Under the pieces are notes generated by a model, which did not search any database, was not told the DNA's origin, and saw only the letters and a list, made by a program, of their open reading frames with translations. A DNA stretch of 64,000 bases, taken from positions 1 to 64,000 of the forward strand of contig NZ_JAKZEW010000010.1 in NCBI RefSeq assembly GCF_022548875.1. Reading direction: 5' to 3'. The position numbers and the translations under genes were made by a program. Of this stretch, positions 1 to 64,000 are shown in pieces; position 1 is the first letter of the stretch; each line of letters opens with the position of its first letter. The stretch is from Glycomyces sp. L485 (lineage in GTDB: Bacteria; Actinomycetota; Actinomycetes; Mycobacteriales; Micromonosporaceae).

Positions 1-2
1 GA

Positions 3-953
3 CAGGCACCAGCACCGGCCTCGCAGACCGCGACCAGGACCGGGACCGGGACCGGGAGCGAGCCCGAGAGCGGCACCGGATCTGAACACGGCCCCCGAAC
101 CGGAACGGGAACCGGACCCAAGCGAACCTCCGAACCGGACTCCGATCCGGGCTCCGGACCGGGCGGACGCTCCCGTCCCGAAGACGACCACGCCCCCACA
201 CCGACCACACCGCCAGCAGACGCGGCCGCACCGGCCGCACCGGTCGCGGCGATGCGCCTGGTGCACCCGAAGACGAACGAACCGCTGATCCCGGTGCGCT
301 CGAACCTGATCGAAGATCCCATCCCGGTCTTAACCTGCCCGCCGCGGGACGCCGCGGCGGGGAAGGCGCCTCATACAGCCGCCAGCTCGAAACCGGAAAC
401 GGCTTCGAGCCATTCCCCGTGTCCAAGCCCGGAACAGCACACCCAAAGTGCCCCAAGTCTCCACACCCGACCGGCCCGAAACCCGCCCCCGGCCGCCCCG
501 AACCGGCATCCCCTCCCCGCCACCGAACCCGCAGCCACAGCGCCCACCACAGCCGCCGAACCGGCCCCTAGAGTCCCGCTCCCGCTCCTGCTCCCCACGA
601 CCAACCTCCGTGGCCGACAGGGCACCCCGACCTCCACTCAGCTCCTTCGTCGCCGCCCGCCTGAAGACCGCCCAAAGCGGACCGAGCTCCGAAGGGTCCG
701 CCCCCACCCGACTCCTACCTCGTCATCGCTGCCGCTCTTGGCGCAGAGCAACCATCTGCCCGACACCGATCCCGCCAACGACCCCACGGCCATTGCCGGA
801 CTCCTCAGGCCCGCCGCCAACCACCGCCGACATATCCGCTGCTGCCCCACGACCGACCTCCGCGGCCGAGAATCCGCTCCCGACCTCCACTCAGCTCCTC
901 ATCGCTGCCACGAGAGCTGGGATTCGGGAGCTGGATCTCCAGCCTCACCGTAA
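3..953 (+). CDS. Open frame running in from the left edge, low-complexity Pro/Thr/Ala-rich, possibly a gene tail
   Basis: This frame is open from the window edge to a TAA at 951-953. Residues read from base 3 are Gly/Thr/Pro-rich and look disordered. Only a short stretch (252-329, RLVHPKTNEPLIPV and onward) has the near-uniform G/C third positions of real genes in this window. After the TTA codon at 330 the third-position bias drops, so the genuine reading frame may end or shift there. At this GC content long open frames arise by chance, so I do not assert a protein beyond about 330. No family is recognised. Confidence 0.22.
   Translation, partial: QAPAPASQTATRTGTGTGSEPESGTGSEHGPRTGTGTGPKRTSEPDSDPGSGPGGRSRPEDDHAPTPTTPPADAAAPAAPVAAMRLVHPKTNEPLIPVRSNLIEDPIPVLTCPPRDAAAGKAPHTAASSKPETASSHSPCPSPEQHTQSAPSLHTRPARNPPPAAPNRHPLPATEPAATAPTTAAEPAPRVPLPLLLPTTNLRGRQGTPTSTQLLRRRPPEDRPKRTELRRVRPHPTPTSSSLPLLAQSNHLPDTDPANDPTAIAGLLRPAANHRRHIRCCPTTDLRGRESAPDLHSAPHRCHESWDSGAGSPASP
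582..657 (+). repeat. Imperfect direct repeat, copy A
   Basis: This segment recurs at 836-909 with a few substitutions and a small indel. A 21-nt block (626-646) is identical to 879-899. The copies lie about 253 bp apart. They are in the same strand orientation and fall in the low-complexity DNA left of the RNase D gene. Confidence 0.6.
836..909 (+). repeat. Imperfect direct repeat, copy B
   Basis: Second copy of the repeat at 582-657; the identical core is 879-899. The duplication gives similar peptides in more than one frame, so it does not by itself show that the region is translated. Confidence 0.6.
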
Positions 954-1011
954 TCGGGATAGTCCCTCAGGCTTGCAGGGAGTCGCGCATGCTTACCGGC
1001 TGAGCTGCGCG

Positions 1012-1188
1012 ATGCGTCGGCTCGCCGAGTCCCACCGCACCACCCCCGAACAGGGCTACTACCCCCTTGACCGGGCGAGCTTGAACGGAGCCCACGCGGT
1101 CCTGCACGTCAGCGCGGGCACCGGGACCGAACACGCCCTGGGCGACGCCGAAGCAAACGGCGAACCGCCCGGGAAGTACCAGCTCTAG
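1012..1188 (+). CDS. Possible small protein or 3' gene remnant of unknown function
   Basis: From the ATG at 1012 to the TAG at 1186-1188 the codons regain the strong G/C third-position bias of neighbouring genes, unlike the DNA before it. The 58-residue product begins MRRLAESHRTTPEQ and ends GEPPGKYQL. I see no Shine-Dalgarno sequence, membrane segment or known motif. The frame is open further upstream into the repeat-rich DNA, so this may be the tail of a decayed longer gene. It stops one base before the convergent RNase D stop codon. Confidence 0.3.
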   Translation: MRRLAESHRTTPEQGYYPLDRASLNGAHAVLHVSAGTGTEHALGDAEANGEPPGKYQL

Positions 1189-1189
1189 G

Positions 1190-2401
1190 TCAGCTCAGAG
1201 CCTCGGCCAGGCCGTCGGACAGCAGCTCCACCTGCCACGTGCGGGCGCCGGCGGCCAGCAGCGTGTCCCTGATGTGCCTCTCGGAGATCTTCTTCGGCGG
1301 ATCCCACGCCAAGGCCCGCACGATCGCGGGCGTAATCAGGTTCTCGGCCGGCAAGCGGTGCTTCTCGGCCACTTCGGACACCACGGCGCGGGCGGCGGCG
1401 AGCCGCTCGGCCGCGTCCGGGTCCCTGTCCGCCCAGCGGTGCGTCGCGGGAGGGCCTTCCTGCGACGGCGTCGTCGACGGCAGCTCGTCGCCTGCCAGCG
1501 TCCGCGACTCGGCCAGCGCCGACAACCACAGCCGCGCATTCGTGCGCCCGCCGCGGCGGCGGAACCCGGGCAGGCTCATCAGCTCGGCGAAGTCGGTGGG
1601 ATCGTTCGTGGCGGCCTCGACGATCGCCGCGTCGGGCAAGACCTTGCCGGGCGCCCGGTCGAGCTTGCGGGCCAGGTTGTCGCGGGCCTCCCAGACCGCG
1701 CGCACGCGGCCGAGGGCCTTGGCGCCGCGGACCTTGTGGATACCGGAGGTACGTCGCCAGGGCTCCTTGCGCGGCTTCGGCGGCCCGGCGGTGCGCACGT
1801 GCTCGAACTCGGCTTCGGCCCAGGCCGTCTTACCCTGCTTGGCGAGCTCGGCGGCGAGCTTCCCGCGCAGCTCCAAGAGCAGCTCGACGTCGAGGGCGGC
1901 GTACACGAGCCAGTCGTGCGGGAGCGGGCGCGAGGACCAGTCGGCCGCCGAATGCTGCTTCTCCAGCCGGTATCCCAGCAACTGCTCGGTGATCGAGGCG
2001 AGCCCGACCTTCTCGAAGTCGCACAGTCTCGCGGCCAGCTCCGTGTCGAACAGCCTCGTCGGATGCAGTTCCAGCTCGGCCAGGCACGGCAGGTCTTGGC
2101 TCGCGGCGTGCAGGATCCATTCCGGGCCCCTCAGCGCGGCCTGCAGCGGCTCGAGGTTCTCGATCGGGATCGGGTCGACCAGGACCGTCCCGGTACCGGC
2201 GCGGCGCAGCTGGATGAGGTAGGCCCGACCCGAGTAGCGGAAGCCCGAGGCGCGCTCGGTGTCGATGGCGATGGGACCGGAGCCGGATTCCAGGCGTTCG
2301 GCGGCCTGGGCGAGGTCGGCCGAAGTCTGAATGAGCGAAGTCATGCCTTCTCGCGGCTCGGTCAGGAGTTCGGGCTCTGGTTCGGGCTGGGGATCGGTCA
2401 C
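1190..2401 (-). CDS. rnd: Ribonuclease D-like 3'-5' exonuclease with HRDC domain
   Basis: The 403-residue protein has an N-terminal DEDD exonuclease domain (about 25-200) and an HRDC domain (about 226-300). The metal-binding residues are visible: D47 and E49 in IAIDTER, D103 in HAASQDL, and Y167/D171 in the YAALD motif, which is the DEDDy pattern of RNase D. The family trims RNA 3' ends, classically tRNA precursors. The start is a GTG at 2401; an in-frame ATG at 2344 is possible but its purine-rich stretch is only one base away. It is divergent from hemE. The family assignment is firm, the cellular substrate is inference. Confidence 0.88.
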   Translation of the reverse strand: MTDPQPEPEPELLTEPREGMTSLIQTSADLAQAAERLESGSGPIAIDTERASGFRYSGRAYLIQLRRAGTGTVLVDPIPIENLEPLQAALRGPEWILHAASQDLPCLAELELHPTRLFDTELAARLCDFEKVGLASITEQLLGYRLEKQHSAADWSSRPLPHDWLVYAALDVELLLELRGKLAAELAKQGKTAWAEAEFEHVRTAGPPKPRKEPWRRTSGIHKVRGAKALGRVRAVWEARDNLARKLDRAPGKVLPDAAIVEAATNDPTDFAELMSLPGFRRRGGRTNARLWLSALAESRTLAGDELPSTTPSQEGPPATHRWADRDPDAAERLAAARAVVSEVAEKHRLPAENLITPAIVRALAWDPPKKISERHIRDTLLAAGARTWQVELLSDGLAEALS

Positions 2402-2454
2402 CTGTTCACGGTACGGCCATCCGCGCTGGTCGCGCCACTGCCCCGCCGATCAGG

Positions 2455-2515
2455 AGGACGAAATACACCTGAATATGGTGCTATAACCCCATTATCATCT
2501 ACCGATAGTAGAGCG
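2455..2515. promoter_or_regulatory. AT-rich divergent promoter region between rnd and hemE
   Basis: This short AT-rich island in otherwise GC-rich DNA separates the divergent rnd and hemE genes. It holds a small palindrome CACC-N7-GGTG at 2466-2480 and several TA-rich hexamers (2481-2512). I cannot assign one -35/-10 pair with confidence. Confidence 0.35.
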
Positions 2516-2599
2516 CAGGCCACACCGCCCTGGAAGGTGCGCGCCACATCGCACTCTCCGCTGCGGGCGGGCACGCTCGACGCGTGCCAAGATGACAAT

Positions 2600-3640
2600 G
2601 TGCGTACCGCTGCAGCGACTCCAGTGACGTCCCCATTTCTCGCGGCCTGCCGGGGCGAGGAGCCCGATCGGGTTCCGGTCTGGTTCATGCGCCAGGCCGG
2701 GCGCTCCCTGCCCGAGTACCGGGAGGCGCGGGCGGGCACCACCATGCTGGAGGCCTGCCGGACCCCTGAGCTCGTCGCCGAGATCACCATGCAGCCGGTC
2801 CGCCGCTACGGCACGGACGCGGCCATCTTCTTCTCCGACATCGTCGTGCCGCTCGCCGCAATCGGCGTCGACATCGAGATCGTCCCCGGGGTCGGCCCGG
2901 TCGTCGCCGAGCCGTTCCGCACCGAGGCCGACGCCGATCGCCTGCGCAACCTCGACCCCTGCGACGTCGGCTACGTGACCGAGGCGATCGGCCTGCTGGT
3001 CAAGGAGCTCGGGGAGACCCCGCTCATCGGCTTCGCCGGCGCCCCGTTCACCCTCGCCTCCTACCTCATCGAGGGCGGCCCGTCGCGCGATTACGCCAAG
3101 ACCAAGGCGCTCATGCGCTCCCGCCCCGACGTGTGGCACTCCATCGCCTCCAAGCTGGCCGCGATCTGCGGCGAGTTCCTCCGCGTCCAGGTCGAGGCCG
3201 GCGCGAGCGCGGTCCAGCTGTTCGACTCCTGGGCCGGGGCCCTGTCGGAGGCCGACTACCGCCGCTTCGCGCTCCCGCACTCCACCGCCGCGCTCATGGG
3301 CGTCGCAGATTCGGTGCCGCGCATCCATTTCGGTGTCGGCACCGGGCACCTGCTCGAAGCGATGGCCGAGACCGGCGCCGAGGTCATCGGCGTAGACTTC
3401 CGCATCCCGCTCGACCAGGCCGCGGCGCGGCTGCCGGGCAAGACCCTCCAGGGGAACCTCGACCCGACCGCGATCCTCGCCGACGACGAACCGCTCATCG
3501 CCGAGACCGACGAGGTCCTGCAGGCCGGTCGCGCCGCCCGGGGCCACATCTTCAACCTCGGCCACGGCGTCCTGCCCGACTCCGACCCGGCGAAGCTCAA
3601 GCTCGTCGTCGACCGCGTCCACGAGGCGACACGGCGATGA
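2600..3640 (+). CDS. hemE: Uroporphyrinogen III decarboxylase
   Basis: HemE removes four acetate carboxylates from uroporphyrinogen III to give coproporphyrinogen III in the cytosol. The 346-residue product carries the family signature [11 protein letters not shown] (31-41), whose arginines bind substrate, then [13 protein letters not shown] and FDSWAGALS. The frame is open far upstream, but homology begins just after the GTG at 2600 and length then matches the family (about 340-360). The stop overlaps the next start (ATGA, 3637-3640), so it is translationally coupled to hemY. With hemY and hemQ it forms the coproporphyrin-dependent heme branch. Confidence 0.95.
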
Positions 3641-4995
3641 GGGTCCTCATCGTCGGCGGCGGCATCACCGGTCTGGCCGCCGCGCACCGCCTGCGCGAAC
3701 GGCTCGGCGAGGACGCCGAGATCGTCGTCGCCGAACGCTCCGACCGCCTCGGCGGCAAGATCCACACCGTCGACTTCGCCGGCCGGCCGGTCGAGGCAGG
3801 CGCCGAGTCGCTCCTGGCCGCCCGCCCCGAGGCCATCGACCTGGCGAAGGCCGTCGGGCTCGGCGACGCGCTCGTCCACCCCTCCGGTCTCAAGCCGGCG
3901 TTGAGTCTCGACGGGCGGCTGCGGGACTTCCCGACCGGCACCATGATGGGTATCCCGGCCGACCCCGCGGACGTCGCCGCCGTCGCCGACGTCAAGGAGG
4001 GCCACGGCTCGGACCGGCCCATCCTCGCGCCCGGCGCCGACATGTCGGTGGGGGAGCTGGTGCGTTCTCGCCTGGGCTCGGAAGTGCTCGACCGGCTGGT
4101 CGCGCCGATGCTCTCCGGGGTGTACGCCGGCGATGTCGACCGGCTCTCGGTGACCGCCGTCATGCCCCAGCTCGCCTCGGCCCTGCGCCGCCATTCGCGC
4201 CTGACCGACGCCGTCGCCGAGGTCAAGCGGCCCGCAAGTGGAAAACCGGTGTTCGCCACCGTGGACGGCGGTCTGGGCCGGCTCGTCAAGGCGACGTCCG
4301 CCGAGGCGCGCGCGGACGTGCGGATCGGCATGACCGTCCGCGAGCTGCGCCAGACCCCGTACGGCTGGGAGGTCGTCGCCGGGCCCGTGCCGGACCCGAT
4401 GAAGGTCACCGCCGACGCGGTCATCCTCGCCGTCCCCGCCTCGCCCGCCGCCAGGCTTCTGCGCGGCGTCGAACCCGAGGCCGCCGCCGCGTTGTCGGGT
4501 GTCGCCTACGCCTCGGTGGCCTTGGCGGCCTTCGCGTTCGACCACATCGACCTGCCCGAGCGGTCCGGTTTCCTCGCCCCGGCGAGCGCCGGGAGGGCCG
4601 TCAAGGCCGCTACCTTCTTCTCCCAGAAGTGGCCGCATCTGGGGACCCGCCGTGCCATCCTGCGCGTCTCCATGGGGCGGATCGGCGACGAGGCGCTGCT
4701 CCAGAGCGACGACGCCACGCTCGCCAAGACCGCGCTCAGGGAGCTCGGCGAGCATCTCGGGCAGCGGATCCCCGAACCGGTCGCGCAGCGCGTCGACCGA
4801 TGGGGCGGGGCGTTGCCGCAGTACGCGCCGGGCCACCCCGAGCGCATCCGCGCCGCGCGCGAGAAGCTCAGGGAGCACCGCGGCATCGCGATCGCCGGCG
4901 CGGCCGTCGACGGCGTCGGCATCGCCGCGTGCATCGCCTCCGGTCGGGCCGCCGCCGACGAGATCGCCGCCCAACTGGCAACCGAATCCGACTAG
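3637..4995 (+). CDS. hemY: Coproporphyrinogen III oxidase (HemY/CgoX; protoporphyrinogen-oxidase family)
   Basis: This 452-residue FAD enzyme starts at an ATG overlapping the hemE stop by 4 bp. It has an N-terminal Rossmann motif [13 protein letters not shown] (7-19), a glycine-rich LGGKI motif near residue 40, and a C-terminal flavin-binding stretch [16 protein letters not shown]. The family is annotated as protoporphyrinogen oxidase. Next to hemQ in an actinobacterium, it most likely oxidises coproporphyrinogen III to coproporphyrin III; that substrate choice is inferred from context. It ends 17 bp before hemQ. Confidence 0.92.
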
Positions 4996-5012
4996 TTTCG
5001 AAGGGCCGCAAC

Positions 5013-5726
5013 GTGGCACAGCAGGCGAACAATCCGAACGCCCAGCGCATCAAGGAACTCAACGAGACCGTCCGGTACACACTGTGGTCGGTGTTCCGCG
5101 TGGCCGAGCCGTTCCCGTCGATCCGGCAGGACCTGATCTCGGACACCGAGTCGTTCTTCGGGAAGCACTGCCCCGACGCGGGCGTGACGGTGCGCGGCAC
5201 CTACGACCTGACCGGGATGCGCGCCGACGCCGACGTGATGGTGTGGTGGCACGCCGAATCCTCCGACCAGCTGCAGAAGGCCTACTCCGACCTGCGGCGC
5301 AGTGCCTTCGGTCGGCACCTGGCGCCGGTGTGGTCGAACATGGCGCTGCACCGGCCGGCCGAATTCAACCGCAGCCACATCCCGGCGTTCCTCGCAGAGG
5401 AGGAGCCGCGGAAGTTCGTGTGCGTGTACCCGTTCGTGCGGTCCTACGAGTGGTACCTGCTGCCGGACGAGGAGCGCCGCGACATGCTGCGCGAGCACGG
5501 CATGCAGGCCCGGGACTACCCGGACGTGCGAGCGAACACGGTGGCGAGCTTCGGGCTGGGCGACTACGAGTGGATCCTGGCGTTCGAGGCCGACGAGCTG
5601 CACCGGATCGTGGACCTCATGCGCGAGCTGCGCGCCTCCCGAGCCCGGAGGCACGTGCGCGAGGAGATCCCGTTCTTCACAGGCCGCCGCCGCACCATCG
5701 GCGACATCATCGACGACCTGCCCTAG
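5013..5726 (+). CDS. hemQ: Coproheme decarboxylase (chlorite dismutase family)
   Basis: HemQ performs the last step of the coproporphyrin-dependent pathway, decarboxylating coproheme to heme b. The 237-residue protein shows family blocks [16 protein letters not shown] (137-151, containing the candidate active-site tyrosine Y139), [11 protein letters not shown] with candidate heme ligand H162, [14 protein letters not shown] and a C-terminal PFFTGRR. The GTG at 5013 is preceded at 7 nt by GAAGGG (5000-5005). It is third in a hemE-hemY-hemQ cluster. The ferrochelatase that should act before it is not in this window. Confidence 0.93.
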
Positions 5727-5729
5727 CCC

Positions 5730-6158
5730 GTGGAGCCGAACGCCTGGCTCAGCGCGCTGGCCGTTGTCGCCGCCGTGTTGCTGCTGATCGAGGGCGTGCG
5801 CCAACTGCGGCGCCGCTGGATGCTGGTCAACGTGGACGGCGAGAGCATGGAGCCGGCGCTGCGAGACGGCGACGAGGTGCTGGCCAAGCGCACCCGCAGG
5901 ATCGAGGTCGGCCAGATCGTCGTGGTCGCGGCCCCGGACCCGCTCCTGGGCTGGGCGGAGCCTCCGAAGAAGGGCCGAGGCCCGTGGTGGGTCAAACGTG
6001 TCGCGGCCGTCGCGGGCGAGCCGATGCCGGGATCGGACGAGACCGTGCCGCCCGGTCACTACTTCCTGCTCAGTGACAATCCGGTCGGCGAGGACTCCCG
6101 CCGTCACGGCGTCTGCCCGGCCCGGATGATCGCAGGCGTCATGGTCCGGAAGTTCTGA
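5730..6158 (+). CDS. S26-family signal peptidase-like protease
   Basis: The 142-residue protein has one N-terminal membrane segment (about 6-22), then the S26 catalytic elements: S39 in GESMEPAL, a lysine in WWVKRV (K89), and the C-terminal [15 protein letters not shown] box. It is much shorter than housekeeping LepB. It resembles the small S26 proteases that in some actinomycetes mature nickel superoxide dismutase, but no sodN lies nearby, so that role is unsupported. The start is a GTG three bases after the hemQ stop, suggesting cotranscription with the heme genes. Confidence 0.75.
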
Positions 6159-6223
6159 CGACCAAGCCGATCCTAAGAACCGGGCGCTTGGTCCCGCGAT
6201 TCGGGACGTGGCAGACTTGGTTC

Positions 6224-8068
6224 ATGCCAGCGCTTCGTTCACGCACATCCACCCACGGCCGCCAGATGGCCGGCGCACGCGCGCTGTGGCGCGCCACCGG
6301 CATGACCGATTCGGACTTCGGCAAGCCGATCATCGCCGTGGCCAACTCGTACACCCAGTTCGTGCCCGGGCACGTCCACCTCAAGGAGCTCGGCGGCATC
6401 GTCGCCGAGGCCGTCACCGAGGCCGGCGGCGTCGCCCGCGAGTTCCACACCATCGCCGTCGACGACGGCATCGCCATGGGCCACGGCGGCATGCTCTACT
6501 CGCTGCCCAGCCGCGAGATCATCGCCGACTCCGTCGAGTACATGGCCAACGCACACTGCGCCGACGCGCTGGTGTGCATCTCCAACTGCGACAAGATCAC
6601 CCCGGGCATGCTCATGGCCGCCCTGCGCCTGAACATCCCGGTGGTCTTCGTCTCCGGCGGCCCGATGGAGGCCGGCAAGACCGTCGACAGCAACGGCGTG
6701 GTCACACGCAAGCTCGACCTCATCGACCCGATGGTCGCCGCCGCGAACGACGACGTCTCCGACACCGAACTCGGCGTCATGGAGGCCGCCGCCTGCCCCA
6801 CCTGCGGCTCCTGCTCGGGCATGTTCACCGCCAACTCCATGAACTGCCTCACCGAGGCCATCGGCCTCTCCCTGCCGGGCAACGGCTCGACCCTGGCCAC
6901 CCACGCCTCCCGCAAGGCCCTGTTCTCCGAGGCCGGGCGCGTGGTCATGGACCTGTGCAAGCAGTACTACGGCAAGGACGACGAGTCGGTCCTGCCTCGG
7001 AGCATCGCCACCCACGACGCGTTCGAGAACGCCATGGCCCTCGACGTCGCGATGGGCGGCTCCACGAACACCGTTCTGCACCTGCTCGCGGCCGCCCGCG
7101 AGGCCGGCCTGGACTTCTCGGTGGCCGACATCGACGCGGTCTCTCGCCGCGTCCCCTGCGTCTCGAAGGTCGCGCCGAACTCGCCGGACTACCACATGGA
7201 GGACGTCCACCGCGCCGGCGGCATCCCCGCGATCCTCGGGGAGCTCTACCGCGGTGGCCTGCTGCACGAGAACGTCCACTCGGTCCACTCTCCGAACCTC
7301 GCCGAGTGGCTCGGCAAGTGGGACATCCGCGCCGAGAACCCCGCCCCCGAGGCGATCGAGCTGTTCCACGCCGCGCCGGGCAACGTCCGCACCACCGAGC
7401 CGTTCTCCACCGAGAACCGCTGGGCCAGCCTGGACACCGACGCCGAGAACGGCTGCATCCGCTCGGTCGAGCACGCTTACACCGCCGACGGCGGCCTCGC
7501 GGTGCTGTTCGGCAACCTCGCCGAGGACGGCTGCGTCGTCAAGACGGCAGGCGTCCCCGATGAGAACCTGACTTTCTCCGGCCCCGCCCATGTCTTCGAG
7601 TCCCAGGACGACGCCGTCCAGGGCATCCTCGACAAGTCCGTCAAGGAGGGCGAGGTCGTCGTCATCCGCTACGAGGGCCCCAAGGGCGGGCCGGGCATGC
7701 AGGAGATGCTGTACCCGACCTCGTTCCTCAAGGGCCGCGGCTTGGGCCGCAAGTGCGCGCTCATCACCGACGGCCGCTTCTCCGGCGGCACCTCGGGCCT
7801 GTCGATCGGCCACGTCAGCCCCGAAGCCGCCGGCGGCGGCCTCATCGGCCTGGTCGAGGACGGCGACGTCATCGAGATAGACATCCCCGCCCGCCGCATC
7901 GAGCTCAAGGTCGAGGACGCGACCCTGGCCGAACGCCGCGTGGCCCAGGAAAAGCGCGAGAACCCGTTCACGCCGGTCGACCGCGACCGCACCGTGAGCC
8001 AGGCCCTGCGGGCCTACGCCTCGATGGCCACCCCGGCCAGCGACGGCGCCGTCCGCAAGGTCCAGTAG
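6224..8068 (+). CDS. ilvD: Dihydroxy-acid dehydratase
   Basis: IlvD dehydrates 2,3-dihydroxy-3-methyl acids to the 2-keto acids that precede valine, isoleucine and leucine. The 614-residue product is family length. It has Fe-S cluster motifs NCDKITPGM (C122) and [17 protein letters not shown] (191 onward), and the C-terminal [11 protein letters not shown] signature. The ATG at 6224 gives the usual N-terminus ending in [16 protein letters not shown]. It stands apart from ilvBNC (3 kb downstream, same strand) and is followed by its own strong terminator. Confidence 0.96.
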
Positions 8069-8088
8069 ACCATTCACCACCGCACCGC

Positions 8089-8116
8089 AGCCGGGCCCGA
8101 AAGGGCCCGGCTGTTT
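8089..8116 (+). terminator. Rho-independent-type terminator after ilvD
   Basis: A perfect 10-bp GC stem (AGCCGGGCCC / GGGCCCGGCT) with a GAAA loop lies at 8089-8112, 21 nt after the ilvD stop, followed by TGTTT. Confidence 0.8.
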
Positions 8117-8405
8117 GCGTCGGCCGAGCTCGAACAGGCCGAGGACCTCGTCCGAGAGGACGAACCCCGAACGCTGCGAGCGGCTCGCACCGACCGCCGA
8201 CGTCCGCGACGAGCTCCCAGAAGTCCTGAAGATCCGCTTATGCGGAATTCGATGTCACGCACCGTAGTCGCATGGCGGCGTGGTGGCGGAGACCATCCCT
8301 AAAGGATGCACATGTGACCAGCGTCCGCTCTGGGGCGCGGTTTCGCCCCGCCGCACGATGGGGCATTCTGTAAGGCACGAGGCTTCCTAGGATTGGGCTC
8401 TGAGC
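8117..8405. other. Intergenic region between ilvD and the GGDEF-EAL gene; possible short gene remnant
   Basis: No complete gene is visible. Around 8110-8250 two overlapping frames read as coding-like charged helix (for example LFASAELEQAEDLVREDEP, then a shifted DVRDELPEVLKI), as expected of a short remnant with a frameshift. The rest, up to the ATG at 8406, is presumably promoter DNA for the next gene, but I cannot pick a confident -35/-10. Confidence 0.3.
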
Positions 8406-11057
8406 ATGTCGCCGTCACCCCGCCGCGCACGCCTCCTCATGTCGTGGATCGCGGCCACCGCAGTGTGGTGCTCCGTGTTCGCGGCCGCCATCGTCACCGG
8501 ACTGCGCTCATCCCCCGAGGCCATGCACGATGCGACCGCCGCCAGCGTCGGCAGTCTCGGCGCCGCCTGCGCAGGACTGCTCATGTGGCGCACCGCCGCC
8601 CGCCTCCGGCCGACCAGGCGCGTCTCCTATCAGATGATGGCCGCCGGTGTCCAGGTCACGGCCGGGACCGTCGCCGCCGCCTGCTGGCTGCCGTCCGGGG
8701 CCGCCTCCTTCGCCGCCGGCATCGGCTTCACCGCAGCGATCGGGCTCTACGGACTCGCCTTGCTGCGACTGCCCGACGAGCGCTGGGACGGCGCGGCCGT
8801 CCAGCGCCGCCTCGTCGACGGCAGCTTCGTCGGCGTCTGCGCGCTCTTCGCCTTCTGGCTCGTGGTGGCCCGCCCTTGGCTCCAGGCGAACCGCGGCCAC
8901 CTCAGCAACGGCGACCTCGCCATCATCATCCCGGGCATGCTCGGGATGGTCCTCCTCGGCGTCGGACTCACCACCACCTTCCGCCTCAACCGGTGGCGCC
9001 GCCGCCACGCCTTCGCGTACACGGCCGTCCTGGCCGTCCACACCAGCGGCCTGGCCCTGTTCACCACCTGGCAGTGGAACCTCCCCGAGGTCAACACCCT
9101 GTGGTGGTCCGTGGCCTGGGTGGCCTCCACCGCCGCCCTCCTCGGTGTCACGTACCTGGCGCTGCGCCAGAAGCCGGCGATCGACAAGCCCAACTACCCG
9201 AGCGTCCACTACACCGTGATGGCCGGGGCCGCCGTGCTCGCCACCGCCGTGTTCCTCCACAACGGCGCCTCCTCGGGCCCGCTGCCGCTCGACGCCGCTC
9301 TCCTCGCTCTCGGCGCCGCCGCCGCCCTCGGCGGCCGCCTCGTGCTCACCAACATCGACGTCCGCCGCGTCGCCGGCGACGCGGCCGACCGCCAGCGGCG
9401 CCTGTCCGCCATCGTGGGCGTCGCCTCCGACACCGTCCTCGTCCTCGACACCGACCTCAAGGTCACCTGGCACCCCGAGGACTCGGAGTGGCGCCCCGCC
9501 ACCGAGGCAGGTCAATGCCTCGGCGCCCGGTTCCTCGATCTCATCCACGCCGACGACCGGCGCGGCGCCGAAGAGGACCTGCGGGCGCTGCTCGAAGGCA
9601 TCAACGCCACCGGCAAGGTCACCCTGGACGTCCGCGTCCGCGACTCGGCCCGCCGCTGGAGGCACACCGAGACCGTCGTGACCGACCTGCGCGGCCAGCA
9701 GCAGGTCCGCGGCCTCGTCGCCCGCGTCGAGGACGTCGGCGCGCGCCGCAGCCTGGAGGCCGAGCTGGCCCGCATGGCCTACACCGACCCGCTCACCGGC
9801 CTGGCCAACCGCCGGGCCCTCCTCCAGAGCCTGGAAGACGGCGTCGCCGCCGAAGAGCACAGGACGGCGCTGCTGCTGCTCGACCTCGACGGGTTCAAGA
9901 ACGTCAACGACACCCGCGGCCACGATTTCGGAGACGAGCTGCTCGTCGAGGTCTCCAGGCGCATAAAGGAACTGCTCCAGCCGACCGACCTCGGCGCGCG
10001 GCTCGGCGGCGACGAGTTCGCAATTCTGCTGCGCGCCAACAGGTCCGAAGCGGTCTCCATGGCCCGCGACCTGGTCGCCAAGCTCTCGGACCCCTACGAG
10101 TTCCACGACGCGTCCACCGTGTTCACGACCGGCTCGGTCGGCATCGCCACCGCCTCCGACGGCATGCACGACCCCGAGACCCTGCTGCGCAGCGCCGACC
10201 TCGCGCTCCGGGCGGCCAAACAGGCCGGGAAGAACCGCTACGAGACCTATGACGCCGAGTTCGACCGCAAGGTCCGCCGCCGCAACGAGCTCACCCAGGA
10301 GCTGCGCGGCGCGATCGCCCGAGACGAGCTGCGCCTGGCCTACCAGCCCGTGTTCGCCCTCGAAAACCGCTCGATCGTCGGCGCAGAGGCCCTCCTGCGG
10401 TGGCACAACCCCCGCCTCGGCCAGGTCAGCCCCGGCGAGTTCATCCCCGCCGCGACCGAGTCCGGCCTCACCCAGGACCTCGCGGTATGGGCCGTCAACC
10501 GCGCCGCCGAGCAGCTCGCCGCGTGGCATTCGGCCGGCATCAAGGCGTGGATCTCGGTGAACGTCTCGGTCAAGGAACTCCACACCCACCTGTTCGCCAC
10601 CGAGGTCAACACCGCGCTCATCGCCGCCGGCGTCCCGGCCTCGCGCCTGGTCCTCGAGGTCACCGAGCACGACTTCTCCCACCAGATGAACACGCTCGTC
10701 GCCCAGCTCCAGGCGCTTCGCGGCGCGGGCGTGCGCATCGCCCTCGACGACTTCGGCTCCGGCTACTCCTCGCTGGGGCAACTCGACCGGCTCCCGGTCG
10801 ACATCATCAAGATCGATCGCGACCTCGTCGCCAAGGACGACGGAGGCGTCGGCCCCCTCGCCGCGGTCACCGTCGAACTCGGACGACGCCTCGGCATGGA
10901 GGTCATCGCCGAAGGCGTCGAGACCGACACCCAGCTGGAGGCCATGATCAAGGCCGAGGCCCCGCTCGTGCAGGGCTACCTCCTGGCCCGCCCAATGCCG
11001 GCAGACGACCTCACCAGGTGGCTGCGCGAGGACCCGGCGGCCATCACCGCCGAGTGA
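8406..11057 (+). CDS. Membrane PAS-GGDEF-EAL protein (cyclic-di-GMP turnover)
   Basis: The 883-residue protein begins with a membrane sensor region of several hydrophobic segments (about 13-310). A PAS-like domain follows (about 325-440), then a GGDEF domain with the intact motif RLGGDEF near residue 533 and an EAL domain with AEALLRW near residue 660 and DDFGSGYSSL. GGDEF domains make cyclic di-GMP and EAL domains hydrolyse it. Both signature motifs are intact, so neither activity can be excluded by sequence. It is monocistronic here, between two branched-chain amino acid loci, and its ligand is unknown. Confidence 0.9.
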   Translation: MSPSPRRARLLMSWIAATAVWCSVFAAAIVTGLRSSPEAMHDATAASVGSLGAACAGLLMWRTAARLRPTRRVSYQMMAAGVQVTAGTVAAACWLPSGAASFAAGIGFTAAIGLYGLALLRLPDERWDGAAVQRRLVDGSFVGVCALFAFWLVVARPWLQANRGHLSNGDLAIIIPGMLGMVLLGVGLTTTFRLNRWRRRHAFAYTAVLAVHTSGLALFTTWQWNLPEVNTLWWSVAWVASTAALLGVTYLALRQKPAIDKPNYPSVHYTVMAGAAVLATAVFLHNGASSGPLPLDAALLALGAAAALGGRLVLTNIDVRRVAGDAADRQRRLSAIVGVASDTVLVLDTDLKVTWHPEDSEWRPATEAGQCLGARFLDLIHADDRRGAEEDLRALLEGINATGKVTLDVRVRDSARRWRHTETVVTDLRGQQQVRGLVARVEDVGARRSLEAELARMAYTDPLTGLANRRALLQSLEDGVAAEEHRTALLLLDLDGFKNVNDTRGHDFGDELLVEVSRRIKELLQPTDLGARLGGDEFAILLRANRSEAVSMARDLVAKLSDPYEFHDASTVFTTGSVGIATASDGMHDPETLLRSADLALRAAKQAGKNRYETYDAEFDRKVRRRNELTQELRGAIARDELRLAYQPVFALENRSIVGAEALLRWHNPRLGQVSPGEFIPAATESGLTQDLAVWAVNRAAEQLAAWHSAGIKAWISVNVSVKELHTHLFATEVNTALIAAGVPASRLVLEVTEHDFSHQMNTLVAQLQALRGAGVRIALDDFGSGYSSLGQLDRLPVDIIKIDRDLVAKDDGGVGPLAAVTVELGRRLGMEVIAEGVETDTQLEAMIKAEAPLVQGYLLARPMPADDLTRWLREDPAAITAE

Positions 11058-11083
11058 GACGACATCTCGCACTCTGGGAAAAG

Positions 11084-11112
11084 TTGACTCACGGGCCGGA
11101 ATCATGCATGCT
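11084..11112 (+). promoter_or_regulatory. Predicted promoter of the ilvBNC leader
   Basis: TTGACT (11084-11089) and CATGCT (11107-11112) are separated by exactly 17 nt. A start about 7 nt after the -10 would fall on the GTG of the leader peptide at 11119, so the leader is probably translated from a leaderless transcript. Confidence 0.5.
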
Positions 11113-11118
11113 GGGTGC

Positions 11119-11184
11119 GTGCCGAAGCAGAGCTACTTCCAGACAGCCGCCCCCGAGCGGCTGCTCGTCGTAGTACTTACCTAG
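11119..11184 (+). CDS. ilvB leader peptide (attenuation peptide)
   Basis: This 21-codon open frame starts at a GTG at 11119 (an ATG at 11104 is in frame) and stops with TAG at 11182-11184. It ends in the residues LLVVVLT, a run of consecutive Leu and Val codons just before the stop. That is the signature of a leader peptide that stalls ribosomes when branched-chain aminoacyl-tRNAs are scarce. It lies directly upstream of ilvB, and the stop codon touches the first hairpin of the attenuator. The sequence features are direct; the regulatory role follows from known ilv leaders. Confidence 0.75.
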   Translation: MPKQSYFQTAAPERLLVVVLT

Positions 11185-11246
11185 CGCACCGTCGTTTCCC
11201 TGACGGTGCGCTCGCCCCGTGCGTCCTTGCACGCGGGCGATTTTTT
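11184..11246 (+). promoter_or_regulatory. Transcription attenuator of ilvBNC: pause hairpin and terminator
   Basis: Hairpin 1 has a perfect 10-bp stem (11184-11193 with 11202-11211) and starts at the last base of the leader-peptide stop codon. Hairpin 2 pairs 11213-11222 with 11229-11239 (one bulged C) and is followed by six Ts at 11241-11246, a textbook intrinsic terminator 65 nt before ilvB. Stalling at the Leu/Val codons should occlude hairpin 1 and change folding toward read-through. I could not fix the exact antiterminator pairing by eye. Confidence 0.72.
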
Positions 11247-11311
11247 CTGCCCGGGGAACGACGTCCCAAGTGTCGAACAGTCAGCCAAATACTCTCTATT
11301 GGACGAAGGAC

Positions 11312-13173
11312 ATGAGCACACCAGTGAAGGCACCGAAGCCAGGGCCCCAGGCTGCCAAGGCTCAGCCCGCCAGGCCCAAGGCCCCCAAGCCGGGTCCGCC
11401 GCAGATCACTCCCGCCGCCGCTCCCGTCCTCACCGGCGCGCAGGCCGTCGTGCGGGCTCTGGAAGAGCTTGAGGTCGAGGCCGTCTTCGGCATTCCGGGA
11501 GGCGCCATCCTCCCGGCCTACGACCCGCTCCTCGACTCGGTGAAAGTGCGCCACGTCCTCGTCCGCCACGAGCAGGGCGCCGGGCACGCCGCCTCCGGCT
11601 ACGCGCTGGCCACCGGCAAGGTCGGCGTCTGCATGGCCACCTCCGGTCCCGGCGCCACCAACCTGGTGACGCCCCTGGCCGACGCCCACATGGACTCCGT
11701 GCCGATGGTCGCCATCACCGGGCAGGTCGCCTCCACCTCCATAGGAACCGACGCGTTCCAGGAGGCCGACATCCAGGGCATCACGATGCCCATCACCAAG
11801 CACTCCTACCTGGTCCGCGACGCCGCCGACATCCCGCGCGTCCTGGCCGAGGCCTTCCACGTGGCCGCCACCGGCCGCCCCGGCCCGGTCCTGGTCGACA
11901 TCCCCAAGGACATCCTCAACACCAAGGCCCCGTTCGTGTGGCCCCCGCGCATGGACCTGCCCGGCTACCGGCCCACCACCCAGCCCCACGGCAAGCAGAT
12001 CCGCGAGGCCGCCGCGCTCATCGCTGAGGCCAAGCGTCCCGTGCTGTACGTCGGCGGCGGCGTCATCAAGGCCGACGCCCACGCCGAACTGCTGGAGCTC
12101 GCCGAGCTGACCGGCGCTCCCGTGGTCACCACGCTCATGGCCCGAGGCGCCTTCCCCGACTCGCACAGCCAGCACCTGGGCATGCCCGGCATGCACGGCA
12201 CCGTCCCGGCCGTCCACGCGCTCCAGAAGGCGGACCTGCTGGTCGCACTCGGCGCCCGCTTCGACGACCGCGTCACCGGCAAGCTCGACTCCTTCGCGCC
12301 CGACGCCAAGATCGTCCACGTCGACATCGACCCGGCCGAGATCGGCAAGAACCGCGAAGCCGACGTGCCGATCGTCGGCGACTGCAAGGCCGCCATCGCC
12401 GCGATGGTCGAGGCCTACGCCGACCCCGGCCGCGAGCGCCTGAAGACCTGGTGGGAGACCCTCGACGACCTGCGCGAGCGCTACCCGCTCGGCTACGAGC
12501 CGCACGGTCCGGACGAACTGCTCGCCCCTCAGCACGTCATCGACAGGCTCGGCAGGCTCGCCGACCCCGACACCATCTGGACGACCGGCGTCGGTCAGCA
12601 CCAGATGTGGGCCAGCCAGTTCATCTCCTACGAGCGGCCCGGCACCTTCCTCAACTCCGGCGGCCTGGGCACCATGGGCTTCGCCGTCCCGGCCGCCATG
12701 GGCGCCAAGCTCGGCCAGATGGACCGCATGGTCTGGGCGATCGACGGCGACGGCTGCTTCCAGATGACCAATCAGGAGCTCGCCACCTGCGCCATCGAGG
12801 GCATCCCGATCAAGGTCGCCGTCATCAACAACGGCAACCTGGGCATGGTCCGGCAGTGGCAGACGCTGTTCTACGGCAAGCGCTACTCGAACACCGACCT
12901 GTCCACCCACCACAGCGACGCCTCGCCGCGCGTGCCGGACTTCGTCAAGCTCGCCGAGGCCCTCGGCTGCGTGGGCCTGCGCTGCGAGACCGCCGAGGAG
13001 GTCGACGAGATCATCAAGCAGGCCAACGACATCAACGACCGGCCCGTCGTCGTCGACTTCACCGTCGGCCCCGACGCCATGGTGTGGCCGATGGTCCCGG
13101 CCGGGGTCTCCAACGACGAGATCCTCTACGCCCGGGACGTGCGGCCGAACTTCGACGACGAGGGAGAAATCTG

Positions 13174-13174
<1 letters not shown>
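11312..13174 (+). CDS. ilvB: Acetolactate synthase, large subunit
   Basis: IlvB is the ThDP- and FAD-dependent catalytic subunit that condenses pyruvate to acetolactate (valine/leucine) or with 2-ketobutyrate (isoleucine). The 620-residue protein has a 40-residue Pro/Ala/Lys-rich N-terminal extension, the ThDP-activating glutamate in [14 protein letters not shown], and the ThDP motif [15 protein letters not shown] through NNGNLGM. The ATG at 11312 follows GAAGGA. Its TGA overlaps the ilvN ATG by one base. Expression should be controlled by the upstream attenuator. Confidence 0.96.
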
Positions 13175-14767
<1,593 letters not shown>

Positions 14768-14827
14768 CTTCGGAGTGATCCAGAGCCGCGGTCCCGAGAC
14801 CGCGTAGCCCGGCTCAGAAGGCATGAA

Positions 14828-14864
14828 GGCGGCCCCCACCCCCCGAGGGTGGGGGCCGCCTGTT
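14828..14864 (+). terminator. Terminator of ilvBNC
   Basis: A perfect 13-bp stem pairs 14828-14840 with 14848-14860 around a 7-nt loop, followed by TGTTCTT. It lies 60 nt after the ilvC stop. Confidence 0.85.
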
Positions 14865-14867
14865 CTT

Positions 14868-14990
14868 GCTGGGATACGGCTTGAGCGCATCCGATCCCTG
14901 CTGAGGGCGTCTGGGAAGTTCGACATCACCCGGCTCGCCGCCGATCGGGATGACGTCCGCTTGGTCGGCCTGAACGACCCCTACGAATGA
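14868..14990 (+). pseudogene. 3' fragment of an unidentified gene
   Basis: Immediately after the ilvC terminator a frame without a start codon reads GIRLERIRSLLRASGKF then continues to RLAADRDDVRLVGLNDPYE before a TGA at 14988-14990. The charged, well-formed C-terminus and codon choice look like real coding sequence, but nothing upstream could supply its beginning. I read it as the surviving tail of a deleted gene. The family is not recognised. Confidence 0.35.
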
Positions 14991-15059
14991 GTCATCCCCA
15001 TCTGGTCTGAATGATCTGTATCTGACGTGTTTTAATCTCTCGTCGTCGGGTCCGTTTTC

Positions 15060-15096
15060 ATGCCGTTTGCCTCAGAGGAAGATCACCGAGACCGCT
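15060..15096 (+). repeat. Duplicated fragment of the ilvC 3' end
   Basis: The 17 nt at 15079-15095 are identical to 14747-14763 in the last codons of ilvC. Both are preceded at nearly the same distance (18 versus 19 nt) by ATGCCG (15060-15065 and 14729-14734). A one-base length difference puts the copy out of frame. It is followed by its own hairpin terminator. This looks like an old partial tandem duplication spanning the orphan fragment at 14868-14990. Confidence 0.5.
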
Positions 15097-15114
15097 TGAG
15101 CCTCAAGCGCGTTG

Positions 15115-15147
15115 AAGCCCGGGAACCTCGCGATTCCCGGGCTTTCG
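15115..15147. terminator. Hairpin terminator between ilvC-copy DNA and the roadblock gene
   Basis: A perfect 11-bp stem pairs 15115-15125 with 15134-15144, loop 8 nt. It lies 13 bp past the 3' end of the minus-strand roadblock gene and could serve both strands. The rest of the 14.77-15.16 kb gap holds only the two fragments listed separately. Confidence 0.6.
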
Positions 15148-15160
15148 CCTTGCGCCGCGG

Positions 15161-15577
15161 CTACTGCGGCAGGTGCTGGCGTGCGGCTGCGACCTGCCGG
15201 GCGGCCGGGGTGAGCGCCGGCCCGACCTGGTTGATGAGGTTCGCAAGCTCGTGCCCGACCTGGCCGATATCGCAGTGCAGCCCCGCGAGCGCCAGGATGC
15301 TGGCGCCGCTGGAGACCGACATCGAGAACATGTAGCCGCCGTGCATTTCGGTGAGGTTGCTGATGACCGGGTCGGCCTGCAGCGACCGCGCCGCCCCCGC
15401 CAGCAGGCTCGTCAGGCCGGAGGCGATGGCCGACAGCCGTTCGGCCTCATCCCGCGGCAGCGTGTCGTTTGAGGCGATCAAGAGCCCGTCGGCCGCCACC
15501 GCGATCACGTGGGTCACGTTAGGCACCCGGCCGACGAAGTCATTGAGCAGAAAATCCAAGTGTGCGCTCGTGGTCAT
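15161..15577 (-). CDS. Roadblock/LC7 domain protein (CvnB-like)
   Basis: The 138-residue protein is a single roadblock/LC7 fold: FLLNDFVGRVPNVTHVIAVAADGLLIASNDTLPRDEAERLSAIASGLTSL is followed by a GGYMFSMSVSSGASILALA strand-helix. In streptomycete conservons such proteins accompany a sensor kinase, a DUF742 protein and a small GTPase. Here only the kinase partner, 16 bp upstream, is present. The start at 15577 has GAGGAACGAG just upstream; the more distal in-frame start at 15631 would overlap the kinase. Confidence 0.85.
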   Translation of the reverse strand: MTTSAHLDFLLNDFVGRVPNVTHVIAVAADGLLIASNDTLPRDEAERLSAIASGLTSLLAGAARSLQADPVISNLTEMHGGYMFSMSVSSGASILALAGLHCDIGQVGHELANLINQVGPALTPAARQVAAARQHLPQ

Positions 15578-15593
15578 GGACTCGTTCCTCGAA

Positions 15594-18128
15594 TCAATCG
15601 TTGGGCTGTTGTTGGTTTCGGCTGCCGGCAAGGCCTCGCGCGTAGGCCGAGTAGGTTGCGCTGATCGTCTTCGGGTCGCGCTGGACGGGCTGTCCGGCGC
15701 GTTCGGAGGTCGGTGCGATCGCGCCAGGTACCAGATTGGACATCGGTTGGCGCCGCGGCAGGCCGCCCTCGGTGAGCGGCTCGGCCGGCTCGGACTTCGG
15801 GAGGGCGTGGCCGGCCCGAAGCGACGGCTCCGCGTGGACGTACTGCACGTCGAACTTGAGGTCCGGGATCTCCGAGATGAGCCGCTTGGGCGCGTTGAGC
15901 GCCGGAACGGCGGGCAGCGCGGGCTGCGAGGGGACCGTCGCCGTGCCCCTGGCGGGCGCTGAATCGATCGCCGCGGGGGGCCTGATCGGGATCGCCTGCG
16001 CGGGCGGCCGAGGCGGCGCCTGCATCGCCGGGGGCGGCACGGGCGCGGGGGAGGAGGACTGCTGGAACAGCGGGGCGTTGCGCCGCTGGACCTGCGGTTC
16101 CTCGGGCTTGGGAGGAGGCGGGGCGGCGGGCAGCGCGGACTGCGGGCGCTCCTTCTTCTCAGGCTCGGTGAACGACAGCAGCGGGCCCGGGATCGCGATC
16201 TCGGCGACGGTGCCGCCGCCCACGGTCGGCCGCAGCTCCACCTCGATGCCGAGCCGCGCGGCCAGGTGACCGACCACGGTCAGGCCCATCGACTGCAGGG
16301 CCTCCAGGTCGATCGGGACGCGCCTTCGCAGCCGGTCGTTGAAGTGCGCCATGCGCTCGGGCTCGATGCCGATTCCTTGGTCGCGGATCTCGATGACCGC
16401 GCGCCCGGTCAGGACCCGCGCCGTCACCTCGGCGGCGGACTCCGAGTAGCGGGTGGCGTTGTCCATCAGCTCGGCGAGCATCTGCACCATGTCGTCGACG
16501 GCCTCGGACTTCACCCACGCACCGTCGTCGGAACGCAGCTCGACGCGGGTGTAGTACTCGATGCGGCTCTGCGCGGCGGTGAGCACGTCCGACAGTTTCG
16601 CGTCGGTGGTGCGGACCTTCGCCGCGGAGGAGCCGCCGAGGACCAGGAGCGAGTCGTTGGCGCGGCCGACCAGCGAGACCAGGTGGTCGAGCCGGAACAG
16701 CCGGTTGAGGCGCTCGGGGTCGGACTCGTTGCGCTCGGCCTCGTCGAGCTCGGCGGTGAGCCGGCCGGTCAGCGAGTGGCCGCGTCGCGCCAGGCGCACG
16801 AATACAGCGCCGATGTGGAAGCGCAGCAGCGCCTGCTGGGCGGAGATCCGGATCGCCTCGCGGTGGACGATGTTGAACGCCTCACCGACCTCGGACAACT
16901 CGTCCCGGCCCTTCGTCTGGAGCGGAGGCGTGGTCCGCGCGGCGAACTCGAACGGCGTCAGGCCGCCGAGGCCCTCCTGCTCCTCCACTCGCTTGACCGC
17001 TCTAGGCAGGTCGACCATCGCGATCTGGCGCGCCGAGCCGGACAGCCTGCGCAGTCCGCGGGTGACGCTGCGGCCGATACCGAAGGCGATGAGGACGGCG
17101 AGCGCCATCGCCGCCACCGCGATCGCGCTCTCGATTGCGAGCCGCTGCAGCACGGCGTCGCGGATGTCGGTGGCGAGCGCGTCGGTGGCGTCGAGCGACT
17201 CGCCGACCAGGCCGGCGGTGGCTTCGTGCCGGGCGTCGTACGCGGCCATGAGCTCGGTGTGGTCGAGGTCGTGGCTGTCGTCGGAGCGTGAACCGGCGAC
17301 CTGGCTCTCGAACGTGTTGGCCGGGCGGGCGTCGGCGGCGCCGAGGCCGCCCACCTTGAAGACGGCCGCGTCGGGGTCGGTTTGGGCCGCGATTCGGCGG
17401 TACTGGACCAGGGCCTCGTCGCGGGCGGCGGACAGGCGCATGAACGGCCGGTAGTCCTCGGCGAGGGGCTTGCCGTCCTCCAGTCCGAGGACGAGGATCC
17501 GCAGCTGCTCGGAGTTCTCGTCGATGGCCGTCAGCAGGCCCGCGGTGCGCAGGTGGCGGCTCAGGTCGGCGGTGTCGGCGACGTCGACGGCACGGTCGAT
17601 GACCGCCCTCAGGCGGGAGATGAGCGAGTTGTACACCGTCAGGTGGACCTCGGCGACCGTCTCGTCGTTGATCGCGGCTCTCGCGATCGGCAGCCGCTCC
17701 AGCGGCTTGTCGGCTCGGTCGAGCAGCGCGGTCATCTCGGCGTCGAGCTCGAGTTCGGACCGGGAGGCGGCGAGCGCCTCCAGTTCGGCGTCTGCGACCG
17801 CCTCGGTCTCGTCGAAGTGCTCCAGGAGCGTCTCGACGTCGTCGAGCCCGGTGTCCTCCTGGAACACGAGCATCGCCGCCGCCAGTCGTTCGTGCTGGAC
17901 GGCGTCGATGGCTCTGCTGACGTCGCCGACGAGCTCCACGACCTCCGCGGTCACGCCGACGTCGCGGGCGTCGGCGGCGGATTCGACGATGCGCAGTGAG
18001 ACCACTCCGGCGAGGGCGAGCGTGGGGACCAGCAGCATGATGGTCAGCTTGGTCCGTATCCGCATGGACGACCATCTGCTCGGCCGGCGCGGACCGCCTG
18101 TAGTGGCAGGTTCGGGGTTTTGCTCCAC
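15594..18128 (-). CDS. NIT-domain sensor histidine kinase (conservon CvnA type)
   Basis: The 844-residue protein has a short N-terminus, membrane segment 1 (about 28-48), a periplasmic nitrate/nitrite-sensor-type helical domain (about 60-320), membrane segment 2 (about 335-355), HAMP, then a kinase core. LFRLDHLVSLVGRANDSLLVL carries the likely phospho-acceptor histidine, ELMDNATRYS is the N box and RDQGIGI follows. About 200 Pro-rich residues form the C-terminus. The GTG at 18128 has AAAGGAG about 11 nt upstream. It follows livF by 36 bp, so it is probably in the liv operon. No response regulator is adjacent. The NIT ligand is unknown. Confidence 0.85.
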   Translation of the reverse strand: MEQNPEPATTGGPRRPSRWSSMRIRTKLTIMLLVPTLALAGVVSLRIVESAADARDVGVTAEVVELVGDVSRAIDAVQHERLAAAMLVFQEDTGLDDVETLLEHFDETEAVADAELEALAASRSELELDAEMTALLDRADKPLERLPIARAAINDETVAEVHLTVYNSLISRLRAVIDRAVDVADTADLSRHLRTAGLLTAIDENSEQLRILVLGLEDGKPLAEDYRPFMRLSAARDEALVQYRRIAAQTDPDAAVFKVGGLGAADARPANTFESQVAGSRSDDSHDLDHTELMAAYDARHEATAGLVGESLDATDALATDIRDAVLQRLAIESAIAVAAMALAVLIAFGIGRSVTRGLRRLSGSARQIAMVDLPRAVKRVEEQEGLGGLTPFEFAARTTPPLQTKGRDELSEVGEAFNIVHREAIRISAQQALLRFHIGAVFVRLARRGHSLTGRLTAELDEAERNESDPERLNRLFRLDHLVSLVGRANDSLLVLGGSSAAKVRTTDAKLSDVLTAAQSRIEYYTRVELRSDDGAWVKSEAVDDMVQMLAELMDNATRYSESAAEVTARVLTGRAVIEIRDQGIGIEPERMAHFNDRLRRRVPIDLEALQSMGLTVVGHLAARLGIEVELRPTVGGGTVAEIAIPGPLLSFTEPEKKERPQSALPAAPPPPKPEEPQVQRRNAPLFQQSSSPAPVPPPAMQAPPRPPAQAIPIRPPAAIDSAPARGTATVPSQPALPAVPALNAPKRLISEIPDLKFDVQYVHAEPSLRAGHALPKSEPAEPLTEGGLPRRQPMSNLVPGAIAPTSERAGQPVQRDPKTISATYSAYARGLAGSRNQQQPND

Positions 18129-18164
18129 CGCCCTGGGGCTCCTTTGCGTTCGGTGCGAGTTGTG

Positions 18165-18875
18165 CTATTCGACGCCCAGATACGCTTCCACGACTCTGGG
18201 GTGTTCCAACAGTTCGGAGGCCGGACCGCTGTGGGCGATCTCGCCGGTCTCCAGGACGTAGCCGGTGTCGGCCGCGCGCAGCGCCCGGCGGGCGTTCTGC
18301 TCGACGAGGACGACGGTGACCCCGGTGGACCGGATCTTCTCGATGACCGAGAAGACCTCGTCCACCATCTTGGGCGCCAGGCCCATCGACGGCTCGTCCA
18401 AGAGGACGACCCGGGGCCGGGCGATCATGGCGCGTGCGATGGCGAGCATCTGCTGCTCGCCGCCGGACAGGGCGCTGGCCGGCAGCGATCGCCGCTCGGC
18501 CAGCACCGGGAACAGTTCGTACATCTCCGACTCGGAGGCGGCGCTGCGGCGGCGCCGGTGGGCGCCCAAGCGCAGGTTCTCGGCGACGGTGAGGGTGCCG
18601 AGGATCTGGCGGCCCTCGGGGACCAGGACCAGACCGGCGCCGACCCGGCGGTGGGTCGGCCAGCGCGTGATGTCCTTGCCGTCGAGGCGGACCGCGCCGG
18701 ACTTGGGTCTCACCAGGCCGCAGACTGCGCCGAGCACGGAGCTCTTTCCGGCGCCGTTGGCGCCGACGAGGGCGACCAGGCCGCCTTCCGGCACTTCGAT
18801 CGAGACGTCGCGGACGGCGTTGACCCGCCCGTAGGAGACGTGGACGGACTCGACCGACAGGATCGGATCAGACAT
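18165..18875 (-). CDS. livF: Branched-chain amino acid ABC transporter ATPase LivF
   Basis: The 236-residue ATPase has Walker A GANGAGKSS (about 38-46), the family-typical PEGRQIL segment, signature LSGGEQQMLAIARAM and Walker B VVLLDEPSMGLAP, all as in LivF. It starts with an ATG overlapping the livMG stop by 8 bp. Together with the fused LivG it would form the nucleotide-binding dimer energising uptake of Leu/Ile/Val or a related amino acid. Confidence 0.93.
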   Translation of the reverse strand: MSDPILSVESVHVSYGRVNAVRDVSIEVPEGGLVALVGANGAGKSSVLGAVCGLVRPKSGAVRLDGKDITRWPTHRRVGAGLVLVPEGRQILGTLTVAENLRLGAHRRRRSAASESEMYELFPVLAERRSLPASALSGGEQQMLAIARAMIARPRVVLLDEPSMGLAPKMVDEVFSVIEKIRSTGVTVVLVEQNARRALRAADTGYVLETGEIAHSGPASELLEHPRVVEAYLGVE

Positions 18876-20559
18876 ATTCGCTCTCCCCGGTTTCCGTGGC
18901 GCCCAGGTAGGCCTCGACGACCTTGGGGTCGGCGGCGACCTCGCGGGGCCGTCCGGCGGCGATGACCTCGCCGAAGTTCATGACGACCAGTCGGGTGCAG
19001 GTGTCGAGGACCATGCGGACGTTGTGCTCGATGAGCAGCACGGTGATGCCGTCGTCGGCCAGCGCCTTGATGAGTGCGGCGAGTTCGGCGGCTTCGACGT
19101 GGTTCATGCCGGCGGCGGGCTCGTCGAGGATGAGCAGGGTCGGGTGGGCGGCGAGGGCGCGGGCGATCTCGAGCCGCCGCTGGTCTCCGTATGACAGTGC
19201 GCCGGGGCGGAGGTGCGCCCGCTCGGCCAGGCCGACCCGGTCGAGCTGCGCCCAGGCGAGGGCGCGGGCGCGCCGCTCGTCGCGGCGGGCCGAGGGCAGC
19301 CACAGGAGCCTGCGCAGGTAGGTGGGGCGGCTGACGACGTGGGTGCCGACCAGGACGTTGTCGAGGACGGTGAGTCGGTCGAACAGCTTGGAGTGCTGGA
19401 AGGTGCGGCTGACGCCGGCCTGGGCGAAGCGGTGGGCGCCGCCGTTCGAGCCGAGGGCCACGCCGAGGACTTCGCCTTCGCCGGAGGTGGGCGGCTCCAG
19501 GCCGCTGATCATGTTGACCAGGGTGGTCTTTCCTGCGCCGTTGGGGCCGATGACGCCGAGGATCTCGCCGGAGCGGATCTCCAGGTCGATTTCGCGGACG
19601 GCCTGGACGGCGCCGTAGGACTTGCCGAGGGCGCGCAGTTCGGCCACTGCGGTGCCCGGTTCGGGCAGCGGCGGGAGTCCGGCGAGGTCGGTTCCGTCGG
19701 GGTCGACGCGGCGCGGTGCGGGGCGTCGGCGGGCGAGGAGGCTCGACAGGCCGCCGGGCAGGAACAGGATGACCGCCAGCAGGAGCAGGCTGGTGACGAG
19801 CGGGTGGACCCAGCCGGCGTCGAGCCCGAGGGCCGATTGGATCTCGGGCACGACGGTGAGGAATCCGCTGCCGAGCACCGGCCCGAAGAACACGAGGTAG
19901 CCGCCGAGGACGGCGGTGACCAGTCCGTCCATCATGAGACTGAAGTCGAATGCGGCGGGGGTGATTCGGCCGAAGAAGTAGGCGAACAGGACCCCGTAGA
20001 CGCCGGCGATGGCGCCGGAGGCGACGAACGAGGTCATGCGGGTGCGCACGACGTTGACGCCCATGGAGCCGGCGGCGAGCTCGTCTTCGCGGACGGCGGC
20101 GAAGGCGCGGCCGACTCGGGAGGGGCCGAGTCGCCAGAACAGGTAGGCCAGGACCGCGACGATGATCCAGGCGAAGTCGAAGGTGACCCATTTGTCGACG
20201 CGGACGCCGAGGGCGCCGTTGGTCCACTCGGCGTTGGTCATGGCGACGCGCACCATCTCGCCGAAGGCGATGGTGGCGATGGCCAGGAACACGCCGCGCA
20301 GCCGCAGCACCGGCAGCCCGACGACGAACGCGGCGCCGGCGCCGACGAGCGCGCCGACCGGGAGGCCGACGAGCACCGGGGAGAGCGAGCCGAACAGCGG
20401 CTCGGCGGGGACGACGAGCGTGGAGACGTAGGCGGCGAGGGAGGCGAAGCCGGCCTGGCCGAGGCTGAGTTGCCCGGCCATGAGCACGACGTGGAAGGAG
20501 TAGGCGAGGATCGCGCCGAGCGCGATCGTGGTGATGAGGGTGTCGTACCCGGCGAGCAT
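18868..20559 (-). CDS. livMG: Fused LivM permease - LivG ATPase
   Basis: A single 563-residue frame joins a LivM permease (about 1-290, many membrane helices, with the GVFLAIATIAFGEMVRVAM loop) to a LivG ATPase (about 325-560). The ATPase has Walker A GPNGAGKTT, signature LSYGDQRRLEIARAL and Walker B LLILDEPAAGMNHVE. The joint is an Arg/Pro-rich linker with no stop or internal start. The ATG at 20559 shares one base with the livH stop (TGATG). Homologues are often two proteins; fusion fixes permease:ATPase stoichiometry. Confidence 0.92.
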   Translation of the reverse strand: MLAGYDTLITTIALGAILAYSFHVVLMAGQLSLGQAGFASLAAYVSTLVVPAEPLFGSLSPVLVGLPVGALVGAGAAFVVGLPVLRLRGVFLAIATIAFGEMVRVAMTNAEWTNGALGVRVDKWVTFDFAWIIVAVLAYLFWRLGPSRVGRAFAAVREDELAAGSMGVNVVRTRMTSFVASGAIAGVYGVLFAYFFGRITPAAFDFSLMMDGLVTAVLGGYLVFFGPVLGSGFLTVVPEIQSALGLDAGWVHPLVTSLLLLAVILFLPGGLSSLLARRRPAPRRVDPDGTDLAGLPPLPEPGTAVAELRALGKSYGAVQAVREIDLEIRSGEILGVIGPNGAGKTTLVNMISGLEPPTSGEGEVLGVALGSNGGAHRFAQAGVSRTFQHSKLFDRLTVLDNVLVGTHVVSRPTYLRRLLWLPSARRDERRARALAWAQLDRVGLAERAHLRPGALSYGDQRRLEIARALAAHPTLLILDEPAAGMNHVEAAELAALIKALADDGITVLLIEHNVRMVLDTCTRLVVMNFGEVIAAGRPREVAADPKVVEAYLGATETGESEYV

Positions 20560-21437
20560 CAGACCTCCCTGACTTTGACGTGGCCGAACAGGCCCTTGGG
20601 ACGGATCACGAGGACGGCGAACAGGAGCGCGAAGGCGACCATGCCGCGCCAGGTGGAGTCGAAGTAGGTGACGGTGAGGGCTTCGGCGAGGCCGAGGATG
20701 AGCCCGGCGGCCATCGCGCCCCACAGCGAGCCGAGGCCGCCGAGGATGATGACGGCGAAGCCGATGAGTTCGATGGAGGCGCCGAGACCGCGGTTGGCCT
20801 GTCCGAGGTTGAGCGCGAGCAGGACCCCGGCGACCGAGCCGAGCGCGGACGACAGCGCGTAGGTCCCGGCGGTCACCCGGGTGACGTTGACGCCGACGAC
20901 CTTGGCGGCGGTCGGGTTCTCGGCGACGGCCCGCATGGCTCGTCCCAATGGGGTCTTGGAGACGAGCCATGCGAGTCCGAGCATGAGCACCAGGGCGAGC
21001 CCCAGCGTGACCAGTTGCATGAGGGTCACGCGGAGGCCCGCGATCTCATACAGCCGGTTGGGGAAGTAGGAGCTGGGGAAGCTCTGGGGCTCGGTCCCGT
21101 ACCTCGCGTGCAGGAGGGCGATGAGGAGGCCGCCGAAGGCCACCGACGAGATCAGGCCGGCGAAGTGCTCGTCGTCGCGGCCTGACAGCGGGCGGAAGGC
21201 GGTGCGCTCCAGGAGCACTCCGGCGAGCGCGCCCGCGCCGGCCACGATCGGGAACAGCAGCCAGATCGGAACGTCGAACCGCGTCGCGAGCTCGATGCCT
21301 ACGAAGGCGCCGCCGGTGAAGATCGCGGCGTGCGCGAGGTTCAGGTGGCGGAGGATCCCGAAGACGAGCGTGAATCCGATCGCGAAGAGCGCGTAGATGG
21401 ATCCGGCGAAGACGCCGTTGGCCAGTTGTTGCAGCAT
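20559..21437 (-). CDS. livH: Branched-chain amino acid ABC transporter permease LivH
   Basis: The 292-residue integral membrane protein has about eight helices, the LivH N-terminus ANGVFAGSIYALFAIGFTLVFGILRHLNLAHA, and the GLGASIELIGFAVIILGGLGSLWGA block. It pairs with the LivM half of the next gene to form the transmembrane channel. It lies 53 bp downstream of livK. Confidence 0.94.
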   Translation of the reverse strand: MLQQLANGVFAGSIYALFAIGFTLVFGILRHLNLAHAAIFTGGAFVGIELATRFDVPIWLLFPIVAGAGALAGVLLERTAFRPLSGRDDEHFAGLISSVAFGGLLIALLHARYGTEPQSFPSSYFPNRLYEIAGLRVTLMQLVTLGLALVLMLGLAWLVSKTPLGRAMRAVAENPTAAKVVGVNVTRVTAGTYALSSALGSVAGVLLALNLGQANRGLGASIELIGFAVIILGGLGSLWGAMAAGLILGLAEALTVTYFDSTWRGMVAFALLFAVLVIRPKGLFGHVKVREV

Positions 21438-21490
21438 CTCTGTTTCCCTGTACGGAGGTTGGGACGAGACGGACGTGTGGTCTGTCGGTC

Positions 21491-22669
21491 TTACTGGAGG
21501 ATCGTGAACTCGCCGTTCTCGATGATCTGGACGAACGGCTCCTGGGTGACCTCGCCGTTCTCGTCGAGGGAGATGGCGCCGAGGATGGAGTCGAACTCGA
21601 GGATCTGGCCGAGGTTGTCCTTGACCGCTTCGCGGTTGGCGTCGCAGTCGGCGCGGACGGCCTGGTCGATCAGGTAGCCCGCAGTGTATGCCTGGGCGGC
21701 GAACTGGTCGGGGGCGCGGTCGTAGGCCTCGGTGTAAGCGGCCATGAAGTTGGCGTTGCCGGTGGTCTCTGCTGCCGCACTCCAGGCGCCGCCGACGATG
21801 AGGCCTTCGGAGGCGTCTTCGAGGGCGCCGACGAGCACCGGCGAGTTGAAGGCGTTGCCGCCGACGATCGGGGCGTCGATGCCGAGGTCGCGGGCCTGCT
21901 TGACGAGCGGGATGGTGGCGCCGGGCAGGGCCGAGAGGATGACGGCGTCGACGTCGGCGTTCTGGACCTTGGTGAGCTGGGCGCTGAAGTCGGTGTCGGC
22001 GGTCGCGAAGCTCTCGTCGACGACGACTTCGACGTCCTCTTCGGCCAGGACGTCCATCATGGTGTTGTAGGCCGAGGCGGTGAACTCGTCGGCGCTGTCG
22101 TGGAGCACGGCGACCTGCTCGATGCCGATCGCTTCCTTGGCGGCGGGAATGCTGGCCGCGAGAGCGCCCTCTTCGGGGAGGGAGGCGCGGAAGACGTAGT
22201 CGCCGATGTCGGGGATGCCCTCGGCGGTGGTGGAGACGCCGAGCGCGGGGACGCCGGCGCTCTGGGCGTCGGGGAAAGTGGTGAAGGCCATGTTCGACAA
22301 GGTCGGGCCGACGATGACGCTGACCTCGTCTCGGTCGATGAGCTTCTCGAAGGCGGCGACGCTGTCCTCGACGCTGGTCTTGTCGTCCTCGACGATCAAC
22401 TCGTAGGAGACGCCGTCGGTGGCGTTGATCTCCTCGAAGGCCAGTTCGAGCCCTTCACGCTGGTACTCGCCGGCGAACGCGGCGGCTTCGGTGAGGCTGA
22501 AGACGGCCCCGACCTTGACGGTCTCATCGATGCTGCATTCTGCACCGCTGCCTGTTCCGACCAGCGCGTCGTCGGAGGTGTTGCTGGTGGCTTCCTCGGA
22601 GACGCAGGCGGCGGAGGCGAACAGGGCGGCGACGGCCACGACGGTGCCAGAGGACTTCTTGAATCGCAT
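21491..22669 (-). CDS. livK: Branched-chain amino acid-binding lipoprotein LivK
   Basis: The 392-residue solute-binding protein has a lipoprotein signal peptide (MRFKKSSG, hydrophobic core, lipobox SAAC with Cys at about 22). The mature periplasmic-binding fold is of the Leu/Ile/Val receptor type: VKVGAVFSLTEAAAFAGEYQ, then VIVGPTLSNMAFTTFPDAQ. The ATG at 22669 follows AGGAAG. It heads the minus-strand operon livK-livH-livMG-livF-kinase-roadblock. Exact ligand cannot be read from sequence. Confidence 0.92.
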   Translation of the reverse strand: MRFKKSSGTVVAVAALFASAACVSEEATSNTSDDALVGTGSGAECSIDETVKVGAVFSLTEAAAFAGEYQREGLELAFEEINATDGVSYELIVEDDKTSVEDSVAAFEKLIDRDEVSVIVGPTLSNMAFTTFPDAQSAGVPALGVSTTAEGIPDIGDYVFRASLPEEGALAASIPAAKEAIGIEQVAVLHDSADEFTASAYNTMMDVLAEEDVEVVVDESFATADTDFSAQLTKVQNADVDAVILSALPGATIPLVKQARDLGIDAPIVGGNAFNSPVLVGALEDASEGLIVGGAWSAAAETTGNANFMAAYTEAYDRAPDQFAAQAYTAGYLIDQAVRADCDANREAVKDNLGQILEFDSILGAISLDENGEVTQEPFVQIIENGEFTILQ

Positions 22670-23184
22670 ATTCTTCCTTGGGTCTTTGACGAGTGGGGGC
22701 GTCAGCGGGACAGACCGCCTTGTGGGGCGGGTGTGGTTCCCGTTGGCGGCACGGGGCCACCTTATAGGGGCCGATCAACGGGCACAAGACCGATCCCGTG
22801 GTTGTCTCATAATGGATTCCGAATATGGGATCCTGTTGGGGGGGAGTCCATCGCGAATGCCGCTGCGGCGCTGGCAGAACTGTGGAGTAAGGGTCACTTA
22901 GGGCATTCGAAGTGATTCGGCGAGATGTCCCGATGGTGAACTCAACGCGTAACACGGGCGATTCGGAACTGTGCAGAGGATACGCTGTGATCATGTGCCA
23001 TTGCACTCCGAAGTCACGCTGATCGCCCGTTGATTCATCCTCAATGGAATTGACTCCTCTCGGGGCCGCACCTCCACGGTTTCCGCGTCGGTCGGCGGTG
23101 CGGATGCGGGCCTGGTCCGGGCCTGGAGTCAGAAGCGCATCCCGGCCTTCGCCGTGTGATCGCCCTCGCGTCTATCCTGGGGGA
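22670..23184. promoter_or_regulatory. Divergent control region between livK and miaB
   Basis: This 515-bp gap is lower in GC than the genes around it and I find no convincing gene in either strand. A 10-nt sequence ATCAACGGGC at 774-783 of kb 22 (22774-22783) recurs inverted at 23025-23034, 240 bp apart, which could be paired operators. The end toward miaB carries the leaderless promoter described separately. A livK promoter presumably lies within the first 150 bp, but I cannot choose it. Confidence 0.4.
23173..23178 (+). promoter_or_regulatory. Predicted -10 element for leaderless miaB transcript
   Basis: TATCCT at 23173-23178 ends 6 nt before the GTG at 23185, the spacing expected when transcription starts on the first base of the start codon. 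The purine stretch between them is too close to act as a Shine-Dalgarno sequence. Confidence 0.45.
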
Positions 23185-24660
23185 GTGGCTCAGCAAGGTG
23201 TGAAGACTTACCAAGTGCGGACGTTCGGGTGCCAGATGAACGTCCACGACTCCGAGCGGATCGGCGGCCTCCTCGAACAGGCCGGATACGTGCCCGTCGG
23301 CGAGGCGGACGCGCCCGACCTGGTCGTGTTCAACACCTGCGCCGTGCGCGAGAACGCCGACAACAAGCTCTACGGCAACCTCGGCCACCTTCGCCCGGCG
23401 AAGACGCGGAATCCGGACATGCAGATCGCCGTGGGCGGCTGCCTCGCGCAGAAGGACCGCGGCGAGATCGTCAAGCGCGCCCCCTGGGTCGACGCGGTGT
23501 TCGGCACCCACAACATCGGCGCGCTCCCGGCCCTGCTCGAGCGCGCCCGCCACAACCGGGCCGCCGAGGTCGAGATCCTCGAGTCCCTGGAGGTCTTCCC
23601 CTCCACGCTGCCGACCAAGCGCGAGTCGACCTACTCGGGGTGGGTGTCGATCTCGGTGGGCTGCAACAACACCTGCACGTTCTGCATCGTCCCCTCGCTT
23701 CGCGGCAAGGAGAAGGACCGCCGCCCCGGCGAGATCCTCGCCGAGGTCCGCGCGCTGGTCGAGGAGGGTGTCTCGGAGGTCACCCTCCTGGGTCAGAACG
23801 TGAACACCTACGGCGTCGAGTTCGGCGACAAGCTCGCCTTCGGCAAGCTGCTGCGCGCCTGCGGCGAGATCGACGGGCTGGAACGGGTGCGCTTCACCAG
23901 CCCGCACCCGAAGAACTTCACCGAGGACGTCATCGCCGCTATGGCCGAGACGCCGAACGTGTGCCACCAGCTGCACATGCCGCTCCAGTCCGGCTCGGAC
24001 CGCGTGCTGAAGGAGATGCGCCGGTCCTACCGCTCGAAGAAGTTCCTCGAGATCATCGGCAAGGTCCGCGAGGCGATGCCGGACGCGGCGATCACCACCG
24101 ACATCATCGTCGGCTTCCCCGGCGAGACCGAGGAGGACTTCGCCGAGACCCTCCGGGTGGTCGAGGCGTCCCGCTTCTCCAGCGCCTTCACGTTCCAGTA
24201 CTCGATCCGGCCCGGCACGCCGGCCGGCGAGATGGAGAACCAGATCCCGAAGGAGATCGTCCAGGAACGCTACGAGCGCCTGGTTGAACTCCAGGAGCGC
24301 GTCTCCTGGGAGGAGAACCGGAAGCTCGAAGGCACCGAGGTCGAAGTACTCGTGACCGTCGGCGACGGCCGAAAGGACGAGGCCACGGGCCGCATGTCGG
24401 GCCGCGCCCGCGACGGCAGGCTCGTCCACTTCGAGAACGCCGACGGCGTCCGCCCCGGCGACGTCGTCACCACCACCATCACGTACGGCGCCCCGCACCA
24501 CCTCGTCGCGGACTCGGCGATCCTGACCCACCGCCGCACCAAGGCCGGCGATGCCTGGGAGGCGGGGCACCAGCCGAAGCTGCCCGGCGTGAGCCTCGGC
24601 ATGCCGACGATCGGCCGGAAGCCGGAGGCGAAGTCCGATTCGCCGGGCTGCGCCTGCTGA
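23185..24660 (+). CDS. miaB: tRNA-2-methylthio-N6-dimethylallyladenosine synthase
   Basis: MiaB is a radical-SAM methylthiotransferase that thiomethylates i6A37 of tRNAs reading UNN codons. The 491-residue protein has the N-terminal UPF0004 domain with cluster cysteines C16, C52 and C86, the radical-SAM CxxxCxxC (C160, C164, C167 in [12 protein letters not shown]), and a C-terminal TRAM domain. The frame is open upstream; I chose GTG 23185 because homology starts there and a -10 box precedes it. GTG 23200 is an alternative. Its substrate is made by miaA, 6 kb away on the same strand. Confidence 0.94.
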
Positions 24661-24741
24661 AGACGCTTGCTCAAAGCGTGGAACGCCGAGACCGCTTCGC
24701 AAGGCCCGGCGACGGGGCTGTCCGCGACTCAGAGCCGAGTG

Positions 24742-24763
24742 GCCTCCGGCTTCAACCGGAGGT
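24742..24763. terminator. Possible terminator between convergent miaB and ABC exporter genes
   Basis: A stem pairs CCTCCGG at 24743-24749 with CCGGAGG at 24756-24762 around a 6-nt loop. It lies between the miaB stop and the convergent exporter stop. No T-run follows on either strand. Confidence 0.4.
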
Positions 24764-24776
24764 CGCCTGCCGATCG

Positions 24777-26636
24777 CTATACGAGGCTGTCCTCCCACTG
24801 GCGGTGGAGTTCGGCGTAGTCGCCTCCCGAGGCGATCAACGCCTCCGGCGGACCGTCCTCGGTGATGCGGCCGGCTTCCAAGACCAGCACCCGGTCGGCG
24901 ATCTCCACCGTCGACAGGCGGTGCGCGATGATGATCGCCGTCCGGTCGGCCAGGATCGTGCGCAGGGCGCGCTGGACCAGCCGCTCTGAGGGGATGTCGA
25001 GCGAGGAGGTCGCCTCGTCGAGGATCAGCACGCGCGGATCGGCCAGGAACGCGCGGGCGAAGACCACGAGCTGCCGCTGCCCGGCCGACAGTCGCCCGCC
25101 CCTCTTGCGCACGTGCGTGTCGTAGCCGTCCGGGAGCGCCTCGATGAACTCGTGCGCGCCGACCACCTCGGCGGCCTCGACGATCTCCTCGCGCGTCGCT
25201 CCGGGCTTGCCCAGCTCGATGTTCTCGGCGATCGTGCCGTTGAACAGGAAGTTCTCCTGCGTGATCATGACGACGTTGTCCCGCAGGTCCGCCTCGGCCA
25301 GGTCCCGCAGGTCCACGCCGTCGAGCGAGATCGTGCCGCCCCGCGGATCGTAGAAGCGGCTCACGAGCTTGGCGACGGTCGTCTTGCCCGCGCCCGTCGC
25401 ACCCACCAGCGCCACCGTCTGCCCACCCGGGATGTGCAGGCTCAAACCCGGCAGGACCCGCTGGTCCTCGCGGTAGTAGAACTCGACCTCGTCGAAGCGG
25501 ACCTCGCCCCTCGGGCACTCGATCGACCGGGGCTCGTCCGGCTCGGCGACCTCGATCTCCTCGTCCACCACGCCCGACAGCTTCTCGAGTGCGGCTGTGG
25601 CCGACTGGAGCACGTTGTAGAACTGCACCAGCTCGTTCAGCGGGTCGAAGAACCGCTTCATGTAGAGCAGGAACGCCGCCAGCACGCCCACCCCGGTGTT
25701 GCCCTGCATGACCTGCCACCCGCCGAACAGCAGCACCACCACCGTCGCCAGGTGCCCGATGCCCTTCATTCCGCCGGACATGAACGCGTTCTGATGGTGC
25801 CCCTTGGCCTGCGCGTGCCGGTTGTCGGTGTTCAGCTTCGCGAAGATCTCCTTGTCGCGTTCCTCGCGCCGATACGCCTGCACCGCCCGGATGCCGCCCA
25901 TCGACTCCACGAAGTAGACGATGAGCACCGCCACGGTCTCCCGCGCCCTGCGGTAGGCGATCGCCGAGACACGACTGAACCACTTGGCGAGCATGACCAT
26001 CAGCGGGAACGTCAAAAGCGTCACCGCCGCCAGCAGCGGGTCGATCACCAGCATCACCACGGTGATCGTGATGATGTTGAGCCCTGCCATGACCAGGTCG
26101 TCCATGCCGTTCTCGGTCATCTCGCGGATCGACTCCATGTCCGAGCTCTGCCGGGCCGTCACCCGCCCCGAGGTGAACCGCTCATGGAAGGACACCGACA
26201 GCCGCTGGAACTTCCAGAACACCCGGTTGCGCAGCGCGTAGAGCATCGCGTTGCCCACCTTCGCGGACTGCACGATGTAGAGCCGCAGCGACACGTACTC
26301 CAGGACCGCCGACACCGCGAACGCCACCCCGATGCCGACCAGGATCGAGTAGTCGCCGTCGTCCCTGACCGCCGGGATGCCGCTGTCGATCGCGACCATC
26401 ACCAGGATCGGCGCCGCCATGCTCGCGAAGTTCTGCACCACGAGGATCCCGACGAGGAACGCGATCGCCCTGCGATGCGGACGCATCATCCAGCCGAGCA
26501 GCGAACGGCTGCGCGAGCGCAGCCGCTTGATGGCGGCGGCGTCGTCGAGCTCGGCGCTGGTGCGCTCGGCCTCGACCGACTCGGCCCGCCCGCGCCATGC
26601 CACGTGCTTGTCGTCGTGCTTCACGGGCGCCGTCAT
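24777..26636 (-). CDS. ABC exporter half-transporter, subunit with canonical Walker B
   Basis: The 619-residue protein is a membrane domain (six helices, about 55-340) plus ATPase (about 375-615): Walker A GATGAGKTTV, signature LSAGQRQLV, Walker B VLILDEATSSLD with catalytic Glu, and H-loop IIAHRLSTVE. Its ATG overlaps the stop of the upstream half-transporter by 4 bp, so the pair probably forms a heterodimer of the type IV exporter fold (lipid, peptide or drug substrates). The substrate is not deducible. Confidence 0.88.
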   Translation of the reverse strand: MTAPVKHDDKHVAWRGRAESVEAERTSAELDDAAAIKRLRSRSRSLLGWMMRPHRRAIAFLVGILVVQNFASMAAPILVMVAIDSGIPAVRDDGDYSILVGIGVAFAVSAVLEYVSLRLYIVQSAKVGNAMLYALRNRVFWKFQRLSVSFHERFTSGRVTARQSSDMESIREMTENGMDDLVMAGLNIITITVVMLVIDPLLAAVTLLTFPLMVMLAKWFSRVSAIAYRRARETVAVLIVYFVESMGGIRAVQAYRREERDKEIFAKLNTDNRHAQAKGHHQNAFMSGGMKGIGHLATVVVLLFGGWQVMQGNTGVGVLAAFLLYMKRFFDPLNELVQFYNVLQSATAALEKLSGVVDEEIEVAEPDEPRSIECPRGEVRFDEVEFYYREDQRVLPGLSLHIPGGQTVALVGATGAGKTTVAKLVSRFYDPRGGTISLDGVDLRDLAEADLRDNVVMITQENFLFNGTIAENIELGKPGATREEIVEAAEVVGAHEFIEALPDGYDTHVRKRGGRLSAGQRQLVVFARAFLADPRVLILDEATSSLDIPSERLVQRALRTILADRTAIIIAHRLSTVEIADRVLVLEAGRITEDGPPEALIASGGDYAELHRQWEDSLV

Positions 26637-28438
26637 GCGGCCACCTCCTCGGACTCGGCGGAGAGGACCTCTACGTAGTCGGGACTCGACTCCATCAGCT
26701 CCGAGTGCCGGCCGACCGCGGCGATCCGGCCCTCGTGAAGCAGAGCGACCCGGTCGGCCAGCGCGACGGTGGACGGCCGGTGGACCACGATCAGCGCGGT
26801 CGTGTCCTGCAGGACCTGTTCGAGAGCCCGCTCGACGAGCTCCTCGGTGTGGACGTCGAGTGCCGAGAGCGGGTCGTCGAGGACCAGCACGGCTGGCCTG
26901 ACGACCACCGCTCTGGCCAGAGCGAGCCGCTGGCGCTGGCCGCCCGACAGCGACAGGCCCTGCTCTCCGATGCGGGTGTCGAGCCCGTAGGGCAGGTCGT
27001 GGACGAACTCGGCCTGGGCGACGCGGAGCGCTTCCAGCAGGTCGTGTTCGTCGGCGTCGGGTCGCCCGAGCGCGAGGTTCTCGCGGACGCTCATGGAGAA
27101 CAGCGTGGCCTCCTCGAATGCGGTGGTGACCGCCCGGCGGAGGCTGTCGAGCCGGATGTCGCGGATGTCGGTGCCGTCCAAGGTGATCCTGCCGCCGGTC
27201 GGATCGTTGAGTCGGGAGGGCAGCGAGACCAGCGTGGTCTTCCCCGAGCCGGTCTTGCCTGCGATGGCAAGCGTCTCACCGGGCTTGACGGCGAGGTCGA
27301 CGCCGCGCAGGGTCTTTCGGTCGTCATCGTCGTAGGCGAACTCGACGCCTTCGAAGGCGAGCGCGCCCCGGATCGCGGAGCGGTCCCTGGCGCGGGCGCC
27401 GGGCCGGTCGCGGATGGCCGGCTCGGTGTCGAGGACCTCGTAGATGCGGTCGGCGGCGGTCATCGCCTCGTTGCCGTGGGCGAGGACCCAGCCCGCCGCC
27501 TCGATCGGCCACAGCATGCCCAGTTGGAGCATGATGAACGCCGACAGCTGTCCGAGGCTGAGCCCGCCGTTCGCGACCATGATCGAGCCGAGGATGAGGG
27601 TCGTGCCCAGGCTGGCCGAGGCGATCGCGTCGAACGCCGACCAGGAGCGCGAGGCGATGTAGCTCTTGCGGATCCCCAGGTCTCGCAGGTGGGCGGCCTC
27701 CTTGCCGAACCGTGCGGCCATGAGGGGTCCCCGTCCGAGGGCTTTGACGGCGCGGATGCCGAGGGCCGACTCCTCGGCGACGCTGGAGACCTCGCCCGAC
27801 TGGTCCTGCTCGGCGCGAGCGGCGGGCAGGAAGTTCTTGAAGAAGCCGCGCCCGAGCAGGAACAGCGGGACGGCCGAGGCGGCCACGACCAGCGCCAGCC
27901 GCCATTCGATCCACAGCAGCTGCGCGAGGATGAGCGTGATCATGAACGTCGACATGATGAGGAAGACCATGCCGCCGGCGAAGAAGCGGCGGATCATGCC
28001 CAGGTCGGTGGTCACGCGCGAGAGCAGCTGGCCGGTCTGCCACCGGTCGTGGAAGCCGGTGTGGAGGCGCTGGAGGTGCCCGTAGACGACGTCCCGGATG
28101 TCGGCCTCGATGGCCATGGCGGTGGTGGTCTGGAAGTAGCGCCGGGTGAGCGACAGCAGCGCGTCGAGTGCGCCGAGAGCGGCGACGACGCCGGCGTAGC
28201 GCCACAGGCCGACGAGGTCGCCGTTCGTGATCGGGCCGTCGATGGCGGCCCCGACCATGGGTGGAATGGAGAGTCCGGCGACGACGTTGAGAAGCACCAT
28301 CGTCCATTGTGCTCCTAGGCGGATCCGGTAGGGGACGAGGTACTGCTTCATCCTCCACAGGTTCGCCAGCGGCCGCCCGCTCGCCCGGGGATCGTCTGTT
28401 TCGGACTCTTCTGCTGATGTCGACCGCTCTGCACCCAC
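26633..28438 (-). CDS. ABC exporter half-transporter, subunit with degenerate catalytic site
   Basis: The 602-residue protein has six membrane helices (about 30-325 from the chosen start), then an ATPase with Walker A GKTGSGKTTL, signature LSGGQRQRLALARAV and Walker B VLVLDDPLSALD, in which Asp replaces the catalytic Glu. Heterodimeric exporters typically carry one such degenerate site. The frame is open to 28537, but that start would overlap the phosphatase gene. GTG 28438 is my choice, though it lies inside a hairpin; ATG 28354 is another option. Confidence 0.85.
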   Translation of the reverse strand: MGAERSTSAEESETDDPRASGRPLANLWRMKQYLVPYRIRLGAQWTMVLLNVVAGLSIPPMVGAAIDGPITNGDLVGLWRYAGVVAALGALDALLSLTRRYFQTTTAMAIEADIRDVVYGHLQRLHTGFHDRWQTGQLLSRVTTDLGMIRRFFAGGMVFLIMSTFMITLILAQLLWIEWRLALVVAASAVPLFLLGRGFFKNFLPAARAEQDQSGEVSSVAEESALGIRAVKALGRGPLMAARFGKEAAHLRDLGIRKSYIASRSWSAFDAIASASLGTTLILGSIMVANGGLSLGQLSAFIMLQLGMLWPIEAAGWVLAHGNEAMTAADRIYEVLDTEPAIRDRPGARARDRSAIRGALAFEGVEFAYDDDDRKTLRGVDLAVKPGETLAIAGKTGSGKTTLVSLPSRLNDPTGGRITLDGTDIRDIRLDSLRRAVTTAFEEATLFSMSVRENLALGRPDADEHDLLEALRVAQAEFVHDLPYGLDTRIGEQGLSLSGGQRQRLALARAVVVRPAVLVLDDPLSALDVHTEELVERALEQVLQDTTALIVVHRPSTVALADRVALLHEGRIAAVGRHSELMESSPDYVEVLSAESEEVAA

Positions 28439-28464
28439 CCGGCCACCGTATGGCGGCCGGGTGG
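28435..28464 (-). terminator. Hairpin between phosphatase and exporter genes
   Basis: A perfect 10-bp stem pairs 28435-28444 with 28455-28464, loop 10 nt, 39 nt past the phosphatase stop. It lacks a T-run, so it may be a weak terminator or an mRNA-processing or translation-control element for the exporter operon. Confidence 0.45.
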
Positions 28465-28502
28465 ACGGAGGCAACTGATTTTCTAGCCGCGCGGCAAGCG
28501 GC

Positions 28503-29231
28503 TTATTCGAGCAGCAGATCCCGCAGGCGGTCGGCATCCTTGAAGCCGATCGCCCTGGCGTAGTCCGACAGCGAGCCGAACCGCGCGTTCATCTCCTCGA
28601 TCGTCTCCAGCATGGCCTCGGCCGGGGTCGCCAGGCCGCGCTCGACGGCGGGCTTGCCGATATTGGCGTCCCTCCAGGCCCTCCAGCGCGCCAAGCCCAC
28701 GTTGGACAGCTCGTAGTCCGCTGCGATGTCCTCGTCGCCGACGCCGAGCAGTGACAGCAGCACCGCCGCCACGATCCCGGTCCGGTCCTTGCCTGCCATG
28801 CAGTGGAAGATCACCGGCTCGCCCAGCGCGATCACGTCCAGCGAGTCGCGGATCGCCTTGTAACCGGCCTCCATCATGGCCGAGTAGCGCTGGCGCAGGA
28901 ACCCGACGACCGAGTCGATCTCGAACTCGCGCCAGCCCTCCCAGGCGATGTGCAGAAGCTCGAAGTGGTGGAAGTCGATCCCGTCCAGCTCGGGGAAGCG
29001 GCCGGTCTGCTCCAGCTCGGCCGGGCGGCGCAAGTCGATGACGTGCCGGACGCCCATCTCGTTCACGATGTAGTCGATGTCGGCCTCGGTGGCCTGCCCG
29101 AAATTGTCGGAGCGGAAGACCCGCCCGGTCTTGACCTTCTTGCCGTCGGCGGCGTCGAGGCCGCCGATGTCGCGGAGGTTGAAGACGTTCACGGTGGGCA
29201 GGAACTGCTGCGGGAGGGTTTCCAAGGTCAT
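28503..29231 (-). CDS. Tyrosine-protein-phosphatase family protein (PtpB-like)
   Basis: The 242-residue protein has the phosphatase loop HCMAGKDRTG (C144 nucleophile, R150), preceded by the NLRDIGG and RSDNFGQAT blocks of the actinobacterial tyrosine/lipid phosphatase family. Members dephosphorylate phosphotyrosine and sometimes phosphoinositides. The ATG at 29231 has GGAAGG 7 nt upstream. It lies just upstream of the exporter pair on the same strand, but no functional link is evident. Confidence 0.82.
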   Translation of the reverse strand: MTLETLPQQFLPTVNVFNLRDIGGLDAADGKKVKTGRVFRSDNFGQATEADIDYIVNEMGVRHVIDLRRPAELEQTGRFPELDGIDFHHFELLHIAWEGWREFEIDSVVGFLRQRYSAMMEAGYKAIRDSLDVIALGEPVIFHCMAGKDRTGIVAAVLLSLLGVGDEDIAADYELSNVGLARWRAWRDANIGKPAVERGLATPAEAMLETIEEMNARFGSLSDYARAIGFKDADRLRDLLLE

Positions 29232-29282
29232 ACGGCTGCCTTCCTGTCGGCGGGGAGTCACCCTGAGTATTGTCACCCGAGA

Positions 29283-29316
29283 TGAAAACGGCGTGAACCA
29301 AACAGTCCACGCCGTT
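29283..29316 (-). terminator. Intrinsic terminator of the DUF349 gene
   Basis: A 9-bp stem pairs 29287-29295 with 29308-29316 around a 12-nt loop. On the minus strand the stem is followed by a T-run. It lies about 110 nt past the DUF349 stop and also separates it from the downstream phosphatase gene. Confidence 0.6.
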
Positions 29317-29380
29317 GTAGCTCTTCTATTATCCCGATGATCCTACGAAAGGCCCAACGCCCCACTAGGAACTCTCGGAG

Positions 29381-29446
29381 AGCTCCAGGCCGGGCTACTT
29401 GGTTCCTTCCGCAAGCTCCAGGCCGGGCTACTTGGTTCCTTCCGCA
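29381..29446. repeat. Tandem 33-bp duplication at the 3' end of the DUF349 gene
   Basis: Two identical 33-bp units (29381-29413 and 29414-29446) are followed by a 7-nt start of a third. The unit includes the last codons and the stop of the DUF349 gene, so minus-strand translation meets one stop in the inner unit (29428-29430) and would meet a second in the outer copy (29395-29397). The unit is 11 codons long and preserves frame. Confidence 0.85.
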
Positions 29447-30645
29447 AGCTCCAAGAACTGCCTCTTGGACGCCAGCTCCGCCTCGGCCTTCTTGATCCGG
29501 CCCGGGTTGCCGTCGGCCTTGGCCCGCTCCAGCTTCTCCTCGGCCTCTGACACCTGCTGCTTCATCTGGAGCAGCAGCGGGTTCTCCTCGACCGGGACCT
29601 TCCGCCAGGCGGTGTCCAGCGCCTCGCGCAGCTTGTCCTCGACGTTGCGCAGCCGCCGCTGGAGCTTCGCCTGGTTCTTGCGCGGGACCGCGCCCGTGTC
29701 GTGCCAGGAAGCCTGGATCTCGCGGAACGCGGCCTGAGCGGCCTTCGGGTCGGCGGCGACGTCGAGCGCCTCGGCGCGCTTGAGCAGCTCCTCCTTGGCG
29801 GCCTGGTTGGCCTCCAACTCCGCGTCGCGGGCCGAGAAGACCTCCGAGCGGGCGTTGAAGAAGACGTCCTGGGCGGCCCGGAACCGCTTCCAGGCCTTCT
29901 GCTCGGCGTCGGGAGCGAGCCTGCCGGCTTCCTTCCACTCGGCCATGAGGGCCTTGAGCCTGTCGGCGGTGGGACCCCAGTCCGTCGAGGTCGCCAGCTC
30001 CTCGGCGGCGGCGATCAATTCTTCCTTCTTCGCGGCGATGACCTTGCGCTCGGTGTCGAGCTGCGAGAAGTAAGCGCCGCGGTGGCGCGTGAACGTGTCG
30101 CGGGCGGCCGAGAACTTCCGCCACAGCCGCTGGTCGGTCTTGCGGTCGACGCCGTGAATCGACTTCCACTCCTCGACCATCTCGCTGAAGCGCTGCCCCG
30201 AAGCCTTCCAGTGGCTGTCGCGCTTGGCCAGCTCCTCCGCCTCGGCCACGAGGGCCTCCTTGGCGGCGACGGCTTCGGCGCGCTCGGCGTCCTTGGCGGC
30301 CTTGAACTCGCCGACGCGCTCTTCGGCGTGCTTGGACAGCTCGTCGAGCCGGTTGCCGAGCGCCTCGAGGTCCCCGACGACGGCGGCGGTGTCCAGGCCC
30401 TCGCGGAGCTTGCGCAGCTGCGCGGCGGCCTGCTCGACGTCCGCCGAGTCAGAATTGAGGCGCGCGGCGATGAGATCGACTTCGACCACCAGGTCGGCGT
30501 ATTTCCGCGCGAAGTGCGCGAGCCCCTCGTCGGTGGAGCCGGCCTGCCAAGAGCCGACCGCGCGCTCGCCGGAGGAGGTTTTCACGTAAACCGTGCCATC
30601 GGCGTCGATGCGGCCGAAGCTGGTCCAGTCTCCGAGGTCACTCAT
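29428..30645 (-). CDS. DUF349 coiled-coil protein
   Basis: The 405-residue protein is almost wholly helical, Lys/Glu/Ala-rich, and repeats the DUF349 unit about four times (blocks such as WKSIHGVDRKTDQRLWRKFSAARDTF, WKEAGRLAPDAEQKAWKRFRAAQDVF, WHDTGAVPRKNQAKLQRRL). N-terminal residues about 1-45 form a small beta-rich segment. The function of DUF349 proteins is not established; the coiled coils suggest a scaffold. The ATG at 30645 begins MSDLGDWTSFGRID. Its last codons are tandemly duplicated. Confidence 0.85.
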   Translation of the reverse strand: MSDLGDWTSFGRIDADGTVYVKTSSGERAVGSWQAGSTDEGLAHFARKYADLVVEVDLIAARLNSDSADVEQAAAQLRKLREGLDTAAVVGDLEALGNRLDELSKHAEERVGEFKAAKDAERAEAVAAKEALVAEAEELAKRDSHWKASGQRFSEMVEEWKSIHGVDRKTDQRLWRKFSAARDTFTRHRGAYFSQLDTERKVIAAKKEELIAAAEELATSTDWGPTADRLKALMAEWKEAGRLAPDAEQKAWKRFRAAQDVFFNARSEVFSARDAELEANQAAKEELLKRAEALDVAADPKAAQAAFREIQASWHDTGAVPRKNQAKLQRRLRNVEDKLREALDTAWRKVPVEENPLLLQMKQQVSEAEEKLERAKADGNPGRIKKAEAELASKRQFLELAEGTK

Positions 30646-30827
30646 CGCGGTAATCTCAAATCCTTCACACGAACTAAGGGACGTACTTCCCGTACCTTAC
30701 GGTGGTTTCCGGGTCGCGGCCAGCCGGGGCCGTCCACAGCGGCGGATGAACGGTGACAAACCGTGCAATCCAGTAGACGAAGGGCCAGGCGCGCCTGCCT
30801 GCCCACTCGAACCGAAGGGGTATTCAG

Positions 30828-31766
30828 TTGGTCATCAGTGGTGGCAGCAACCCCACCCTACAGCCGACGGTGGTCGCGGTCGTAGGCCCTACCGCGGCCG
30901 GAAAGACGGCGCTGTCGGTCGCGCTGGCAGAAGCGCTTTCCGGGGAAGTGGTCAACGCCGACTCGATGCAGCTGTACCGCGGAATGGACATCGGCACCGC
31001 CAAGATCACCGAGGGCGAGAAGCGCGGCGTGCCCCACCATGTCTTCGACGTCCTGGACGTCACCGAGGCCGCGGACGTCGTCCGCTACCAGTCGATGGCC
31101 CGGGCCGCGATCGAGGAGATCGCCGCGCGCGGCCGGGCCCCGATCCTGGCCGGTGGCTCCGGGCTGTACGTCCAGGCGGCCCTGGACGAGATGGACTTCC
31201 CCGGCACCGACCCCGAGATCCGCGCCCGCCTGGAGGCCGAGCTGGAGCGCGAGGGATCGACGGCGCTGTGGGAGCGGCTGCGTCAGGCCGACCCGAAGGC
31301 CGCGAAGGCGATCCTGCCCTCGAACGGGCGGCGCCTGGTCCGCGCACTGGAGGTCGTGGAGCTCACCGGCTCGTTCACCGCCAGCCTCCCGGAACCGAAG
31401 GCGCACTACGAGGCCGTCCGCATCGGCGTCGATCTCGACACCGCCGTGCTGGACGAGCGCATCGAGCGCCGGGTCCGGGCGATGTGGGACGCCGGGCTCG
31501 TCGACGAGGTCCGCGAGCTGGAGGCGAAGGGCCTGCGCGAAGGCCGCACCGCCTCGCGGGCGCTCGGTTATCAGCAGGTCCTCGCGTTCCTGGCGGGGGA
31601 GTGCGACGAAGAGGAGGCGTTTCGCCTCACCGTGCAGGGCACCAGGCGCTTCGTGCGCCGCCAGCGCTCCTGGTTCAAAAGAGACGGCCGCATCGAGTGG
31701 TTCGATGCGGCCGATCCAGAGCTCGTCGAGCGGGTGCTCACACGCGCGGCTTCGGGCTCCGCGTGA
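30828..31766 (+). CDS. miaA: tRNA dimethylallyltransferase
   Basis: MiaA transfers dimethylallyl from DMAPP to N6 of A37 in tRNA, the step before MiaB. The 312-residue protein has the P-loop GPTAAGKTALS, NADSMQLYRGMDIGTAK and DVLDVTEAADVVRYQ motifs, and the C-terminal QRSWFKRD. The start chosen is TTG 30828 because GAAGGGG (30812-30818) sits 9 nt before it; GTG 30868 is an alternative. The 3' end overlaps the convergent aldo/keto reductase gene by 29 bp. Confidence 0.94.
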   Translation: MVISGGSNPTLQPTVVAVVGPTAAGKTALSVALAEALSGEVVNADSMQLYRGMDIGTAKITEGEKRGVPHHVFDVLDVTEAADVVRYQSMARAAIEEIAARGRAPILAGGSGLYVQAALDEMDFPGTDPEIRARLEAELEREGSTALWERLRQADPKAAKAILPSNGRRLVRALEVVELTGSFTASLPEPKAHYEAVRIGVDLDTAVLDERIERRVRAMWDAGLVDEVRELEAKGLREGRTASRALGYQQVLAFLAGECDEEEAFRLTVQGTRRFVRRQRSWFKRDGRIEWFDAADPELVERVLTRAASGSA

Positions 31767-32736
31767 GGTTCGGGTCGGTCTCGGCGACCGGCTCCAGGAC
31801 CTCGTTGATCTTGGCGTAGATCTCGTCGTCGAGCTTGACGCCGGCGGCCTTGACGTTGTCCTTGACCTGCTCGGGGCGGGTGGCGCCGATGATCGCGGCC
31901 GAGACGTTCTGGTTCTTGAGGACCCATGCCAGGGCCAGCTGCGGCAGGTTCAGGCCCGCCTCCTCGGCGATGGGGACGAGCCGCTGGACGCGTTCGAGCA
32001 GGTCGTCGTTCTCCAAGAAGCCCTTCATGAAGCCGCCGAACTTCTCGTGCGCGCCGCGCGAGCCCTCCGGCGGGGCCTGGCCGGGCTTGTACTTTCCGGT
32101 CAGGACGCCCTGGGCGAGCGGGGACCACACGATCTGGCCGATGCCGAGTTCCTCGCAGGCCGGGACGACCTCGGCCTCGATGACCCGCCACAGCGCCGAG
32201 TACTGGGGCTGGCTGGAGACCAGCTGGATCTTCAGCTCCCGGGCGAGCGCGTGGCCGCGGCGGATCTGGTCGGCGGTCCACTCGCTGACGCCGATGTAGT
32301 GGGCCTTGCCGGCGTGGACCACGTCCGCGAAGGCCTGCATGGTCTCTTCGAGCGGTGTGTCGTGGTCGAACCGGTGGGCCTGGTAGAGCTCGACGCGGTC
32401 GGTCTGGAGGCGCTCCAGGGAGTTGTCTATGGACTCCTTGATGTGCTTGGTCGACAGCCCGCGATCGTTCTTGCCCTCGCCCATGGGCCAGTAGACCTTG
32501 GTGAAGATCTCCAGCCCGTCGCGGCGCTCGCCCTTGAGGGCGCGCCCGAGGACTTCTTCGGCCGCGCCGCGCGCGTAGACGTCGGCGGTGTCGAAGGTGG
32601 TGATGCCTTCGTCGAGGGCGGCCCGGACGCAGGCGACCGCGGCGTCCTCTTCGACCTGTCCGCCGTGGGTGATCCAGTTTCCGTATGTCAGTTCAGAGAT
32701 GACGAGGCCGGAACGGCCGAGGTGACGAAACTCCAT
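31738..32736 (-). CDS. Aldo/keto reductase, Kv-beta (AKR6)-like
   Basis: The 332-residue NADPH-dependent oxidoreductase has the catalytic tetrad: D49 and Y54 in FDTADVY, K79 in IFTKVYWP, and the His of YQAHRFD. The N-terminus MEFRHLGRSGLVISELTYGNW and the C-terminal GATRPEQVKDNV block are typical of voltage-gated K+ channel beta-subunit-like reductases. Substrates are aldehydes or ketones, not identifiable here. The ATG at 32736 is probably leaderless. The last 29 bp lie under the miaA 3' end on the other strand. Confidence 0.9.
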   Translation of the reverse strand: MEFRHLGRSGLVISELTYGNWITHGGQVEEDAAVACVRAALDEGITTFDTADVYARGAAEEVLGRALKGERRDGLEIFTKVYWPMGEGKNDRGLSTKHIKESIDNSLERLQTDRVELYQAHRFDHDTPLEETMQAFADVVHAGKAHYIGVSEWTADQIRRGHALARELKIQLVSSQPQYSALWRVIEAEVVPACEELGIGQIVWSPLAQGVLTGKYKPGQAPPEGSRGAHEKFGGFMKGFLENDDLLERVQRLVPIAEEAGLNLPQLALAWVLKNQNVSAAIIGATRPEQVKDNVKAAGVKLDDEIYAKINEVLEPVAETDPNLTRSPKPRV

Positions 32737-32743
32737 GGACACG

Positions 32744-32771
32744 AGCCTACCGGCCGCTCGGCTAGTGTCAA
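32744..32771 (-). promoter_or_regulatory. Predicted promoter of the aldo/keto reductase gene
   Basis: On the minus strand TTGACA (32771-32766) and TAGGCT (32749-32744) are 16 nt apart. The -10 ends 7 nt before the ATG at 32736, giving a leaderless mRNA. Confidence 0.6.
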
Positions 32772-32800
32772 CGAAACGAACATCACAAGCGTTTGCGCAT

Positions 32801-33904
32801 CTAGAGTGGCCCGTCGTCGATCGATACGGCGGCGTCGAGGGACCTGACGGCCTCGGCCCGGTCCGTCCTGGCGGGCAGCAGTTCTGCGCCGTCGAGTCCG
32901 AGCGTGCCCCAGGAGTAGCCGTCCAAAGAGACCAGGAATCCGGCCGGGTGGACCGCGATGTGCTGGTAGCGAGGGGGAACGACGACGCGACCGGATCGGT
33001 GGACGACGCCAGAGCGCCCGCGCTGGGCGGCGACCGCGACTCCGCCGACGAAGCCGGTGACGGTGCGGCCGTCCACAGTGGTCGTGTCAAGCGAGTTGTA
33101 GAGCATCGGGACGACGACGGTCCCCTGCTTGTCGATGGCGCCCCAATCGGCCTGGCACACGGCGGCGACGCCACCTCTGAAGTCCCCGGCCTGGCTGAAC
33201 GCGGCCTGGACGACGGGCCGTCCGTTCGGCCCGAGGTAGCCCCACCGGCCGGTCTGCGGGTCCTGGAAGCGATCGGGCGCGGGGTGCCCGGCCCTCTCGG
33301 GCCAGCCGCGCGGCGGCGGCCCGAACCCGGCCTTCGCGGCCAGCTCCTCGGCCAGGTCGAGCGCGATCTCGACGATCTGCATGATGAAGCCGTGCGAGTT
33401 CTGCTCACTGGCGCGCTGCAGGTGGATGAGGCCCTCGGTGATGCGGCCCTGGGCCAGGCACGACAGCGCGGCGTAGGCCCGGGCGGCGCCGGTGAGGGTG
33501 CGCGGCAGCTCTCCGGCCTCGGCGAGAGCGAACAACTGGTCGGCTTCGGCGTAGCGGCCCTGGACGCGCATCACCTGGCCGAGGCGGGCGCGGGCGGGTG
33601 CGAGCAGCATGTCGGCGCCGACGGCCTCGGCGTGTTTGACGGCGGCCGAGGCGTCGACTTCGGCGGAGTCGAAGTCTCCGAGGACGCGCATGATGACCGC
33701 GCGCACGCCGAGCAGGCGCGATTGGTCGGCCTCGCCCGGATGACGGGCGAGGCGCTGGCTGGCCTCTTCGCGGATGTGCTGGAGGCCGACGGTGTCGGCG
33801 ATCGCGTGGCGCAAGGTCGCCCGGTCGAGCGGTCCGAGGGCGCGGACCAGCCCGGCTCGCAAGTCTGCCGCGACATCCACCACGTTGACTACTTTCAAGG
33901 TCAC
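32801..33904 (-). CDS. TPR-like / WG-repeat protein
   Basis: The 367-residue protein has a helical N-terminal half (about 1-210) with TPR-like hairpins (ARARLGQVMRVQGRYAEADQLF, AYAALSCLAQGRITEGLIHL). The C-terminal half has about four WG-type repeats, including GRWGYLGPNGRPVV, DWGAIDKQGTVVVP, RSGVVHRSGRVVVP and SWGTLGLDGAELL. WG repeats are binding modules of unknown specificity. No signal peptide is evident, so it is probably cytoplasmic. GTG 33904 is used, but no good ribosome-binding site is seen and a start a few codons in is possible. Confidence 0.72.
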   Translation of the reverse strand: MTLKVVNVVDVAADLRAGLVRALGPLDRATLRHAIADTVGLQHIREEASQRLARHPGEADQSRLLGVRAVIMRVLGDFDSAEVDASAAVKHAEAVGADMLLAPARARLGQVMRVQGRYAEADQLFALAEAGELPRTLTGAARAYAALSCLAQGRITEGLIHLQRASEQNSHGFIMQIVEIALDLAEELAAKAGFGPPPRGWPERAGHPAPDRFQDPQTGRWGYLGPNGRPVVQAAFSQAGDFRGGVAAVCQADWGAIDKQGTVVVPMLYNSLDTTTVDGRTVTGFVGGVAVAAQRGRSGVVHRSGRVVVPPRYQHIAVHPAGFLVSLDGYSWGTLGLDGAELLPARTDRAEAVRSLDAAVSIDDGPL

Positions 33905-33934
33905 TGAGGGTTACGACATTCAGATTAGGCCATC

Positions 33935-33974
33935 AAGGATCCCGAGGCGAGCGGTGAAATCGCCTCGGGTCCTT
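33935..33974 (-). terminator. Terminator of the DUF3043 gene
   Basis: A long stem pairs 33935-33950 with 33960-33974 (one bulged base) around a 9-nt loop, 23 nt past the DUF3043 stop. Confidence 0.7.
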
Positions 33975-33997
33975 GCGGCTGCGGGGACGGTCGCGCG

Positions 33998-34654
33998 CTA
34001 GCGAACGACCTGGCCGAGGTCGTCCTCGGTGGCCTTGTAGCTCATGCGCGGGCGCGGGTTGCGCATCGAGCGGAACATGATGGCCCGCTGGATTGCGTAC
34101 CAGTACAGGCCCGGCTTGCGCTGCTTCGTGCTCGGGAACCGTTTCCAGACCAGGCGCCCCACCTTGCGGCACAGGAAGTACGAGTCGACGGCGAAGCCCG
34201 CCATCATGACGATCCACCCGAGCATGAGGATGCCGATCGCACCGGGGAAGACGTTCGTGGCAAGCAGCAGCGCCATGGTGAGCGCGAAGAAGTACTGGGC
34301 GACGGTGCGCCGGGAGTCGACGATGTCGCGCGCCAGCAGGCGCTCCGGCCCGCGGTCGCGGGGCAGGTGGTACTTGTCGAAGAGCGGGTCGCCCTTCCAC
34401 TGGCCCTCGGCGATGCGCGCGCGCTCGACCCGGAGGTCGTCCTTCGCCTGGCGCTTCTGCTCCTTGGAGAGCTTGTTCGTCTTCGCCCGCTTGCGGGCTT
34501 CCTTGTATGTCAGCGGGGGGTTGGCAGGGGGGCGCGCTTTGGCCTGCTTGGGCCGCTTCGGGGTGGGCTTCCCCTTTTTCTCGGTGGCTGCGGCCGGCTT
34601 CGTCTCCTCGACGGCGGCGGCTGCGGCCTCGGCCTCAGCGGACTTCTTCCCCAC
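33998..34654 (-). CDS. DUF3043 membrane protein
   Basis: The 218-residue protein has a highly charged Lys/Ala/Pro-rich N-terminus (about 1-75), then the DUF3043 core: SKEQKRQAKDDLRVERARIAEGQWKGD, PLFDKYHLPRDRGPERLLARDIVDSRRTVAQYFF. Two membrane helices (about 130-170) and a basic tail follow. DUF3043 proteins are widespread in Actinobacteria with no known function. GTG 34654 has AAGGAAGG about 11 nt upstream; the longer frame to ATG 34729 would overlap the murA stop. Confidence 0.8.
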   Translation of the reverse strand: MGKKSAEAEAAAAAVEETKPAAATEKKGKPTPKRPKQAKARPPANPPLTYKEARKRAKTNKLSKEQKRQAKDDLRVERARIAEGQWKGDPLFDKYHLPRDRGPERLLARDIVDSRRTVAQYFFALTMALLLATNVFPGAIGILMLGWIVMMAGFAVDSYFLCRKVGRLVWKRFPSTKQRKPGLYWYAIQRAIMFRSMRNPRPRMSYKATEDDLGQVVR

Positions 34655-34715
34655 GGGACGACCGACCTTCCTTAAGCTCGCGATGGGATGCTGACTCCCA
34701 GCATACTTGCCGAAT

Positions 34716-36101
34716 TTAAGGCTCCGCATGCGTCGTCGCGTGCGACTCCTGAGCGACCGGGCGCTCGATCTTCGCGCCGAGCGCTTGGAGCTTCGATTCG
34801 AAGTTCTCGTAACCGCGGGTGATGTAGCGGTCGACGCCGTAGACGCGCGAGGTGCCCTCGGCGGCGAGGGCCGCGATGAGGTGGCTGAACCCGGCGCGCA
34901 GGTCGGGGATCTGCAGGTCGGCGGCGTGGAGTTTGCTGGGCCCGGCGATGACGGCCGAGTGCAGGAAGTTGCGTCGCCCCCACCGGCAGGGGGCCCCGCC
35001 GAGGCACTCGGAGTACAGCTCGATGTTGGCGCCCATCTGGCGCAGCTCGGAGGTGTAGCCGAGACGGTTCTCATAGACGGTCTCGTGCATGATCGACAGG
35101 CCGTCGGCCTGGGTGAGCGCGACGACGATCGGCTGCTGCCAGTCGGTCATGAGCCCGGGGTGGACGTTGGTCTCCAGCGCGACCGGCTTGAGGGGCCCGC
35201 CGCGGTGCCAGAAGCGGATGCCGCCCTCTACGGGGTCGTCGTCGACGTCGTAGGCCCCGCCGATGGAGCGGAAGACGTTGAGGAAGGTCATCATGTCGGC
35301 CTGGTGGGCGCCGCGGACGAAGACGCTGCCCTCGGTGGCCAGGGCCGCCGAGGCCCAGGAGGCGGCCTCGATGCGGTCGGGCAGGGCGCGGTGCCGGTAG
35401 CCCTTGAGTTCGCTGACGCCGACGATCTCGATGACGCGGTTGGTGTGGACCTTGATGATCGCGCCCATCTTCTGGAGGACGCAGATGAGGTCGATGATCT
35501 CCGGTTCGATCGCGGCGTTGCGCAGCTCGGTGGTGCCTTCGGCCATGACGGCGGCGAGCAGGACCTGCTCGGTAGCGCCGACCGACGGGTATTCGAGCTC
35601 GTAGCGGATGCCGTGGAGGCCGTCCGGGGCCGACAGGTGCGTGCCGTCGGGGGCCTTCTCGACGACGGCGCCGAACTTGCGCAGCGCGTCGAGGTGGAAG
35701 TCGATGGGGCGCCCGCCGATGTTGCAGCCGCCGAGGTCGGGGATGAAGGCGCGGCCGAGGCGGTGGAGGAGCGGCCCGCACAGCAGGATCGGAATGCGGC
35801 TGGTGCCGGCGTGGACGTTGATCTCCTCGACGCCGGCGGACTCGACCGAGGTGGGGTCCATGTAGAGGGTGTCGCCCTCGAGGTCGACGTCGACGCCGTG
35901 GACGCGCAGCAGACCGGTGACGACTTCGACGTCGCGAATCTCCGGGACACCGCGAAGGACTGAGGGGGAGGTGCCGAGCAGGGCGGCGACCATCGCCTTG
36001 GAAACAAGGTTCTTGGCGCCTCTGACAGTGACTTCGCCTTGAAGGGGGGTCCCGCCATGAATGATCAGCATGTCTTCAGGGGTGGTCGGCGTGCTGCTCA
36101 A
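34716..36101 (-). CDS. murA: UDP-N-acetylglucosamine 1-carboxyvinyltransferase
   Basis: MurA transfers enolpyruvate from PEP to UDP-GlcNAc, the first committed step of peptidoglycan synthesis. The 461-residue protein has the GAKN motif (28-31) and the catalytic cysteine C126 in LGGCNIGGRPIDFH, so it should be fosfomycin-sensitive in principle. It is about 40 residues longer than typical, partly from a C-terminal tail after EAKIERPVAQE. TTG 36101 is supported by GAGGAG 6 nt upstream. Confidence 0.93.
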   Translation of the reverse strand: MSSTPTTPEDMLIIHGGTPLQGEVTVRGAKNLVSKAMVAALLGTSPSVLRGVPEIRDVEVVTGLLRVHGVDVDLEGDTLYMDPTSVESAGVEEINVHAGTSRIPILLCGPLLHRLGRAFIPDLGGCNIGGRPIDFHLDALRKFGAVVEKAPDGTHLSAPDGLHGIRYELEYPSVGATEQVLLAAVMAEGTTELRNAAIEPEIIDLICVLQKMGAIIKVHTNRVIEIVGVSELKGYRHRALPDRIEAASWASAALATEGSVFVRGAHQADMMTFLNVFRSIGGAYDVDDDPVEGGIRFWHRGGPLKPVALETNVHPGLMTDWQQPIVVALTQADGLSIMHETVYENRLGYTSELRQMGANIELYSECLGGAPCRWGRRNFLHSAVIAGPSKLHAADLQIPDLRAGFSHLIAALAAEGTSRVYGVDRYITRGYENFESKLQALGAKIERPVAQESHATTHAEP

Positions 36102-36268
36102 CTGGTCTCCTCAGATGGGTGGATAAGACCGGGATCGTCGATCAACGATAACGGAACAGCCGAGGGAGAAACCCCCAGGTAGGGACCTAACGCACGGTGA
36201 TTGTCCTTACCGCTTGAGCGCGCGGCGGAACCGCGCCTCGACACGCGTCGGGGCAGACCCGCGCCTAT

Positions 36269-36280
36269 ATCCTATAGGAT
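36269..36280. promoter_or_regulatory. 12-bp perfect palindrome upstream of murA
   Basis: ATCCTATAGGAT lies between the nadA stop and murA. It overlaps TA-rich sequence that could form a -10, so it may be a promoter element or a small operator. The rest of the 200-bp gap holds no gene. Confidence 0.3.
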
Positions 36281-36301
36281 CAACGGTCTTGTCGGGGCCG
36301 C

Positions 36302-37468
36302 TCAGGGCAGTTCGAGCATCCGGTCGAGCGCCGCCCGGGCGTGCTTGGCGGTCGCCACGTCGACGGTGATCTGGTTCGGCACGCGCCCGGCCACGAGCTC
36401 CTCGAGCGCCCACACCAGGTGCGGCAGGTCGATCCGGTTCATCGTCGAGCAGTAGCACACCGTCCGGTCCAAGAACGAGATCTCCTTGTCCGGGTGCCGG
36501 TTCGCCAAGCGCCGCACTAGATTCAGCTCAGTGCCCACGGCCCACGAGCTGCCGGGCTCGGCCGCTTCCAGAGCCTTGATGATGTACTCGGTCGAGCCCA
36601 CGTAGTCGGCGGCGGCGACCACCTCGTGCTTGCACTCGGGGTGGACGAGGATGTTCACCTCGGGCTTGCGCTCGCGCAGCTCTTCCACGCAGTCGAGTGT
36701 GAAGCGCCCGTGGACCGAGCAGTGGCCCTTCCACAGGATGATCTTTGCGTCGCGCAGCTCCTCGTCCGTCAGCCCGCCGTTCGGCTTGTGCGGGTTGTAG
36801 AGCACGCAGTCCTCAAGGCTGAAGCCCATCTCGCGGACCACGGTGTTGCGGCCCAGGTGCTGGTCGGGCAGGAACAGGACCTTCTCGCCGCGCTCGTAGG
36901 CCCACCTCAGCGCCCGCTCGGCGTTCGAGGAGGTGCAGACGATGCCGCCCTCGCGGCCGACGAAGCCCTTGATCGCGGCCGAGGAGTTCATGTAGGTCAT
37001 CGGGACGGTGGCCTCGGCGATGCCGGAGGCCGCGAGGTCCTCCCAGCACTGCTCGACCTGCGAGGCCGTCGCCATGTCCGCCATCGAGCAGCCGGCGGCC
37101 AGGTCCGGAAGGACGACCCGCTGGTGGTCGCCGGTGAGGATGTCGGCGGACTCGGCCATGAAGTGGACGCCGCAGAACACGATGTACTCGGCGTCGGGGC
37201 GGGCCGCGGCCTGCTGGGCGAGCTTGAAGGAGTCGCCGGTGACGTCGGCGAACTGGATGACCTCGTCGCGCTGGTAGTGGTGCCCGAGGATGAAGACGTC
37301 GTCGCCGAGGGTCTCCTTGGCTGCCTCGGCGCGAGCGACGAGGTCCGGGTCGCTGGGCGCGGGCAGCTCGCCGGGGCAGTCGACGCCGCGCTCCGAGCCG
37401 GGGTCGGTGCCCCTGCCGAGCAGCAGCAGCGCGGTCTGGGTGGGAGCAGGTTCGTTGAAGCCCGTCAT
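36302..37468 (-). CDS. nadA: Quinolinate synthase
   Basis: NadA condenses iminoaspartate with dihydroxyacetone phosphate to quinolinate using a [4Fe-4S] cluster. The 388-residue protein has GHHYQRDEV, candidate cluster cysteines C99 (FCGVHFMAE), C178 (VCTSSNAE) and C340 (in CYCSTMNRI), and the PDQHLGRNT block. ATG 37468 is preferred over the upstream in-frame start at 37492. nadB and nadC are not adjacent; nadE lies 20 kb away. It is divergent from the glycerate kinase gene. Confidence 0.93.
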   Translation of the reverse strand: MTGFNEPAPTQTALLLLGRGTDPGSERGVDCPGELPAPSDPDLVARAEAAKETLGDDVFILGHHYQRDEVIQFADVTGDSFKLAQQAAARPDAEYIVFCGVHFMAESADILTGDHQRVVLPDLAAGCSMADMATASQVEQCWEDLAASGIAEATVPMTYMNSSAAIKGFVGREGGIVCTSSNAERALRWAYERGEKVLFLPDQHLGRNTVVREMGFSLEDCVLYNPHKPNGGLTDEELRDAKIILWKGHCSVHGRFTLDCVEELRERKPEVNILVHPECKHEVVAAADYVGSTEYIIKALEAAEPGSSWAVGTELNLVRRLANRHPDKEISFLDRTVCYCSTMNRIDLPHLVWALEELVAGRVPNQITVDVATAKHARAALDRMLELP

Positions 37469-37554
37469 GTGAGCAATTCTTGCACGTTCCAAGCATCGAC
37501 CGCACTATGCGGTGTGCTCGATTGCTCACTTCTCGAACAGGAATCTGTAAGCGG

Positions 37555-37585
37555 TTGCCGAACCGGGGGTGGTTTCGGCTAGGCT
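37555..37585 (+). promoter_or_regulatory. Predicted promoter of the glycerate kinase gene
   Basis: TAGGCT at 37580-37585 ends 6 nt before the GTG at 37592, and TTGCCG lies at 37555-37560 (19-nt spacer). The arrangement predicts a leaderless transcript. Confidence 0.5.
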
Positions 37586-37591
37586 CTCGGT

Positions 37592-38704
37592 GTGCGCATT
37601 CTCATCGCTCCCGACAAGTTCGCCGGCACCATGACCGCAGCCGAGGCGGCGGACGCCATCGCCGACGGCTGGCGCCGCGCCCGACCCGAAGATGAAACCG
37701 ACGCTCTGCCCCTCGCCGACGGCGGCCCCGGCTTCATCGACGTCCTCGAAGCGGCGATCCCCACGGCCGCAAGGCGAACCGTGAACGCCTGCGACCCGCT
37801 CGGACGCCCCGTCGAGGCCGACTACCTGCGCGACGGCGACACCGCCTACATCGAATCCGCCGCGACCTGCGGCCTCCACCTCCTCAACCCCCACGAACGC
37901 GACCCCCGACGCGCCACCACCTACGGCCTCGGACTGGTCATCGCCGCCGCCATCGAGAACGGCGCGAGGCGCATCGTCGTCGGACTCGGCGGCTCGGCCA
38001 CCAACGACGCCGGCGCCGGCATGCTCACCGCCCTCGGCTACACCTGCCGCGACCGCGCCGGCGACGCCCTCCCGTACGGCGGCGCCGCCCTCGCCTCCTG
38101 CGACTCGATCGACGGGCAACCGCGCACCAGAGGCGTCGAGTTCATCGCCGCCACCGACGTCGACTCACCGCTCCTCGGACCTCACGGCGCGACCCGCATG
38201 TTCGGGCCCCAGAAGGGCGCAGAAGAGAGCGACCTGCCGTTCCTCGAATCCGCGCTGGCCAACTTCGCCGAGATCGCCGAGCGCGACCTCGGACCGGGAG
38301 GCGCCGCCGCCTGGCCCGGCGCGGGCGCGGCCGGAGGGCTCGGCATGGCGCTCTTCATCCTCGGCGGCAAGCGCGCCTCCGGCGCGAAGCTGACCTGCGA
38401 GGCCGTCGGCCTGGACGCGGCCGTCGCCGCATCGGACCTGGTCATCACCGGTGAAGGCTCCTTCGACGCGCAGAGCCTGCGCGGCAAGCTCGCCGCCGAG
38501 GTCGCGACCGGCGCCGCCGCCCACGGCAAGCCCTGCCTGGTCCTCGCCGGCAGGTCCGACGTCGACTCCCATCCCGACCTCGCGGGTGTTCATTCGGTCA
38601 CCGCCCTGGTGGGCGGAGTCGAGGCCGCAATGAAAGCGCCGGTCGAGGGCCTGCGGGCGCTGGCGGAGTCGGTGGCCCGTACCTGGAACTACACTCGGGA
38701 ATAG
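37592..38704 (+). CDS. Glycerate kinase
   Basis: The 370-residue protein belongs to the GarK/GlxK type family, phosphorylating D-glycerate with ATP. Evidence: N-terminal RILIAPDKFAGTMTAAEAADAI, LADGGPGFIDVL, VVGLGGSATNDAGAGMLTALG, and C-terminal VITGEGSFDAQSLRGK. GTG 37592 follows a -10 element at leaderless spacing. Neighbours do not indicate a dedicated pathway; it may feed photorespiratory-type or serine/glycerate metabolism, which is inference. Confidence 0.9.
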   Translation: MRILIAPDKFAGTMTAAEAADAIADGWRRARPEDETDALPLADGGPGFIDVLEAAIPTAARRTVNACDPLGRPVEADYLRDGDTAYIESAATCGLHLLNPHERDPRRATTYGLGLVIAAAIENGARRIVVGLGGSATNDAGAGMLTALGYTCRDRAGDALPYGGAALASCDSIDGQPRTRGVEFIAATDVDSPLLGPHGATRMFGPQKGAEESDLPFLESALANFAEIAERDLGPGGAAAWPGAGAAGGLGMALFILGGKRASGAKLTCEAVGLDAAVAASDLVITGEGSFDAQSLRGKLAAEVATGAAAHGKPCLVLAGRSDVDSHPDLAGVHSVTALVGGVEAAMKAPVEGLRALAESVARTWNYTRE

Positions 38705-38789
38705 CGACAGGTCCGGTGCCGTTGGGTACTGTTGACAAGTCGAAGACCCGATCGACGCCGTTGATCCCAACTCACCGAGGGAGCCACAA

Positions 38790-39158
38790 GTGAGCGCAAC
38801 TCAGCAGGCCGAGGACGTCAAGGAGACCACCGCCACCGGTGTGAAGCTCACCGACGCGGCCGCCTCCAAAGTCAAAGCCCTGATCGAGCAGGAAGGTGAA
38901 GAAGGCCTGCGCCTGCGCGTCGAGGTCAGCCCCGGCGGCTGTTCCGGCCTGCGCTACGGGCTGTTCTTCGACACCGACAACCGCGAGGGCGACGTCGTGC
39001 AGTCCTACGAAGGCTTCGAGGTCGTCGTCGACCGCATGAGCGTTCCGTACCTCCAGGGCGCGAGCATCGACTTCGCCGACCGCATCGACGCCCAGGGCTT
39101 CACCATCGACAACCCGAACGCCCAAGGCTCCTGCGCCTGCGGCGACTCGTTCCACTAA
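38790..39158 (+). CDS. erpA: A-type Fe-S cluster carrier (HesB/IscA/ErpA family)
   Basis: The 122-residue protein has the three cluster-binding cysteines of A-type carriers: C51 in GGCSGLRY and C115/C117 in SCACGDSFH. Such proteins deliver Fe-S clusters to apo-enzymes, plausibly including NadA, IlvD and MiaB encoded here. GTG 38790 has GAGGGA 8 nt upstream. The symbol erpA is by similarity of the C-terminal motif; iscA is equally usable. Confidence 0.88.
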   Translation: MSATQQAEDVKETTATGVKLTDAAASKVKALIEQEGEEGLRLRVEVSPGGCSGLRYGLFFDTDNREGDVVQSYEGFEVVVDRMSVPYLQGASIDFADRIDAQGFTIDNPNAQGSCACGDSFH

Positions 39159-39222
39159 AGTCTCACGCGAGACTCCGACAGCCCGGTCGAAACCGCCCCA
39201 TAGCGCGTGTCTCGGCCGGGCT
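39159..39222 (+). terminator. Hairpins after the Fe-S carrier gene
   Basis: A 6-bp stem AGTCTC/GAGACT at 39159-39174 begins at the stop codon region. A wider stem pairs AGCCCGG (39180-39186) with CCGGGCT (39216-39222), followed by CATTTA. Termination is plausible but the loop of the second stem is long. Confidence 0.4.
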
Positions 39223-39260
39223 CATTTATGGCTCGCAAGCGTCGCCAAGGGGGCTACGCC

Positions 39261-40013
39261 GTGTTCGCCTCCGAAACCGACGCCGGTCTGTCCGACAGCC
39301 TCCGACCGAACGAGGTCCTTTCCATGAAGACCGCCGTCTCCGGCTCCTCTGCCGCCGCCATCGCGCACGGGATGAACCAGCTCGGCCATCCGTCCATCGC
39401 CCTCGAACCCAGCAACGCGGAGTTCGACCTCATCGACGTCATGGAGCGCTCCGGGACCCTCGGCCTCGTCCACATCGGCGCCGACGACTCCAAGGTGATG
39501 CTGTCCTACGCCGAGCAGTGCCGCGACCTGGGCCTAGAGTTCAGCGCGGACCCCGGCACCCTCGAAGGCGCCGACGCGGCCGAGTTCATCGACGGCGCGA
39601 AGTTCCTGGTCACCAGCCGGGACCGCTACGAGTTCCTCCAGGCCACCACCGGCATGGCCGACGACGACATCCTCGCGGCGGTCCGCGTGCGGGTCACCAC
39701 CGAGGACACCGACGGCGTCGAGATCGCCGGCCACGACATGGACCGCCAGCGGGTCCCGATCGCCCGCGCCCGCGAGGTCATCGACCCCTCAGGTGTCCCC
39801 GAGGCCTTCCGCGCCGGGCTCCTGGCCGGCATCGGCTGGGGAATGCCGTTGCGCAGGGCGGCCGAGATCGGCAGCCAGCTCGCGGCACTCGCCGCAGAAT
39901 CCGTCGGCGCCGCCGCGTACACGGTCAATCCGGCTGAATTCGTGCATCGCCTGGACGAGTCGTACGGCGCCGCCTGCGCCGCGGAGGCCTCGGCCTACCT
40001 GCTTCCTGAGTGA
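39261..40013 (+). CDS. Degenerate PfkB-family carbohydrate kinase paralogue (predicted inactive)
   Basis: From residue about 65 to the end (250 total) this matches the actinobacterial PfkB/adenosine-kinase-like protein usually found beside this Fe-S carrier: VHIGADDSKVMLSYAEQCRDLG, FLVTSRDRYEFL, RVTTEDTDGVEIAG, and a full C-terminal helix set. The catalytic anion-hole motif, normally close to DPTGAGDAF, reads DPSGVPEAF (175-183), losing both glycines and the catalytic Asp (E181). The N-terminal substrate half is about 60 residues short. GTG 39261 has AAGGGGG 7 nt upstream. Intact frame and codon bias suggest it is still expressed. Confidence 0.75.
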   Translation: MFASETDAGLSDSLRPNEVLSMKTAVSGSSAAAIAHGMNQLGHPSIALEPSNAEFDLIDVMERSGTLGLVHIGADDSKVMLSYAEQCRDLGLEFSADPGTLEGADAAEFIDGAKFLVTSRDRYEFLQATTGMADDDILAAVRVRVTTEDTDGVEIAGHDMDRQRVPIARAREVIDPSGVPEAFRAGLLAGIGWGMPLRRAAEIGSQLAALAAESVGAAAYTVNPAEFVHRLDESYGAACAAEASAYLLPE

Positions 40014-40198
40014 GCTCGACCGATACGCCGGAGTAATGCCGTTTCGCGCCCGGAATCACTCGGGCAACCTGTTTCTCACCTATCAGGATTCAAGTGGTGA
40101 CACGACCGTAATATTCCCGCTGCATTGTCTCTGACGGCCTACCTACAGGTAACAATTTCACAACGGACCCTTACGTTTGATGGTGTTGTGCGACATGG

Positions 40199-40226
40199 TG
40201 TGAGTTATCCCATGACTCAACTCACA
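40199..40226 (+). promoter_or_regulatory. Inverted repeat upstream of oppA
   Basis: TGTGAGTT (40199-40206) and AACTCACA (40219-40226) form a perfect 8-bp inverted repeat with 12-nt spacing, ending 15 nt before the oppA GTG. A shorter GAGT/ACTC pair nests inside. It could be an operator or a 5'-UTR hairpin near the ribosome-binding site. Confidence 0.45.
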
Positions 40227-40241
40227 TCCATGGAGCGACCA

Positions 40242-41900
40242 GTGAGACGAATCCAAATGGCCGTAGCCACGGCCGCGGCCGCCGCACTCGCGCTGACCGC
40301 CTGCGCCGGTGACGAAAGCGACGTCGGAGGCGACGCCGACGGCATCCTCAACATGCAGATCGGCGAGGTGCGCAGCGTGATTCCCGGCGGCTCCGGTGAG
40401 TCCGAGGGCTTCCGCATCATGAAGAACGTCTACGAAGGACTCGTCTACTACGACGCCGACACCGGCGAGGCGAACAATCTGGTGGCCGAGGACATCTCCT
40501 CCGAGGACAACCAGACGTGGACCATCACGATCAAGGAGGGTCTCCAGTTCCACAATGGCGAGCCGGTGGACGCCAACGCCTTCATCCGCTCCTGGAACCG
40601 TACCGCGTACGGACCGAATGCGCTGCCGCTGAACTACTTCATGGCGACCATCGCCGGCTACGACGAGATGAACCCCGAGCCCCTGCCCGAGGAGGAGTGG
40701 GCCGACCCCGAGGTTCCGGAGTTCCCCGAGGCCGAGACCACTGAGCTGTCCGGCCTGACCGCCGTGGACGACCTGACCCTCCAAGTCGAGCTGTCGGCCC
40801 CGTTCATCGGCTTCCCGACCATGCTCGGGTACGAGGCGTTCTTCCCGGTGGCCGAAGAGTGCCTGGCCGACACGGACGCCTGCGAAGAGCAGCCGATCGG
40901 CAACGGGCCCTTCATGTTCGAAGAGCCGTACTCGATCGAGAACGGCGGCACCGCCGTCAAATGGGAGGACTACCAGACCACCGACCAGCCCTCCATCGCC
41001 GGCGTCCAATGGCACGTCTACCTCGAAGGCAACGACTGCTGGGCGGACTTCCTGACCGGTGACATCGACGTCTGCCGCCCGACCGCGGCCGACTACGAGA
41101 CCGCCGTCAACGACCCGGACCTCGCGGAGCGCCGCATCGTCCAGGACGGCACCAGCATCGCCATGCTGGCCTACCCGCTCTACGACGAGAATTTCCAGGA
41201 CGTCAACATCCGCCGGGCCATCTCGGCGGCGATCGACCGCGAAGGCGTGCTCAACGTCATCGGACCCGACCGGTTCAACCCGCTCGACTCGTGGGTCCCC
41301 GAATCGATCCTCGGCGGCGGACGCGGCGTCTGCGGCGAGTACTGCACATACGACCCGGACCTCGCCAACCAGCTGCTCGAAGACGGCGGCGGATGGCCCG
41401 AAGGCGAGCCGCTGCGCATCTGGGTCAACGACTCCAACGACAACCTCGACATCTTCCGCGCCATCGGCGACTCCATCACCGAGACGCTCGGCATCCAGTA
41501 CGAGCTCGTTCCGATGGAGTGGACCGACTTCCTGGCCAACCGCGAAGGACACGACCTCGACGGACCGTTCCGTTCCGGCTGGGGTCCCGACTACAACCTG
41601 AACGAGAACTACCTCGAGCCGATCTACGGCGGCGGCGCCGCCACGAACGACCAAGGCTACGAGAACCCGGAGTACGACGCGAAGATCGCCGAGGCGGCCG
41701 CCGCGGACACCATCGAGGACGCGGTCGAGATCTACGCCGAAGCCGAGGAGATCCTCGGAAACGACATGCCGAGCGCGCCGATCTTCGTCGAGCAGGTCAG
41801 CTACTTCTACAGCGACCGCGTCGACAACGTGATCGTCCACCCGATCTACGCCGGACCTGGCGGTGACGCGGAACTGCGCGACATCGTCATCACGGAGTAG
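40242..41900 (+). CDS. oppA: Oligopeptide-type ABC transporter substrate-binding lipoprotein
   Basis: The 552-residue protein has a signal peptide with lipobox LTAC (Cys 21) and a mature SBP_bac_5 fold: EGFRIMKNVYEGLVYYDADTGEANNLVAEDI, TWTITIKEGLQFHNGEPVDANAFI, IRRAISAAIDREGVLNVI. It captures oligopeptides or related solutes. GTG 40242 is preferred because GGAG precedes it by 7 nt and the signal peptide begins properly; upstream in-frame starts would spoil it. It heads oppABCDF. Confidence 0.9.
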   Translation: MRRIQMAVATAAAAALALTACAGDESDVGGDADGILNMQIGEVRSVIPGGSGESEGFRIMKNVYEGLVYYDADTGEANNLVAEDISSEDNQTWTITIKEGLQFHNGEPVDANAFIRSWNRTAYGPNALPLNYFMATIAGYDEMNPEPLPEEEWADPEVPEFPEAETTELSGLTAVDDLTLQVELSAPFIGFPTMLGYEAFFPVAEECLADTDACEEQPIGNGPFMFEEPYSIENGGTAVKWEDYQTTDQPSIAGVQWHVYLEGNDCWADFLTGDIDVCRPTAADYETAVNDPDLAERRIVQDGTSIAMLAYPLYDENFQDVNIRRAISAAIDREGVLNVIGPDRFNPLDSWVPESILGGGRGVCGEYCTYDPDLANQLLEDGGGWPEGEPLRIWVNDSNDNLDIFRAIGDSITETLGIQYELVPMEWTDFLANREGHDLDGPFRSGWGPDYNLNENYLEPIYGGGAATNDQGYENPEYDAKIAEAAAADTIEDAVEIYAEAEEILGNDMPSAPIFVEQVSYFYSDRVDNVIVHPIYAGPGGDAELRDIVITE

Positions 41901-41914
41901 TCGATTGAAAGCGA

Positions 41915-41945
41915 GCCGCGGGCGGGTCACAGACCCGCCCGCGGC
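41915..41945 (+). terminator. Intercistronic hairpin between oppA and oppB
   Basis: A perfect 13-bp GC stem (41915-41927 with 41933-41945) with a 5-nt loop lies 14 nt after the oppA stop and 18 nt before oppB. There is no T-run. It more likely stabilises oppA mRNA or causes partial termination, giving excess binding protein, as in many such operons. Confidence 0.7.
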
Positions 41946-41963
41946 CTCTAGGACGGAACATCA

Positions 41964-42974
41964 ATGGGACGCTATGTAATTCGGCGAATACTCCAGGGAC
42001 TGCTGACGCTCTTCATCGTGCTGTTCCTGCTGCACTACCTCATGGCGCTGTCGGTGCAGATCCGCGGCAACCCGGCCATCCTCTTCTTCGGCGGGGAACG
42101 CACACCTCCGCCGGCCATGCTCGCCCAGGTCGAGCGGCTCTACGGGCTCGACAACAACTGCTACGAACGCACCGGCGACCCCTGCCTGGTGCCGTTCGTC
42201 GAACGACTCCAGAACTACGCGAGCGGCGACTTCGGAACCACGCTCAACGGCAACCGGAACGTCGGCGAGCTGCTCGGAATCTATATCCCGAACACGCTGC
42301 GGCTGTTCATCTTCGCGACCCTCACCCTGGTGGTCGTCGCAATGGTGCTCGGCACCTGGGCGGCCCGCCACCGCGGCAGGTTCATCGACCACTCCGTCCG
42401 AGGGACTACCATCCTGATCGACTCGGTCCCGGTGTTCCTGATCCTGCTGGCCTACGTGTACATGGCCGCGGTCCCGCTGACCAGGTGGGCCCGAGACATC
42501 TGGGGAACCGAATCGTTCATGGGCCAAGTGTTCAGACCGAACTACAACCCCGACTATCCGTGGACCACGATCCTCGTCCCCGGCATCATCGTCGGCACGG
42601 TCGGTCTTGCGACCCTCACCCGCCTGGTGCGGGCCAGCCAGCTGGAGAACCTCGGCTCCGACTTCGTCCGCACAGCCAGGGCCAAAGGACTCGGGAAGAT
42701 GCGCATCACCATCGTCCACGTGGTGCGCAACTCGATGATCCCCATCGTCACCGGCGTCGGCTACCTGTTCGCGTTCATGCTCTCCGGGGCGGTGCTGACC
42801 GAGGGCATCATGGGCATCCCAGGCATGGGCCGCATGATCTTCCAAGCCGTCCAGCGCCAGGAGACCAACCTGGTCGTCGTCGGCCTGACCGTCAGCGCGG
42901 TCGTCGTGGTGCTCGTGTCCCTCATCGTCGACCTCCTGTACGCCGCACTCGATCCGAGGATCCGCTATGAGTGA
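41964..42974 (+). CDS. oppB: Oligopeptide ABC transporter permease B
   Basis: The 336-residue protein has six predicted membrane helices. It has the OppB/DppB N-terminus MGRYVIRRILQGLLTLFIVLF and the EAA-type loop RTARAKGLGKMRITIVHVVRNSMIPIVT that contacts the ATPases. ATG 41964 is preceded by AGGACGGA. It overlaps oppC by 8 bp. Confidence 0.92.
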   Translation: MGRYVIRRILQGLLTLFIVLFLLHYLMALSVQIRGNPAILFFGGERTPPPAMLAQVERLYGLDNNCYERTGDPCLVPFVERLQNYASGDFGTTLNGNRNVGELLGIYIPNTLRLFIFATLTLVVVAMVLGTWAARHRGRFIDHSVRGTTILIDSVPVFLILLAYVYMAAVPLTRWARDIWGTESFMGQVFRPNYNPDYPWTTILVPGIIVGTVGLATLTRLVRASQLENLGSDFVRTARAKGLGKMRITIVHVVRNSMIPIVTGVGYLFAFMLSGAVLTEGIMGIPGMGRMIFQAVQRQETNLVVVGLTVSAVVVVLVSLIVDLLYAALDPRIRYE

Positions 42975-43890
42975 GCTCGCAGTCCCCAAGCCCGAGCCGG
43001 AGGCGAAACAGGCGTCACTGTGGAAGGACGCCTTCCACACCATGCGCCGACGCCCCGACGTCATCATCGCCCTGGTAATCCTGCTGTTCGTGTTCGCCAT
43101 GGCGGCCTTCCCGGCCCTGTTCACCGACAAGAGCCCCACCAGGTGCATCGGCCGGGAGGCACGCCAGCGGCCCGACACGTGGTTCAGAGGCGAGCACCCC
43201 CTCGGCACCGACGCGTTCGGCTGCGACTTCGCGGCCACCATCGTCCACGGCACCCGGCCCACGATCGTGCTGGCGCTGACCGTCATCGTCCTCGCGGTGC
43301 TCATCGGGCTGGTGCTCGGCATGCTCGCCGGCTACTACGGCGGCTGGCTGGACGCGGTCATCTCCCGGATGCTCGACGTCTTCATCGTCGTGCCGCTGCT
43401 GCTCGGCGCGATCCTGCTGCTCAGCCTCTTCCGCGGCCGAGGCTCCTCGGGCAACGTCATCGAGACCGTCGCACCCGCGGCGATCGCCCTGACGATATTC
43501 GGCTGGATGGAGTTCTGCCGGTACGTGCGAGCGGCGACCATCGAGACCAAGAACCTCGACTACGTCGTCGCCGCCCGCTGCCTGGGCGCCAAGGACCGGA
43601 GGATCATGTTCCGCCACATCCTGCCCAACGCGATCATCCCCGTCACGGCGGTCGTCCCGACCACCATCGGCGCGATCATCGTCACCGAGTCGGCCCTGGC
43701 AGTCCTCGGCATCGGCGTCCAGCCCCCGGCCACCAGCTGGGGCGTCCTGCTGTCGAACGGCACTCAATGGGCGGGCGGCGGCTACATCTACCTGTTCGGC
43801 CTACCGTTGTTGCTGCTGGTACTGACGGTGTTCGCGTTCGCGACCTTCGGCGACGCACTCCGCGACGCCCTCGACCCGAAGCTGAGGTGA
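42967..43890 (+). CDS. oppC: Oligopeptide ABC transporter permease C
   Basis: The 307-residue OppC/DppC-type permease has an N-terminal cytoplasmic segment, a first helix (about 33-53), the GEHPLGTDAFGCDFAATIVHGTRPTI block, an EAA loop AARCLGAKDRRIMFRHILPNAI, and six helices overall. The ATG lies inside the oppB 3' end. It ends 7 bp before oppD. Confidence 0.92.
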   Translation: MSELAVPKPEPEAKQASLWKDAFHTMRRRPDVIIALVILLFVFAMAAFPALFTDKSPTRCIGREARQRPDTWFRGEHPLGTDAFGCDFAATIVHGTRPTIVLALTVIVLAVLIGLVLGMLAGYYGGWLDAVISRMLDVFIVVPLLLGAILLLSLFRGRGSSGNVIETVAPAAIALTIFGWMEFCRYVRAATIETKNLDYVVAARCLGAKDRRIMFRHILPNAIIPVTAVVPTTIGAIIVTESALAVLGIGVQPPATSWGVLLSNGTQWAGGGYIYLFGLPLLLLVLTVFAFATFGDALRDALDPKLR

Positions 43891-43897
43891 CCGACCA

Positions 43898-44927
43898 ATG
43901 GCAGACACGATCCGAGTCGCAGGCGACACCCTGCCGGGTGCCGACATGAACGCCTCGCTGCTCGAAGTCGACGGCCTCCGCGTCGACTTCACCGTCCGGC
44001 GCAAGCGCATCCCCGCGGTGCGCGGCGCCAGTTTCACGCTCGACCAGGGCACGACCCTCGCCATCGTCGGCGAATCGGGTTCGGGCAAGTCCGTGACCTC
44101 CCAGGCGATCATGGGCATCCTCGACTCCCCGCCCGGCCACATCACCGGCGGCGAAGTCCGCCTGAGAGGCGTCGACCTGCTGCAACAGGACGAGGAGACC
44201 AAGCGGACGGTGCGGGCTAACCACATCGCCATGGTCTTCCAGGACGCCCTGTCCGCCCTCAACCCCCTGTGGTCGGTCGGCTTCCAGATCGGCGAGCTCT
44301 ACCGAGTCCACCGGGGCACCAGCCGCAAAGACGCCAAGCAGAAGGCGATCGAACTGCTCGACCTGGTCGGCATCCCCGACGCGAAGAACCGGATCGGTCA
44401 CTACCCGCACCAGTTCTCCGGCGGAATGCGCCAGCGCGTGATGATCGCGATGGCGCTGGCACTCGACCCCGAGGTGCTCATCGCCGACGAACCGACCACC
44501 GCGCTGGACGTGACCGTGCAGGCGCAGATCATGCGGCTGCTCAAGAAGATCCAGCAAGAGCGCAACATGGGGCTCATCCTGATCACGCACGACCTGGGCG
44601 TGGTCGCCGACGTCGCCGACGACGTCGCGGTCATGTACGCCGGGGAGATCGTAGAACAGGCGAGCATCCACGACACCTTCGCCCGCCCGGCCCACCCGTA
44701 CACGAAGGCGCTGCTGCGGGCTATCCCGCGCGTCGACACGGTCGGACGCGAACTGGAGGTGATCCGCGGGCTGCCGCCGAACCCCGCGTCGCTGCCGAGC
44801 GGATGCCCGTTCCACCCGCGCTGCTGGGCGGTCGAACCGAAGAAATGCTCGAGTGAGGTGCCGCCGTTCGAGCCGGTGGCGGACGACCACCGCAGCCGCT
44901 GCCACTTCGCCAAGGAGGTCTACCGCG

Positions 44928-44938
<11 letters not shown>
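43898..44938 (+). CDS. oppD: Oligopeptide ABC transporter ATPase D
   Basis: The 346-residue ATPase has Walker [12 protein letters not shown], signature [15 protein letters not shown], Walker [13 protein letters not shown] and H-loop LITHDLGVV. The C-terminal oligo_HPY region has the cysteine cluster GCPFHPRCW plus a later Cys, which in relatives binds an Fe-S cluster. ATG 43898 follows GAGGTGA. It overlaps oppF by 11 bp. Confidence 0.93.
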
Positions 44939-45948
<1,010 letters not shown>

Positions 45949-45968
<20 letters not shown>

Positions 45969-46386
45969 GAGGCGAGCGAACAAGAAGGGGCTCCCGCGCG
46001 ACGCGCGGGAGCCCCCTTCGACGTGGAACGACCGGCCCGGACGATTGCTTGAGCTGACCGCGAAACTCCGCGAGGCCGGAGAGGTCATTGAAATCCTCAA
46101 GATATCGACGGCGTTTCCCTGCGTCGGTGATGACGTCACCCACGACACCGGCATCTACGAGCTGTTCGATACCTTCGGTCCAGCCTTCGGCGGGCACTTC
46201 CCCTATCCCTGCCATTGCCTGTGCGGCCGCTGTCACGGTCGTAGGTTCTGAGAGCACGGCCAAGAGGCGGTCGAGTTCGACCGGCACCGACTCGAGTTCG
46301 ATGCCGCGCGGCGGCATGTTGCCGATGCGGAGGATGCCACCTGTTCGGCGGGCTTCCAGATATGGTTTGAGCTGCAGGAGCGTCAT
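45949..46386 (-). pseudogene. Truncated ThiF/E1-type protein: N-terminal winged-helix (RRE-like) domain only
   Basis: ATG 46386 has a strong GAGGAGG site at about 6 nt and begins MTLLQLKPYLEARRTGG, then LRIGNMPPRGIELES, LDRLLAVLSEP, a helix, EGIEQLVDAGVVGDV and RRRYLEDFNDLSG. This resembles the N-terminal domain that precedes the adenylating ThiF domain in some E1-like and RiPP-cyclodehydratase partner proteins. No ThiF domain follows: after about residue 122 the frame runs through the oppF terminator and 20 bp into oppF antisense. I infer a 3' deletion. Domain assignment is by eye. Confidence 0.45.
45985..46018 (+). terminator. Terminator of the oppABCDF operon
   Basis: A 12-bp stem (45987-45998 with 46004-46015) closes over a 5-nt loop 18 nt after the oppF stop, with CTT following. 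The minus-strand remnant gene reads straight through it. Confidence 0.8.
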
Positions 46387-46429
46387 TGTCGCCTCCTCTG
46401 GGCGGAGTCGTGGATCTGGTGCGGTGCTG

Positions 46430-47169
46430 TCATGAAACGGGGTGCAGATCGGCGGCCGGGTCGGCACTGAATACCACCTCGAGTCGGCCGTTGACGAATT
46501 TCGCAGCCGCGCCGTCGTCCAAGCCGACGCCGGCCGGGAGATCTCCGTGGTGTACCGCCGCAGTGAAGGTTTCGGGTCGTCCGGGTTCGGAGTTGTAGTG
46601 CGGGCAGAAGCTTCCGCTCAGCAGGCCGAGTCCGTCTTCGAGGGCGGTGAGCGGCCCGAAGGAATCGGTGAGGCAGGCTTCGAACCAGCACGCACTTCCC
46701 GCGCTGATTCCGGCGAGGACAACGCCGTTCTCGTATGCGTTGGTCACGGCCTTGTCAAGGCCGTGGAGTCGCCAGAGGCTCAGCAGGTTTGCAGTGTTTC
46801 CCCCCCAACGTAGAGCAGATCCTGATCTGCCAGGAACTGATCGAGGTCTTCAACGCTCCTTCTGAACAACTCCAGATGGTTCATTTGGCAGTCCATGGGT
46901 TCGAATGCCTCGTAGAAGCGTTCGATGTAGCCTTTGGAGTCGCCGCTCGCGGTGGGGATGAAGCAGACCCTTGGCTTCGGTTTGGGCACGGCATCGAGCG
47001 CCAATCGGTCGAGGTCGAGGTGTCGACCGTCCGAGAAGCCGCCGCCGAGCAGGAATATCGTCCGGACGGGCCTGCAGGGCGGGCTCGTCTGCGAGTTGAG
47101 CTGTTGGCGCTGCTGGCCGCCTCGGGACAGGACCCGGTCTACGTGCCCGGCCGAACGGTTCCTCAGCAC
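46430..47169 (-). pseudogene. pepE: Peptidase E (S51 family) with frameshift
   Basis: The two halves match peptidase E. The first (to 46780) carries RTIFLLGGGFSDGR, FIPTASGDSKGYIERF and DLLYVGGE. The second (from 46747 down) carries NAYENGVVLAGISAGSACWFEACLTDSFG with the catalytic Ser, and CPHYNSEPG with the His. They are in different frames, and adding one G to the G7 run (plus-strand C7, about 46800-46806) restores GGGNTANLLSLWRLHGLDKA between them. The usual start codon before RTIFLL reads GTC (47067-47065). The alternative GTG 47169 adds 35 non-homologous residues. Family role: hydrolysis of Asp-X dipeptides. Confidence 0.7.
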
Positions 47170-47196
47170 CTGGTTCTGACACGGTGTCGAACTCTT

Positions 47197-48315
47197 TCAC
47201 GCTCCCGACATTCGGCGGATGTCCGCGACGATGCCCGGGAGGACCTCCAAGAACCGCTCGACCTCTTCCTCGGTGGTCTCGCGGTGCAGCGAGATCCGCA
47301 CATTGCCGTGGCTGAGCACCCCCATCGCCTGAAGCACGTGGGAGGGCCGCAGCCGCGTCGAGGCGCAGGCCGAGCCGGAGGAGACCGCGAAGCCCGCCCG
47401 GTTCAGCTCCGTCAGCAGCACCTCGCCGTCGACGCCCAGGCAGGAGAACGTGACGATGTGGGGGAGCCGGTCGACCGGGTCCCCCGGGAGCTCCACGTCG
47501 GGGACCGTCTCGGCGATGTGTTCGCGGATCCGCTCGGTCAGCACCCGCACGCGCTTGGACAGGTCCTCGCGCTCGGCGACCACCGCTCGAAGCGAGGCCG
47601 CGGCCGCCACCGCGGCAGGCACGTCGACCTCGCCTATGGCCTCCTGGAGTGAGGAGTCCTCTCCCGGGAACGGATTGCGCCAGCGCGTGCCCTTGCGCAC
47701 CACCAGGATCCCGCAGCCCGACAGGCCTCCCCACTTGCGGGCGCTCGCCGCCAGCACCGACCAGCCCTCGGGGACCGGCTCCCACGGCAGGCTCGCCGCC
47801 GCGTCGCACACCAGTGGGACGCCGCCGAGGTTCGCCGCGATAGCGGCGATCGGCTGACGGGTCCCCACCTCGTGGTTCGCGCTCTGCACTGCCAGTACGG
47901 CCGCGCCGTCGATCCCGGCCAGCGGGTCGGCGTCGACGCGCCCGACCCGATCCACCGGGACCTCGACCGCCGTGCCGTCCTGACGCTGGTGCCACTGGGC
48001 CGCGTGCAGCACCGCCGAGTGCTCGACCGCCCCGTACACGAACGCCCCCGCCGCGCTCCGCGCTGCGATGACGCCCAGTGAACCGGCCTGCACGGCATGT
48101 GAACCGCTCGATGTGAAAGTGACCTCATCAGGCGCCACCCCGAGTGACGCCGCCACCGACTGCCGGGCCGCCTCCAGCAGCATCCGCGATCGCCGGCCCA
48201 ATGTGTACAGTCTCCCGGGGCCCGCCCAACCCTCCGACAAAGCCGCAGCATAGGCGTCCTTGGCGGCCGGATGCGGCGGCTGGGCGGTCGCACCGTCGAA
48301 GTATGTCTGGGTCAC
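47197..48315 (-). CDS. Cysteine desulfurase (class V aminotransferase, NifS/IscS-like)
   Basis: The 372-residue PLP enzyme has H99 (AVEHSAVLH), D171 (VCDAAASLPW), the Schiff-base lysine K194 (SARKWGG) and the sulfur-accepting C317 in SSGSACAS. It releases sulfur from cysteine for Fe-S clusters or thiolation. GTG 48315 is preceded 6 nt away by TACATT, suggesting a leaderless mRNA; the frame is open further but without homology. It is divergent from ctaC. No iscU or suf genes are adjacent. Confidence 0.9.
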   Translation of the reverse strand: MTQTYFDGATAQPPHPAAKDAYAAALSEGWAGPGRLYTLGRRSRMLLEAARQSVAASLGVAPDEVTFTSSGSHAVQAGSLGVIAARSAAGAFVYGAVEHSAVLHAAQWHQRQDGTAVEVPVDRVGRVDADPLAGIDGAAVLAVQSANHEVGTRQPIAAIAANLGGVPLVCDAAASLPWEPVPEGWSVLAASARKWGGLSGCGILVVRKGTRWRNPFPGEDSSLQEAIGEVDVPAAVAAAASLRAVVAEREDLSKRVRVLTERIREHIAETVPDVELPGDPVDRLPHIVTFSCLGVDGEVLLTELNRAGFAVSSGSACASTRLRPSHVLQAMGVLSHGNVRISLHRETTEEEVERFLEVLPGIVADIRRMSGA

Positions 48316-48321
48316 CTCCCC

Positions 48322-48351
48322 AATGTAGAAGACGCCGGGCACCGAACCCAA
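48322..48351 (-). promoter_or_regulatory. Predicted promoter of the cysteine desulfurase gene
   Basis: On the minus strand TTGGGT (48351-48346) and TACATT (48327-48322) are 18 nt apart. The -10 ends 6 nt before the GTG at 48315. Confidence 0.5.
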
Positions 48352-48456
48352 CCCCTTGCGCCCGGGCACGCACCCGGGGCAGTAGGCTCTGGTCCGTTAG
48401 ATCTGCGTGGCGCCGCCTGCCCGGCGACGGCACGGCAGCCAAGCGCTCAGAAAGGC

Positions 48457-49404
48457 ATGAGACAGGTGGTCGGAAAACCGTCCCGGGAATCTCGCGGCCG
48501 CGCCCGCCGCGCCATAGGTCTCACCGGAATCGTCGCGCTGCTTCCCGCAGTGCTCGCCGGATGCAGCCTGGAAGACGCCTTCTACCTGGGGTGGCCCCGG
48601 ACGAAGCCGACCGACCAGTCCGAGATGATGATGGACCTGTGGGTCGGCGCCACCGTCGCCGCGCTCGTGGTCGGCGTCATCGTGTGGGCCCTGACATTCT
48701 GGTGCATCGTCGCCTACAAGAAGCGCGACCAGAAGCTCCCGCCGCAGGAGCGCCTCGACGAGGAGTTCCTCCCGCCGCAGACGAAGTACAACCTGCCGGC
48801 CGAGCTCACCTTCACCGGACTGCCGTTCATCCTCATCGGCGTCCTCTTCTACTTCACGGTGATCGTCCAGGACGAGGTCACCTTCATGAGTGACAACCCC
48901 ACCGCGTGCACCGAAATCACCGCCTTCAAGTGGAACTGGCAGTTCACCTACACCGACGAGGACTGCGAGCCGCTGGAGACCGCCGACGGCGAACCGGTCC
49001 GGGAGACTGGCGACTCGGAGTACATCCCGATCATCGTGGTCCCGAACCAGGACGACGTCCGCTTCGTGGCCAGCTCCGAGGACGTCATCCACTCCTTCTG
49101 GGTCCCCGACCTGCTGTTCAAGCGCGACGTCATCCCCGGCGGCGAGGCCCAGACCACCCGCTTCGAGGTCGACTTCAACTCCGAGGGCTCCTTCGTCGGC
49201 CGCTGCGCCGAACTGTGCGGCGCCTACCACGCGTTCATGAACTTCGAGATGCGCGTCGTCTCCCCGGACGACTACCAGACGTTCATCGACGAGCGAGTCG
49301 GCGGCGCGACGACCCCCGAGGCTCTCGAAGCGATCGGCCAGGACCCGTACGCCACGACCACGAACACCTTCGACACCGACCCGAACTCGGGCGAAGCGAG
49401 CTAG
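48457..49404 (+). CDS. ctaC: Cytochrome c oxidase subunit II
   Basis: The 315-residue protein is a lipoprotein-type CtaC: signal with lipobox LAGC (C36), two membrane helices (about 65-88 and 115-135), and an extracytoplasmic cupredoxin domain. CuA ligands are present in VIHSFWVP and CAELCGAYHAFMNFEM. It accepts electrons from cytochrome c or the bc1-bound cytochrome in the aa3 branch. ATG 48457 is used though AAAGG is very close; GTG 48466 would be better spaced. ctaF follows 12 bp later; ctaD is not here. Confidence 0.94.
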   Translation: MRQVVGKPSRESRGRARRAIGLTGIVALLPAVLAGCSLEDAFYLGWPRTKPTDQSEMMMDLWVGATVAALVVGVIVWALTFWCIVAYKKRDQKLPPQERLDEEFLPPQTKYNLPAELTFTGLPFILIGVLFYFTVIVQDEVTFMSDNPTACTEITAFKWNWQFTYTDEDCEPLETADGEPVRETGDSEYIPIIVVPNQDDVRFVASSEDVIHSFWVPDLLFKRDVIPGGEAQTTRFEVDFNSEGSFVGRCAELCGAYHAFMNFEMRVVSPDDYQTFIDERVGGATTPEALEAIGQDPYATTTNTFDTDPNSGEAS

Positions 49405-49416
49405 GGAGCGCGAATC

Positions 49417-49863
49417 ATGAAAACTGAGACCAAGCTCTTCCTCATCGTGATGGTCTCGATGTTCGTCTTCGCGGGCATCTACGCCCCGGTGACCTACTTC
49501 AACGAGAACCCGGCCTACGGGGTGCCGAACCAGATCGAATGGGTCGGCACGCTGGCCCTGGTCTTCTCAGGGCTCCTGACCGGCATGGTCTGGCTCGTGT
49601 TCTGGGTGATCTCGCGGCGCATCGACCCGCGTCCCGAAGACCGCGCGGACGGCGAGATCTCCGACGTCTCCGGCGAGGTCGGCTTCTTCAGCCCCGGCTC
49701 GTACTGGCCGCTCGGCCTGGCCGCGACCGCCGTGCTCGCCGGCATCGGCGTCGTCTTCTGGCTGCCGTGGCTCATGGTGGCAGGCGGCGCGGCGCTGCTG
49801 TTCGCCACCGGCGGCCTGACCTTCGAGTACTACACGGGCACGCGCAAGTTCGGCCCGCAGTAG
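49417..49863 (+). CDS. ctaF: Cytochrome c oxidase subunit IV (actinobacterial type)
   Basis: The 148-residue membrane protein has four helices (about 5-28, 43-66, 90-110, 112-130) and the family N-terminus MKTETKLFLIVMVSMFVFAGIYAPVTYF. Actinobacterial CtaF is an accessory subunit of the aa3 oxidase in the bc1-aa3 supercomplex. It lies 12 bp after ctaC and ends at a strong UUCG-loop terminator. Confidence 0.92.
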   Translation: MKTETKLFLIVMVSMFVFAGIYAPVTYFNENPAYGVPNQIEWVGTLALVFSGLLTGMVWLVFWVISRRIDPRPEDRADGEISDVSGEVGFFSPGSYWPLGLAATAVLAGIGVVFWLPWLMVAGGAALLFATGGLTFEYYTGTRKFGPQ

Positions 49864-49876
49864 CCGAGAATCGTGC

Positions 49877-49910
49877 AGGGCCCGGAGCTTCGGCTCCGGG
49901 CCCTTTCTCT
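49877..49910. terminator. Bidirectional terminator between ctaF and the NUDIX gene
   Basis: A perfect 12-bp stem (49877-49888 with 49893-49904) is capped by a TTCG tetraloop and followed by TTTCTCT. The convergent NUDIX stop lies at 49909-49911. Confidence 0.9.
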
Positions 49911-50430
49911 ATGCGGCCTCGGGGCCGAGCCCGTAGTTCGACAACAGCCGCGCGGTCGCCCGCGTCATCTCCGGCAGGTCGTCGGCCTGGTGCCATGCCG
50001 CGTCCCACACCTCGTGGCCGTCGACGATGATCTGCGTCGACTCGGGGTCGCGCACCAGACGGAACACGTTGTCGACCCAGCGGCCGCTGGTGTGGACCAC
50101 CGCGCACGGTACCGCCGGGACCAGCTCCTCCAGATCGGCCTCGATCCCGGTCTCCTCGGCCAGCTCCCGCTTCGCGCCCTCGATCGGCCGCTCGCCGCGG
50201 TTCAGCAGTCCCGCCGGCAGCGTCCACCGCTTCCCGGGCGGCTGTCGCAGCATCAGCAGCCGCGTCGCGGCCTCGTCCATCACCAGCACCACCGAGCCGA
50301 GCGTGTACGTCGGCATCGCGATCCGCACGATCCTGCGCCGCAACCCAGACGGCAGGCTGTAGAAGATCAGGCCGACGGCCCTGCGGACCAAGGGCGCCCT
50401 GCGCCGCTTCACTGAGGGAGTCACCGGCAC
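49909..50430 (-). CDS. NUDIX hydrolase
   Basis: The 173-residue protein has a complete Nudix box, GLLNRGERPIEGAKRELAEE followed by TGI, matching GX5EX7REUXEEXGU. Such enzymes cleave nucleoside diphosphates linked to another group; the substrate is not predictable. GTG 50430 starts 4 bp after the stop of the fused ATPase gene, so it is the last gene of the compact importer operon. Confidence 0.87.
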   Translation of the reverse strand: MPVTPSVKRRRAPLVRRAVGLIFYSLPSGLRRRIVRIAMPTYTLGSVVLVMDEAATRLLMLRQPPGKRWTLPAGLLNRGERPIEGAKRELAEETGIEADLEELVPAVPCAVVHTSGRWVDNVFRLVRDPESTQIIVDGHEVWDAAWHQADDLPEMTRATARLLSNYGLGPEAA

Positions 50431-50433
50431 ACC

Positions 50434-51882
50434 CTATCGGGCGACCGGCGAGCGCACCTGCGACGCCGGTCCGGTCTCGACGATCCGGCCTTCGCGCATG
50501 ACCGCGACGCGGTGCGCGAAACCCCGCACCAGCGACAGGTCGTGGCAGATGAACAGGTAGCCGTGGCCGAGCCGCTCCTGAAGGCCGCGGAGGAGGTCGA
50601 GGATGCCCTGCCGCAGGCTCGGGTCGAGCGCGCTCGTGGGCTCGTCGAGGACGAGCAGGCGAGGCTCGCAGACGAGCGCCCGCGCGATGTTGACGCGCTG
50701 GCACTGCCCGCCGGACAGCTCGTGCGGGTAACGGTCGGCGAGTTCGGGGGCGAGGCCGACCCGGTCGAACAGCTCGGCGATGCGGGCGGGGGAGTCCTCG
50801 TTCCAGCGGCCCTGGATGCGCAGCGGTTCGGCGACGGCGCGGCCCGCGGTCAGGCGAGGGCTCAGGGAACCGTAGGGGTCTTGGAGGACCGGCTGGATCG
50901 CGGGCCGGACGGCGCGCAGCGCCGCCCCGGTCATCCTGGTCAGTTCCTGGCCTTCGAAGACGACCGACCCGGATTCGGGCCGCCGCAGTTGCAGCACCGC
51001 CGAGGCGGTTGAGGACTTGCCGCAGCCGGACTCGCCGATGAGGGCGAGCGTCTCGCCTTCGGCGATGTCGAAGGAGACGCCGTCGACCGCGCGGCCGGTA
51101 CCCGCGTAGTCGACGGTGAGGTCCCGGACCGAAAGCAGCGGAGCGGGATCGGCGACAGGTGTCCGGGCCGGGCGGTCCGCGTCTTCGGGCACGTACGGGA
51201 TCTGGCGTCCTCGGCGCATCGCCAGGACCCGGTCGGCGTAGGCCTTGACGACGTCGTGGTCGTGGGTGACGAGCATGAGCGCGGCACCGGTCTGCTCGCA
51301 CATGGACCCGAGCAGTTCGAGGACCTGGGCCTGGATGCGCGGGTCGAGCGCCGTGGTGGGCTCGTCCGCGACGATGAGCTTCGGCCCGTTGATGGTCGCC
51401 ATCGCGATGACGGCCCGTTGGCGCATGCCGCCGGAGAACTCGTGCGGGTAGGCGTCGGCCCGTTCCGCTGCGATGCCGACCGATTCGAGCGCCGCGAGCG
51501 CGGCTCGCCGGGCCGAACGGCGGTCGAGCCCTTGGACGAGGCCTGCGGAGGAGGCGAGCTGCTCGGCCACCGTGTGGACCGGGCTGAGCACCGTGAGGGC
51601 GTCCTGCGGCACGTAGCCGAGAGTCCGGCCCCACAGCCGGCGGTAGACCGAGCGTCCCGCGCCGACCAGCTGGTGCCCGTCGAGCTCCATCGAGCCGGTG
51701 ACGGCCGACCTTTGGGGGAGCAGCCCCAGGATCGCCTTGGCGGTCAAGGACTTCCCGGCGCCCGATTCCCCGACGACCGCGAGGGTCTCGCCGGGCTCGA
51801 TCCGGAAGGTGAGCTCGCGGACGGCTTCCGCGCCGCCGATGGCGACACCGAGCTCTTTGACGGTCAGCAGTGTTTCGCTCAT
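50434..51882 (-). CDS. Fused double-ATPase of a peptide/nickel-type ABC importer (DppD-DppF)
   Basis: One 482-residue chain holds two ATPase domains. Domain 1 (about 5-230): [38 protein letters not shown]. Domain 2 (about 250-480): GESGCGKSSTASA, LSGGQCQRVNIARAL, LLVLDEPTSALD. Both are intact, but the Cys-rich oligo_HPY tails seen in oppD and oppF are missing. The ATG overlaps the permease stop (ATGA). In this operon it powers the fused permease encoded upstream. Confidence 0.92.
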   Translation of the reverse strand: MSETLLTVKELGVAIGGAEAVRELTFRIEPGETLAVVGESGAGKSLTAKAILGLLPQRSAVTGSMELDGHQLVGAGRSVYRRLWGRTLGYVPQDALTVLSPVHTVAEQLASSAGLVQGLDRRSARRAALAALESVGIAAERADAYPHEFSGGMRQRAVIAMATINGPKLIVADEPTTALDPRIQAQVLELLGSMCEQTGAALMLVTHDHDVVKAYADRVLAMRRGRQIPYVPEDADRPARTPVADPAPLLSVRDLTVDYAGTGRAVDGVSFDIAEGETLALIGESGCGKSSTASAVLQLRRPESGSVVFEGQELTRMTGAALRAVRPAIQPVLQDPYGSLSPRLTAGRAVAEPLRIQGRWNEDSPARIAELFDRVGLAPELADRYPHELSGGQCQRVNIARALVCEPRLLVLDEPTSALDPSLRQGILDLLRGLQERLGHGYLFICHDLSLVRGFAHRVAVMREGRIVETGPASQVRSPVAR

Positions 51883-53636
51883 GCCGCGACCTCCACTTCC
51901 GCGCGTCGACGCCGCGGGCGCCCCAAGTTCGATGTGGACACCGCCAGTCCGGCCAGCAGCGCCAAGGCCACGGCCGGTGCCAGCGCCGCCGCGGGTGCCC
52001 GCTCGACGTAGGCGCGGGACTCCTCCAGCAGCAGCCCCCATTCGGGCGTCGGAGGCTGGGTGCCAAGGCCCAGGAAACCAAGCGACGCCAGCGCCAGGGC
52101 GATGCCGGGCAGCCGCAGCACCGCGTGGCGTCCCAGCGGCCCGGCGACTTCGGGAAGGACGTGGCGGGTCCAGATCCACGCGGGCGTCGCCCCCAGGGCC
52201 CGCTGCGCGTTCAGGTGTGCGGCGGCCCGTGACTCCGCGACCAGCGCCGAGGCGTGGGTGGTCAGTGCCGGCCACGACACCAGCAGTACCGCGACGGCCG
52301 CGCCGGCCGTCCCCGGGCCCATGACGGCAGCGACGAGGATGCCGGTCAGGACCGGAGGCAGGGCGTTGAACACCTCGGCGGTCCCGGTCGCGAAAGAAGG
52401 CCAGAATCCCAGGACGATCGCCCACACGTAGCTGACCGCGCAGATGACCGCCGCCACGCCGACGGTCGTGGTCGCGCCGTGGCCGATGCGGGCCAGGACG
52501 TCCCGGCCGAGCGAGTCCGTTCCGAGCGGGTGGTCCCACGAGGGCTCGAGCAGACGGGCGGCGGTGTCGACGGTGAGCGGGTCGCGCAGCAGGCCCCAGC
52601 CGATGATTGTCGCCAGGACCACCGTGAGCGCGAACGGGACGACCAGCTGGCGCCGGGTGGCCGGGGCCAGTCGCGGAGCGGGCAGGGACAGCGCCGCGTC
52701 GCGCAGGCCGGTCCCGAGCATCCTGCGCCGCGCCAGATGCGTGAGCGCTCCCGCCGCCAGACCGAGAGCGAGCAGCACGAGCACGCAGCCCTGCAGCATC
52801 GGCAGGTCCTGCGCTTTCGCCGCTCCGAGAGCCGAGCGGCCGAGGCCGGGGATCGCGAAGATCGCCTCGACCGCCACAGAACCTCCGGTCAGCAGCACGA
52901 CGGTCAGTCCGAGCTGGGGCAGCACCGACGGTAGCGCGCGACGCAGCACCCCGAGGGCGATCCGCGCCTCGGACACGCCCGAGGCCCGCCACAGGGCGAC
53001 CCAGCGTTCGGTGAAGGCCGCCGGGAGTGCGTCGCCGACCAGCCGCCCGAGCAGCCCGCCCGCGGGCAGCCCGAGCGCGAACGCCGGCAGCACCAGGTGC
53101 CGGGGTCCGGACCAGCCCGAGGTCGGCAGCCAGCCGAGCCACACGCCGAAGGCGATCAGGCCGACCGTGGCCAGCAGGAATTCGGGCATGGCGGTGAAGA
53201 CCGCTCCGACCGCCCCGCCGGGACGGCGTTCGCCGAGGATGCCGCGCGCGCCGCGGATCAGGGTGGGGGCGCACAGGGCGGTCGCGGTCACCAGCGCGAC
53301 CGCCAGTGCGCACGCCATGAGCAGCAGCGACACACCGAGTCCGGACAGGACGTCCGGCAGCACCGGTGTGCCGGAGACCCACGAGGTGCCCCAGTCGCCG
53401 TGGACCAGGCCGGAGGCCCAGTCCACGAGCAGCCTGACCGGTCCGGCGTCGAGCCCGAGGTCGGCGCGGATCGCCGCGAGCGCTTCGGGCGTCGGTTCCT
53501 GCTCGGCGTAGCGGGCGCGGAGCACCGACAGCGCCGGGTCCTGCCGCGACATCCACGGCAGCAGCCCGACCACCGCAAGCAGCACCAGCAGCGTCCCGAC
53601 GCGGACGAGTGCGGCCTTCACCTCGGGGCCCCGCAT
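51879..53636 (-). CDS. Fused permease of a peptide/nickel-type ABC importer (DppB-DppC)
   Basis: The 585-residue protein joins a DppB-like half (about 1-315) to a DppC-like half (about 330-575). The first half has MRGPEVKAALVRVGTLLVLL and WASGLVHGDWGTSWVSGTPV; its EAA loop is WRASGVSEARIALGVLRRALP. The second has the motif DHPLGTDSLGRDVLARIGHG and the EAA loop QRALGATPAWIWTRHVLPEV. About twelve helices are predicted. The ATG lies 1 base after the binding-protein stop (TGAGATG). Confidence 0.9.
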   Translation of the reverse strand: MRGPEVKAALVRVGTLLVLLAVVGLLPWMSRQDPALSVLRARYAEQEPTPEALAAIRADLGLDAGPVRLLVDWASGLVHGDWGTSWVSGTPVLPDVLSGLGVSLLLMACALAVALVTATALCAPTLIRGARGILGERRPGGAVGAVFTAMPEFLLATVGLIAFGVWLGWLPTSGWSGPRHLVLPAFALGLPAGGLLGRLVGDALPAAFTERWVALWRASGVSEARIALGVLRRALPSVLPQLGLTVVLLTGGSVAVEAIFAIPGLGRSALGAAKAQDLPMLQGCVLVLLALGLAAGALTHLARRRMLGTGLRDAALSLPAPRLAPATRRQLVVPFALTVVLATIIGWGLLRDPLTVDTAARLLEPSWDHPLGTDSLGRDVLARIGHGATTTVGVAAVICAVSYVWAIVLGFWPSFATGTAEVFNALPPVLTGILVAAVMGPGTAGAAVAVLLVSWPALTTHASALVAESRAAAHLNAQRALGATPAWIWTRHVLPEVAGPLGRHAVLRLPGIALALASLGFLGLGTQPPTPEWGLLLEESRAYVERAPAAALAPAVALALLAGLAVSTSNLGRPRRRRAEVEVAA

Positions 53637-53637
53637 C

Positions 53638-55113
53638 TCAGGCGATCCGGGTCTCGGCGGTCACCAGTTCGCGTTCGCGGGGGTCCTTGGCCGAGCCGAC
53701 GACGTTGGTCGCGTCGCCTTGGATGACCCGCTCGTGGAGCAGCGGGACGGCGCCGTCGGTGTTGAGGATCGCGGTCTCGGCTTCCAGGACCGCCGCGCGG
53801 CGCTCGTCGCCGGTCGGCGTGGCCGCCGCGACTCGCAGCGCTTCGTCGACGGTGTCGTCGGCGAGCTGGGCGATGTTGAACGAGCCGTCCGAGGCGAAGT
53901 CGGAGTACATGTACGCGACCGGGTCGCCGGAGTCGAGGACCGTCGCCCGCGACAGGATGAAGGCGTCGAAGGCGCCGCCGAGCGCGTCCGATTCGATGTT
54001 GGCGTACTCGCGGATGTCGAGCTCGACGGTGAATCCGGCGTCTTCGAGCTGCTGCTGGAGGACCTGAGCGACCTCGGGGAGTTCGGCGCGGTCGGTGAAC
54101 GTGCCGATGGTGATCGCGGTGCCGTCGGCGGGCCCGGCGTCGGCGGGCTCGGTGCGTCCGGCGCGCCGCTCGGCCCAAGGGATGGCAGGGCCGAGGAGGC
54201 CCTCGGCGAGGTCGGCGCGGCCCTCATAGACGCCGTCGACCAGTTCCTGTGCGTCGATCGCTTCGCGGGCGGCGGCGCGCAGGGCCGGGTCGGCGAACGG
54301 GCCGGACTCGCAATTGAGGTAGAAGGTGCAGGTGCGCGGCATCGGCACCTCGGTGATCTGGTCCTCGTCGAGCAGGCCCGCCTGGGAGACGGGGACGGCC
54401 TCGACGATGTCGGACTCGCCGGAGCGTAGCCGGCCGGCGCGGGCGGTGCCGTCGGGCACGAAGACGACGTTGATGCCGGCGGCGGCGACCTCGCCGCCCC
54501 ACCACTCGTCGTTGCGGTCCAGCGAAGCCGACGTGGTGCCGTTGACGGCGGTGAGTACGAACGCGCCGGTCCCCGCACCGACCGGGTCGACCACGTCGCC
54601 CTCGTAGGCCTTCGCGGCGAGGATCGACAGCTGCGGGGACGACAGGCGCTCGGGCATGATCGGGTCGGGCTCGGCGCTGCTGACGGTGACCGTGTTCCCT
54701 TCGGCGACAACAGTGAGGTCGATGCCGTCGAGGATCCGCGGCTTGGGGGCGGCCTGGGAGGCGACGGTCAGGGAGTTCACGACGGTCTCGGCGGTGAGGC
54801 CGGTGCCGTCGTGGAACTTCACGCCCTCCCGGATGGTGAAGGTCCAGCCGGTGCCGTCCTGCGTCCAGTCCGTGGCGAGAGCGGGCAGCGCGGTGCCGTC
54901 GCCGTCCAACACCACGAGCGTCTCGGCGGTGGACCACCGCGAGAGCTTGAAGGCGTCGTCCGACAGCGGCGTCAGGCCCGAGCGGGGCGGCTGCATCATC
55001 GCGATGCGGACGCGGCCGTCGGAGTCCTCGGCCTCGGCGGCGAAGCAGGCCGCGACGGCGCCTGCGGGCAGGACGGCGGCGGCGCTGATCAAGGATCGGC
55101 GAGTGACAGACAT
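53638..55113 (-). CDS. Peptide/nickel-type ABC transporter substrate-binding lipoprotein
   Basis: The 491-residue SBP_bac_5 protein starts MSVTRRSLISAAAV, a twin-arginine-like, lipobox-bearing signal (VAAC, Cys about 23). It continues with WSTAETLVVLDGDGTALPALATDW and WTFTIREGVKFHDGTGLTAETVV. Relatives bind nickel chelates, opine-type metallophores or short peptides. ATG 55113 has AGGAG 8 nt upstream; the start at 55149 would prefix extra residues to the signal. A Zur-box-like palindrome lies 50 bp upstream, suggesting metal uptake. Confidence 0.88.
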   Translation of the reverse strand: MSVTRRSLISAAAVLPAGAVAACFAAEAEDSDGRVRIAMMQPPRSGLTPLSDDAFKLSRWSTAETLVVLDGDGTALPALATDWTQDGTGWTFTIREGVKFHDGTGLTAETVVNSLTVASQAAPKPRILDGIDLTVVAEGNTVTVSSAEPDPIMPERLSSPQLSILAAKAYEGDVVDPVGAGTGAFVLTAVNGTTSASLDRNDEWWGGEVAAAGINVVFVPDGTARAGRLRSGESDIVEAVPVSQAGLLDEDQITEVPMPRTCTFYLNCESGPFADPALRAAAREAIDAQELVDGVYEGRADLAEGLLGPAIPWAERRAGRTEPADAGPADGTAITIGTFTDRAELPEVAQVLQQQLEDAGFTVELDIREYANIESDALGGAFDAFILSRATVLDSGDPVAYMYSDFASDGSFNIAQLADDTVDEALRVAAATPTGDERRAAVLEAETAILNTDGAVPLLHERVIQGDATNVVGSAKDPRERELVTAETRIA

Positions 55114-55152
55114 GGCGAAGCTCCTGGGGACGGGCGGGGCGTGCGTCACGGG

Positions 55153-55158
55153 AGCCTA
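55153..55158 (-). promoter_or_regulatory. Predicted -10 element of the compact importer operon
   Basis: TAGGCT on the minus strand (55158-55153). A 17-nt spacer places the -35 at 55181-55176, inside the palindrome at 55163-55182. Confidence 0.45.
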
Positions 55159-55162
55159 GCGA

Positions 55163-55182
55163 AATGAAAACCGTATTCATTA
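55163..55182. promoter_or_regulatory. Zur-box-like palindrome
   Basis: The core TGAAAACCGTATTCA (55165-55179) is a near-perfect inverted repeat (ATGAA...TTCAT). It agrees at 12 of 15 positions with the mycobacterial-type Zur box TGAAAATCATTTTCA that I recall. It overlaps the predicted -35 and spacer of the importer operon, where a zinc-loaded repressor would block transcription. The other divergent gene starts 135 bp away. Confidence 0.55.
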
Positions 55183-55316
55183 AGAACCGCTGTGCGAGAT
55201 GCCTCTGGTCACATCCGGTCCCACTAGGGAATCTCCCTGTCATCGAGGTGCGGGTCACATACGCTTGACATTCGTCCGCGCGCCCGACGGAGCCACTCAA
55301 GGAAGCGGTGAGGCAG

Positions 55317-55829
55317 ATGAGCCTGACGCACCACGAATTCTGGACCCTCGTCCACGGCATGGTCCTCGGAGCGCTCTTCCTACTCGGCTTCGCAGGAGGC
55401 CTCGAAGGCCTGTGGGCCCTGCGCCCCCACCAGATGACCTCGGCCGGCATCCGCGCCCGGGTCCTTCGGCTCAAAATCGGCACGACAGCGATGGCCGTGG
55501 CCGCCTGGGGGACCGTCATCACCGGCACCTGGATCGTCTACCCCTGGTACCGCGAGGACGTCCCCGACAGCCCGCGGTCGACACTCCTGGCCGACCCGGC
55601 GACCGCGGAGTGGCACCACTTCGGCATGGAGTGGAAGGAGCACATCGCCTGGATGAGCCCGCTGCTCGCGACCTTGGTGGCATTCATCGTCTTCTACTAC
55701 GGGGCCGGGCTCGTACTGCACGACCGGCTGCGGAAGACCACCCTGGGGCTGTTCACTCTCGCGTTCGGGGTCGCCGCGATCGCCGGTGCCTTCGGTGCGC
55801 TGATCACCAAGACCGCTCCGCTCATCTAG
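55317..55829 (+). CDS. Four-helix membrane protein with conserved-looking histidines, function unknown
   Basis: The 170-residue protein has four membrane segments (about 10-32, 48-68, 112-132, 142-162). Histidines sit at positions suited to heme or metal binding: MSLTHHEFWTLVHG at the start of helix 1, and WHHFGMEWKEHIAWMSP before helix 3. I cannot name a family; a small b-type cytochrome or oxidase accessory is possible but unproven. ATG 55317 is used; GTG 55308 is in frame and closer to AAGGAA. It is 12 bp upstream of a second small membrane protein. Confidence 0.65.
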   Translation: MSLTHHEFWTLVHGMVLGALFLLGFAGGLEGLWALRPHQMTSAGIRARVLRLKIGTTAMAVAAWGTVITGTWIVYPWYREDVPDSPRSTLLADPATAEWHHFGMEWKEHIAWMSPLLATLVAFIVFYYGAGLVLHDRLRKTTLGLFTLAFGVAAIAGAFGALITKTAPLI

Positions 55830-55841
55830 GAGGGAAGCACC

Positions 55842-56207
55842 ATGGCAATGAACCCGGACACCGGCCCGGCCGCCGAACTCGGCGGCTACATCGACAAGCC
55901 CGAAGGCCCCATCACGGCCGCGATCCTCGCCGTCGGCATCGGCTGCTTCGCGCTGGGCCTGCTGACCACGCTGGCGGAGGCTAACGAAGGTGTCAAGGAG
56001 TTCCTCAACTTCTACGACCCGGTCGGCCCGCTCTCGGGCAAGACCACCTGGGCCGTCGCGATCTGGCTGCTCACCTGGATCGTCCTGCACCTGGTCTATC
56101 GCCGCAAGAAGACCGAGTCACGCAAGGAACTGGCCGTCTCGCTCGTCCTGATCGCATTCGGCCTCTTGGGAACCTTCCCGATCTTCTTCCAAGCCTTCGC
56201 CGGATAG
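55842..56207 (+). CDS. Three-helix small membrane protein, function unknown
   Basis: The 121-residue protein has a soluble N-terminus (MAMNPDTGPAAELGGYIDKP) and three hydrophobic segments (about 25-45, 66-86, 96-117), with an acidic EANEGVKEFLNFYDPVGPLSGK loop. ATG 55842 has AGGAGGG, which overlaps the stop of the preceding gene, so the two are probably co-translated and may form one complex. No recognised family. rnpB lies convergently just downstream. Confidence 0.65.
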   Translation: MAMNPDTGPAAELGGYIDKPEGPITAAILAVGIGCFALGLLTTLAEANEGVKEFLNFYDPVGPLSGKTTWAVAIWLLTWIVLHLVYRRKKTESRKELAVSLVLIAFGLLGTFPIFFQAFAG

Positions 56208-56218
56208 CGGACCGAAGG

Positions 56219-56607
56219 TGGGACGAGTCGGCCGGTACGCCGGATTCTGTCGTTGAGCGGCCATCCATCTAGGCGCGCCGTCGCCGACGCGCTCGAGCGG
56301 TCTACCCGCGAAGGCACCCCTTGGGGGTTCGGGCGGGCCGCCCTCGATCCTCCGCGCAGAGCCTCGCGGCTCCTCTTGACCTTGCTCCGGGTGGGGTTTA
56401 CCTAGCCGCCGCCGTCACCGGCGGCGCTGGTGGTCTCTTACACCACCGTTTCACCCTTACCGGCCGAAGCCGGCGGTCTGCTTTCTGTGGCACTGTCCCG
56501 CGGGTCACCCCGGGTTGCCGTTGGCAACCACCCTGCCCTTTGGAGTCCGGACGTTCCTCGCCAGTGACGGGCTCCGTCACTGCCGCGACCGCCTGGCCGA
56601 CTCGTCC
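56219..56607 (-). ncRNA. rnpB: RNase P RNA (bacterial type A)
   Basis: The transcript on the minus strand begins near 56607 with GAGTCGGCCAGG, whose pairing partner CGGCCGACTC ends it near 56219 (helix P1). Universally conserved blocks are present: GAGGAACGTCCGGACTCC with the following GGGTGGTTGCC, the AAGGGTGAAACGGTG and GTAAGAGACCACCAG stretch, GGTAAACCCCACC, and near the 3' end GACAGAATCCGG. Length of about 390 nt and these blocks fit actinobacterial type A. Ends are approximate. Confidence 0.95.
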
Positions 56608-56636
56608 CAGCGCTCAAGGTTACGCTGTCGAGCGCC

Positions 56637-57389
56637 ATGATGCTGCTCCAGGTCACCGGATTGCTGCTCGCCGGACTCGTCGCCGGCGGGCTCAACGCCG
56701 TCGCCGGAGGCGGGTCCCTGATCACCTACCCGACACTCCTCGCCGTCGGCGTCCCACCCCTTTACGCGAACGCCACCAACGGCATCGCCGTCGCGCCCGC
56801 CTACGCCGCGGCCGCATTCGGATCCCGCGACAACCTCAGCGGCCAGCGCCGGCGCGCGCTCACGCTGATCCCCACCGCCTTCGTCGCGGCGATCTGCGGC
56901 ACGATCCTGCTGCTCAACACCTCCCACGCCGTCTTCGAAAACCTCGTCCCGTTCCTGGTCCTGGCCGCCACACTCCTCATGGCCGTCGGCCCCTGGGTCA
57001 ATCGCAAGGTCACCGCCCTCAACGGAGGCCGTGCCCTCCACCCGGTCGCCCTGCACATCGGCGTCGGCCTCGGCTGCCTCTACGGCGCCTACTTCAACGC
57101 CGCGCTCGGCCTGGTCCTCCTGGCCGTCATCGCCATGAGCCTCACCGAGAGCCTCGCCCGCATCGGCGCCCTGAAGAACTTCTGCACCTTCATCGTCGGC
57201 GTGGTGACCGTCGTCGTCTACGGCCTCTTCGCCGACGTCGCGTGGTGGGCCATCGGCGTCCTGATCCCGGCCACGTTCATCGGCGGCTACGTCGGCGCCC
57301 GCGTCTTCCAGCACCTCCCCGAACGTCCGCTGCGGATCGGCATCATCGTCTACGGCGTGGTCCTGAGCGCCATTCTCCTGGTGAGGTGA
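56637..57389 (+). CDS. TauE/SafE-family membrane protein
   Basis: The 250-residue protein has about eight helices and the family hallmarks GLVAGGLNAVAGGGSLITYPTLLAVG at the N-terminus and the GALKNFCTFIVG repeat half. The family exports or imports sulfur-containing organic anions such as sulfoacetate or sulfite. The substrate is not known here. ATG 56637 follows TACGCT (56621-56626). It ends 33 bp before nadE. Confidence 0.88.
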   Translation: MMLLQVTGLLLAGLVAGGLNAVAGGGSLITYPTLLAVGVPPLYANATNGIAVAPAYAAAAFGSRDNLSGQRRRALTLIPTAFVAAICGTILLLNTSHAVFENLVPFLVLAATLLMAVGPWVNRKVTALNGGRALHPVALHIGVGLGCLYGAYFNAALGLVLLAVIAMSLTESLARIGALKNFCTFIVGVVTVVVYGLFADVAWWAIGVLIPATFIGGYVGARVFQHLPERPLRIGIIVYGVVLSAILLVR

Positions 57390-57421
57390 CGCCCGGCATT
57401 CGCACGGGGAACAATAGGTCC

Positions 57422-59200
57422 ATGCCGACGCTCCGTATCGCACTCGCCCAGGACAACCCGACCGTAGGCGACCTCGACGCCAACGCCGAACTCATCCGGC
57501 GCGCCGCCACCGCCGCCACCGAGGCCGGCGCGCACCTCCTCGCCACCGGCGAGCAGGCCCTGACCGGCTATCCAGTCGAGGACCTCGCACTGCGCCGGTC
57601 CTTCGTGGACGCCAGCCGCGCCCGCCTCGAACGCCTCGCCGCCGAGCTCGCCGAGGACGGCAACGGCGGCCTCCCGGTCGCCGTCGGCTACCTCGACGCC
57701 GACGGGCCGCTCGGCAATCCCCATGGACACGGCATCCGCAATGCGCTGGCGCTCCTTCAGGACGGCAAGGTCCTGTTCCGCTACTACAAGCACCATCTTC
57801 CGAACTACGGTGTCTTCGACGAGGACCGGTACTTTGTTTCGGGTCACGAACTGCACCTCGCCCGCATCCAAGGCGTCGATGTGGCCTTCACCATCTGCGA
57901 GGACCTCTGGCAGGAGGGCGTGCCGTTCACCGCCGCGGAAGAGGCCGAGGCCGGCCTGGTCGTCAACATCAACGCCTCCCCGTACGAGCAGGGCAAACAG
58001 GATCAGCGCCGCGAGCTGTTGTTCCGCCGCGCCTCAGAGATCCGCACGCCGATCGCCTACGTCAACATCGTCGGCGGACAGGACGACCTGGTCTTCGACG
58101 GCGGTTCGATGGTCGTCGACTCGAACTTCGAGGTGATCGCCAGCGCACGCCGCTTCGAAAGCGAGCTGCTCCTCGCCGACCTCCACCTGCCGCCCGCCGG
58201 TGGGCTCGTCGACGTCGCCAACCAGTCGTCGACGACGATGAGCATCGCCCGCCACGTCATCTCGGAAGCGGCCCCGGAGCCGAAGGACCGAATCGAGCCG
58301 ACCTTCGCCCCCGACCTCGGCCACCACGAGGAGGTCTGGGAGGCCCTGCGGCTCGGCCTGGCCGACTACGTCCGCAAGAACGGCTTCAAGTCGGTCCTGC
58401 TGGGCCTGTCCGGCGGCATCGACTCGGCCGTCACCGCCGTCCTCGCCCGCGACGCGATCGGACCCGAGAACGTCTGGACCGTCGCCAACCCCAGCCAGTT
58501 CTCTTCGCGGCACTCCGTCGACGACGCCGCCGATCTGGCCGAACGCTGCGGCATCCACCACCTGGTCGAGCCGATCCAGCCAATCGTCGACGCCTACCTG
58601 ACCCAGATGTCCCTCTCGGGGCTCGCCCTGGAGAACCTCCAGGCGCGCGTGCGGGGCGTCATCTGGATGTCGCTGTCGAACCAGCACGGCCACCTCGTGC
58701 TCGCCGCGGGCAACAAGAGCGAGTACGCCGTGGGCTACTCGACGCTCTACGGCGACTCCTGCGGCGGCTTCGCGCCGATCAAGGACGTCCCCAAGACCCT
58801 CGTCTACGAGCTGGCGACCTGGCGCAACGAACATGCTCGGCACAACCGCGAGATCGAGCCGATCCCCGAAAACATCATCCTCAAGCCGCCGAGCGCCGAA
58901 CTGCGCCCCGACCAGCGAGACTCCGACTCGCTGCCGGAGTACGCCCTGCTCGACCCGATGCTGCTCGCATACGTCGACGGGGACGCCGGCCGCGAGGAGC
59001 TCATCGCCCAGGGCTACCCGGCCGACCTGGTCGGGCGCATCGCGGGCCTCGTGGACGGCGCGGAGTACAAGCGCCGCCAGTCCGCGCCGGGCACCAAGAT
59101 CTCCAGGAAGTCCTTCGGCCGCGACCGGCGTCTGCCGATCACCAACCACTTCCGGGGGAGGGGCACGGGGAGTTTGTCACACGACTCGCTCGCCGAGTGA
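57422..59200 (+). CDS. nadE: Glutamine-dependent NAD+ synthetase
   Basis: NadE amidates deamido-NAD to NAD using glutamine-derived ammonia. The 592-residue protein has an N-terminal nitrilase-fold glutaminase (about 1-270): catalytic Glu in ATGEQALTGYP (E44), Lys in YYKHHLPNYGVFDE, Cys in FTICEDLWQEG. A C-terminal synthetase follows with the PP-loop LGLSGGIDSAVTA and LAAGNKSEYAVGYSTLYGD. The frame is open far upstream through rnpB; ATG 57422 is where homology begins. Confidence 0.94.
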   Translation: MPTLRIALAQDNPTVGDLDANAELIRRAATAATEAGAHLLATGEQALTGYPVEDLALRRSFVDASRARLERLAAELAEDGNGGLPVAVGYLDADGPLGNPHGHGIRNALALLQDGKVLFRYYKHHLPNYGVFDEDRYFVSGHELHLARIQGVDVAFTICEDLWQEGVPFTAAEEAEAGLVVNINASPYEQGKQDQRRELLFRRASEIRTPIAYVNIVGGQDDLVFDGGSMVVDSNFEVIASARRFESELLLADLHLPPAGGLVDVANQSSTTMSIARHVISEAAPEPKDRIEPTFAPDLGHHEEVWEALRLGLADYVRKNGFKSVLLGLSGGIDSAVTAVLARDAIGPENVWTVANPSQFSSRHSVDDAADLAERCGIHHLVEPIQPIVDAYLTQMSLSGLALENLQARVRGVIWMSLSNQHGHLVLAAGNKSEYAVGYSTLYGDSCGGFAPIKDVPKTLVYELATWRNEHARHNREIEPIPENIILKPPSAELRPDQRDSDSLPEYALLDPMLLAYVDGDAGREELIAQGYPADLVGRIAGLVDGAEYKRRQSAPGTKISRKSFGRDRRLPITNHFRGRGTGSLSHDSLAE

Positions 59201-59283
59201 CACGGACATCGATGAGCGTTAGTCTCGTCTGGTAATGACCCGGGGACCGGCGAAGGTCGGCCACGAGGAGATCCAGGAGCACG

Positions 59284-60138
59284 ATGATGCCTCAATCGAA
59301 GTCCTCAGACGAGATCCCGAGCCTTTACGGGCCGGGCAGGACCGTCAAGCGAGTCAGGGCGCGCCACCTCGTCGAAGCCAAGGAGCACGGCGAGAAGTGG
59401 GCGATGCTCACCTCCTACGACACCTACACCGCGTCGTTGTTCGACGAGGCCGGGATCCCCGCCCTCCTCGTCGGCGACTCGGCCGCGAACAACGTGTACG
59501 GCTACGAGACGACCATTCCCGTCACCGTGGACGAGCTCGTCCCCCTGGTCGCGGCGGTCGCCCGTTCCACCCACCGGTGCCTGGTCGTCGCCGACATGCC
59601 ATTCGGGTCATATGAGGCCGGACCGGCCCAGGCTCTGGAGACCGCCGTCCGGTTCATGAAGGCCGGCGCGCACGCCGTCAAACTCGAGGGCGGGCGCCGC
59701 ATGGCCGCCCAGATCCGGGCACTGGTCGACGCCGGCATCCCGGTGATGGGCCACGTCGGCTTCACCCCGCAGAGCGAGCACGCCGTGGGAGGCTACCGCG
59801 TGCAGGGCCGCGACGCCCAGGCCGCCGAGGTCGAGGCCGACGCGCACGCCGTCGCCGAGGCAGGGGCATTCGCCGTGGTCCTGGAGATGGTGACCGCACC
59901 GGTCGCCGCCGAGATCACCAAGCAGCTGGCGATCCCGACCGTGGGCATCGGGGCCGGACCCGGCACGGACGCTCAGGTCCTGGTGTGGCAGGACATGGCC
60001 GGGATGCGCCGGGGCCGCGCGCCCCGCTTCGTCAAGCGCTACGCCGAGGTCGCCGACGTCCTCCAGGACGCGGCCAAGGCCTTCGCCGACGACGTGCGGG
60101 CGGGGTCGTTCCCGGCCCGCGAGCACAGTTTCGAATAG
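59284..60138 (+). CDS. panB: 3-methyl-2-oxobutanoate hydroxymethyltransferase
   Basis: PanB adds a hydroxymethyl group from methylene-THF to 2-ketoisovalerate (the IlvD product on the valine route), committing it to pantothenate and CoA. The 284-residue protein has [57 protein letters not shown] and [21 protein letters not shown] 59284 (an ATGATG doublet) follows CAGGAG. panC and panD are not in the window. Confidence 0.95.
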
Positions 60139-60152
60139 ATTCACGTGAGTGT

Positions 60153-60180
60153 CGTCGCCTCCCCTTCGTGGGAGGCGGCG
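60153..60180 (+). terminator. Hairpin after panB
   Basis: A stem pairs 60153-60163 with 60170-60180 (8 perfect GC-rich pairs plus weaker outer pairs) around a 6-nt loop, 14 nt after the panB stop. There is no T-run. It lies just before the next promoter. Confidence 0.5.
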
Positions 60181-60187
60181 ATGCGCG

Positions 60188-60193
60188 TAGGGT
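60188..60193 (+). promoter_or_regulatory. Predicted -10 of the HAD hydrolase gene
   Basis: TAGGGT at 60188-60193 ends 8 nt before the GTG at 60202, consistent with a leaderless transcript. It sits directly after the panB hairpin. Confidence 0.4.
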
Positions 60194-60201
60194 GTGCGCA
60201 C

Positions 60202-60891
60202 GTGACTTCTGACGCGATCCTGCTCTTCGACTTCGACGGCACCGTCTGCCTCGGCGACGAGCCGGCCTACGACTACGCCCGCCGTGTCGCCGCCGTTCTC
60301 CACATCGAGGACGAGCGCGATCTCCTCGCCGCCCACGCCGCGTTCTGCAAGGGCAAGCCCACCACGGCGTCCACCTTCGACGCCCTCGACCCGTACAACG
60401 CCGTCCGCCGCCTCGCCGCGGACTACGGGATCGAGGAGGAGATCCGCGCCGAGGCCTACTCGGCCGCGCGTGCGGGGATGGCCGCCGGGAAGTTCCTGCT
60501 GCGCTCCCCTGAGGGTCTGCGCGAACTCATCTGGAGCCTGCCCCGCGGCGTCGAGACCGTCCTGGTCTCGAACGCGCCGCTGGACGGCCTGGACTCGATC
60601 CTCGCGCAGATCAAGCTGGAGGGCCTGTTCGACGAAGTCATCGGCGACGCGGACAAGCCCGACGGCCTCGGCCCGGTCCTCGACCGCCTGCTGGACGGTC
60701 GCGACCCGTCCTCGCTGCTGAGCATCGGCGACATCCCGCGCAACGACCTGGCTCCCGCCGTCGAACGCGGTTGCGCGACCGCTTATATCGACCGTTTCGG
60801 GCGTCCCTGGCCCGAGGCCGACGCCTCGGGTGCGTCCATCGACGAGCTCTACCCGTTCATCCACCGCTGGACCGCCGAGCGCGTCGCCTGA
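60202..60891 (+). CDS. HAD-superfamily hydrolase
   Basis: The 229-residue protein has HAD motif I FDFDGTV near residue 10 (nucleophile and acid Asp), a helical cap (about 20-110), motif II VLVSNAP, a basic segment, and motif IV SIGDIPRNDLAPA. The family hydrolyses phosphate esters; the substrate is not predictable. GTG 60202 is preferred to the longer in-frame start at 60145, which would begin in the panB hairpin. Confidence 0.82.
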   Translation: MTSDAILLFDFDGTVCLGDEPAYDYARRVAAVLHIEDERDLLAAHAAFCKGKPTTASTFDALDPYNAVRRLAADYGIEEEIRAEAYSAARAGMAAGKFLLRSPEGLRELIWSLPRGVETVLVSNAPLDGLDSILAQIKLEGLFDEVIGDADKPDGLGPVLDRLLDGRDPSSLLSIGDIPRNDLAPAVERGCATAYIDRFGRPWPEADASGASIDELYPFIHRWTAERVA

Positions 60892-60972
60892 GAGTCCGTG
60901 CGCCGCTAGGGAAAACGAAATCTCTCGGATCGTGGGCCGAATTTGTCGCCGGGGCGACTTAAGCTGAATGGG

Positions 60973-61005
60973 CGCCCTGAGCCGACCGATCCCCGGCTCA
61001 GGGCG
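60973..61005. terminator. Bidirectional terminator between HAD and MOSC genes
   Basis: A perfect 12-bp stem (60973-60984 with 60994-61005) with a 9-nt loop lies between the convergent stops. Confidence 0.8.
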
Positions 61006-61017
61006 TTCCCGGGCGCC

Positions 61018-61722
61018 TCAGCCGCTGATCGGGTCGCCGGCCTTGATCGTCGCAGTCTGGGAGGTCCGCAGGTAGATCCCGAAGTGATTGCCCAGGGTCT
61101 TGATGATGTGCCGGTGCAGTTCCATGTCGCGTTCGGCCCTGCCGACGGGGTCCCAGCTGGGCAGCACGCAGCGCTCGCACGGCTTCTGGACGGTGAAGTC
61201 ACCCTCGCCCAAGCGGATCGCCGTGCCGGGCTCGAGTTCGACTTCGGCGAACGGCTCGAGGTCGGCGCTGACGATCACGTTCGGGCGGAACCGGGCCGCT
61301 TCGATCTCGCGGCCCAGTTGCTCGCTCAGCCGCTTCAGGCTGGACTCGAAGACCACGAGGATCCGCCCGTAGACGCGCTCGACTCGGCGCACCTCCACTT
61401 CAGCGCCGAGGTCGTCGGCCAGTGCGGCCGGGAGACCGGCGTCGTCGGCGGACCAGGCCGCGCCGCTCGGCTCGTAGACCACCGGGGCGTCGCCCGTCCC
61501 GTCCGCGCAGCCGCACTGGGCCGGCCAGGCCGCCTCCCACGCCATCATGCGCGGGTGGCTGCCACCCCACAGCTTGTCGCCGGTACCGGGTTTGAACAGC
61601 CCCAGGTTCCGGTCCCCTGCCATGCCGTGAAACCCGATCTCGGCCGACCGCACCGCCTCGCCCCGGAGCCCCTTGACCGGGTACCGCCACATCTGGTCGA
61701 TCGTTCCTGCGAACACGCTCAC
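61018..61722 (-). CDS. MOSC-domain protein
   Basis: The 234-residue protein has the MOSC N-terminal beta-barrel (IDQMWRYPVKGLRGEAV, GDRNLGLF). A C-terminal MOSC domain follows with the conserved cysteines in KPCERCVLPSWDP and RFRPNVIVSADLEPFAE. These domains bind molybdenum cofactor, as in mARC-type reductases and YiiM/YcbX. No partner reductase lies beside it. GTG 61722 has GAGAGG about 7 nt upstream. Confidence 0.85.
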   Translation of the reverse strand: MSVFAGTIDQMWRYPVKGLRGEAVRSAEIGFHGMAGDRNLGLFKPGTGDKLWGGSHPRMMAWEAAWPAQCGCADGTGDAPVVYEPSGAAWSADDAGLPAALADDLGAEVEVRRVERVYGRILVVFESSLKRLSEQLGREIEAARFRPNVIVSADLEPFAEVELEPGTAIRLGEGDFTVQKPCERCVLPSWDPVGRAERDMELHRHIIKTLGNHFGIYLRTSQTATIKAGDPISG

Positions 61723-61824
61723 GAATGTACCTCTCTCGCGTTCAAGTGTGACCTTGCCCGGGTTAACGTCGAGGACACAATCAAGTGAGACACTGGCGGC
61801 CCCAGGATCGAGAGGAAACGCACC

Positions 61825-63165
61825 ATGGAACGGCAGAAGGAGTTCGTGCTTCGCACACTCGAAGAGCGCGACATCCGGTTCGTCCGGTTGTGGTTCACCG
61901 ACGTGCTCGGCACGCTGAAATCCGTGAGCGTGGCGCCCGCCGAACTCGAGTCGGCCTTCGAAGAGGGTATCGGGTTCGACGGCTCTGCGATCGAGGGCTT
62001 CGCCCGCGTCTACGAGTCCGACATGGTCGCCATGCCCGACCCGACCACGTTCCAGGTCTTCCCGTTCGAAGGCCGGGGCATCGGCGAGTCGGCGCGCATG
62101 TTCTGCGACATCCTGACACCAGAGGGCGCTCCGTCGTGGGCCGACCCGCGCCACGTGCTGCGCAGGTCCCTGTCCAAGGCCGCCGACCGGGGCTTCACGT
62201 TCTACGTCCACCCCGAGATCGAGTTCTTTCTGCTCAAGGACGGCAGCGAGCACCCAGAGCCGGTGGACGAGGGCGGCTACTTCGACCACACCACGCACTC
62301 GGTCGCCCGCGACTTCCGCCGCCAGGCGATCCTCGCGCTCGAACGCGTCGGCATCTCCGTCGAGTTCAGCCACCACGAGGTCGCGCCCGGCCAGCAGGAG
62401 ATCGACCTGCGCTACGCCGACGCCCTCACCACCGCCGACAACATCATGACGTTCCGGCACATCGTCAAGGAGGTCGCTCTGACCTCCGGCGTCCACGCCT
62501 CCTTCATGCCCAAGCCGTTCTCGGACCAGCCCGGCTCGGGCATGCACAGCCACATGTCGCTGTTTGAGGGCGAGGACAACGCGTTCCACGACCCGGGCGA
62601 CGAGCAGCGCCTGTCCAAGACCGCCAAGGCGTTCATCGCCGGGCTCCTGCGCCACGCGCCCGAGTTCACCGCGATCACCTGCCAGTGGGTCAACTCCTAC
62701 AAGCGCCTGTACTCCAGCCCGCAGCCCGGCCAGATCTCCGAGGCGCCCTCCTACGTCGCGTGGGGCAAGGCCAACCGGTCCGCGCTGGTGCGCGTCCCGG
62801 CCTACGGCAAGCCGAACTCGGCGCGCGTCGAGATCCGCTCGCTGGACTCGGCCGTGAACCCGTACCTGGCTTACGCGGTCATGCTCGGCGCCGGCCTCAA
62901 GGGCATCGAAGAAGGCTACGAGCTGTCCCCGGGCACCGAGGACGACGTCTCGGCGCTCACCAACGCCGAGCGCGTGGCGGCCGGCTACCAGCCGCTGCCG
63001 TCGTCGCTGGCCGAGGCCCTCGACGCGATGGAGTCCTCCGAGCTGGTCCCCGAGGTGCTCGGCGAGCACGTCTTCGACTACTTCTTGAAGAACAAGCGCA
63101 GCGAGTGGGAGGACTACCGCACGCAGGTCACCCCGTTCGAGCGCCGCAGGTACATCAACCTGTGA
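61825..63165 (+). CDS. glnA2: Glutamine synthetase-like ligase, GlnA2 type
   Basis: The 446-residue protein matches the actinobacterial GlnA2 group (FVLRTLEERDIRFVRLWFTDVLG, EEGIGFDGSAIEGFARVYESDM, GSGMHSHMSLFEG, NRSALVRVP, KNKRSEWEDYRTQVTPFE). It lacks the NLYDLPPE adenylylation-loop signature of GlnA1, so it should not be adenylylated. Known GlnA2 members include minor glutamine synthetases and gamma-glutamylpolyamine ligases; which applies is not decidable here. ATG 61825 follows GAGGAAA. Confidence 0.9.
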   Translation: MERQKEFVLRTLEERDIRFVRLWFTDVLGTLKSVSVAPAELESAFEEGIGFDGSAIEGFARVYESDMVAMPDPTTFQVFPFEGRGIGESARMFCDILTPEGAPSWADPRHVLRRSLSKAADRGFTFYVHPEIEFFLLKDGSEHPEPVDEGGYFDHTTHSVARDFRRQAILALERVGISVEFSHHEVAPGQQEIDLRYADALTTADNIMTFRHIVKEVALTSGVHASFMPKPFSDQPGSGMHSHMSLFEGEDNAFHDPGDEQRLSKTAKAFIAGLLRHAPEFTAITCQWVNSYKRLYSSPQPGQISEAPSYVAWGKANRSALVRVPAYGKPNSARVEIRSLDSAVNPYLAYAVMLGAGLKGIEEGYELSPGTEDDVSALTNAERVAAGYQPLPSSLAEALDAMESSELVPEVLGEHVFDYFLKNKRSEWEDYRTQVTPFERRRYINL

Positions 63166-63170
63166 CCGTT

Positions 63171-63176
63171 TAACAT
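63171..63176 (+). promoter_or_regulatory. Predicted -10 element after glnA2
   Basis: TAACAT at 63171-63176 ends 6 nt before the GTG at 63183 and directly follows the glnA2 stop, predicting a leaderless transcript for the next gene. Confidence 0.45.
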
Positions 63177-63182
63177 GTAACG

Positions 63183-63866
63183 GTGACCACTGCACTCGTC
63201 ATCGAGAACGACCCGGCCGAAGTACTCGGACGCGCCGGAGACTGGCTCGCCGAGGCGGGCATGGAATTCGACGTCGTCCGCGCCCACGCGGGCGACGTCG
63301 TTCCGAGGACCCCGGGAGGCCACGAGGCCCTCATCGCCCTCGGCGGCAGCCGAGACGCGGGCTGGGCCGAAGACCTCGCCGGGCTGCTCGAATGCGCCGT
63401 AGCCGATTCCACTCCGACGCTCGCGCTGTGCTCGTCGGCGGTACTCCTCGCGGGCGCGTTCGGGGGTGTCGTCGAGCCGTCGGACGAGCCGAACGGGCCT
63501 CGGATGCTCGCCAAGCGCGACGCCGCCGGACGGGACCCGCTCTTCGGTCCCGCGCCGATGACGCTCGACGTGATCCGTTGGCGCACCCGGGAACTGGTGC
63601 GCCTCCCCGATGTGGCGACGCTGCTGGCCGGCTCCCCGTACGGCTCGCTCGACGCCTTCAGGATCGGCGAGTCCGCCTGGGGCGTCCAGTCCCACTTCGA
63701 GTTCACCGTCGACCAGCTCGCCGGTTTCGGCGCCTTCGAGGAGGCAGCGCTCGCCAAGGCCGCCGGGGTGGACGAACACATCGTCGAGACGTGGCGGCCG
63801 ATCCTGCAGCGATTCGCGCGCGTCGCCGCCGGCGAGCGCCGCGAGCTGCCGGTGCTCGATGCCTGA
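63183..63866 (+). CDS. Class I glutamine amidotransferase-like protein with altered nucleophile elbow
   Basis: The 227-residue protein follows the GATase fold: EALIALGGSRDAGWAEDLAGLLECAV, then a Cys in LALCSSAVLLAGAFGG at the nucleophile position, then GVQSHFEFT with the His and Glu of the triad. The usual GxCxGxQ elbow is changed: the glycine after Cys and the Gln are replaced. The triad residues survive, so a hydrolase or altered amidotransferase is possible. GTG 63183 is probably leaderless. It overlaps the next start by 8 bp. Confidence 0.7.
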   Translation: MTTALVIENDPAEVLGRAGDWLAEAGMEFDVVRAHAGDVVPRTPGGHEALIALGGSRDAGWAEDLAGLLECAVADSTPTLALCSSAVLLAGAFGGVVEPSDEPNGPRMLAKRDAAGRDPLFGPAPMTLDVIRWRTRELVRLPDVATLLAGSPYGSLDAFRIGESAWGVQSHFEFTVDQLAGFGAFEEAALAKAAGVDEHIVETWRPILQRFARVAAGERRELPVLDA

Positions 63867-64000
63867 CCCCGACGGCGCGCGCCTGGCGGTGATCGAGGCC
63901 AGCAACGCCCTGGGCGATTTCCTGCGCGCACACCCCGACGCCGAGGCCGCCCTGACCGAGGACGAGGAGGCCGGCCTCGCCCGCGTGCGTGGGGCCGACG
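63859..64000 (+). CDS. glnE: Start of a probable GlnE (glutamine synthetase adenylyltransferase), cut by the window edge
   Basis: From ATG 63859, overlapping the previous stop by 8 bp, 47 residues are visible: MPDPDGARLAVIEASNALGDF, LRAHPDAEAALTEDEE and onward. The VIEASNALGDFLRAHP segment resembles the ALGDHLARHP region near the N-terminus of GlnE. glnA2-glnE adjacency is known in Actinobacteria. The region that usually precedes this motif (roughly 80 residues) is absent or lies out of frame upstream, so identification is provisional. Confidence 0.5.
   Translation, partial: MPDPDGARLAVIEASNALGDFLRAHPDAEAALTEDEEAGLARVRGAD

Follow-up and report, generated by a model that had tools for sequence, protein, structure and literature searches.

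A putative lidless pseudoenzyme at the adenosine kinase locus downstream of erpA in Glycomyces

The gene directly downstream of erpA in Glycomyces sp. L485 is a short open frame with an altered PfkB motif, and the same place is occupied by a full-length kinase in two relatives, denoted here G025 and G034. The question raised by this locus is what the short frame represents: a paralogue with an active copy elsewhere, a gene in decay, an enzyme of altered chemistry, or a protein that is kept for something other than catalysis. We consider it from the sequence of one 64,000-nt stretch (hereafter, the window), in which the gene lies, together with the corresponding loci of related genomes.

Identity, place and start of the gene

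The frame ending at position 40013 is open and its C-terminal part is PfkB-like, as originally predicted (PF00294, E = 5.7e-8, residues 107-219 of a 250-aa reading). The Pfam score of 32.9 bits exceeds the gathering score of 25.8 and places the protein in the PfkB/ribokinase superfamily, and the closest PDB proteins are chains of Mycobacterium tuberculosis adenosine kinase (AdoK; best E = 1.2e-29). With AdoK the gene has in common both the homology of the large domain and a conserved genomic place (Table 1).

The short form is present, with its frame open, in all 22 Glycomyces genomes searched, where its MKTAV-type start lies 104-300 bp after erpA, and none of the 22 yielded a full-length AdoK at E = 1e-6. 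A full-length AdoK query matches 298 of 300 genomes sampled from the family, the two without a match being G033 and G244. The 22 Glycomyces match at 6.9e-48 to 1.5e-60 and 276 of the 278 other genomes at 1.8e-126 or better, these surveys (and that of the order, below) giving for many genomes the best E-value, with coverage noted for only part of them. Because all Glycomyces searched have the short form after erpA and no full-length copy was found in them, and because nearly all of the other family genomes sampled have an AdoK match, the window gene is, on synteny and sequence, the orthologue of actinobacterial AdoK at the ancestral erpA locus and not the paralogue that it had been called.

An active copy elsewhere in the genome was looked for and none was found; at E = 1e-6, 21 of the 22 genus genomes match the full-length query with this gene alone, and the remaining one (G011) has a second, weak match (E = 1.8e-7, query residues 212-321). 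We reject the paralogue reading. A PfkB search of the genome that contains the window returned eight places, one of which is the window gene. For the other seven, the best NCBIfam models, scanned over the matched stretches only, are IolC (above cut-off), a 1-PFK/hexose kinase (subfamily cut-off passed), one KDG-kinase, two fructokinases and an HMP-kinase (all below cut-off), and one 98-residue stretch has weak matches only.

In the order, 397 genomes were sampled, of which 11 are Glycomyces, and no clear second case of the short form was seen. Nine of these genomes have AdoK matches at only ~1e-8 to 3e-11 and 20 have no match, so that absence of AdoK is not rare in the order. Two genomes have intermediate best E-values (G450, 4.3e-59, 75% complete; G453, 1.2e-24, 63% complete), and these matches may be fragments or further short forms.

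The start of the gene is likely ATG 39324, which gives 229 aa, rather than the GTG at 39261 of the original prediction. In the other 21 Glycomyces, homology to the 250-aa reading sets in at its residues 10-20, around the MKTAV that corresponds to ATG 39324. A GAGG precedes this ATG by 8 nt in the window and likewise in four other genomes (Table 1). On the other side, the GAGG is absent at this spot in most other Glycomyces, a purine-rich stretch also lies upstream of GTG 39261, and two genomes have CTG (G018) or TTG (G009) where the window has its ATG; the start in some congeners may be a few codons further upstream. Glycomyces sp. TRM65418 (L007 and L041) has CTG in place of the usual ATG, so that an upstream GTG is probably the start of translation there. 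The interval 38700-40400 was scanned for sigma-70-type promoters and for terminator-like sites on the + strand, and neither was found.

Table 1. Features at the erpA locus of the window (positions of the window; residue numbers of deletions are those of AdoK)
Feature	Position	Strand	Description and evidence
Quinolinate synthase nadA (putative)	36302..37492	-	Neighbour in the conserved block; relatives have it in the same block
Glycerate-kinase-like gene	37592..38704	+	Neighbour in the conserved block; relatives have it in the same block
erpA, Fe-S cluster insertion protein	38790..39158	+	NCBIfam PRK13623 above cut-off; upstream in 22/22 Glycomyces
In-frame extension from the originally predicted GTG start	39261..39323	+	Mostly outside the homology common to other Glycomyces
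GAGG Shine-Dalgarno-like sequence	39312..39315	+	8 nt before ATG 39324; same spacing in G015, G020, G012 and G002
Lidless adenosine-kinase-like pseudoenzyme (putative)	39324..40013	+	229 aa and stop, likeliest start ATG 39324; orthologue alignment, start comparison, PDB and Pfam matches
Deletion 1 junction	39341..39342	+	Residues 7-46 (40 residues, lid segment 1) missing; alignment with 25 intact AdoKs
Deletion 2 junction	39416..39417	+	~54 residues (about 72-125, lid segment 2) missing; alignment
Deletion 3 junction	39560..39561	+	4 residues (174-177, QLAR of PSQQLAR) missing; alignment
Former NxxE (Mg2+) motif	39615..39626	+	Reads SRDR
Former anion hole/catalytic motif	39783..39809	+	Reads DPSGVPEAF
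Peptide-type ABC transporter cassette (putative)	40125..45968	+	ORFs; start of first gene uncertain

The names given in Table 1 to the glycerate-kinase-like gene, nadA and the peptide-type ABC transporter are those that we take these genes to merit. A solute-binding or first permease gene follows the short gene in 12 of the 12 other Glycomyces contexts checked (L041-L049, L112-L114). A pattern scan did not find the cassette after the AdoK of G025 and G034, where a coxB-like gene stands instead. The proximity of erpA and the transporter is a weak clue to a partner of the protein.

Deletions and changes in the active site

At 229 aa, the protein is 98 residues shorter than its 327-aa orthologue in G025. 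The shortfall had been put at about 60 residues in the N-terminal half; it consists instead of three internal deletions, all in frame and common to the 22 species, which together remove both lid segments and a 4-residue piece of the active site. The lid of adenosine kinase closes over adenosine (PMC8659263, PMC3101181). By alignment, we equate deletions 1 and 2 with the two lid segments of AdoK, so that the two-segment cover of adenosine would be gone. The gene of Glycomyces salinus (L042, 4010-4729) has, where the second deletion lies, ~11 residues more than the other aligned Glycomyces; these may be a lid remnant or a new insertion.

Residue losses were counted against 25 intact AdoK sequences (23 of the family and 2 from other families), a set separate from G034; left out were eight of the sequences L073-L102, for a mismatch of the start pattern (L088, L089, L090, L094, L096, L097, L098 and L101), and the duplicates L025, L026, L030 and L031. 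This set has 137 invariant residues. The Glycomyces proteins lack 54 of them through deletion and have a different residue in all 22 species at 20; a further 21 are retained in part, and 42 persist in at least 21 species. N196 of the NxxE Mg2+ motif is lost in 22/22 and E199 in 21/22; the first glycine of the di-glycine switch is kept in all species and the second (G48) in none; N52 and Q173 are lost throughout, G226 of TTLG is Asp in all 22, and S8, D12, S36 and Q174 fall inside the deletions. D12, N52 and the Gln pair presumably contact adenosine in AdoK.

The anion-hole motif is a less uniform case. Within the family, the catalytic role falls to the Asp of GXGD (PMC5931981). The window reads GVPE here, and the predicted alteration to DPSGVPEAF is borne out; its loss applies to the window and not evenly to the genus, where the motif is degenerate: four species keep GAGD, four keep the Asp without the second Gly, thirteen have Glu, and one (Glycomyces salinus) has Ala. 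The catalytic position is therefore Asp in 8/22 and Glu in 13/22, that is, an acid in 21 of the 22 species. The second Gly is replaced by P, V, H, R, A, S or T in 14/22. All 22 species retain D252, P253 and G255 in the anion-hole turn. Catalytic residues are thus lost as in a pseudoenzyme, though nearly all species still have Asp or Glu in the catalytic place.

The retained acid, the four GAGD motifs and the intact anion-hole turn are the evidence for the main rival of a non-catalytic protein, namely residual chemistry: a lidless ribokinase-fold kinase or phosphotransferase that uses Asp or Glu at GxGD and acts on another substrate. Lidless ATP-dependent kinases of the ribokinase family do exist (PMC5931981). 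Set against this are the loss of both NxxE residues, the replaced second Gly, the Asp at G226 and the deletion or replacement of the presumed adenosine contacts, and we regard an altered enzyme as unlikely. From the same sequence changes, we infer that the short protein no longer phosphorylates adenosine.

Structures were predicted from 10 input sequences at low alignment depth, and the model of the window protein itself is poor (pLDDT 58.5; the top rows of its fold search, at rmsd ~11-13 Å, were not used), as are four of the five models of the Glycomyces harbinensis orthologue (pLDDT 52-62). The fifth is better (pLDDT 77, pTM 0.78) and superposes on M. tuberculosis AdoK (2pkn) over 214 residues at 2.4 Å (Z 25.0), with a chain range that spans the whole kinase. 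This model shows a core of ribokinase type that leaves no room for a lid. Confidence is low (pLDDT <50) for residues 126-154, in the region of the former ATP site and anion hole.

Selection and the order of loss

A gene that has lost so many conserved residues, and that is absent in the related G033, might be a pseudogene caught early in its decay. The codon models argue strongly against this. Over 227 codons of 22 species, omega is 0.065 (GY F3X4) and 0.057-0.163 across five models, as compared with 0.023-0.110 for erpA as a control under the same models (105 codons). When omega is held at 1, the best log-likelihood is -7035 instead of -6215, a loss of more than 800 units at each of three kappa values. 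The raw NG86 pN/pS of 0.396 is well above the model-based omega, but still below 1 (erpA control, 0.238); the excess probably comes from the strong G+C bias of third positions, and we rely on the codon models.

The constraint varies along the protein. It is strongest in residues 201-229 (omega 0.043), is 0.065 in the motif stretch (residues 151-165), and is loosest in residues 1-33 (0.109) and 166-200 (0.105), the latter two being the stretches that would most favour decay. For residues 111-150, and for two variants of this stretch, the regional fit returned omega 1.000, but a fixed value of 0.05 gives a log-likelihood of -1019 versus -1177 at 1.0; we take the fitted value as a failure of the optimiser, with ~0.05 favoured by the fixed values. 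The intact frame is thus under purifying selection in all 22 species, the deletions are in frame, and simple decay is rejected; even an early stage of it we hold to be highly improbable. The original prediction had likewise argued against plain pseudogenisation, and this stands, since omega is low and the window frame is not shifted, although 4/22 orthologues keep GAGD.

Within Glycomyces, the fastest columns include positions 48, 52, 173 and 257 (94th to 97th percentile), and D258 is at the 62nd percentile. As a group, 18 chosen active-site columns are not significantly faster within the genus than the other AdoK-invariant columns (permutation p 0.11). Taken together with the omega values by stretch, these rates indicate that the protein is conserved, that parts of the substrate and donor pocket drift, and that the catalytic acid is only partly released.

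Two related genomes bear on the order of these events. The AdoK of G034 (L110, 3383-4384) is full-length, with the lid and NxxE present, and has GVGN for GVGD, the catalytic Asp being replaced by Asn (codon AAT); its Q173 is Ser. The locus of G033 (L109) retains nadA, glycerate kinase and erpA, and AdoK was found neither beside them nor in the rest of that genome. Following erpA in G033 is a 151-aa frame (3467-3922), and beyond it, on the opposite strand, are ABC-transporter-like frames that include a solute-binding-like one (4024-7970).

A tree built from parts of nadA, glycerate kinase and ErpA (19 genomes, among them 6 Glycomyces of the 22; in some genomes one of the genes is absent or incomplete) groups G034 and G033 with Glycomyces (support 99) and places G033 with Glycomyces at support 92, the monophyly of Glycomyces itself having a support of only 56. 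An unrooted AdoK tree separates the 25 intact sequences from Glycomyces and G034 with support 100. On the simplest reading, catalysis was probably lost before the lid, whose deletion came afterwards, in Glycomyces. Each side lineage is represented by a single genome, and the losses may have occurred in parallel.

A probable non-catalytic role and comparison with known systems

We consider it rather probable that the Glycomyces AdoK orthologue is a conserved pseudoenzyme with a non-catalytic structural or regulatory role. A pseudokinase of this kind had been proposed for the window gene, and the part of that proposal concerning a pseudokinase kept by selection holds up on the open frames, the low omega and the lost catalytic and pocket residues; its regulatory or structural role is one that we infer. 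The mechanism might run as follows. Catalysis would have become dispensable once adenosine could be cleared by a deaminase, the catalytic residues would then have decayed, and the useless lid would have been deleted, while a second, non-catalytic function held the core under selection. The remaining Rossmann-like core, with its conserved C-terminal helices, would be kept for binding another protein or a ligand. A binding or regulatory role is favoured by analogy with FLN1/FLN2 and yeast Gal3p, which are taken up below.

The genomes are consistent with the first of these steps. S-adenosylhomocysteine hydrolase, which yields adenosine, is found in all 22 Glycomyces (in two pieces in G008). Adenosine deaminase models match all 22 as well, 21 of them strongly (the weak match is in G020, an assembly of 3.3 Mb in 360 contigs), and adenosine can therefore probably leave by deamination. 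This exit, as read from the gene content, probably makes the loss of AdoK bearable.

The second function need not be new. An ancestral, catalysis-independent moonlighting function of AdoK at the erpA locus might have been retained and only the enzyme part dropped; the erpA synteny kept in all 22 species would fit, as would the part of the C-terminal signature (Ser, Ala and Pro at AdoK columns 321, 322 and 325) that the full-length G034 already has. No partner was found, however, and 48 alignment columns that are conserved in at least 21/22 Glycomyces, yet differ from the consensus of the intact AdoKs or are variable in them, suggest a new rather than an old constraint. We think it quite unlikely that the protein is kept for such an old function. 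A broader scenario can be entertained with some reserve: a large-lid nucleoside kinase died and secondarily shed its lid, in reversal of the trend of lid growth proposed for the ribokinase family, its core being either recruited anew or kept for an ancestral moonlighting function alone. If this sequence of death and lid loss is true, G034 and G033 catch its steps, and a non-catalytic AdoK function in actinobacteria could be isolated experimentally.

The locus would then be a natural experiment in which the catalytic and non-catalytic functions of a widely conserved nucleoside kinase are separated, and it would display stages on the way from enzyme to pseudoenzyme, with the catalytic residue lost and then the lid excised, or the gene deleted. 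It also carries a warning for annotation, as a Glycomyces gene annotated as "carbohydrate kinase" at this locus probably does not encode a functional adenosine kinase. The literature searched (one collection, judged by its listings) offered no other AdoK-derived protein that is secondarily lidless, fixed in a genus and encoded at the native locus.

PfkB-type proteins with apparently non-catalytic roles are known. The plastid FRUCTOKINASE-LIKE proteins FLN1 and FLN2 of plants are of PfkB type and occur in plastid RNA polymerase complexes, and a search for their substrate failed; the same source names them, with yeast Gal3p, as carbohydrate-kinase-like proteins in regulatory roles (PMC3409070). 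A structural role in the complex has been proposed for them (PMC4036507). They differ from the protein described here in being plant proteins that group with fructokinases, and the Glycomyces protein has no known link to RNA polymerase.

A second comparison is with the lidless ribokinase-fold kinases, which like the Glycomyces protein have a ribokinase fold with little or no lid. Examples are ThiM, ThiD and pyridoxal kinase. These are active enzymes and are taken as primitively lidless, whereas the Glycomyces lid would have been lost secondarily from a large-lid enzyme.

The nearest relative in both sequence and fold is M. tuberculosis AdoK itself (PDB 2pkf, 2pkm, 2pkn, 4pvv, 6c9r), which has the same Rossmann-like core and, we assume, a similar erpA/glycerate-kinase neighbourhood. 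Its lid forms the dimer interface (PMC3101181). AdoK of M. tuberculosis has both lid segments, the NxxE motif, the Gln-Gln pair and GxGD, whereas the Glycomyces protein lacks the first three of these and usually the fourth.
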